Positions 1-27,620 of a stretch of DNA of 27,620 nt are shown here, in pieces; position 1 is the first letter of the stretch, and every line of letters starts with the position of its first letter. The stretch is from a virus. The notes beneath the pieces are model-generated. The model searched no databases, was not told the DNA's origin, and saw only the letters and a program-made list of their open reading frames with translations. The DNA lies in IMG/VR virus record IMGVR_UViG_3300036393_000037, positions 1 through 27,620 of that record; one strand, written 5' to 3'. The position numbers and the translations under genes were made by a program.

Positions 1-1278
1 ATGCTCGTCGAATTCCGTGTTAAGAACCATCGATCGGTGCGCGACGAGCAAGCGCTCACGATGTCCGTCGGGCATGGTGGGCGTCACGATCTAAGTGCTT
101 GGCAGGTCGAAGGGCATTCCGCGCCATTAGTGCCAGTTGCCGTTCTTTACGGGGCCAATGCCAGCGGGAAAAGCAACGTCCTGGCGGCACTCTCCTTCAT
201 GCGCGAAGCCGTCACCGACTCGCAACGGCTTTGGTCGTCCGATGAAGGCGTTCCGCGAGACCCCTTTGCATGGGGAGGAACTCGCCATGCACCGTCGTTG
301 TTCGAAGCGACCATTCTGGTTCGTGGGGTTCGATACCAATACGGATTCGTCGCGACTGACGAAAGCTTCGTTCAGGAATGGCTTTATGCTTGGCCGAACG
401 GCAAGAAGCAAGTTTGGTACGAACGCGACGGAGCCAAGTTCGACTTCAAAAGCAACCTGCGCGGAGAGAACAAGCTGATCGAGGATGTTACTCGACCTAA
501 CGCCCTCTTCTTGTCCGCGTCTGCTCAACACAAACACGAGCAGCTTCAACCGATCTCCGCATGGTTCCGGGCCATTCAGTCGTATAGGGTCCCCGGCCGA
601 GGCTCCTTTCGATACCCTCCGCACGTCTCAGACTATAGCGTGGCTCGACTCCTTCAAGATTCTGCGATCGAGGATCAGCCCATGCTTTTTCCAGTGGACA
701 ACCGAACGGAGCTGACGCTGGGGCGGTTTCGTGCGTTGCTTCGAAACGCGGATATTGGCATTGTCGATGTTCGGCTTAGCAAACCTGAGTCTGACGACCC
801 GCGTAGCCGGAGCCGGCCTCCGCGGTTCCAACTGAAGCATACTGGCGATTACGAAGACGCTTGGTTGCCGCTTGAGGAAGAGTCCCGCGGAACTCGCACT
901 CTCTTCCACATCGCTATGCCGATTCTCCAAGTCATTCAACGCGGCGGGATTCTGATCGTCGATGAGCTGGAGGCAAGTCTCCACCCGTCACTGGCCGACG
1001 CGATCGTGCGGCAATTCAATGATCCAAAGTCGAATCCGCGACATGCCCAGCTCATTTGCACGACGCACGACACAAACCTCTTGGGGACGACTGTCGGAGA
1101 AGCCGCCCTTTACCGCGACCAGGTTTGGCTGACCGAAAAGGATGCTGACGGTGCGACGGAGCTATACCCGTTGACAGATTTTCAGCCGAGAAAGTCTGAA
1201 AACCTGGAACGCGGTTATTTGCAAGGACGTTATGGTGCGATCCCATTCCTCGGAAGCTTTCAGATCGGAGATGAATGA
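1..1278 (+). CDS. AAA15-family ATPase, AbiLi-like half of an abortive-infection pair
   Basis: This 425-residue protein is an SMC/OLD-like ATPase of the AAA15 type. Visible motifs are an N-terminal 'LVEFRVKNHRSVRDE' strand, a Walker A loop GANASGKS at residues 51-58, a Walker B/D-loop segment LIVDELEASLHP with D321 and E322, and a switch histidine H356 in CTTHDTNLL. The family couples ATP binding to control of a partner effector. Six bases separate it from an RloB-like gene, the pairing seen in AbiL (AbiLi plus AbiLii), which is related in design to PARIS and OLD systems. I infer a phage-defence role from the pairing. The window opens exactly on its ATG, so its promoter is not visible. It lies on the strand opposite the phage late genes. 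Confidence 0.85.
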   Translation: MLVEFRVKNHRSVRDEQALTMSVGHGGRHDLSAWQVEGHSAPLVPVAVLYGANASGKSNVLAALSFMREAVTDSQRLWSSDEGVPRDPFAWGGTRHAPSLFEATILVRGVRYQYGFVATDESFVQEWLYAWPNGKKQVWYERDGAKFDFKSNLRGENKLIEDVTRPNALFLSASAQHKHEQLQPISAWFRAIQSYRVPGRGSFRYPPHVSDYSVARLLQDSAIEDQPMLFPVDNRTELTLGRFRALLRNADIGIVDVRLSKPESDDPRSRSRPPRFQLKHTGDYEDAWLPLEEESRGTRTLFHIAMPILQVIQRGGILIVDELEASLHPSLADAIVRQFNDPKSNPRHAQLICTTHDTNLLGTTVGEAALYRDQVWLTEKDADGATELYPLTDFQPRKSENLERGYLQGRYGAIPFLGSFQIGDE

Positions 1279-1284
1279 TCGCCA

Positions 1285-1914
1285 ATGGCCTTCTCCGGAA
1301 ACCGCAAACGAAAGAAAGCTCGAAGAGCGCCGCATCGACGACCAAAGCCAACGATCTTGTTAGTGTGCGAAGGATCAAAGACCGAACCAGAATATTTCCG
1401 CGGCCTCGCCAGTCACTGCAAGAATCCGCTAGTAAGAATCAAAATTTGCCCTGAGCACGGCGTTCCACTCACTCTCGTTGAAATCGCGAAACAGTATAAG
1501 AAGGACGCGGAACGCGAGGCCAAGCGTAAGAGAGACGTCAACTTAAGGATCAATGCGGTTTGGTGCGTTTTCGATGTCGATGATCATCCTCATCTCGAGG
1601 AGGCCCTAACGACCGCGCGAGATAACGGGATTCGAATTGCGCTTTCGAATCCGTCTTTCGAGCTTTGGCTCTTGCTCCACTTTCGCGACGACCCCGGCAT
1701 GAAGCCACGCGACCAAATTCAGGCCTTACTTCGGTCGCATGTGTCCGAATACGATAAGTCGGTCGAGTATGGCACCTACAGTGCCGGCCATGCCGAGGCC
1801 GTGAAGCGCGCAACAAGAATGCATGAACGCGCTCAGCTGGACGGAGAAGACGGACGTAACCCTTGCACGACGGTATACCTGCTGACTAGGTGCATCTCGG
1901 CAGAATCCGCCTGA
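1285..1914 (+). CDS. rloB: RloB-like TOPRIM-fold protein, AbiLii-like effector
   Basis: The 209-residue product matches the RloB family in length and motifs. After a basic N-terminus (residues 7-21) comes ILLVCEGSKTEPEYF with E29, then VFDVDDH with D97, D99 and D100, then NPSFELWLL around E126 and W128. The glutamate followed by a DxD motif is the metal-binding arrangement of TOPRIM nucleases, so a nuclease activity is likely but unproven here. It starts six bases after the ATPase stop; a GGAG about 13 bases upstream is a weak ribosome binding site, so translational coupling is plausible. By analogy with AbiL, the ATPase would sense infection and release or activate this effector. No truncation or missing acidic residue is seen. 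Confidence 0.85.
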   Translation: MAFSGNRKRKKARRAPHRRPKPTILLVCEGSKTEPEYFRGLASHCKNPLVRIKICPEHGVPLTLVEIAKQYKKDAEREAKRKRDVNLRINAVWCVFDVDDHPHLEEALTTARDNGIRIALSNPSFELWLLLHFRDDPGMKPRDQIQALLRSHVSEYDKSVEYGTYSAGHAEAVKRATRMHERAQLDGEDGRNPCTTVYLLTRCISAESA

Positions 1915-1968
1915 CCGTCCCTACGCCAATTGCTTGCCTTTACCTGGCGAAAGTGCCATACCCGGTCC

Positions 1969-2217
1969 ATGTCCTGGACCGAACGCACCTCTCCTATCCA
2001 ACCCGGTGAACGTGTGGCTTATAGCCGCACCTTCCTGCAGAGCATTGGTGCCCTGACCGGCGATATGCCGTTTTCCCGCGGCGTCGTCGAGAAGATCGAG
2101 GAGTTCGGCACGCTACGCCTGGCGACCGTGAAGTGGGACGGCGAGGAGACGCCGATGAGAGTGGCCGCCGCCAATCTCGTTCCCGACCGAGGCAAGGGCA
2201 TCATCGACCGCTATTAG
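1969..2217 (+). CDS. small conserved-looking hypothetical protein
   Basis: I do not recognise this protein. The ATG at 1969 gives 82 residues beginning MSWTERTSPIQPGERVAYSR; an upstream in-frame TTG at 1930 would add 13 residues that look like non-coding translation. The body contains 'PGERVAYSR' and 'GVVEKIEEFGTLRLATVKWD', which reads like a compact all-beta SH3/KOW-like barrel, but that is only an impression. It follows the RloB gene by 54 bases on the same strand and might share its transcript. It could instead be an independent small phage or host gene. Confidence 0.55.
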   Translation: MSWTERTSPIQPGERVAYSRTFLQSIGALTGDMPFSRGVVEKIEEFGTLRLATVKWDGEETPMRVAAANLVPDRGKGIIDRY

Positions 2218-2221
2218 CGGG

Positions 2222-2249
2222 TTGCCAGGGCTTTCCCGTGACCTATCCT
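2222..2249 (+). promoter_or_regulatory. sigma70-like promoter for the small HTH-like gene
   Basis: TTGCCA at 2222-2227 (five of six bases of the -35 consensus) and TATCCT at 2244-2249 (four of six of the -10 consensus) are separated by 16 bases. They lie between the stop of the preceding gene and the ATG at 2287, giving a leader of about 30 bases with a GGCGGGAGAG ribosome binding site. This suggests independent expression of the downstream gene. The call rests on consensus match only. Confidence 0.4.
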
Positions 2250-2286
2250 TCTCCGGTAGGGGCTTCATTCAGGCGGGAGAGTCGGC

Positions 2287-2598
2287 ATGGCCAAGCGCAA
2301 GATCAACAAGTCCAAGAAGATCCGTGAAGCGTTCGCTGAGTTGGGCGACGTTGGTCCGAAGGCTGTGGTGGAGCACCTTGCCGCGAAGAAGATCAAGGTC
2401 AGCTACCCTCTCGTCGCGGCCGCCAAGCAGCGATTGAAGGGCGGCGCCACGAAGCCGAAGGGCAAGCCGGGGCGGAAGCCCAAGGCCAATGGGCATATCT
2501 CGCTCGCCGCACTGCTGACTGCCAAATCGCTGGTCAATGAGGCTGGATCGGTCGAAGCAGCTAAGAAGACGCTGGCCGCTCTGTCGCAGTTGCAGTAG
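2287..2598 (+). CDS. small basic helix-turn-helix-like protein, planctomycete style
   Basis: This 103-residue protein starts MAKRKINKSKKIREAFAELG and continues with 'GPKAVVEHLAAKKIKVSYPLVAAAKQRLKG', a helical arrangement resembling a short winged-helix or HTH domain (residues 8-52). A lysine/proline/glycine linker like an AT-hook follows (53-67, KPKGKPGRKPKANG), then a C-terminal helical stretch rich in alanine. From memory, small proteins of this pattern are frequent in Planctomycetota genomes, including outside phages. I infer nucleic-acid binding from the basic linker and HTH-like segment, with no known target. It has its own likely promoter and a good ribosome binding site, and it is the last plus-strand gene before the convergent phage lysis cassette. 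Confidence 0.7.
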   Translation: MAKRKINKSKKIREAFAELGDVGPKAVVEHLAAKKIKVSYPLVAAAKQRLKGGATKPKGKPGRKPKANGHISLAALLTAKSLVNEAGSVEAAKKTLAALSQLQ

Positions 2599-2608
2599 GC
2601 CCAGACGC

Positions 2609-2635
2609 AAAAAAAGCCCCGGCCGGAGCCGGGGC
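2609..2635 (-). terminator. rho-independent terminator ending the phage late operon
   Basis: An 8-bp perfect stem (GCCCCGGC at 2616-2623 pairing with GCCGGGGC at 2628-2635) encloses a 4-base loop. On the minus strand it is followed by seven T residues (the A run at 2609-2615). It therefore stops transcription arriving from the lysis genes. On the plus strand there is no T tract after the stem, so it should work poorly for the convergent small genes. Confidence 0.85.
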
Positions 2636-2695
2636 AGTCAATCTCACAAAAGGGAGGATGCGGGGATAACCGCGACCCTTCCCGACAGTGCCACG

Positions 2696-2818
2696 TTACG
2701 CGGGCATGGTCAAGGCGTTTCTCGCCAAGCTTGGCGTCGGTTGTATCGGAGCATAAGGCAGCCGCATATCGCAGCTCGCCAACGTCAGAAACGCGGCGAG
2801 AATCAGCAGCTTACTCAA
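2696..2818 (-). CDS. tiny predicted lipoprotein at the end of the lysis cassette
   Basis: This is a 40-residue ORF beginning with TTG at 2818, overlapping the TAA of the preceding o-spanin gene. The translation begins MSKLLILAAFLTLASCD: a lysine, a hydrophobic run and a strong lipobox LASC with the lipidated cysteine at residue 16. The mature part would be only 25 residues, with four prolines (for example PYAPIQPTP), reminiscent of the short proline-containing outer-membrane spanins of the Rz1 type. An AGGG lies upstream at a workable distance. It is either a second o-spanin, the true partner of the i-spanin, or an entry-exclusion-like lipoprotein. The non-ATG start lowers certainty, but the lipobox in frame and the overlapping stop/start support it. 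Confidence 0.6.
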   Translation of the reverse strand: MSKLLILAAFLTLASCDMRLPYAPIQPTPSLARNALTMPA

Positions 2819-3020
2819 GCAAACCCTGCTGCCGGTCGACCTTGTCGAGGAAGTCGACAAAGCATGCCGGCGGGGTCAGCGTGGCGAGGTAGACGTCCAC
2901 GCACGCGCTCGTGTAGATCGGCGGGACGGCCTTACTCTGGCTTGCGTCGCCGCAGGCTTGCACGAACAGCATCCCAGCTACGGCCAGGAGCGGCCATCGT
3001 CTTAGCTGCGTTCTCGGCAT
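2811..3020 (-). CDS. outer-membrane spanin (Rz1-like lipoprotein), nested after the i-spanin
   Basis: The 69-residue protein starts MPRTQLRRWPLLAVAGMLFVQACGD: a basic N-terminus, a hydrophobic core and a cysteine at residue 23 in a lipobox-like VQAC. Q at -2 is unusual. Its ATG has a strong AAGGAAGG ribosome binding site. It overlaps the preceding i-spanin gene by 90 bases in another frame, the hallmark arrangement of embedded or overlapping Rz/Rz1 pairs. The mature part contains two further cysteines, unlike the very short proline-rich classic Rz1. O-spanins bridge the outer membrane to the inner-membrane spanin and cause outer-membrane fusion in the last step of lysis. The role here is inferred from position, overlap and lipidation signal. 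Confidence 0.65.
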   Translation of the reverse strand: MPRTQLRRWPLLAVAGMLFVQACGDASQSKAVPPIYTSACVDVYLATLTPPACFVDFLDKVDRQQGLLE

Positions 3021-3156
3021 CTGCTGCCTTCCTTTCTGCTTGCTCTTTCTCGACCTCCAGCCTGCCGGTTTGCTTGGCCTGCTTGGTCACGTAGATATAG
3101 CCTCCGCCGATGCTCGCGATCGCCGAGAACGCAACGAAGGCTAAGAGCCAGTTCAC
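2932..3156 (-). CDS. inner-membrane spanin (Rz-like)
   Basis: This 74-residue protein has an N-terminal membrane anchor (about residues 3-23, WLLAFVAFSAIASIGGGYIYV) followed by a charged, alanine-rich helical stretch (about 27-53, with EVEKEQAERKAADAENAAK) that should form a coiled coil. That is the organisation of i-spanins, with an anchor in the inner membrane and a periplasmic coiled coil. It begins with GTG in a GTGA overlap with the holin stop codon and overlaps the downstream lipoprotein gene out of frame. It is short compared with lambda Rz (about 150 residues), though compact i-spanins exist. A small holin accessory protein is the alternative reading. Confidence 0.65.
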   Translation of the reverse strand: MNWLLAFVAFSAIASIGGGYIYVTKQAKQTGRLEVEKEQAERKAADAENAAKTMAAPGRSWDAVRASLRRRKPE

Positions 3157-3374
3157 TTGCCGATCTTCTTCGTTGCCTTGATCCGGCCATACCAGGCGAG
3201 CAGGTCGCCGACGAATGAAGCGACGCCACCGACGACCGCGACCACGATATCCGTGAGCTGCGCGGTGTCTGTCTCAGTGATCTCATAGCCGAAGATAGCT
3301 GCTACAGCCTTGCCAGCTATCGAAAGAATGACGCCCCAGATCGTTCGGGACGCGTACCATGCTTTGTTGTCCAT
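3153..3374 (-). CDS. phage holin with two transmembrane helices
   Basis: This 73-residue protein has two predicted membrane helices (about residues 12-32, IWGVILSIAGKAVAAIFG, and 41-63, LTDIVVAVVGGVASFVGDLLAWYG) and a short basic C-terminus (RIKATKKIGK). Size, topology and position directly after the endolysin fit a class II holin that permeabilises the inner membrane. An AAGGAGGG ribosome binding site precedes the ATG at good spacing. The endolysin has no signal peptide, so a pore-forming holin is functionally required. The next gene (i-spanin) starts within its stop codon. Confidence 0.75.
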   Translation of the reverse strand: MDNKAWYASRTIWGVILSIAGKAVAAIFGYEITETDTAQLTDIVVAVVGGVASFVGDLLAWYGRIKATKKIGK

Positions 3375-3388
3375 ATTCCCTCCTTGGC

Positions 3389-3835
3389 TCAGGTTACGAT
3401 GATTGGTTTGAGGAAGAGCTTCCGCTCCGCCTCGCGCCGACGTGAAAGACCGCGAAGCGTCTTGCCTCCGGCCTTGTTCCAGCGACCGAATTGCTCGCTC
3501 GCTTCTATGACCAGGCCCTGATTGAAAAGGCGGAGCAGTGTGCTTCGCTTCAGGTTGCCGAGGCCGATATTGAAGCCCAGGCTGACCAGGGCCGAAAATT
3601 GGTTGGCGTTCATCTTCCGGTTCGTGACCAAGGCAAGCACGCCCCGTTCAAATTCTGCGGCGTCTTGCTTAAGCCACTGCTCTGCGGTGGCCTTCGTGAT
3701 CTCCGGGCTACTTTTTGTAATGCCGCTGGTGCGGCCGTATCCCTGAGTCCATACACCCGCCGGGCAAAGGTATCGCTTGAGGGAGAGCCCCTCGAATTCC
3801 TTGATGATGCTGAGCCCCTCAGCGTTTATCTTCAT
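3389..3835 (-). CDS. endolysin, GH24 lysozyme (muramidase)
   Basis: The 148-residue protein belongs to the T4/P22-type lysozyme family, which cleaves the beta-1,4 bond between N-acetylmuramic acid and N-acetylglucosamine. The motif IIKEFEGL carries the catalytic glutamate E15. YLCPAGVWTQGYG follows, with C24 at the position of the T4 aspartate and T30 at the threonine, giving an E-C-T set instead of E-D-T. That substitution is well represented in phage lysozymes. Further family features are NANQFSALVSLGFNIG (about 77-92) and RWNKAGGKTLRGLSRRREAER (about 118-138). There is no signal or SAR anchor. The gene starts in an ATGA overlap with the preceding gene behind AGGAGGG, and the holin follows 14 bases later. 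Confidence 0.92.
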   Translation of the reverse strand: MKINAEGLSIIKEFEGLSLKRYLCPAGVWTQGYGRTSGITKSSPEITKATAEQWLKQDAAEFERGVLALVTNRKMNANQFSALVSLGFNIGLGNLKRSTLLRLFNQGLVIEASEQFGRWNKAGGKTLRGLSRRREAERKLFLKPIIVT

Positions 3836-4071
3836 GCGCCCTCCTGCGCGAGCGCCATCGCAATTCGCGCAAGGGCGAACTCCAAATGATTCTCTCCGTC
3901 CGAAGCCTGGTGCCCGTCGCGGATCAGCTTGTGGGTCATGATGTGGCGGACGGCTTTGTCGAGGTGCTTGTCCTGAGGCTCGTCGCGCCAGGCCTCGCCA
4001 TTGTGAGTCTTGGTTCCTTCACGCAATACGCGCCCCACCACCTCGCCAGCTAAATCGTGCGGTTCGTTCAT
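3832..4071 (-). CDS. small DUF5664-like helical protein
   Basis: The preferred start is the ATG at 4071 (MNEPHDLAG, 79 residues), with AGAGGG immediately upstream; a longer in-frame start at 4098 would run into the preceding gene. The C-terminal half, HLDKAVRHIMTHKL...DGENHLEFALARIAMAL, resembles the C-terminal part of DUF5664, the domain also found at the N-terminus of phage dATP/dGTP pyrophosphohydrolases: a helix with H and R, then a DGE-HL segment and a hydrophobic helix. I cannot see an active site beyond these residues, so a nucleotide-pool role is only a possibility. It lies between a metallophosphoesterase and the endolysin with tight overlaps, so it is expressed late. Confidence 0.6.
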   Translation of the reverse strand: MNEPHDLAGEVVGRVLREGTKTHNGEAWRDEPQDKHLDKAVRHIMTHKLIRDGHQASDGENHLEFALARIAMALAQEGA

Positions 4072-4079
4072 GTGCCCTC

Positions 4080-4958
4080 TCAGATTCTGCCGATCCATCG
4101 GCCGTGTTTGTCTAGTCGCATGGGGATGAAGTAAGCGGCTTGGCCATCCATCACGATGCCGACGCCGAGGTTGACGGCCGTGGCCATGTTCCTAGCGTAC
4201 TTGAATGCGTATGCCGTGTGATCAATCAGGCACCCGGCGTTCATTCCGAAGAGCTGACCGTCGTACTGCACGCCCGCGTGCGCGTGTATGTGCCCGATGA
4301 CGACGCTCTGCTTGAAGGCCTTCACGTAGTTCTGATGGGCATAGGCCCCAGACTTGCCGCTGTCACCGTGGATGTAGAGCACTCCGTCGACCTCGTGCCG
4401 GTTCTTCCAGATCCAGCCGTCCGGCGCGTTCAGCAGCTTGGAGTAGGTGGGCAGGAATGCGGCCGGCAGACCAGCCTCAAATGCTTTCTTCCATGGACGG
4501 ACCGTATGGTTGCTCTCGCAGACCAACACCTCCGGAAATTCCCTGTAGAACGGAATGAGCGTCTCGACTGCCAGCTCCAGCTCCTTGCCCGGACTAAGTC
4601 CGTCAGGATCGGGAAGGTGGCGGCTCAGTGCGTGAGCGTCGATCTCGTCGCCGAGGCAAACGATTGACTGCGGGCGGAATCGATCTCGTACTGCAACGCA
4701 GAACGTTAAGGCGTCCGGATGGCAGAACGGGTGATGCATGTCCGGTATGGCCATGACCACCGAGCCGATCGCCTTCGCGACATGTGGCTTCGGTGCTTCT
4801 TTCAACCCCAGGAGCCTTGCTTTATGCCTGACCCAATACTGAACGGTCTCTCGCGGTATGCCATGCATCCGAGACGCGACCGTAGGGTTCGCTTCTTCGG
4901 CGTCGGCTATCACCGCGCGTATTGTCTCTTGGTCGTAGAAAAATCTGCCCAACAGCAC
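4080..4958 (-). CDS. calcineurin-like metallophosphoesterase with N-terminal HTH-like region
   Basis: The 292-residue protein has the full motif series of the calcineurin-like phosphoesterase superfamily: AIPDMHHPF (D73, H75), CLGDEID (G103, D104), ESNH (N150, H151), IHGD (H197, D199) and GHIHAHAG (H223, H225). These residues bind two metal ions and hydrolyse phosphoesters. Residues 8-50 form a helical segment (ETIRAVIADAEEAN...MHGIPRETVQYWVRHK) that looks like an HTH of the terminase-small-subunit or resolvase type. The substrate cannot be inferred. The GTG at 4958 sits against the GGGAGG ribosome binding site; a TTG at 4952 has better spacing and may be the true start. Phages often carry such enzymes, but usually outside the lysis region. 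Confidence 0.85.
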   Translation of the reverse strand: MLLGRFFYDQETIRAVIADAEEANPTVASRMHGIPRETVQYWVRHKARLLGLKEAPKPHVAKAIGSVVMAIPDMHHPFCHPDALTFCVAVRDRFRPQSIVCLGDEIDAHALSRHLPDPDGLSPGKELELAVETLIPFYREFPEVLVCESNHTVRPWKKAFEAGLPAAFLPTYSKLLNAPDGWIWKNRHEVDGVLYIHGDSGKSGAYAHQNYVKAFKQSVVIGHIHAHAGVQYDGQLFGMNAGCLIDHTAYAFKYARNMATAVNLGVGIVMDGQAAYFIPMRLDKHGRWIGRI

Positions 4959-5011
4959 CTCCCTGCCGGAGTGAAGGCGGTTGGCCCGCTCTTAGGTGGA
5001 TTGATTACCCG

Positions 5012-5239
5012 TTACGGACTGGGGACGGTGAAGACCGCCGATAGCCCTTTAGTGACCGCGGCGCCAGCAAGGCCCGCAATGAAGATGGCGAAGGCAAACG
5101 CCCCGCGCCCCTTGTTCAGCAACTCGGTAATCTCGTCGAGCTTTTCGGACATATCGCTCACGTCATCGCGTAAGCCGCGCACCTGCTCTTCGAGCCGAGC
5201 GATCTTTACCTCGTTCGATTCCATGCTGCCGCCAATCAT
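5012..5239 (-). CDS. coiled-coil membrane protein, XhlA/holin-accessory-like
   Basis: The 75-residue protein from the ATG at 5239 has a heptad-patterned coiled coil (about residues 10-40, VKIARLEEQVRGLRDDVSDM and onward) followed by a single hydrophobic helix (about 47-67, AFAFAIFIAGLAGAAV) and a short tail. This coiled coil then membrane helix layout is typical of XhlA-like and other small lysis-accessory proteins. A second ATG five codons later is also usable. GGGGG lies upstream of the chosen start, which follows the fibre gene stop by one base. It may assist the holin or act in superinfection exclusion; sequence alone does not decide. Confidence 0.6.
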   Translation of the reverse strand: MIGGSMESNEVKIARLEEQVRGLRDDVSDMSEKLDEITELLNKGRGAFAFAIFIAGLAGAAVTKGLSAVFTVPSP

Positions 5240-5240
5240 A

Positions 5241-6098
5241 CTACCCCCAGAACGTAGCGCTGTAGTTGATCGTGCCCGTAGGGCTGCCAACCTTCGTTGT
5301 CGAGAGGTCGACGCCGTCGGAGGTGAACGCCGAGTGCTGGAAATAATGCTGCGTCGTGCCGCCTACATCTTGGACGAGCATGACTTCGGTGTCCGTGCTG
5401 CCGATCAGGCCAGTCGCCACATTTCGATAGGTGACGTGCTGCGATGCGCCATCCGATTTGCCGCGCGACCACCTGCCGCTTTCGCTCTGGACCGCCATTT
5501 CGATCTCATAGTACGTCGGCCTGAAGCCCGCACCCGTGATCGATAGCGTTCCCGATGCTGTGGCCACGTTGAATGTGCCATTCACGACTTTGACCGCAGA
5601 CTTCGCCTGGAGGCCTATCGCTCGGAATGCCGAGCCGTCGCAAACGATCTTGCATGATTCGCCCGGGAACAGAAGCAGCGTCGTGGCGCCGTTGATCGTT
5701 TCGCTCCCGTTCGGATCGAGCGTGATGATGCCGCTCCCGATGTTCGCGTAGTCGATGGACCATTGGGCACCGAGCGTTGCGGCGGCAGTGAACGTCTGCG
5801 TGAACGTGCTCGTGGCGATGACCGTCTTGCCCAGATCAGAGCCCGCCAGAGTCGTATCCGACGACCTCGCAAGAACCATTGCGTCGTCGAGCGACAGAAA
5901 CGGCACCCAACCGCTGTTGGCGGTATTGCGGCGTTTCAAGAGGCTGGCCGTCAGATCGGCCCAAAGCATGTGAGCGGCCATCGAACTCGGTGCGGAAGCT
6001 CCGCTATTCGACGATCGGATCGCCGCAAGGGCGTTATTGAGGTCTGCCCTGAAGTTGGCCCCGGTTGCATTTTCGAGGTTATAGTCGTGCTGTGACAT
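5241..6098 (-). CDS. tail fibre protein
   Basis: The 285-residue product opens MSQHDYNLENATGANFRADLN followed by NALAAIRSSNSGASAPSS and a TASLLKRRNTANSGWV segment. This N-terminal module recurs in tail fibres and other virion adhesins of many siphophages, where it probably joins the fibre to the tail. The middle (residues 75-165) is small beta-strand sequence, and the C-terminal part (about 170-285), 'NGTFNVATASGTLSITGAGFRP...', looks like a beta-sandwich tip ending in NYSATFWG. The position downstream of the J-like gene and upstream of lysis genes is usual for fibres. GGGGAGA precedes the ATG. It likely contacts the host surface, but the receptor is unknown. Confidence 0.8.
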   Translation of the reverse strand: MSQHDYNLENATGANFRADLNNALAAIRSSNSGASAPSSMAAHMLWADLTASLLKRRNTANSGWVPFLSLDDAMVLARSSDTTLAGSDLGKTVIATSTFTQTFTAAATLGAQWSIDYANIGSGIITLDPNGSETINGATTLLLFPGESCKIVCDGSAFRAIGLQAKSAVKVVNGTFNVATASGTLSITGAGFRPTYYEIEMAVQSESGRWSRGKSDGASQHVTYRNVATGLIGSTDTEVMLVQDVGGTTQHYFQHSAFTSDGVDLSTTKVGSPTGTINYSATFWG

Positions 6099-6101
6099 CT
6101 G

Positions 6102-6425
6102 CTATCTCCCCAAGCCCTTCATATCGAAGGACTGGCTATACTCAGCCATCCACGCCGCCGCGCCGACAGGAAGCGGTATGCCGTGCTCTTCCATTGCCTG
6201 GTAGCCCTCGTAGAGCTTTCGTTCAGCGGCAGCCGAAATCTTCTTCTTCGGTAACGGCACGAAAGTGTTCTCCACCCACCGATATTGCCCTGTCGGAAGA
6301 TCGCATTCCTTGATCTCGGTCAAATGCCGGTCAGTCAGGTCGCTCTCTGCGATCTCGACCATGCCTTGATAGACGTTGTGCTCGTCGAGCAAAGCGCACT
6401 TTACGAGGATCTTTTTCTTGTTCAC
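6102..6425 (-). CDS. small phage protein next to tail fibre, possible fibre-assembly factor
   Basis: The 107-residue protein starts with GTG at 6425 behind a very good AAGGAGGT. It has a basic lysine-rich start (MNKKKILVKCALLD), a mixed beta region, a tract PLPKKK around residue 57, and a C-terminal helical part with EEHGIPLPVGAAAWMAEYSQ. I do not recognise a family. Its location between the J-like tail tip and the tail fibre is the usual place of tail-fibre assembly chaperones or fibre-linker proteins, so that role is an inference from position only. Confidence 0.6.
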   Translation of the reverse strand: MNKKKILVKCALLDEHNVYQGMVEIAESDLTDRHLTEIKECDLPTGQYRWVENTFVPLPKKKISAAAERKLYEGYQAMEEHGIPLPVGAAAWMAEYSQSFDMKGLGR

Positions 6426-6446
6426 GCGACCTCCTTGGTCCGTTGA

Positions 6447-9050
6447 TTAGGTAATCTCTTCCGCCTTCACCGAGAGCTCGCTAATGAAGACGTTGTAGGC
6501 CAGGTCGTAGCTGTCGATGGTCACGATGAACCGGAAGGCCCTTGCCTGGTACTCGCCTTGGTCGATCCACCCGTGGCTCTGCCACACGCCGGGTGTCGAA
6601 GGGTCATCGTTCCGTGTTAGCACGGTGATTCTTACGTCGCCTTCGGCAGCGTTATCCCCGTCGAACGATGCCCACGAGTCGATCATCTCCGCCCGCTCAT
6701 CGATCCGGTCGTTGACGTTGACGATGTTGGCAAGGATATGCGTGGTCAACCGCACCCGCTTGACCGAGCCCAGGTCCATGATGGTCGCGAACTCGTACTG
6801 GCCCGAATACGCCACGCCGCCCCAACTATCCACGTCGCTGATGTCGTCGAGCGACTCGATATTGTCGAAGAAGTCTAGGCCTTCGTTGGCCAACATTCCG
6901 TCATCCGTGACGTAGCACTGGATCTTCGTGCCGAGAAACGTCGGGTGCTCTACCAGCTCATCGACGGGCGCGAATTGCAGAACGGTCGCCTGATCGCTGT
7001 TCACGCCTACCGCGTTCACGGACTCGATGCCGGACGAGTCGACTGCCTTGAGCAGATAACGCCCCGGCTTGTTCGGGACGAGGGCGAATGATTCTCCCCC
7101 GGTTACGGTTCCCGTGATGCTCGTGCTCGATGCCCACCCCGCACCTGTATCCGGCGAGTGCCGAATCGCAATGTTTCCGCCGAATCGCACGTCGATATCA
7201 GGTGACTGATTCCAGCGAAGGATCACCAGCCCGCCGATCGAGCTGAGCGACAGGCCTGTGATGTCGGCAGGCGGGCCGCTCAAGCCCACAATCTCTTTCG
7301 TGACCTCGTCGGTGTAGGCCGACGATACGCCAAGCTGGGTGACAGCCTTCACGCGGAACAGGTAGGTCCCGGGAGCTATGTCTTGAATGTCGAGGGTTGT
7401 GGCTTCCGTCCGTCCGGCGATCGTGAAATCCGTAGCCGTGGTCAGGCGGTATTCCACCTGGTACTGGCTTACGAAGCTCGAGTTGCTCGCGCCCCACGAT
7501 ACGATCGCTTTGGCCTTCACGCCTGCCCCGTCGCGGGTGACGTAAATCTCTTCCGTGATCAGCGGGACGCCCGGCGACGCGGGGAAAAAAGGATTCGGCA
7601 GATTCGTGTCGGGCGCCGCGTCGATCGTGCTGGCCTCGCCCGAGTTCCAGTCGTAGCTCGCGCTCGACTCTTCCTGCATAGTTACCTGGATCACGCCCGC
7701 AGGCGCGTCCGGCATGGACCATTTCATGATCCGGAATTCTTTCGGCTCCCAGCCGAGTGCCTCGTTCTCGAACGTCACCACATCGCCCACCGCGTATTTC
7801 ATCGCGTGGTGCATGAGCGGCATCTCGACGATGATTCCTTGGCGGGCCTTCTCCAGGATCACCTTGCCGATTCGCTGAGCCCTTTCGGGATCGTTCTCGA
7901 ACGGCAGTTCGATATCCTTGAAGATTTGCTCGCCGTTGTCCTTCTGGACGTAGAACGAGTTGGTGACGAACGGGAAGTCCGTCGGCTGCCAGTTGCGGTT
8001 CGGATCGACGTATGTGCCCCGTACCGCGTTGAACAGCTCTTTGCGGGGCGTCGAGGCTACGGTCTTCACCTGGCCCGCCAGCATGTCCGGGGTGATTGTG
8101 CCGACCGGCGATTCGTAGGCCGCCGCCTGCAAGCGGAACTGGCCTTGGACGTAGGTCACGATGCCGGCCGTCGAAGTAACCAACGACTGCAGGTTCTCGA
8201 TCGGGGCGACGGACGTGTCGATGATGCCGTTGCAGGCGTAGCGGGCCTGCGTCGAGGCATCGGCCTTGGTCACGCTCTCGTCGCTGACGTTGGCCGCCGC
8301 GATGAAGTAGGTTTCGTTGATCTCGTCGGAGTCGCAGCTGAAGCCGTAGTCGCTCGTCAGATAGTCCCGAATGCAGAGCGCAGCGTTGTCCGTCCACGAG
8401 GTCAGAGCGGTCCGAGGGTCGAAGACCTTCTTGCCCTTCACCACCGCACTGATGTTCGGGATGCCCGTGGGGAAGATGTCTTGGTTCCACCGCAGCCGCA
8501 CATATAGATAGGCGATGCCACGCAGTCGGTGGTCGGTCGTCCAGCCGGGAACCTCTGCCAGCATCGCAGGGCTGACCTGCTGATCCGGGCTGCCCGTGAA
8601 CTTCTGCACGAGAACGTAGGGATCGAAGACCGGATCGAGTTTGGCGTAGGGCGGCGTCGTTACGTTGCCGCTGCTGTCGAACTCGACCGGCAGCTCGTTG
8701 AGGTAGACCGTGCCGATCTCCTCGACCTCGTGCCCGGCGAGCGGGATCAGGAGGTGAAGGACCTCGTTATTGGCGGCGGTGGTCGTTGCCAGCGCCATCG
8801 GCCCTGAAACCCGGGCCGTGCCATACACGACCTTGTGGCTCTCGATCGACGAGCGAATGACGATCGCCCTGCCGGTTGCTTCCTGCGAGAAGGCCGGAGC
8901 CTTAGGTTTTTTCGCGAAGAGCCGCCCGCCAATTTGGCTGATGGCGGTCGAGACCACGAAGCCGGCGATGCTGCCGAGTATCCCCCCGCCGATCGCGGAA
9001 GAAACCCCGGCGCCAGCAATCGCGCCAACGAGAGGTACTGCGGGACCCAC
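6447..9050 (-). CDS. tail tip attachment protein J-like (central hub/fibre)
   Basis: The 867-residue protein is the largest gene here and sits where lambda J or the GTA megatron sits. Residues 5-42 are a glycine/alanine/isoleucine-rich hydrophobic helix (VGAIAGAGVSSAIGGG and onward), typical of hubs that may enter the membrane. The central part (about 75-470) has J-family features such as VYGTARVSGPMAL, LVPLAGHEVEEIG-type text, DYLTSDYGF and AVRGTYVDPNRNWQ. Two fibronectin III-like domains follow (about 500-590 and 595-680, for example IAPGTYLFRVKAVTQLGVSSAY). The C-terminal 150 residues form a beta domain that probably gives host specificity. The GTG start abuts the stop of the peptidase gene. 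Confidence 0.88.
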   Translation of the reverse strand: MGPAVPLVGAIAGAGVSSAIGGGILGSIAGFVVSTAISQIGGRLFAKKPKAPAFSQEATGRAIVIRSSIESHKVVYGTARVSGPMALATTTAANNEVLHLLIPLAGHEVEEIGTVYLNELPVEFDSSGNVTTPPYAKLDPVFDPYVLVQKFTGSPDQQVSPAMLAEVPGWTTDHRLRGIAYLYVRLRWNQDIFPTGIPNISAVVKGKKVFDPRTALTSWTDNAALCIRDYLTSDYGFSCDSDEINETYFIAAANVSDESVTKADASTQARYACNGIIDTSVAPIENLQSLVTSTAGIVTYVQGQFRLQAAAYESPVGTITPDMLAGQVKTVASTPRKELFNAVRGTYVDPNRNWQPTDFPFVTNSFYVQKDNGEQIFKDIELPFENDPERAQRIGKVILEKARQGIIVEMPLMHHAMKYAVGDVVTFENEALGWEPKEFRIMKWSMPDAPAGVIQVTMQEESSASYDWNSGEASTIDAAPDTNLPNPFFPASPGVPLITEEIYVTRDGAGVKAKAIVSWGASNSSFVSQYQVEYRLTTATDFTIAGRTEATTLDIQDIAPGTYLFRVKAVTQLGVSSAYTDEVTKEIVGLSGPPADITGLSLSSIGGLVILRWNQSPDIDVRFGGNIAIRHSPDTGAGWASSTSITGTVTGGESFALVPNKPGRYLLKAVDSSGIESVNAVGVNSDQATVLQFAPVDELVEHPTFLGTKIQCYVTDDGMLANEGLDFFDNIESLDDISDVDSWGGVAYSGQYEFATIMDLGSVKRVRLTTHILANIVNVNDRIDERAEMIDSWASFDGDNAAEGDVRITVLTRNDDPSTPGVWQSHGWIDQGEYQARAFRFIVTIDSYDLAYNVFISELSVKAEEIT

Positions 9051-9449
9051 TTAGCCCACTTCCCACGCGCGCGGGCAGGCCAGCGTGTCGATCACGATAT
9101 GGCCGTCGACGCCAAGAAAATGGCTTCGCAGGCCGTTGCAAATCCCTAAAGATTCTGTTTCCGGGTGCAGCACCAGGTCCCCGCGTTTTGCGAGGCGGAC
9201 CGGTTGCTCAACCAGTGCGTCGGATGCGATGTCCGCGACCTCGCTGAACTGGCGGCGAAGCATCAGACGTTTGGCCCCTTTTTCGGTCTTGTATCGGCCT
9301 CGCCACGGTGCTCCGAAGTCCTTGTCCGTGGCTATGCGTACCCATTCCGCCGACCACAGGGCGCAATCGTTCACGCCCCATTGGAATTCCAGCGATTGAG
9401 CTGCTGCCAGGTATTGGGCGAGCGAGCTTTCCCAGCCCTCATGACGCAA
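9051..9449 (-). CDS. NlpC/P60-like tail peptidase (DUF6950-like)
   Basis: The protein is 132 residues if started at the TTG at 9449; the longer open frame upstream lies within the preceding gene. The sequence LAQYLAAAQSLEFQWGVNDCALWSAEWVRIATDKD contains the typical F-x-W-G-x-N-D-C motif of the phage NlpC/P60-like DUF6950 group, where C is the nucleophile. It ends with HIVIDTLACPRAWEVG, resembling the usual ...RAW terminus. Such proteins sit between the hub protein and tail tip, cutting peptidoglycan during DNA injection or tail assembly. It overlaps the preceding gene by 11 bases. The ATG of the ATGA at that junction is not in this frame, so a non-ATG start is needed. Confidence 0.78.
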   Translation of the reverse strand: MRHEGWESSLAQYLAAAQSLEFQWGVNDCALWSAEWVRIATDKDFGAPWRGRYKTEKGAKRLMLRRQFSEVADIASDALVEQPVRLAKRGDLVLHPETESLGICNGLRSHFLGVDGHIVIDTLACPRAWEVG

Positions 9450-10008
9450 CCTTGGTCCCCCATAGAATCTGTTTGTCTGTCGTCTGCTCGACGAACTCCA
9501 ATCCCTTATCGCCGGGATAGCGGGACTGCTGGTCGCCGTTGTTGTAGCGGCGGACCAGCGGCCGGTCCCAAGCCGCGAATCGGCTCTCCACAAATACCGA
9601 GACGCTGAACGTCCCGCCCTGCAGGATCTCCGCCGAGTCCATGCGGCCTCGGAAGAGAATGAACGGATCGTCGACCAACTGCATCGTGGTTTGATTCAGA
9701 TAGCCTTGGTAGATCGTGGCTCGGCGGCCCGTAAAGTCCTCGCCCAAGGCGATCGCCACGAACTCTGCTGGCATGCCGCGGATACTTAGTTCCACGCCGG
9801 TGCGACCGAGCTCCGCATCTTCCGACACGCCGTTGATCTCGCCGAGGTCTCCGGCGCCAGTGTAGGTATCGCCACCAAATTCCATCGGGCCGAGACCCGT
9901 CCAGAGGCATACATCGCCGCTATCGAACTCCAGCTTGACGAATGCCGCCGGCAGGATCGTCGCCGCTTCTGCAGCGGCCTGAGTTGCGGATTCGATCTCC
10001 CGCGTCAC
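9439..10008 (-). CDS. baseplate hub/distal tail protein (DUF2163/BR0599-like)
   Basis: The 189-residue protein lies second after the tape measure gene. Sequence features match the phage BR0599/DUF2163-type hub proteins: an opening VKLEFDSGDVCLWTGLGPM, then GGDTYTGAGDLGEINGVSED, then a beta-rich LRIRG-like segment and a C-terminal 'SRYPGDKGLEFVEQTTDKQILWG'. In GTA-like tails this domain stands between the distal tail protein and the NlpC peptidase, exactly as here. It starts with GTG in a GTGA overlap with the gene before it. Confidence 0.75.
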   Translation of the reverse strand: MTREIESATQAAAEAATILPAAFVKLEFDSGDVCLWTGLGPMEFGGDTYTGAGDLGEINGVSEDAELGRTGVELSIRGMPAEFVAIALGEDFTGRRATIYQGYLNQTTMQLVDDPFILFRGRMDSAEILQGGTFSVSVFVESRFAAWDRPLVRRYNNGDQQSRYPGDKGLEFVEQTTDKQILWGTKVAS

Positions 10009-10607
10009 GCGAAGACCTCGAATGCCGAGAAGGTTTTCTCTTCGTAGATGCCGTTCTTGTCACAGTCCCACATGGCTTGAAAGTCGTCGGCGAGGATCAT
10101 CGTGCACGTCGGGTTGTTGATCGTGAGCGGGGCGTTGTCCGCCGGGCTCGATCGCCATGCAGGCTTGAAGGGGATCGTGGCTTCGCCCGAGCCGTTGCTC
10201 AGGACCGGGGCCGTCACCATCTTCATCTCGCTGCCGGCCGCAAAGTAATCACCGGGCAGAAGCACCACTGTGTTATTCGGCCAGCCATCGGTATCCAAGC
10301 TGCTCCCGGTCTGAGAGCCGCCTTTGACCAGCGGCGTGCCGCCACCCGCACCACGAGGGCGCTTGGCATCCGGGTCGAAGCCGTAGAAGGTGTTCGCACT
10401 GCCCTCCAGCTGCAGGAAAAACGCTTGCCAGACAGACGCCTGCGCACGGTTCATTCGGGGCAGCTTTGCTTCCAGCGTCCAGCGGGACCCCGCCAAGACC
10501 ACACGTTGCACGGCCTTGGTCAGCGGGCTGACGAATCGCTGGGTATTGGTTTCCAGGCCGAAGCGGCAGGAGACCAACTGCGGAGAGGCAGGCATGTGAA
10601 TCGTCAC
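10005..10607 (-). CDS. distal tail/minor tail protein
   Basis: This 200-residue protein follows the tape measure gene with a 4-base GTGA overlap. Recognisable stretches are RFGLETNTQRFVSPLTKAVQ, LPRMNRAQASVWQAFFLQLEG, FYGFDPDAKRPRG and VKGGSQTGSSLDTDGWPN, a pattern I know from minor tail proteins encoded directly after tape measure genes in many siphophages and GTA-like tails. A role in forming the distal end of the tail tube is inferred from family and position. An ATG at residue 5 is an alternative start. Confidence 0.75.
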   Translation of the reverse strand: MTIHMPASPQLVSCRFGLETNTQRFVSPLTKAVQRVVLAGSRWTLEAKLPRMNRAQASVWQAFFLQLEGSANTFYGFDPDAKRPRGAGGGTPLVKGGSQTGSSLDTDGWPNNTVVLLPGDYFAAGSEMKMVTAPVLSNGSGEATIPFKPAWRSSPADNAPLTINNPTCTMILADDFQAMWDCDKNGIYEEKTFSAFEVFA

Positions 10608-12319
10608 GAGCGCCTGCCCACGATCTTCGCTTCCGGCCCACCGCGTTCAATGGCAGCGAAGACGCTTTGGCGGGTGCGTTGCTCAATCACCGGGATCAGG
10701 GACAGCAATTCCGCCCGAGATACGCCGCCGCCGATTTGGAATGTGTTGCTCACCGAGATGCCGCCACCCATGCTCGCGCCGTTAGGAATAATGGTCCCGG
10801 CAGTATCGGGCACGAACAGTTCAGGGCCATCCTCCCCCACCATCGACACCTTGCCCATCGGAGGACGTCCGCCATCGGCGAAGAAACCGCCGAAGAAGTC
10901 GCTGATGCCGCTTAGAAAGCCGCCGCCTTCGCCGCCACCGCCGAAGTCGAATGAGTCGATCCCGCTGATGAGCGAGTCGGCGAGCGGGCCCGTAATCTTT
11001 CTCTCCAGAATGGTCTTTGCTATTTGTTCGGCAAAGCGTTTCGCCGAGTCCGTGGCTCCGTCGAAGCCCATCGCGATCTCAGCCAGCCCGTCCGACAGCT
11101 TGTCTTTCAGCTCCTTGGCGAAACGAGAGGCTTCAGCCATCGATTCGCTGAGGGCTTCGTTCGCCGAGGCCATGCCGAGGATCTTCTCGCGATCCTCTTC
11201 CGAAATCTCGATATGCGCTTCGAGCGCCAGATTCTGGGCCTCCATCAGGGCCTTGACCCCGACACGCTCCTTCTCATTGATATGGAGAAGGTAATTCTCG
11301 TCTTCGAGTGCCTGCAGGTAATCTTTGTAGGCCTTGGTCGCGCGTTCTATTTCCTTGGCCCGCGGGTCCTTGAGCAGTCCCTTATTGCTGCCCGCCGCCG
11401 GGTTCGAGACGAGGCCCTTGGCGATCATTTGCCGATTGATCGAATCCTGCATCTCATCGAGCGACATCGTGTCCGGTCGACGACGCGTGGCGCCGTTCTC
11501 TAGGCCGCGATCTCGAATCTGTCCGCCGATCCACTGGCCCGCCTCACTACCGAGGTTGACCGGGTTGAGTACGCTGAGGGCCTTGAGCCCCTGCGTCACC
11601 GCCTCCAGAATCGGGATGAAGGCCGTAAACGAGAGCTTCATTTGCTCGATCGCTTCGGTCCAGGAATCGCCCAGTTCGTCGATTCGCTTGAGATCTTCTT
11701 CGCTCAGAGCGTTGCCGGCTCGCTTCTGCTGCTCGACGAACTCTTCCATGCCACCTTCCGCCTGGCGAAGCATCGGAATCAGCACGGCGAACGAGCGGCC
11801 GAACAGGTTCATGCCGGCTTCCGTCAGCTTGCTCTGATCCTCGATCTTCATGAGAGCGTCGGCCACTGCGAAAAAACGCTGCTCGTCGGTCATCTCAAGC
11901 AGATTGGCGACCGACAGCCCGAGGCTATCGAAGGCCTTTACCGCCTCTTGATTCGCGCCCTTGGCCGCCTCGCCGAGCATGTTGTTCAGGCGTACGAGAG
12001 AACCGGAGAACTCGTCGAGGTTCGACCCCGCCTTTCGCAGCGGGATGTTGAGGGCCGATAGCGTGCTCCCCGCGAACCCGATGCGCTGAGCAAGGTCGTT
12101 GATATGGTCGGCCTGAGCCAATGCGGATTTGCCGAACTGCACCAGGGCCGCGATCGAAAGAGCGGGGACAAGGTTCCTAAAGGCCGCCCCCAGTCCATTG
12201 ACCGCCGATTGCATGCCACGGCTGCCACTCTGCACGGACACCTGCGCTCGACGCATACCCTTTTCCAGATCAGAGACATCCGCCTTGATCCGGACTACGA
12301 GTTCATCGAGCGTTGCCAT
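10604..12319 (-). CDS. tail tape measure protein
   Basis: The 571-residue protein begins MATLDELVVRIKADVSDLEKGM, the standard opening of phage tape measures, then RRAQVSVQSGSRG and a hydrophobic helix (about 49-68, LVPALSIAALVQFG). Residues 70-130 (QADHINDLAQRIGFAGSTLSALN, GSLVRLNNMLGEAAKG) and the C-terminal segment AKRFAEQIAKTILERKITGPL followed by a glycine-rich loop and VGEDGPELFVP are typical of short lambda-type tape measures. The length would predict a tail of about 85 nm at roughly 0.15 nm per residue. Its start overlaps the upstream chaperone ORF by 17 bases, which suggests translational coupling. Confidence 0.92.
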   Translation of the reverse strand: MATLDELVVRIKADVSDLEKGMRRAQVSVQSGSRGMQSAVNGLGAAFRNLVPALSIAALVQFGKSALAQADHINDLAQRIGFAGSTLSALNIPLRKAGSNLDEFSGSLVRLNNMLGEAAKGANQEAVKAFDSLGLSVANLLEMTDEQRFFAVADALMKIEDQSKLTEAGMNLFGRSFAVLIPMLRQAEGGMEEFVEQQKRAGNALSEEDLKRIDELGDSWTEAIEQMKLSFTAFIPILEAVTQGLKALSVLNPVNLGSEAGQWIGGQIRDRGLENGATRRRPDTMSLDEMQDSINRQMIAKGLVSNPAAGSNKGLLKDPRAKEIERATKAYKDYLQALEDENYLLHINEKERVGVKALMEAQNLALEAHIEISEEDREKILGMASANEALSESMAEASRFAKELKDKLSDGLAEIAMGFDGATDSAKRFAEQIAKTILERKITGPLADSLISGIDSFDFGGGGEGGGFLSGISDFFGGFFADGGRPPMGKVSMVGEDGPELFVPDTAGTIIPNGASMGGGISVSNTFQIGGGVSRAELLSLIPVIEQRTRQSVFAAIERGGPEAKIVGRRS

Positions 12320-12530
12320 CCAGATTCCTTTTCAGTTCTTCGAATTCCTCGAGTGAAGGGGCCAGGTGTTTGTTTGCTTGCTTTGTGATCCCATTGACCA
12401 GGGCGTACCCGTCATAAGCGCGGATGACCTCCCAGGTCGTGGCCTTCCAGAAGTCGGTTGGAGACCAGCCGAGTCCGCCTAAGCAGAATTGCTGATATTG
12501 AGCCCAGGGGAAGCGGGTTGGCCGGTCCAC
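12303..12530 (-). CDS. tail assembly chaperone, second ORF
   Basis: This 75-residue ORF contains WSPTDFWKATTWEVIRAYDGYA, a motif of small tail assembly chaperones placed before tape measure genes. It overlaps the first chaperone ORF by 52 bases in the -1 frame and the tape measure start by 17 bases. It has a GTG at 12530 with GGGGA upstream, so it could be initiated on its own. Alternatively it could be the frameshifted extension of the first ORF, as in lambda gpG/gpGT, because the -1 frame stays open upstream of the GTG. I see no canonical slippery heptamer; the best candidate is a run of five G at 12544-12548. Confidence 0.72.
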   Translation of the reverse strand: MDRPTRFPWAQYQQFCLGGLGWSPTDFWKATTWEVIRAYDGYALVNGITKQANKHLAPSLEEFEELKRNLDGNAR

Positions 12531-12907
12531 TCCCCGAGCATCTCCCCCATCTGCTTCGCCACTTTTTCGCGGCCCGAAGGCGGCTCGAGGAGCACACGCA
12601 GGAAGCCGAACAGCTGCATCTTCATAAAGACGAATTCCTCAGAGCCAGCTCCTAGATCATCAAGGATGAAGCGGCCGATCTCTTTGGTCGAAACCTGATG
12701 CCCGCAAGACCGCAGCATCGCCGCCAGCAGCGTACTGACATCCGTAACGCCCATCTCCACTAAGCGGCCTGCGATCTGGACGATACCGTCCTTCATCGCG
12801 AGTTCAGCGGCTTCGACGAGTTCCAGCGTGCCGAGGAGATCGTATTCCTGCCCGGCAACCTTGACACTGAGTCGCGGGCGAGCCGGGTCGAAAGCCTTCT
12901 CCGTCAT
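12479..12907 (-). CDS. tail assembly chaperone, first ORF
   Basis: The 142-residue protein (MTEKAFDPARPRLSVKVAGQ) sits between the tail tube region and the tape measure, the conserved location of tail assembly chaperones that coat the tape measure protein. It is mainly helical after a beta-hairpin start (SVKVAGQEYDLLGTLELVEAAEL) and includes FVFMKMQLFGFLRVLLEPPSGREKV. The family itself varies greatly between phages, so the call relies on size, position and the overlapping second ORF. The ATG is in an ATGA overlap with the preceding gene. Confidence 0.7.
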   Translation of the reverse strand: MTEKAFDPARPRLSVKVAGQEYDLLGTLELVEAAELAMKDGIVQIAGRLVEMGVTDVSTLLAAMLRSCGHQVSTKEIGRFILDDLGAGSEEFVFMKMQLFGFLRVLLEPPSGREKVAKQMGEMLGEWTGQPASPGLNISNSA

Positions 12908-13263
12908 ACGTCGTTCGCCAAGCGGATCGCGGCCACCGTCATATCGGTCGCGTTGTCCAGCGTGTAGTTGACGTGGCCATCGCTGTCATTGAAGCGGTCA
13001 GCGGGGAACGGGCCAGCAATACGGCGTCCGCCGTTGGTGCCCGAGCCCGGAATGGTCATCGTGGTATCAGGAACGGCAATCGTGCCGAAGCCCGGCTTGC
13101 TGGCGTCGTTCGCGGCGATGGTCAGAGTGCGAGGCGTCGCGTTGCCATTCACGAAAAGCAGCATCACGCGGCCGTTGTTGTCGAATTTGTCGGCGGTCGC
13201 CGCGGCCCCCAGCGTGTAGTTGGCACCACTGAAAGTGCTGTCTTGTACGGTCAGCTCAGCCAT
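12904..13263 (-). CDS. small beta-rich virion protein
   Basis: The 119-residue protein has a beta-strand rich sequence (VMLLFVNGNATPRTLTIAAND, TTMTIPGSGTNGGRRIAGPFP, RFNDSDGHVNYTLDNATDMTV). It reads as one small beta-sandwich and resembles capsid or tail surface proteins of other siphophages. I cannot name a family. It follows the tail tube gene after one base and overlaps the chaperone start. Position suggests a virion component, perhaps a tail tube decoration or a second tail subunit. Confidence 0.6.
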   Translation of the reverse strand: MAELTVQDSTFSGANYTLGAAATADKFDNNGRVMLLFVNGNATPRTLTIAANDASKPGFGTIAVPDTTMTIPGSGTNGGRRIAGPFPADRFNDSDGHVNYTLDNATDMTVAAIRLANDV

Positions 13264-13264
13264 C

Positions 13265-13669
13265 TTAAGCCCCCGTGTACGTCCACTCGCCGCTGGATTC
13301 CAGCGTGGCGGTGAAGGTCTGTTCGTTGTTGTGAGCGCCGCTGATTTCGAAGGTCGAGATCATAAAGCTTCCTTCGAGCTTGTCGCCGTCTGCCCAGCCC
13401 AGGGCCATCGCGTTAATCGAACCGGCGTTGGCATAGCCTTGGAAGGTTTCGAAATAGGCGTCGTTTTCAATAACGCCCGAAAACGTCACGCTGACTGACT
13501 TCGTGCCGGCACCTTCGAGCAGCGTGCGGTATCCGTTCGAGCCTTTATTCGTCACGTCGACCAACTCGTGGCCATAACGCAGAGTGTGCTCCCGGCCCCC
13601 GGCGATCGTGTTGCCGCTGGACCAAGTGCCCAGCTTCAGCAGGAAATCCCTGCCCTTGTAGTTCGTCAT
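13265..13669 (-). CDS. major tail (tube) protein
   Basis: The 134-residue protein opens with MTNYKGRDFLLKLG and contains a typical beta-sandwich pattern (VDVTNKGSNGYRTLLEGAGTKSVSVTFSG) and a C-terminal EGSFMISTFEISGAHNNEQTF/SGEWTYTG segment. This matches tail tube proteins of the TP901-1/phage_tail_2 type, which assemble into hexameric rings. It is preceded by one of the strongest ribosome binding sites in the window (AAGGAGGG), consistent with a highly expressed protein. Location between tail terminator and chaperones supports the call. Confidence 0.85.
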   Translation of the reverse strand: MTNYKGRDFLLKLGTWSSGNTIAGGREHTLRYGHELVDVTNKGSNGYRTLLEGAGTKSVSVTFSGVIENDAYFETFQGYANAGSINAMALGWADGDKLEGSFMISTFEISGAHNNEQTFTATLESSGEWTYTGA

Positions 13670-13682
13670 AAGCCCTCCTTGG

Positions 13683-14096
13683 CTAGCTGTTTCTTACGAG
13701 CGCCCGAAAACGCATGACCCCGTGGTAGTAGTGGTCCACTTCGCCTTCGACCGCTGTTTCCTGATAGGTCTCCGTGAACTCGCACCGCATGAGCACGACC
13801 GTGAAGCCCGATAGGCTCAGGTTGCTCTCCTGCTGGTGGAGCGCGGAGTAGATGTTCTGCATCAGGGACTTGACCGACTTCCGGCCCGCCGCGAGTTTGT
13901 CCCAGACGTGGAACGTGCAGGTAAATTCCTGCCCGTCGTTCGTCTTCGTGTCCCAGGGAATCGAGGTGTCGGCGCCGATCACCACATAGGGGAATGCCGA
14001 GTCCTGCGGGACATGGTCATAGACCGGAGTGCCCGCTAGCTGAGCCGTCAGCCGGACGAAGATCGCTTTCTGGATCTCGTTGGCCGCCAGGGTCAT
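13683..14096 (-). CDS. tail completion/terminator protein (DUF3168-like)
   Basis: This 137-residue protein shows the DUF3168 pattern: an N-terminal helix (IQKAIFVRLTAQLAG), then TPVYDHVPQDSAFPYVVIGADTSI, and later FTCTFHVWDKLAAGRKSVKSLMQNIYSALHQ. Proteins of this family cap the growing tail tube and join it to the head. It sits immediately after the HK97-gp10-like gene with an ATGA overlap and upstream of the tail tube gene, the usual order. Confidence 0.82.
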   Translation of the reverse strand: MTLAANEIQKAIFVRLTAQLAGTPVYDHVPQDSAFPYVVIGADTSIPWDTKTNDGQEFTCTFHVWDKLAAGRKSVKSLMQNIYSALHQQESNLSLSGFTVVLMRCEFTETYQETAVEGEVDHYYHGVMRFRALVRNS

Positions 14097-14554
14097 TTCT
14101 TGACCGAGTCTATGGCCGCTTTACGGACCGCCCGGTTCAGGCGTTCGATGATCCGTGCCTTGCTGCGTTCAAACGCCGGGAAGAAAAACGGCCTCGCAGC
14201 CATCTTCGTCGTGCCGAACTCCAGCAGTGTTGCGTATTTCACTGCCGCCTTACTCACCCAGATGAATGCTTCATCGCCCTTGATCGTGTTCAGGCGGGAA
14301 TAGATGTTGTTTACCAGCCGCCCCGTATCGCTGGCCGGAGCTTCGCCGGGTGCTGATGCTTGATGGACGACACTGCCTCGCTTGTAAATGCGCCCTGTCT
14401 TGCCGCCGCTGAGGATTGATTTCTTGGCTTCCTTCTCGACCATGAGGGCACTTGCCGCCAGGCCAATACGCAGTTCCTTCGCCACGTTCTCGCGCACGCG
14501 GGCCGTTGCCTTGTCGATACGGTCGAGGCCTTCGACCTTCACGCTGAATTCCAC
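14093..14554 (-). CDS. HK97-gp10-like neck/tail-completion protein
   Basis: The 153-residue protein has an N-terminal strand and helix (EFSVKVEGLDRIDKATARVRE), central HQASAPGEAPASDTGRLVNNI, and YATLLEFGTTKMAARPFFFPAFE near residue 107, all hallmarks of HK97-gp10-type proteins. They act at the head-tail neck, often fixing the tail terminator. Its partner DUF3168-like gene overlaps by four bases. No anomaly is seen. Confidence 0.88.
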   Translation of the reverse strand: MEFSVKVEGLDRIDKATARVRENVAKELRIGLAASALMVEKEAKKSILSGGKTGRIYKRGSVVHQASAPGEAPASDTGRLVNNIYSRLNTIKGDEAFIWVSKAAVKYATLLEFGTTKMAARPFFFPAFERSKARIIERLNRAVRKAAIDSVKK

Positions 14555-14556
14555 CG

Positions 14557-14826
14557 CTACCCCACGATCCTAAACTTCAGCATCTGCTGCTCTTTTCTCG
14601 CGGCTGCCGTAGTGATCCGATTGAAGACCTCATACTCTTCGCCAGACGTGCCGCCTTCCAGCCAGATCGTCGCTGAGTTGTCCGTGAAGCTGTCGCTCGC
14701 ATACTGAGTGAGCCCCGCCGGAACGATCCAGACCGACGACGTTATCGTGTCGCCTTTGAGCCAAGGCTCCCAGTCGATCTCGTAGTCTTTTCTCGCAGAC
14801 GCTGCCTTGATGAATACTTCGCTCAT
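14557..14826 (-). CDS. small phage virion protein (tail/fibre-associated)
   Basis: The 89-residue protein contains WEPWLKGDTITSSVWIVPAG, then DNSATIWLEGGTSGEEYEVFN, a pattern I recall from small structural proteins encoded among head-tail genes of many siphophages. It is beta-rich and probably forms one immunoglobulin-like or similar fold. The ATGA overlap with the repeat-protein gene upstream suggests co-translation. The exact location in the virion is unknown. Confidence 0.65.
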   Translation of the reverse strand: MSEVFIKAASARKDYEIDWEPWLKGDTITSSVWIVPAGLTQYASDSFTDNSATIWLEGGTSGEEYEVFNRITTAAARKEQQMLKFRIVG

Positions 14827-16805
14827 GCTGCCACTCTAAAAACCCTGCATTCGGCAGGCACGGTAAGGGTTCTATTTTCGATAGCAACTGTGACGGTTCT
14901 GGATTCACTCGGAACGGATACGACGCGTGCTTCGGACGGCACCACAACGATGCGGCTTTCTGCAGGAACTCTGAACCGTCGCGACTCGGGAGTCGGCAAC
15001 GGTCGCACGAAGGCTACCGTGTGACCGACCAGAACATAGCTGCCAGCTCCCGCTCGGAGGGCTCGCGCACCGCGAAGGCCCGCACTGATCCCAGTAAGCG
15101 TGAAGATCCCGCCGTCAGCCCGGAGCATGCGTTTGTAAGCAAGGCCCGCAGCTTGCCCGCTGATCGCATAACCGCCCGCTTGCACGCCGAGTCTCCGAGT
15201 GGTTCGGAGGCCAACCGGTTGTCCGGTGAGCTGAAAACTGCCGAGACCAACCGACATTCGGCTGTCTCGCCGTAGCGCCGCCGCATTCCCGGCGATCTCA
15301 TAATTCCCCGCGCCAGCCTGGAGAGACTTGGCAATTGTGAAGCCAGTGCTCTGCCCGGTGAGTGTATAACTCCCGCTCTCAGCCGTAAGGCTCCGGTCGG
15401 ACACTAAGCCAGCGGAACGGCCGACCAGCGTATATGTCCCTGCCCCTGCAGTCAGATTTCGTTGATAGAACGTGCTTGCCGGGTTGCCCGTGAGCACATA
15501 GCCGCCGGATTCCGCCAGCATCGCAATGCCGCGACTCAGCCCTGCAGGTTCCCCCGTAAGCACGAAGGCCCCGGTTCCGGCCTGCAACGCATTCCGATCC
15601 ACGGTCAGCGCCGCGGTGAGCCCGGTGAATAAATAAGCCCCGGCGCCAGCGACTAGCAGCCTGTCGGACGCGGTTCCAGCGGGTTGACCGCTGAGCACAA
15701 AAGCACCGGCCTCCGCCGAGAACGGGTAAGCCCGTCCAAGGTTTGCCGTCATGCCCGTCAGCATGAAGCTGCCAACTCCCGCCACTAGCGGATTGCGGCT
15801 TGTCGTCAACGCCGCCGGAATTCCCGTCAGCGTGTACGAGCCTTGCCCCGCGACAATCCTGCGGGTTGCCCGCAAGCCTGCCGCGAAGCCCGTAACGGTA
15901 TAAACTCCGGTCCCGGCCACGACGGCGAACGCGCGGCCGAGGCCCGCAACGTTGCCGGTCAGCACATACTTGCCAGCTCCCGCGAACAGCGGCTGCCGAA
16001 CATAAGCCGCCCCCGCCGGGTTGCCCGTGAGGATATAGCTTCCTGCCGCTGGCCGGAGATCGCGACCGTAACGAGTCCCTGCATTTTTGCCGGACAGCGT
16101 ATAGGAACCTGCTGCGGCTTGTGCCTTCGAGGTCCGCTTCAGACCCGCTGCAACACCGGTGAGCGAAAAGCTACCGGCACTCGCAGTGAGCGTATATCCA
16201 GTGACCGGCGTGTAGGTGAATCGGGCACGACCATTCGCACCCTGACCACCATTCGCAGCGGACGCCCCGCCGCGACCGCCTTCGCCACCGCCGCCCGGCG
16301 TCGTCCCGGCGTTACCGTTGACGCTGCCGCCCGCGTGTGAGGAATTACCACCGCCGTCTGGCGCACCAGCTCCGTAACCGGGCGTCGAACCCGAGTTACT
16401 TCCGCCCGTGTTGCCGTTGGTATTGGTGTCGCCGCCGGATGCAGTACCACCCGAGCCACCAGGCCCCGTGCTCGGAGCTCCGCTGCCGGGGCCGGCAGAA
16501 AGACTGACCGACGGGCTGCCGACGACGTTCGAGACCGTCGTTGAGGCACTGCCATTCTGTCCGGCTTGGCCGTTACTTACGCCGCCAGGCCCACCGTTCC
16601 CAATCGAATAATTGAACTGGTTGCCCGGCGTGACGGAGAGAGTCTTTGTGACCTTCGCGCCCGAACCGCCACCGCCGCGGCCCTGAGAGCCGCCACGACT
16701 ACTGCCGCCGCCGCCCGGTCCCCATATCTCTATGACAACAGAAGTGACCCCGCTAGGAACAGTCCATGTTCCTGAGCCGGAGTCGTATGTGTCGACGGTA
16801 GCCAT
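14823..16805 (-). CDS. glycine-rich, 18-unit beta-repeat virion protein
   Basis: The 660-residue product has three parts. Residues 1-205 form a glycine-rich domain that starts DTYDSGSGTWTVPSGVTSVV, the entry signature of glycine-rich phage surface domains. Residues 208-606 contain 18 tandem units of 22-23 residues with consensus A-G-x-G-x-[YF]-x-L-T-G-x-x-A-G-L-x-x-x-R-x-L. Residues 607-660 contain five 9-residue repeats of R-x-x-x-V-P-x-E-x plus a partial unit. Such repeat arrays occur in tail-like and appendage proteins of other phages. I infer an extended beta fibre or decoration filament. It lies among small virion proteins in an unusual position between the head-closure and neck genes, with ATGA coupling to the next gene. 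Confidence 0.8.
   Translation of the reverse strand: MATVDTYDSGSGTWTVPSGVTSVVIEIWGPGGGGSSRGGSQGRGGGGSGAKVTKTLSVTPGNQFNYSIGNGGPGGVSNGQAGQNGSASTTVSNVVGSPSVSLSAGPGSGAPSTGPGGSGGTASGGDTNTNGNTGGSNSGSTPGYGAGAPDGGGNSSHAGGSVNGNAGTTPGGGGEGGRGGASAANGGQGANGRARFTYTPVTGYTLTASAGSFSLTGVAAGLKRTSKAQAAAGSYTLSGKNAGTRYGRDLRPAAGSYILTGNPAGAAYVRQPLFAGAGKYVLTGNVAGLGRAFAVVAGTGVYTVTGFAAGLRATRRIVAGQGSYTLTGIPAALTTSRNPLVAGVGSFMLTGMTANLGRAYPFSAEAGAFVLSGQPAGTASDRLLVAGAGAYLFTGLTAALTVDRNALQAGTGAFVLTGEPAGLSRGIAMLAESGGYVLTGNPASTFYQRNLTAGAGTYTLVGRSAGLVSDRSLTAESGSYTLTGQSTGFTIAKSLQAGAGNYEIAGNAAALRRDSRMSVGLGSFQLTGQPVGLRTTRRLGVQAGGYAISGQAAGLAYKRMLRADGGIFTLTGISAGLRGARALRAGAGSYVLVGHTVAFVRPLPTPESRRFRVPAESRIVVVPSEARVVSVPSESRTVTVAIENRTLTVPAECRVFRVAA
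14826..14987 (-). repeat. nonapeptide repeats at the C-terminus of the repeat protein
   Basis: Successive 27-bp units encode RRFRVPAES, RIVVVPSEA, RVVSVPSES, RTVTVAIEN, RTLTVPAEC and the partial RVFRVAA. The alternating hydrophobic pattern followed by P-x-E suggests a short beta-helix or beta-prism tip. The one cysteine near the end could form an intermolecular bond. Confidence 0.75.
14988..16184 (-). repeat. 18 tandem protein-coding repeats of 66-69 bp
   Basis: Eighteen consecutive units encode 22-23 residues each (three units of 23), all with the G-x-[YF]-x-[LVI]-[TSV]-G core. They differ strongly in the variable positions and in DNA sequence, so the array is old or under selection for diversity rather than a recent duplication. 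On the plus strand the recurring text is a GTTGCCCGTGAG-like core. Unit number could change by unequal recombination. Confidence 0.85.
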
Positions 16806-16808
16806 TGG

Positions 16809-17096
16809 CTACCTTTGGGCGGCTTCCGCCTTCGGCCGATCCATCGAGCGACCGCCAAGAGCTTTGGCCACAGTGCTGATCTCGCGGGACAGCGTAAAGA
16901 TCGTTTCACCCTCCGCCGGCTGCTCAATTGCCTTGATCTGTTCAGTGACAGTCTCAATGTCGGCGCGGATTGCATCCGACTTTTCCCACAGCTTGTCGCG
17001 CTTGGCGTAGAGCGGGGCTGTGCGTTCTTTCATAGCCGCCTCGCGTCCTTGGAGTTCAGCCAGGTGCTGCTTCAGCAATTCTTTGGTATCGGTCAT
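16809..17096 (-). CDS. small coiled-coil phage protein
   Basis: The 95-residue protein from the ATG at 17096 (MTDTKELLKQHLAELQGREAA) is almost entirely helical and charged, with heptad-like spacing through about residue 62 (DKLWEKSDAIRADIETVTEQ). GAGAGG precedes this ATG at good spacing; a longer in-frame start at 17147 would overlap the preceding gene. No family is recognised. Similar short coiled-coil proteins occur beside virion fibre genes as assembly factors or oligomerisation partners, so it may help the adjacent repeat protein. Confidence 0.65.
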   Translation of the reverse strand: MTDTKELLKQHLAELQGREAAMKERTAPLYAKRDKLWEKSDAIRADIETVTEQIKAIEQPAEGETIFTLSREISTVAKALGGRSMDRPKAEAAQR

Positions 17097-17106
17097 TTGT
17101 CCTCTC

Positions 17107-17538
17107 TTACGGTGCTTTGGCCAGGGTGAAGACTCCGTTGCTGTCATCGAAGTCGATCGTGAACGACTCGCCGCTCGCCAAACTGATGCTGGAGTTGTAA
17201 TCCCAACAGCCGATCAGGTTGTCGGACGCCGACGTGTCGTTGTAGAGCACCGCGTAGCGGAACGGACCGACTGCGCCGCCGGATGCGGTGATCGTCACGT
17301 CGGTGCATGCCAGCTTCGCTGTGCCGCTCGATTCAGTAAGCGTCGGGGTCGTTGAATGCCCGCCCCCGGTGTATCCGTTGCCGCCTGAGATCTCGGCGAG
17401 GTCAGACTTGACCGCATCACCGCTCGCGCTCGGCGTTGCGTTAGATAGGTAGACCTTAAGCGTGTGCGTGCCGTCGAGATCATGGGTGCCCTTGAGCACC
17501 TGCTCAGAAAAGTCGTCGAAGTAAAAGAAGTCAGCCAT
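17107..17538 (-). CDS. conserved phage virion protein
   Basis: The 143-residue protein begins MADFFYFDDFSEQVLKGTHD with DLDGTHTLKVYLSNATPS and contains SGGNGYTGGGHSTTPTLTES and VGPFRYAVLYNDTSASDNLIGCWDY. This pattern matches a widespread family of small beta-rich phage structural proteins often encoded near head-tail joining or fibre genes. Their exact location on the virion is not settled to my knowledge. An AGAGAGGG ribosome binding site lies upstream of the ATG. Confidence 0.75.
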   Translation of the reverse strand: MADFFYFDDFSEQVLKGTHDLDGTHTLKVYLSNATPSASGDAVKSDLAEISGGNGYTGGGHSTTPTLTESSGTAKLACTDVTITASGGAVGPFRYAVLYNDTSASDNLIGCWDYNSSISLASGESFTIDFDDSNGVFTLAKAP

Positions 17539-17552
17539 CTATGCCCTCTCTG

Positions 17553-18359
17553 CTATGGAAGTGTCACCGCGACGCGCGCGGCGTAGTATTGCTCGATCTT
17601 GGCGACGCTCGCCGGCGATAGGTTGACCGGGTACACCAGCACCTCTTGAAGTCTGCCGTTCAGGAAGTAGTCTTCTGAGTCGTGCTTCATTCCACCCAGC
17701 GTCACGTTGTCGAGGCCCGTCATATCGCCCCACCAGTCGCCATCGGTGGAACCGAGGCTCTCGGCGACGCCATTCAAGCGAGCGGCGTTCGTTGTGCCGT
17801 TGCTCGCCCAGACCATGATGTAGTTAGTGCCTTGGGCAACTACATTCACGCTGCCGGTATAGCCGTCGAAGTCAGCCCCGCCACGATCTTGGAAGAGAGC
17901 GATCCGATCTGTCGATATTCCGCCATTCGACGCGATCAGCGCCTGATAAGTCGAGAACGCCGCACCTTGGTCGCAGCTGGCCAGTACCGTCTGCGTCAGA
18001 CCTGAAGAGACCAAGTCGAGGCGATGCACGGTGATGACCGTCCCTTGAGTTCCCCCGAGGATCGCCGCGGGATGCACCAAAATGTCGTTCCCGCCGTCGA
18101 AGTCGATCGCCGGTAGGCCGTTGATGCCGTTCGTGCGGTAGATGGGGCGTTTGGAGTTGTCGGCTTGGGAGAATTCGTAGGCGTTGCCCTCGGCCGATAT
18201 CCACGAGGCAACCGCCTCGCCATCATCCGGAAGATTGCCACCAACATCCCTCACGCCTTGATCGGCTGTGAGCCAAAGACTCGGCAACTGCCCATCAATA
18301 GCCTGCGTCGGGTCCCAGCTCTTGCCTTGCGACGCGAAGAGCGTCAGCAGCCTGCTCAT
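17553..18359 (-). CDS. LamG/concanavalin-like virion adhesin
   Basis: The 268-residue protein has the layout of phage LamG-like lectin domains: LPSLWLTADQGVRDVGGNLPDDGEAVASWISAEGNAYEF around residues 25-65, then RPIYRTNGINGLPAIDFDGGNDIL around 70-95, and a C-terminal GRLQEVLVYPVNLSPASVAKIEQYY (about 236-260). This jelly-roll domain commonly binds carbohydrates. In this genome it lies between head closure and neck genes, so it could decorate the capsid or tail and help the particle bind host or environmental polysaccharide. That role is inferred. It starts in a TAATG overlap with the previous gene. Confidence 0.72.
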   Translation of the reverse strand: MSRLLTLFASQGKSWDPTQAIDGQLPSLWLTADQGVRDVGGNLPDDGEAVASWISAEGNAYEFSQADNSKRPIYRTNGINGLPAIDFDGGNDILVHPAAILGGTQGTVITVHRLDLVSSGLTQTVLASCDQGAAFSTYQALIASNGGISTDRIALFQDRGGADFDGYTGSVNVVAQGTNYIMVWASNGTTNAARLNGVAESLGSTDGDWWGDMTGLDNVTLGGMKHDSEDYFLNGRLQEVLVYPVNLSPASVAKIEQYYAARVAVTLP

Positions 18360-18718
18360 TAGAGAGGCCGCACGGCGAGCGTGAAGACCGTGTCGGTCGT
18401 CGTTTGCGTGTTCGTCGTCTTCAGCTTGATGTAGCGAAGGCCTGCAATCAGAGCGAGATTCTTGATCGGGGCATATTTGCTGACCGTCGTGACGATCGTC
18501 AGAGCCGCTCCCTCTCCATCCTGCACCTCGACGAAAGTGCCGCCGGGCGCCGGGGCGGCCAAAATCTTAATGTCCGTGCCGTCGAAGTTCGCAGGCACGA
18601 AGATGCCGACGAGGTCTGTGCCGCGCAGGTCGATGACCTCGCTCTCGGTTTCGCTGACAGCAACCGTTGCCGTCAGATCGTACGCGTCGTTCGGCTGATA
18701 GTTCTTTGCTTCTGGCAT
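18359..18718 (-). CDS. small beta-rich phage protein
   Basis: The 119-residue product (MPEAKNYQPNDAYDLTATVAV) has a beta-sandwich character, with 'SEVIDLRGTDLVGIFVPANFDGTDIKILAA' and 'LALIAGLRYIKLKTTNTQTTTDTVFTLAVRP'. Similar small proteins that assess 'difference from expected value' type text appear near virion surface genes of siphophages, but I cannot name a family. TAATG junctions on both sides show tight translational coupling with the head-closure gene and the LamG-like gene. Confidence 0.65.
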   Translation of the reverse strand: MPEAKNYQPNDAYDLTATVAVSETESEVIDLRGTDLVGIFVPANFDGTDIKILAAPAPGGTFVEVQDGEGAALTIVTTVSKYAPIKNLALIAGLRYIKLKTTNTQTTTDTVFTLAVRPL

Positions 18719-19053
18719 TAGACCTCCTGTGCCATGATTCTGAGAAAGGCTTTGGCCTCGTTCTCGTTGATGACTTCCTTGATGTGCAGAATGCGCGTGC
18801 CGAACTTGAGCCGGTGCGCCGTGGTAATGCCCGCTCGGTAGCGGGCGATGATCTTGTGCGTGAGCGGGGTCTCGACCTGCATGGCCTGGTATTTCTCCCA
18901 GCCCTTAAGCGGTTCGATGGACGCCCAAATATCGAAGCTGTCGGCCCAGGATTCGGTATAGCCACCCTGGCCATCCGACACGTTCGATTTGGTCTGCACC
19001 GTCAGCCGGTGCTGCATCTTGGCGACGGGGTTCTTCTGGCAGGCCTTGGGCAT
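18718..19053 (-). CDS. head closure (head-tail adaptor, SPP1 gp16-like)
   Basis: The 111-residue protein matches the phage head-tail joining family: KMQHRLTVQTKSNVSDGQGGY, ESWADSFDIWASIEPLKGWE, and THKIIARYRAGITTAHRLKFG with ILHIKEVINENEAKAFLRIMA. These small ring-forming proteins close the portal/connector channel after packaging. Position right after the connector gene, with a TGATG overlap, agrees. Confidence 0.87.
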   Translation of the reverse strand: MPKACQKNPVAKMQHRLTVQTKSNVSDGQGGYTESWADSFDIWASIEPLKGWEKYQAMQVETPLTHKIIARYRAGITTAHRLKFGTRILHIKEVINENEAKAFLRIMAQEV

Positions 19054-19685
19054 CAGACCTTCAGATAGCGGTAAGGCCGCAGAAGCCGCATGCAGGCCTC
19101 GGGCATCTCGCAGATCGTTCGTCCGTCGTACATAGTCTGCACGTGCATCTTGATCGCGGTCTTGATCGCGTCCGGCACGCTGCCCGCTGCCGGTCCGTAT
19201 CCGCAGACATAGATCACCTCGCAGGATGCGAGCGGCCTGAGCGGCGAGGGCCAGTAAGCCCCTTCGTTCAGCATCAGTCTGCCGCCCGCCGCATCCACTG
19301 CGTAGTTGCTGGGCGAAAAGACCGCTGAAGCGTTGGCCGTGTCGTAGGTCGTAACCGAGGTGATCGACTGCACGAGTCCGCGCGGGAGTTCGATGGTTCT
19401 CGGCAGGCCGTCATAGAGGGCCGTGACCGGAAGGTCATAGACGCCGTCGCCCAGACAATCGTCGAGAGGCGACCTGCCCATGTCGAGCGTCAGCCGGACG
19501 CTTTGCGTGATGAACGATCGACGGCAGTAATCCTCAGCCGCCTGGCGAGCTGATCGGATCAGCGTCTCCAGCAGCGAGTCCTCTTCCGTTGTGTCGATCT
19601 TCGCCCAGAGCTTGACCTCGTCGACCGTAACCGGCTCGACCGAGGGCCCGGCGATGACCTGAACGGAGCTGCGGCCCCGCGTCAT
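19053..19685 (-). CDS. head-tail connector protein (gp6-like)
   Basis: The 210-residue protein has the helical N-terminal pattern VEPVTVDEVKLWAKIDTTEEDSLLETLIRSARQAAEDYCRRSF of the HK97-gp6/DnaPackaging connector family, followed by a beta-rich middle (residues 70-160) and a C-terminal helix (PDAIKTAIKMHVQTMYDGRT). It forms the ring between portal and head closure protein. The family core is usually about 100 residues; the extra beta domain is common in the longer 'phage conserved 200-residue' version. Confidence 0.85.
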   Translation of the reverse strand: MTRGRSSVQVIAGPSVEPVTVDEVKLWAKIDTTEEDSLLETLIRSARQAAEDYCRRSFITQSVRLTLDMGRSPLDDCLGDGVYDLPVTALYDGLPRTIELPRGLVQSITSVTTYDTANASAVFSPSNYAVDAAGGRLMLNEGAYWPSPLRPLASCEVIYVCGYGPAAGSVPDAIKTAIKMHVQTMYDGRTICEMPEACMRLLRPYRYLKV

Positions 19686-19691
19686 CCGGTG

Positions 19692-20042
19692 CTACGCTCG
19701 CAGAGCAGCGAGGATGCTGGCTTTGCTGCGGAAGAAGGTGGTGAGACCACGCTCCTTCGCAAGCTCTTTCAGCTCTTCGAAACTGAGATCGTCGAGGCCA
19801 TCGCCTTCCGCTGCCGGTTCGCCGTCTTCAGCGTCCGCATCGTCGGTTTTGGTCTCCGCCGGGGCTTCAACCTTCGTTTCGCGATCCTCGACTTTGCCGG
19901 GTTTTGCTTCGACCACCATGCTGCCGGCGGCTTTCGCCAGTTCGTCGCTCAACGCCACCACAGTATTAGCTGTGAAGCTCTCCGGTTCCGAGTCCGTCGA
20001 CTGACGGCCGCGAAAGCTCTTCAGGATCTTGTATTGCTTCAT
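19692..20042 (-). CDS. acidic phage protein with Rho-N/SAP-like C-terminus
   Basis: The ATG at 20042 gives 116 residues starting MKQYKILKSFRG, with an ideal AGGAGGG upstream; a longer frame upstream lies in the previous gene. Residues 3-45 look like a small beta domain (FTANTVVALSDELAKAAGSMVVE). Residues 50-80 are an acidic linker rich in E, D, A and T. The last 35 residues (DDLSFEELKELAKERGLTTF and onward) form the helix-extended-loop-helix pattern of Rho-N/SAP/HeH domains, known to bind nucleic acid or, in phages, to occur on head-associated proteins. The role is unknown; the position between capsid and connector suggests a head-related protein. Confidence 0.7.
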   Translation of the reverse strand: MKQYKILKSFRGRQSTDSEPESFTANTVVALSDELAKAAGSMVVEAKPGKVEDRETKVEAPAETKTDDADAEDGEPAAEGDGLDDLSFEELKELAKERGLTTFFRSKASILAALRA

Positions 20043-20050
20043 AAGCCCTC

Positions 20051-20665
20051 CTAGTTGGCTTGCGTCAGAGTGATGCCGCCATCGGCGTTGGACTGGCCGG
20101 TGCAATACCAGCTCGTGCCATCGCTGTCGCAGGCAACCCAGTCGCCGACAACGCCCACGCCATTCACGAAAGTGATCGTGTCGCCGTTATTGATGTACGG
20201 GCCATCATCGCCGGTATCGACTTCCAGTTCATTAATCCCGCCGATAATGACGTTGGCACTGGAGGCGGTGACCACCGTGTAGCTCGCGCCCGAGGGGGCG
20301 GCCTTAACGATGAACTTGAATGAGCAGCCCGCGGTCGGCGCCGGGAGCGTCGACACGAACTCGGTCGTGGCGTTCAGCGTCATGACCTTGCCGCATTCGG
20401 CAGTGCCCAGGACGTTGGTTGCGGTTACGTCTTCGAATCGGCTGGACAGATCGGTTGCCGCGTTGATCTCGGCAGCCGTCGAGGTGATCGCCGTGCCCGC
20501 CAGCTTCAGCGAGCCGCCGGAAATGACATCGAGTTCCCCGCCGATGACCGTGCGGGTCGCGCCGGCCTCAGTGCGGTTGGTGCCTGCCTTGTAGGACGCT
20601 GCCAGTACTTCGCCCGCGTAGAGCGCCAGCAGGCAGGTCAGGAAATATTTCATCGTGAATCTCAT
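20051..20665 (-). CDS. phage-cluster protein with N-terminal signal peptide
   Basis: The 204-residue protein begins MRFTMKYFLTCLLALYAG and has a classic Sec-type signal peptide with a probable cleavage after VLA (about residue 22). The mature part is beta-rich, with LKLAGTAITSTAAEINAATD, a pattern shared with phage structural and fibre proteins, and three further cysteines in the C-terminal half. The gene has a very strong AAGGAGGGG ribosome binding site and sits directly behind a hairpin in the capsid region. It may be a protein exported into the periplasm or cell surface by the infected cell, or a virion decoration protein. The signal peptide is directly visible; the function is not known. 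Confidence 0.7.
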   Translation of the reverse strand: MRFTMKYFLTCLLALYAGEVLAASYKAGTNRTEAGATRTVIGGELDVISGGSLKLAGTAITSTAAEINAATDLSSRFEDVTATNVLGTAECGKVMTLNATTEFVSTLPAPTAGCSFKFIVKAAPSGASYTVVTASSANVIIGGINELEVDTGDDGPYINNGDTITFVNGVGVVGDWVACDSDGTSWYCTGQSNADGGITLTQAN

Positions 20666-20680
20666 GGTCCCCTCCTTGGG

Positions 20681-20709
20681 AGAAAGGGGCGAGGCCGAAG
20701 CCCCGCCCC
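20681..20709 (-). terminator. UUCG-capped hairpin, internal terminator or attenuator
   Basis: On the minus strand a 10-bp stem (20700-20709 with 20686-20695, containing one G-U pair) is closed by C(UUCG)G and followed by UUUCU. It lies seven bases after the stop of the gene at 20717-21172 and upstream of the signal-peptide gene. The short U run suggests partial termination, lowering downstream transcripts relative to the capsid protein mRNA, or mRNA 3' end protection. Confidence 0.7.
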
Positions 20710-20716
20710 ACGGTGG

Positions 20717-21172
20717 TTAGTTGGTCGGGTTCGACGCCGCCCGGCCGCGAATGGCGGTGATGCCGTAGATCGTGCCGGTCGAGTGGTTGCCCGTGCGATC
20801 AAGCTCCACGCGAACGTAGCGCTTGTTGCCGCGATACGCCGTGATGTAGACGCGATCATCTTCATTGTCAGCGTCGATCGTGGCGAAGTGTGCCGTGGTC
20901 GCGCCGGACAGCGGGTTGATGATGTCTTCATCCGCCGCATCGGCAAAGTCGCCGTCGGTGGTCGTGTCGCTGTGCTCGACGATCAGGTCGGTCTTGAGCG
21001 AGCCGCTATGGGCATCGCCCGTAGAGCCGACAGTGACTTCGAGGATCAACTCCTCGTAGCCCTGCATGTCGATGTAGGTCGACTTGGTCGAGTCACCGTT
21101 GCCCGTGAGCACTGCCGGTTTGAGCAACTGGTCAAACTTGAGTGCGTGGTAGTTACTGGTTCTGCTAGCCAT
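20717..21172 (-). CDS. putative head decoration/structural protein
   Basis: The 151-residue protein lies directly downstream of the major capsid protein gene. Its sequence (MASRTSNYHALKFDQLLKPA, then SGSLKTDLIVEHSDTTTDGDFADAADED, then RVYITAYRGNKRYVRVELDRTG) is a beta-sandwich-like protein seen in many siphophages next to the major capsid gene. I infer a capsid surface role from this position. It is followed closely by the UUCG hairpin, so it may share the highest-expression transcript with the capsid protein. Confidence 0.68.
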   Translation of the reverse strand: MASRTSNYHALKFDQLLKPAVLTGNGDSTKSTYIDMQGYEELILEVTVGSTGDAHSGSLKTDLIVEHSDTTTDGDFADAADEDIINPLSGATTAHFATIDADNEDDRVYITAYRGNKRYVRVELDRTGNHSTGTIYGITAIRGRAASNPTN

Positions 21173-21199
21173 ATTGGGAGTCCTTTCCTATGACCTGGG

Positions 21200-22504
21200 T
21201 TACGCTGCTGCGATCTTCTGCAGCTTGACCGCTTCGAAGTTGATCACGCCACCGCCAACGCGCTTGGTCGTGTAGAACTTCACGTACGGCTTGCCGGTGA
21301 ACGGATCGCGGAGCACGCGGATGCCCTGGCGGTCCACGATCTGGTACGCGCGACGGATGTCGCCGTAGATCGCGGCCAGTGCGTTCACGTCGATCGCCGC
21401 CACGTCGTTTCCGAAACGGAGCGGACGACCCATGAGCATGGTCTCCAGGCCAACGTTTTTGTCGAAGCCGGCGTTGAAGATCGGGCGGGAATTGCCGTCC
21501 AGGATCAGCATCAGGTTGGCGATGCTGGCACGCTTCACGAGGTACGTCGCGTTGCTCTGGTACTCTTCCTTCAGAGAGGTCTGGAGATTGACCAGGCCCT
21601 CGTAGGTGAAGCCAGCAGCATCCTTCGAGACGACTTGCTCGATTTGGTTCGCGTTCGGGTTCGTGCCCGCCGCGTAGGTCGTAATGCCGCGGGGGCGGAG
21701 AACGCCGTCGCCGCTGATGAAGGCGGTTGCCTCCTTGCGAGCAAAAACGTCCGACACCTTGCGGGACAGCCACGCTTCCATGTCGAAGGTCGCGTCGTCC
21801 AGGAGTTTCTGCGTAGCCTTGGGCTGCGCATAGATCTCATGAACGTTGATGATGATCTTGCCCAGTTGCGGCGTATCGGTGTCGTCACGCGACTGATGCT
21901 CGCCTACCCAGCCGGCATCGGCTTCATCGTTGTCAGTCAGCAATTCGAGCTGATCGGTGCCGATGGTGTCGACGCTTGCCAACTGGCGCATCGGAGACGA
22001 TTCATAGATGAACGTCTCGATCTTGCCGCCGAACTGCGGGACGACCGCGTAGCCGCCGTCCGGATCGCTGTCGACCGACAGAGCCTTGAACTCGGCGTCC
22101 TCGGCCAGCACGCCTTTCATGTGCTCGTCGAAATACTGCTTGTTCGGGTTCTGGGCTTTAGCGAATGCGTTGAACGCTTTACGAGTTTTGACCGCTAAAC
22201 GCTTGCCCTTCTCGTCGATGGTCAGAACATCGCCGGCCGGAGCGCGGTTCATCGCGGTTTCGAGAGCTTCTTGCTTCTTTGCGAGAGCCGCTTGCTGGCC
22301 TTTCATGGCTTCCGCCATCTCTGCTGCCTTTTCGACGGCGTCCGATACTTTCTTCAGCTCAGCCGGGTCGACCTTATCCTTCACGGATTCGTACGCTTTA
22401 CCGAGCTTCTCGACCTTGTCGGTCAGGTGCTGGATGCCGTTCAAGGCGTCGCCAGCAGCTTTAACGGCCTGCTCGACCGTCACTACTTTGGTTTCATCAC
22501 TCAT
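21200..22504 (-). CDS. major capsid protein, HK97 fold
   Basis: The 434-residue protein matches HK97-type major capsid proteins. Residues 1-137 form a coiled-coil delta (scaffolding) domain (VEKLGKAYESVKDKVD, AEMAEAMKGQQAALAKKQEA). The mature part probably begins close to residues 140-150 (FKALSVDSDPDGGYAVVPQ), the usual protease cleavage zone. Later family landmarks are SPMRQLASVDTIGTDQLELL, PQLGKIIINVHEIYAQPKATQKLLDDA, FISGDG and LMGRPLRF. The gene starts in an ATGA overlap with the prohead protease stop. It forms the icosahedral shell. Confidence 0.95.
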   Translation of the reverse strand: MSDETKVVTVEQAVKAAGDALNGIQHLTDKVEKLGKAYESVKDKVDPAELKKVSDAVEKAAEMAEAMKGQQAALAKKQEALETAMNRAPAGDVLTIDEKGKRLAVKTRKAFNAFAKAQNPNKQYFDEHMKGVLAEDAEFKALSVDSDPDGGYAVVPQFGGKIETFIYESSPMRQLASVDTIGTDQLELLTDNDEADAGWVGEHQSRDDTDTPQLGKIIINVHEIYAQPKATQKLLDDATFDMEAWLSRKVSDVFARKEATAFISGDGVLRPRGITTYAAGTNPNANQIEQVVSKDAAGFTYEGLVNLQTSLKEEYQSNATYLVKRASIANLMLILDGNSRPIFNAGFDKNVGLETMLMGRPLRFGNDVAAIDVNALAAIYGDIRRAYQIVDRQGIRVLRDPFTGKPYVKFYTTKRVGGGVINFEAVKLQKIAAA

Positions 22505-23139
22505 GATGTCAGTCCTCTGATTTGGTTAAAAATGTGGGTTAGTTCGTAGAGGTTCTCGACCTCGACCTCCCGTCGAGCATCCAGACTCTTGTAGCCACGC
22601 AGCGCGATCGTCGTCGCCTCTTCGTTGCTGAAACCTCCCTCCCGGAGGTATGCCTCTAATTCCCGAATCGTCTTCGGGCGTTCCTTTACGCCCGTGATGA
22701 GCGCCTTCGGGTTCGCCGGAAACGTGACGAGCGACACCTCGAAAAGCTCCAGCTCAATGAGTTTGCGGATCTCCTTCTCGGTATCGAACTCGTGCTTCTT
22801 CGTCCGGTAGCCGATGGACAGCCCGTCGAGGGCACCTGCTTTGGCGAGCGTGTAGACATCGTTGCCCAGCACCGTCGGCAGGATCGTGCCCTTCAGCCAG
22901 AGGCCTGTGTCACGCTCCTCGATCTCGTTCCAAACGCCGATCGGCTGCTCCGAATTGTGCTGCCATAGCATCTTCGGACGGCCACGCTTGAGCGTCTTCG
23001 TGAACGCTCCGGCCAGCACGATGTCGCCATAGCTGTCCACGTTGCCGTAGATCGAGCCATAGCCTTCGATGGTCCGGCCCTCGCCGTCCTCGCTCGCCTT
23101 GATCTCGTCGAAAACGACTTGTTTCCGTTCCAACTCCAT
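22501..23139 (-). CDS. prohead protease, HK97 gp4/U35 family
   Basis: The 212-residue protein is the prohead maturation protease. Typical segments are GRTIEGYGSIYGNVDSYGDIV, MLWQHNSEQPIGVW with the catalytic histidine at about residue 61, ALDGLSIGY with the serine at 108, and ELFEVSLVTFPANPKA with the acidic residue at about 134. It cleaves the delta domain of the capsid protein. GGGGAGGGG precedes the ATG. It is the first minus-strand gene after the plus-strand PEP-CTERM insertion, with a strong minus-strand hairpin 30 bases upstream. Confidence 0.93.
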   Translation of the reverse strand: MELERKQVVFDEIKASEDGEGRTIEGYGSIYGNVDSYGDIVLAGAFTKTLKRGRPKMLWQHNSEQPIGVWNEIEERDTGLWLKGTILPTVLGNDVYTLAKAGALDGLSIGYRTKKHEFDTEKEIRKLIELELFEVSLVTFPANPKALITGVKERPKTIRELEAYLREGGFSNEEATTIALRGYKSLDARREVEVENLYELTHIFNQIRGLTS

Positions 23140-23166
23140 TGCCCCTCCCCGCGCTCTCCGCGCATG

Positions 23167-23193
23167 AAAAAAGCCCGCGGTTGGCGGGCTTTT
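23167..23193. terminator. bidirectional terminator between protease and PEP-CTERM gene
   Basis: An 8-bp stem (23171-23178 with 23184-23191) and 5-base loop is flanked by an A run (23167-23172) and a T run (23190-23193). On the minus strand it is followed by six T, so it should stop transcripts coming from the terminase/portal side before the protease gene. On the plus strand the T run is shorter. It may insulate the PEP-CTERM promoter from read-through. Confidence 0.8.
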
Positions 23194-23212
23194 CTCAGTC
23201 GCGACCAGATCG

Positions 23213-23242
23213 TTGATCGTTTTCCTTTCCCCGGTCTAGAAT
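23213..23242 (+). promoter_or_regulatory. sigma70-like promoter of the PEP-CTERM gene
   Basis: TTGATC (23213-23218) and TAGAAT (23237-23242, five of six of the -10 consensus) are 18 bases apart, pointing rightwards. The spacing and position give a leader of about 30 bases to the ATG at 23277, which has AAGGGG in front. The promoter overlaps an earlier in-frame ATG at 23241 and so argues against that start. Consensus only, not tested. Confidence 0.5.
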
Positions 23243-23276
23243 GGCCGAGACTGCACTTCACACCAGTAAGGGGTTG

Positions 23277-24005
23277 ATGATGATCCGCCTACCACTGCTT
23301 CTTCTCGCGTTACTGCCGTTTGCCGCAACAGCGGAGGCTGCCCTTGTCCCGTTGTCCTCGTCCACCGAGATCACCTACGACCTCAATTCGCGGGACGAAC
23401 AACCTGCGACCGTGCTCAAGGCAACGACGATCCCCACCAAGTTCGATATCGAGGAAGAGTCGAAAGTAACGTCACCGGCAAGCGTCGGCGTTCACACGAC
23501 TGCCACTCACGACGACAACTCGTTGCACTTCTACCTGCGGCAGTATCTTCATGCCCCGCGTCCACAGGCTGAAACACCCTCCGCACGCAGTTCGTTCATC
23601 ACTCAATTTCGGATCGACACGCTGACCCCGTTTTCCTGGGTCACAAGCGTGTCCTCGAATGCTTGGTTCCCGTCGACAGCCACTAACGAAGACTATGACA
23701 GCGTCCAGCTAATGTGGGACTATCAGCTCAAGAACCTCGATCTCGATCTCATTACCGCAAGTGCCGGCGGCGCAAAAGGCGGCGGCTACTTCAACGGAGC
23801 TGGCCTACTAGAACCAGGACTCTACGAACTTACCGCATTCGTTAATGGCTACTTCATGCCCGACATGAGACGATTCGGCGATGGTTCAGTGAACGTCGAG
23901 AGCACGTTGACCCTCGGTCGTGTGCCCGAGCCGTCGAGCTGCTTACTGGCTATGCTCGGCTTCGCAGCTACTCCGCTTCTTCGTAAGCGACGCCTCAGCA
24001 GATGA
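23277..24005 (+). CDS. PEP-CTERM exosortase-sorted surface protein, phage moron
   Basis: The 242-residue protein (from MMIRLPLLLLALLPFAATAEA) has an N-terminal signal peptide (about residues 1-21) and a C-terminal PEP-CTERM signal: VPEPSS at 216-221, a hydrophobic helix (about 222-235) and the basic tail RKRRLSR. PEP-CTERM proteins are exported and processed by exosortase, mainly known in planctomycetes, verrucomicrobia and some proteobacteria with exopolysaccharide systems. The middle is beta-rich with no recognised domain. It is the only plus-strand gene within the phage head cluster, with its own promoter and ribosome binding site (AAGGGG); its tail overlaps the converging minus-strand gene by 11 bases. 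I infer a moron acting on the host cell surface, perhaps receptor masking. Confidence 0.85.
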   Translation: MMIRLPLLLLALLPFAATAEAALVPLSSSTEITYDLNSRDEQPATVLKATTIPTKFDIEEESKVTSPASVGVHTTATHDDNSLHFYLRQYLHAPRPQAETPSARSSFITQFRIDTLTPFSWVTSVSSNAWFPSTATNEDYDSVQLMWDYQLKNLDLDLITASAGGAKGGGYFNGAGLLEPGLYELTAFVNGYFMPDMRRFGDGSVNVESTLTLGRVPEPSSCLLAMLGFAATPLLRKRRLSR

Positions 24006-24222
24006 TCGTGTCCGACTTCCACGGCGGCAGCGTGGGTGCCGGCGTAGGCCAAGGCATATCTTTCACCGATGGCATTGGCGCGGGACCTACCGGAGACGTG
24101 ACCTTCACGAACACCGTCTTCAGGTGCTCGCAGATTGACTTCCACTGCTCGGCCGTTGGTGGCTGCACATCGGTCAGCTCAACGAAGCCCTGCATCCAGT
24201 AGGCGAATTGCTCAGGCGACAT
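23995..24222 (-). CDS. small phage protein of unknown role
   Basis: The 75-residue protein opens MSPEQFAYWMQGFVELTDVQ, followed by PPTAEQWKSICEHLKTVFVKVT and a proline-rich end. The 'PEQFAYWMQGFVE...' helix followed by a second amphipathic helix is a form often met among small phage proteins of unknown function encoded near head genes. It overlaps the neighbouring SEC-C gene by 11 bases and the tail of the plus-strand PEP-CTERM gene by 11 bases. I cannot assign a function. Confidence 0.7.
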   Translation of the reverse strand: MSPEQFAYWMQGFVELTDVQPPTAEQWKSICEHLKTVFVKVTSPVGPAPMPSVKDMPWPTPAPTLPPWKSDTIIC

Positions 24223-24589
24223 GATCGGTCTTTGGACGGGTCGTGGCTCCGTTGACGGATGGCTGCTTCTCGCTCTTGACCTCCCAAAAGGCGAACGGCA
24301 GCTTGTCAGTGTGTTTCACCTTTGCTTCGGCGGACCCAAGCAAGATTGCCGAGCAGTCCCAGAAGCCCGAAAGGGTTCCAACAAACGGGCTGCTCTTGTC
24401 TTCATGGCACGGATCGTAGGCCAAGCCGGCACCGCAAGGGCACCGATCGTATGCCGCATAAACCAATCGCTTGCTCAGCGGTATTGCCAGCATTTCGTTG
24501 TTCCGGGCTTCGCACCCTAGCCGTTTCAATTCGGTGGACCTTTCGTCCAGCAGCTTTGCTTCTGCGAATAATTCTTCAGATGTCGTCAT
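24212..24589 (-). CDS. small SEC-C zinc-motif phage protein
   Basis: The 125-residue protein has an N-terminal helix (EELFAEAKLLDERSTELKRL) and the segment YDRCPCGAGLAYDPCHEDK, in which C50, C52, C61 and H62 form the exact C-x-C-x(8)-C-H pattern of the SEC-C zinc-binding motif. SEC-C in SecA and other proteins contributes to protein-protein and nucleic-acid contacts. The rest shows no known domain. The ATG lies within the ATGA junction with the MuF-like gene, behind GAGGAGG, so it should be translated efficiently and coupled to head morphogenesis. Its role in the phage is unknown. Confidence 0.7.
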   Translation of the reverse strand: MTTSEELFAEAKLLDERSTELKRLGCEARNNEMLAIPLSKRLVYAAYDRCPCGAGLAYDPCHEDKSSPFVGTLSGFWDCSAILLGSAEAKVKHTDKLPFAFWEVKSEKQPSVNGATTRPKTDHVA

Positions 24590-25338
24590 TCGGCCTCCTC
24601 ATATGCCAGCGCGCAGCGGCAGTTGATCGTTTCCTCCGCCGGAGCCGACGGGTCTCCCGGCCGGTCCATCATCACGCCGCCCACGCTGAACTTCTCGTCG
24701 AGCGGTATCGGCGGATGATCTTGCATCGCCCGATGGCTGTCCCGGGTTCGATCATCCATCGTCGGCAGCCAGACCTTCAGCAGCCTGATGCCCAGATCCT
24801 GCTCTGCGTTCCTTGCGGACTCCGCTGCACCAAACGTCGCGGCCGCATGCGTCTCGGTTCTGGCCACAGTCGCCGCGCGGTAGGCAGTCAGTTGACTTAC
24901 CTTCTTGATCCGGCTGGCGATTGCCGCTGTACCTTCACCTGCTTCGACACCCTCTTGCAGGGCGTCAATCACATCGTCGCGGTCGGTAGCTGCGATCAGC
25001 TTGGCCTTTCTCAGCCCCTCGCGGACGATCCATTCCGACACCAGGTGTTGGAACAGTGAGTCAGCTGCCTTTCTCTCGATCCTCCGGCTCTTCACGCTGG
25101 ACAATGCCAGCTTGCCGAAGAACGGGATCACCCGGCGGTAGTGCTGCTCAAGGATTACCTTCAGCGCCCGCTCGTGGTTGGTGAACAGGTACGAGGGCAG
25201 CTCAATGCCCTTTTCGACCTGCTCGGCAACGGACCGAATGAGCCGATTCCGCTGTCTTGCCGCTTCGATCCGCAGGCGTCGTTCGAACCGCGTCATTCCA
25301 AGCTGGAAGGCTCGGAACTGAGTTCGACGGTTACGCAT
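24586..25338 (-). CDS. MuF-like minor head morphogenesis protein
   Basis: The 250-residue protein has a helical N-terminal part and, from about residue 150, the typical C-terminal domain of phage Mu F-like head proteins: VARTETHAAATFGAAESAR (about 160-180), KVWLPTMDDRTRDSHRAM (about 190-205), then PGDPSAPAEETINCRCALAYE at the end. These proteins associate with the portal and are injected or packaged in small numbers. It lies directly after portal and the small overlapping ORF, the usual place. Confidence 0.88.
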   Translation of the reverse strand: MRNRRTQFRAFQLGMTRFERRLRIEAARQRNRLIRSVAEQVEKGIELPSYLFTNHERALKVILEQHYRRVIPFFGKLALSSVKSRRIERKAADSLFQHLVSEWIVREGLRKAKLIAATDRDDVIDALQEGVEAGEGTAAIASRIKKVSQLTAYRAATVARTETHAAATFGAAESARNAEQDLGIRLLKVWLPTMDDRTRDSHRAMQDHPPIPLDEKFSVGGVMMDRPGDPSAPAEETINCRCALAYEEAE

Positions 25339-25525
25339 CGACGCCCAGGCGATACATGAAGTGTCCCATCATCCGCATGTTCCCGACTCCACCCTCTGCC
25401 CGGATCAAGCAAACCCGCTCGTCGCAGTAGAGGATGTTCAGCTGCAATTCGATCGTCAGCTCCGTACGAGGCCTTCCGAAGTCCACCTCGACGACCTTGC
25501 CGTCGTCATTCTGCACTCGGCTCAT
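25331..25525 (-). CDS. small protein overlapping portal and MuF-like genes
   Basis: The preferred start is the ATG at 25525 (MSRVQNDDGKVVEVDFGRPR, 64 residues), within the end of the portal gene; a downstream GTG at 25516 is an alternative, and the long upstream frame is out of frame with the portal protein and not supported. The protein continues ELTIELQLNILYCDERVCLIRA, then GNMRMMGHFMYRLGVD, with two cysteines. It overlaps the portal gene by 20 bases and the MuF-like gene by 8. Small conserved ORFs in this position are frequent but of unknown function. Confidence 0.55.
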   Translation of the reverse strand: MSRVQNDDGKVVEVDFGRPRTELTIELQLNILYCDERVCLIRAEGGVGNMRMMGHFMYRLGVDA

Positions 25526-26816
25526 CTTCATCCTCGTCCGGCTTATCTGCCTCGCTACCCGGCTCAGCCAGGTCCACATCGCCCGCCATATCGATCGGTA
25601 TGTCGCTCGACGACACCAGCAGCACACCGCCAGGTGAGTCGCTCGGCTTATAGTTCTCGTACCCCATAGCGTTCCGCTTCTCGTCGATAGTCAGGTACTC
25701 AGCTTGGTTGATTCGCTCGCCCTTCGCCTTACGCAAAGGCTCCAGGGCCGGGATCATCTCCTCGTCGTACCAGAGGTAGAGATCGTCGCCGAACTGCGGG
25801 GTGAGCCAACGGTTCAGGTCGTCGAGCACCGCGCCGAGCGTCGGGAGAACGGTGTTCGCCCAGAAGCTCAGCTCCGCCTGCTCGTAGTTCGAATATGTGC
25901 TCTCGCCGGGGATGCCTGCGATCTGCGAGGGAACGCCGTAGACGCTGGCCACGAACCTGGCCGCTGCCCAGATGTTCTCCTTGAAGTCCATGTCGCGGGG
26001 ATTCATCCCCATCTGCTGCCACTTCAGGCCGCCTTCGAGCAACAGGGGCCTGCCCGCGTTACCAGCACCGGACAGCTGATTGTCGATCTGCTCCTTCAGG
26101 CGGAGGTATTGCTCTTCACCGAGCGTCGCCGGCTGACCGTCTTTCTCCTCGACCACGAGCGCTCCAGGAGGGCGGCATTCGTTGTCGATCAGCTTTTTGT
26201 TCCACCGCTGGCCTTCGTTCACGATGTCCACGCCGTAGGCAGCAGCGGCCATCGGTGACAGGCCTCGCCACGCATCGAGCGGGTTGAAGGTCTTGCCGTG
26301 CAGGACAGCCGATTTGCCGGTGATTTGGTCGACAGCGTATCGCGTTGCCTGCAGCACACTGGGCTTATATTCGAAACACGCCGGGAACATGAGCTGCCCA
26401 GGCTTCACGACGATCTTGTCGGGATCGAGCAGTTGCAGCTCTTTCGTCTGCCCGCGCTCCGCACCGTTTCCCAGGATGAAATACTCACCACCGATGCCCC
26501 GGTAGCTCAGCAGGGCGTTCATGAACTGCCTGCCGGACTGCATCGGATTCGGGCGGGCAAGCAGATCGATCAGCGGATGCTTGTCGAGCTTCTTGATCTT
26601 GCCGCCACGCTTCCGATAGACGCAGATGTCGACCGAGGCCCCCGCCGTCGCGATCTTCGAGACGCAGGTGTGGACCACGGCGTTCGCCGCATAGCCCTCA
26701 GCCGCATAGGCCCGGTATTTCCACGCGGTGAACGTCGCCCCACGCATGCCGACCAGGAAGCTGCCTGACTTCCGGCTTATTGCAAAGGGTTCAGCCTTCT
26801 GCCGGAACGGCCACAT
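25506..26816 (-). CDS. portal protein, HK97 family
   Basis: The 436-residue protein begins MWPFRQKAEPFAISRKSG and shows the HK97 portal series: AVVHTCVSKIATAGASVDICVY, HPLIDLLARPNPMQSGRQFM, LLSYRGIGGEYFILGNG, GKTFNPLDAWRGLSPMAAAAYG, and VYGVPSQIAGIPGESTYSNYEQAELSFW. It forms the dodecameric portal ring for packaging and neck attachment. The C-terminus is acidic (ADKPDEDEDEPSAE). The start is six bases after the terminase stop. Confidence 0.94.
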   Translation of the reverse strand: MWPFRQKAEPFAISRKSGSFLVGMRGATFTAWKYRAYAAEGYAANAVVHTCVSKIATAGASVDICVYRKRGGKIKKLDKHPLIDLLARPNPMQSGRQFMNALLSYRGIGGEYFILGNGAERGQTKELQLLDPDKIVVKPGQLMFPACFEYKPSVLQATRYAVDQITGKSAVLHGKTFNPLDAWRGLSPMAAAAYGVDIVNEGQRWNKKLIDNECRPPGALVVEEKDGQPATLGEEQYLRLKEQIDNQLSGAGNAGRPLLLEGGLKWQQMGMNPRDMDFKENIWAAARFVASVYGVPSQIAGIPGESTYSNYEQAELSFWANTVLPTLGAVLDDLNRWLTPQFGDDLYLWYDEEMIPALEPLRKAKGERINQAEYLTIDEKRNAMGYENYKPSDSPGGVLLVSSSDIPIDMAGDVDLAEPGSEADKPDEDEDEPSAE

Positions 26817-26822
26817 GCCGGT

Positions 26823-27620
26823 CTACAAGCTCCGCAAACGGGGAGCGGCGCCGGGGACCTTGAATGCTTTCCAGGCCAGGGCCAGAGCACAGACCGTGTC
26901 GTCGTGCATGCCCTGCGGAGCGGTATAGCGGACGCCGGTCCGCGTGTATTCGTATTCGAACTGCTCCAATTCCGTCACGATGACCCCCTCCGGGTACGTT
27001 ATGTCTTTCTGCTGAATGGCGACCGCCAGGCCCTCCATGAGCTGTTGTTTGCTGATCGAGGTGAACTTCTGGCCCTCGAAATTTCCACCTCGTCTCTGCA
27101 GGCCTTCGACGATCGGATCGCCGACGCCCGTTGAATCGACTAAAGCCCTTGTGTTTCCGGTAGCCGCGATGATCGCGTGCATGGTCTCTTGCCACGGCTT
27201 CTGAAACCGCTCGAAACGACAGGTCTTGCCGTCCTCATCGAGCCCTATGCCGCAGGTCCAGTCGACACTCTTCGCCAGATCCCAGCCCCATACCTTCGGA
27301 GGCTTCATCGAGAGCGGGCCCACGCAGCGTTTGATCGCCGCCAGGCCAAAGGGATTGCCTCCGTCATCGGCAGGCTCAGCGAGATACAGCTCGCGGAACA
27401 CATGGTCCGGCAGCTTAGACTTCGCGTCTTCGATCTCCGCGATGTCCAAGACGCCCGCCGCCGCAGCGTCGTACGCCGTGATCTTCATGTAGCTCATGTC
27501 CGGCTCACCGGACTCAGCCTTGCGGCACAGAGCGTAGAAGAAATTCTTTCTCCCCTTCACGTTCCCGATCAGCCGGATCGGGCCTCGTGTCGCGGTCAGC
27601 GTCGAACGGATTGCGTGCCA
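26823..27620 (-). CDS. terminase large subunit, C-terminal part (truncated by window edge)
   Basis: The frame is open to the window edge, so the N-terminal ATPase domain lies outside. The last 266 codons include WHAIRSTLTATRGPIRLIGN-like text at the edge, typical of the ATPase-nuclease linker. The RNase H-like nuclease domain follows: WGWDLAKSVDWTCGIGLD with the first acidic residue, ALVDSTGVGDPIVEGL with the second, and GMHDDTVCALALAW with the third. This subunit powers packaging and cuts concatemers. The stop is six bases before the portal ATG, consistent with one operon. Confidence 0.9.
   Translation of the reverse strand, partial: WHAIRSTLTATRGPIRLIGNVKGRKNFFYALCRKAESGEPDMSYMKITAYDAAAAGVLDIAEIEDAKSKLPDHVFRELYLAEPADDGGNPFGLAAIKRCVGPLSMKPPKVWGWDLAKSVDWTCGIGLDEDGKTCRFERFQKPWQETMHAIIAATGNTRALVDSTGVGDPIVEGLQRRGGNFEGQKFTSISKQQLMEGLAVAIQQKDITYPEGVIVTELEQFEYEYTRTGVRYTAPQGMHDDTVCALALAWKAFKVPGAAPRLRSL

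What the first reader, a model, noticed from the sequence alone, without database searches (positions are those of the whole stretch)
23160..24010. PEP-CTERM surface protein carried as a moron inside the phage head cluster
A signal peptide plus VPEPSS, a hydrophobic helix and RKRR at the end mark an exosortase substrate. It is the only plus-strand gene between the MuF/portal genes and the prohead protease, with its own promoter (TTGATC-N18-TAGAAT), ribosome binding site and an adjacent terminator. That is moron architecture. PEP-CTERM proteins are host surface/exopolysaccharide proteins, so a phage copy might change the host surface after infection or during lysogeny (receptor masking, superinfection exclusion). 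I know of no established phage family of PEP-CTERM morons.
Basis: partly seen in the sequence, partly recalled or inferred. Interest (0 to 1): 0.8.

Follow-up and report, generated by a model that had tools for sequence, protein, structure and literature searches.

The report
Phage-carried exosortase-sorted surface protein gene
A virus of planctomycete bacteria carries, in a slot that is empty in its closest relatives, an intact gene for a protein tagged for display on its host's surface, and similar tagged genes lie beside capsid and packaging genes in dozens of other uncultivated phages, suggesting that phages often use this host export route to alter the surface of the cells they infect.

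Summary
Window 23277-24005(+) encodes 242 aa with a signal peptide and a C-terminal VPEP-hydrophobic helix-RKRR tail, but the tail scores below curated cut-offs (Pfam PF07589 16.7 vs 20.7 bits). It sits between MuF (plus two small minus-strand ORFs) and the HK97 prohead protease. Six close relatives have only 14-22 bp between MuF and protease, seven have 226-489 bp; the window has 1446 bp. So this is inserted cargo at a variable junction. The nearest relatives in sequenced genomes are in Zavarzinella formosa (Gemmataceae), which encodes an exosortase and PEP-CTERM proteins. 'Moron architecture' is partly met: a weak promoter and RBS exist and wobble-position GC is lower, but the strong hairpin lies 5' of the gene, best oriented against the minus-strand late operon; no terminator follows the gene. 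The idea that phage PEP-CTERM genes are unknown needs revising: capped signature scans of IMG/VR found 125 loci with PEP-CTERM ORFs, 42 with a phage module gene in the held stretch, including a 25-member family (median dN/dS 0.185, invariant VPEPSTWAM) that in one lineage lies between portal and major capsid genes. The literature searched describes none. Function (surface conversion, probably superinfection exclusion) is inferred.

The parts
23277..24005 (+). PEP-CTERM protein gene, 242 aa (alternative start 23280)
   Evidence: ORF and translation; PF07589 16.7 bits, NF038126 E 8.7e-4
23277..23336 (+). predicted Sec signal peptide, MMIRLPLLLLALLPFAATAEA (A-x-A cleavage site)
   Evidence: read from sequence; helix 4-17 in a low-confidence model
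23922..24002 (+). C-terminal sorting tail VPEPSSCLLAMLGFAATPLL-RKRR-LSR (residues 216-242)
   Evidence: PF07589 over 216-239; helix 219-236; same layout as defined in PMC1569441
23268..23273 (+). Shine-Dalgarno-like AAGGGG
   Evidence: sequence
23213..23242 (+). promoter-like TTGATC-N18-TAGAAT
   Evidence: 9/12; 2 found vs 0.5 expected
23169..23193 (-). bidirectional hairpin; strong intrinsic-terminator form on the minus strand (T6 tail), 5' of the PEP-CTERM gene and about 30 bp upstream of the protease start
22501..23139 (-). HK97 prohead protease
   Evidence: TIGR01543 120.6 bits, PF04586
21200..22504 (-). HK97 major capsid protein
   Evidence: TIGR01554 299.8 bits
23995..24222 (-). small phage ORF, 75 aa, convergent with and overlapping the last 11 bp of the PEP-CTERM gene
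   Evidence: phrog_28500 E 3.4e-14
24212..24589 (-). 125-aa ORF with SEC-C-like CPCG...C motif, overlapping the MuF stop
   Evidence: PF02810 E 0.01, sub-threshold
24586..25338 (-). MuF-like head morphogenesis protein
   Evidence: PF04233 59.3 bits, phrog_2468
25506..26816 (-). HK97 portal protein
   Evidence: PF04860 232 bits
26823..27620 (-). terminase large subunit, cut by the record end
   Evidence: PF17289, phrog_2

Best explanation
Shown: an HK97-type phage lineage of Gemmataceae-like Planctomycetota has, in this one member, an intact exosortase-type surface-protein gene inserted between MuF and prohead protease, antisense to the late operon. Inferred: it is transcribed from its own promoter (in the lysogen and/or early in infection), exported by Sec, held by its C-terminal helix, released at the PEP motif by the HOST exosortase (none was seen in the phage record) and placed on the cell surface or in the exopolysaccharide. 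There it alters the surface, most likely hindering adsorption or DNA entry of competing phages (superinfection exclusion) or binding of the phage's own progeny to debris. This is one instance of a wider class of phage cargo that exploits the exosortase route.
For: Complete PEP-CTERM anatomy plus sub-threshold profile hits. Empty site: MuF-protease gap 14-22 bp in L031, L032, L033 and three Zavarzinella loci, 226-489 bp in seven others, 1446 bp here; none of 15 relatives' records has a PEP-CTERM hit over cut-off. GC3 0.66 vs 0.73-0.82 in structural genes. Nearest relatives in bacterial genomes are four Zavarzinella formosa loci; that genome has PF09721 exosortase at 210 bits and PEP-CTERM proteins over cut-off. 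A second plus-strand low-GC3 cargo in the same record is AbiL-like defence, AbiLi 322 and AbiLii 102 bits, i.e. other anti-competitor cargo. Independent recurrence: PEP-CTERM genes with phage module genes on the held stretch in 42 viral loci, between portal/terminase and podovirus major capsid genes in lineage A, antisense beside an HK97 capsid gene in L372; family F1 under purifying selection with an invariant VPEPSTWAM.
Against: Tail below curated cut-offs. No homologue of the body (392 Planctomycetota, 95 Gemmataceae, GenBank phages, IMG/VR), so selection on this gene cannot be measured. Promoter weak; no terminator after the gene; a hairpin points against the late operon. No expression, localisation or exclusion data. 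The host of this particular phage is inferred from relatives.
Confidence: 0.5

Rival explanations
1. Passenger: a host PEP-CTERM gene picked up by illegitimate recombination, tolerated because it lies between operon segments, with no benefit to the phage.
For: Unique to this record among 15 relatives; orphan body; lower GC3; weak promoter.
Against: Frame, RBS, signal peptide and tail are all intact; the same class recurs beside phage genes in several unrelated lineages, and family F1 there is under purifying selection.
Confidence: 0.22
2. Matrix modifier: the displayed protein changes exopolysaccharide attachment or aggregation of the lysogen (colonisation, biofilm or virion release) rather than excluding phages.
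For: PEP-CTERM proteins are tied to exopolysaccharide loci (PMC1569441) and are needed for floc formation in Zoogloea (Gao et al. 2018, as cited in PMC12642866).
Against: No enzymatic or carbohydrate-binding domain found; structure model of the window protein is unreliable.
Confidence: 0.2
3. Exosortase decoy: an abundant phage substrate saturates the host exosortase and strips or delays host PEP-CTERM surface proteins that serve other phages as receptors or are barriers.
For: In family F1 the PEP motif is 100% invariant while the distal helix and basic tail vary, so the sorting motif itself is under selection.
Against: The F1 body is strongly conserved too (mean column identity 76%), which a pure decoy would not need.
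Confidence: 0.05
4. Assembly artefact joining host and phage DNA.
For: Orphan gene with shifted composition in a metagenomic record; reads could not be examined.
Against: The gene is interior, its stop overlaps a phage ORF (phrog_28500) by 11 bp, both flanks continue one syntenic head cluster in the order seen in relatives, and junction sizes vary in relatives.
Confidence: 0.03

Closest known systems
PEP-CTERM/EpsH (exosortase) substrates, Haft et al. 2006 (PMC1569441); PF07589, TIGR02595
   Same: Signal peptide, near-terminal PEP, hydrophobic helix, basic cluster, short tail after it, body without homologues, planctomycete setting
   Different: Encoded in a phage head cluster; scores below curated cut-offs; no exosortase or exopolysaccharide genes beside it
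Phage morons / lysogenic-conversion genes (lambda lom and bor, P22 sieA; own knowledge)
   Same: Single extra gene between two genes that are adjacent in relatives, own promoter, opposite strand, shifted composition, envelope protein
   Different: Hairpin lies 5' of the gene and no terminator follows it; uses host exosortase sorting, which none of the classic examples does
Receptor-blocking phage lipoproteins (T5 Llp; own knowledge)
   Same: Exported phage protein that modifies the host surface
   Different: Lipoprotein route, not exosortase; here no receptor is known
CwpV of Clostridioides difficile (PMC4737114, listed)
   Same: A sorted surface protein can block phage infection
   Different: Host-encoded, Gram-positive cell-wall protein
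Phage PEP-CTERM family F1 found here (alignment A2, 25 loci)
   Same: PEP-CTERM protein in head or helicase clusters of phages, about 215 aa
   Different: PEPxxWA type, over the PF07589 cut-off in the two members scanned; body not homologous to the window protein

Membership tests
PEP-CTERM exosortase substrate | C-terminal PEP motif followed by hydrophobic helix and basic cluster at the protein end | tested here: met
   VPEPSS-CLLAMLGFAATPLL-RKRR-LSR, residues 216-242
PEP-CTERM exosortase substrate | Score over curated profile cut-off (PF07589 20.7 bits; TIGR02595 16 bits) | tested here: not met
   PF07589 16.7 bits; TIGR02595 not listed; NF038126 and NF038129 about 19 bits, below cut-offs
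PEP-CTERM exosortase substrate | N-terminal signal peptide | tested here: inconclusive
   Hydrophobic N-terminus with A-x-A site read by eye; no signal-peptide predictor available
PEP-CTERM exosortase substrate | Exosortase present in the cell | tested here: inconclusive
   Present in Zavarzinella (210 bits) and a Planctomycetota MAG with related phage loci; the true host is not known
PEP-CTERM exosortase substrate | Cleavage and surface transfer by exosortase | not testable with these tools
   needs experiment
Phage moron | Inserted between genes that are adjacent in relatives | tested here: met
   MuF-protease gap 14-22 bp in six relatives vs 1446 bp
Phage moron | Own promoter | tested here: inconclusive
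   9/12 sigma70-like match, 2 found vs 0.5 expected; planctomycete promoters not covered
Phage moron | Own terminator downstream of the gene | tested here: not met
   No plus-strand terminator at 24005-24700; the hairpin is upstream
Phage moron | Composition differs from phage backbone | tested here: met
   GC3 0.66 vs 0.73-0.82
Phage moron | Expressed from the prophage | not testable with these tools
   no RNA data

The most novel reading that the evidence does not exclude
PEP-CTERM (exosortase) substrates are a widespread, phage-adapted and so far undescribed class of surface-conversion cargo, repeatedly placed beside packaging and capsid genes and shared between unrelated phage lineages, so that the host exosortase acts as a general route for phage superinfection exclusion; the window gene is the planctomycete example.
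Probability: 0.35. Interest if true: 0.8.

Novelty: new variant of a known kind. Interest (0 to 1): 0.6.

Why it matters
Exosortase is a poorly understood protein-sorting route, and planctomycete phages are almost unstudied. If phages repeatedly carry its substrates, these are natural, compact probes of what PEP-CTERM proteins do on the surface, and they suggest that the exosortase route mediates phage competition. The phage family F1 makes this directly testable in laboratory alphaproteobacteria.

Tried and rejected
Body homologues: none in GenBank phages, IMG/VR and GTDB exact-word scans, 392 Planctomycetota (best 19.6 bits, E 7e-4, a VPLP-tailed planctomycete protein, L239), 95 Gemmataceae or PDB. 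AlphaFold of the window protein without relatives: pLDDT 34.5, unusable for the body. F1 model pLDDT 61, beta-rich with a C-terminal helix; Foldseek hits have TM below 0.4 and were discarded. A PEP-like hit in the record of relative L037 is the end of a multi-helix membrane protein, not PEP-CTERM. The first loose pattern scan was mostly chance. Papers pairing PEP-CTERM with phage terms: lists inspected, two read by term; none describes phage-encoded substrates.

Full report
OBSERVATION. The reading frame at window 23277-24005(+) is real and complete: 242 aa, hydrophobic N-terminus with an A-x-A site, and the tail RVPEPSSCLLAMLGFAATPLLRKRRLSR. Pfam PEP-CTERM matches residues 216-239 at 16.7 bits (cut-off 20.7, E 0.0078); NCBIfam NF038126 and NF038129 match at E about 9e-4, also below cut-off. 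So it is a diverged but anatomically complete PEP-CTERM protein. Codon usage favours this frame; GC3 is 0.66 against 0.73-0.82 in the structural genes. In the roughly 230 other loci then fetched, the same tail at the end of an open frame occurred only in two bacterial-chromosome loci.

SURROUNDINGS. The window is a whole 27,620-bp IMG/VR virus record. On the minus strand, in order of transcription: terminase (cut by the record end), portal, MuF, a 125-aa SEC-C-like ORF, a 75-aa ORF (phrog_28500), [PEP-CTERM gene on +], prohead protease, HK97 capsid, then tail genes and lysozyme. A bidirectional hairpin at 23169-23193 folds at -31 kcal/mol with T6 on the minus strand. It lies 5' of the PEP-CTERM gene and about 30 bp before the protease start. 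It does not end the PEP-CTERM transcript; if active it would stop late transcripts before protease and capsid unless they are antiterminated. No minus-strand promoter was found between it and the protease. No plus-strand terminator follows the gene.

INSERTION. Relatives were found through portal, capsid and protease. MuF stop to protease start is 14-22 bp in L031, L032, L033 and the Zavarzinella loci L079-L081; 226-489 bp in L034, L035, L037, L082, L159, L161 and L165, with small same-strand ORFs where listed; 1446 bp in the window. More distant relatives L056, L070 and L078 hold opposite-strand genes at this junction with HTH and, weakly, restriction-endonuclease profiles (mostly sub-threshold). 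The junction is thus a variable cargo site. Whole records of 15 relatives contain no PEP-CTERM hit over cut-off, so the acquisition looks recent or local.

HOST. The four best matches to the portal alignment in GTDB species genomes are on scaffolds of Zavarzinella formosa DSM 19928, the fifth on a Planctomycetota MAG. Three of the Zavarzinella scaffolds are 0.4-2.1 Mb, consistent with prophages, so the lineage is probably temperate. Zavarzinella and the MAG encode exosortase (PF09721, 210 and 191 bits) and PEP-CTERM proteins over cut-off. The host of this record itself is inferred.

OTHER PHAGES. Clustering of neighbours and profiles showed a terminase, portal, capsid, protease, MuF or phage helicase gene in 42 of the 125 held stretches, within 3 kb of the PEP-CTERM gene in 35, and on both sides of it in 11. 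The remaining loci were not shown to be phage and may include host flanks. Three arrangements recur. (A) TerL - portal - PEP-CTERM - small ORF - podovirus major capsid (NF033394, 100 bits, over cut-off). (B) Beside or between portal (phrog_1216) and terminase, often antisense. (C) Between a phage helicase and a block of further phage genes. L372 is an HK97 phage with the gene antisense beside its capsid gene. Family F1 (25 members, shared by arrangements A and C) has median dN/dS 0.185 and an invariant VPEPSTWAM, and no match at E<=1e-8 in 385 Alphaproteobacteria genomes (no positive control). Note that invariance of VPEPxxWAM is partly built in by the search pattern; the S and T at the two free positions are not. 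The window protein is not a member of F1 or of the other families beyond its tail. F1 and a second family have no match in 50,697 GenBank phage records.

LITERATURE. The founding description (PMC1569441) includes Planctomycetes, notes that PEP-CTERM proteins typically have no homology outside the tail, and contains no occurrence of 'phage'. Searches pairing PEP-CTERM with prophage, phage, bacteriophage, virome, viral contigs, vOTUs and auxiliary metabolic genes turned up no description of phage-encoded substrates. This is an open-access library only.

MECHANISM. Shown: gene anatomy, insertion, recurrence, selection on F1. Inferred: Sec export, host exosortase processing, surface display and change of surface. 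Superinfection exclusion is the leading function because phage surface cargo commonly does this (own knowledge; PMC10883804 and PMC11436027 listed) and because the same record carries an AbiL-like defence pair (AbiLi 322 bits, AbiLii 102 bits). Matrix modification, decoy and passenger remain open.

VERDICT. The finding is sound, with the terminator claim corrected and the 'unknown in phages' premise replaced by a broader and more interesting pattern. For this single gene the function is unproven.

Noticed in passing
window 1-1914 (+): AAA_21 ATPase and RloB pair matching AbiLi (322 bits) and AbiLii (102 bits) of PADLOC, plus strand, GC3 about 0.6: a second cargo module, AbiL-type defence, at the left end of the record.
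   Followed up: partly
L118:11287-14060 (uncultured Kordiimonas chromosome): Three tandem PEP-CTERM genes between a phage/GTA-type portal and a prohead protease; no capsid match follows. Same junction as in the window, in an unrelated setting; the genome holds at least 20 PEP-CTERM tails.
   Followed up: partly
L426, L432, L441-L443, L464-L466, L469, L490, L491, L500: A podovirus lineage with a PEP-CTERM gene at a fixed place between portal and major capsid genes.
   Followed up: partly
L282:7434-8971 (102-kb viral contig): Two adjacent PEP-CTERM genes next to a terminase large subunit (phrog_38).
   Followed up: no
L056:6051-6974, L070:6238-6942, L078:6986-7759: Opposite-strand HTH plus endonuclease-like genes at the same MuF-protease junction, perhaps free-standing homing endonucleases.
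   Followed up: partly
window 24212-24589 (-): 125-aa ORF with a SEC-C-like zinc motif overlapping the MuF stop, GC3 0.65; no relative found in related loci.
   Followed up: no
window 23169-23193: Strong terminator-like hairpin inside the late operon about 30 bp before the protease start with no promoter after it; suggests antitermination or an attenuator.
   Followed up: no
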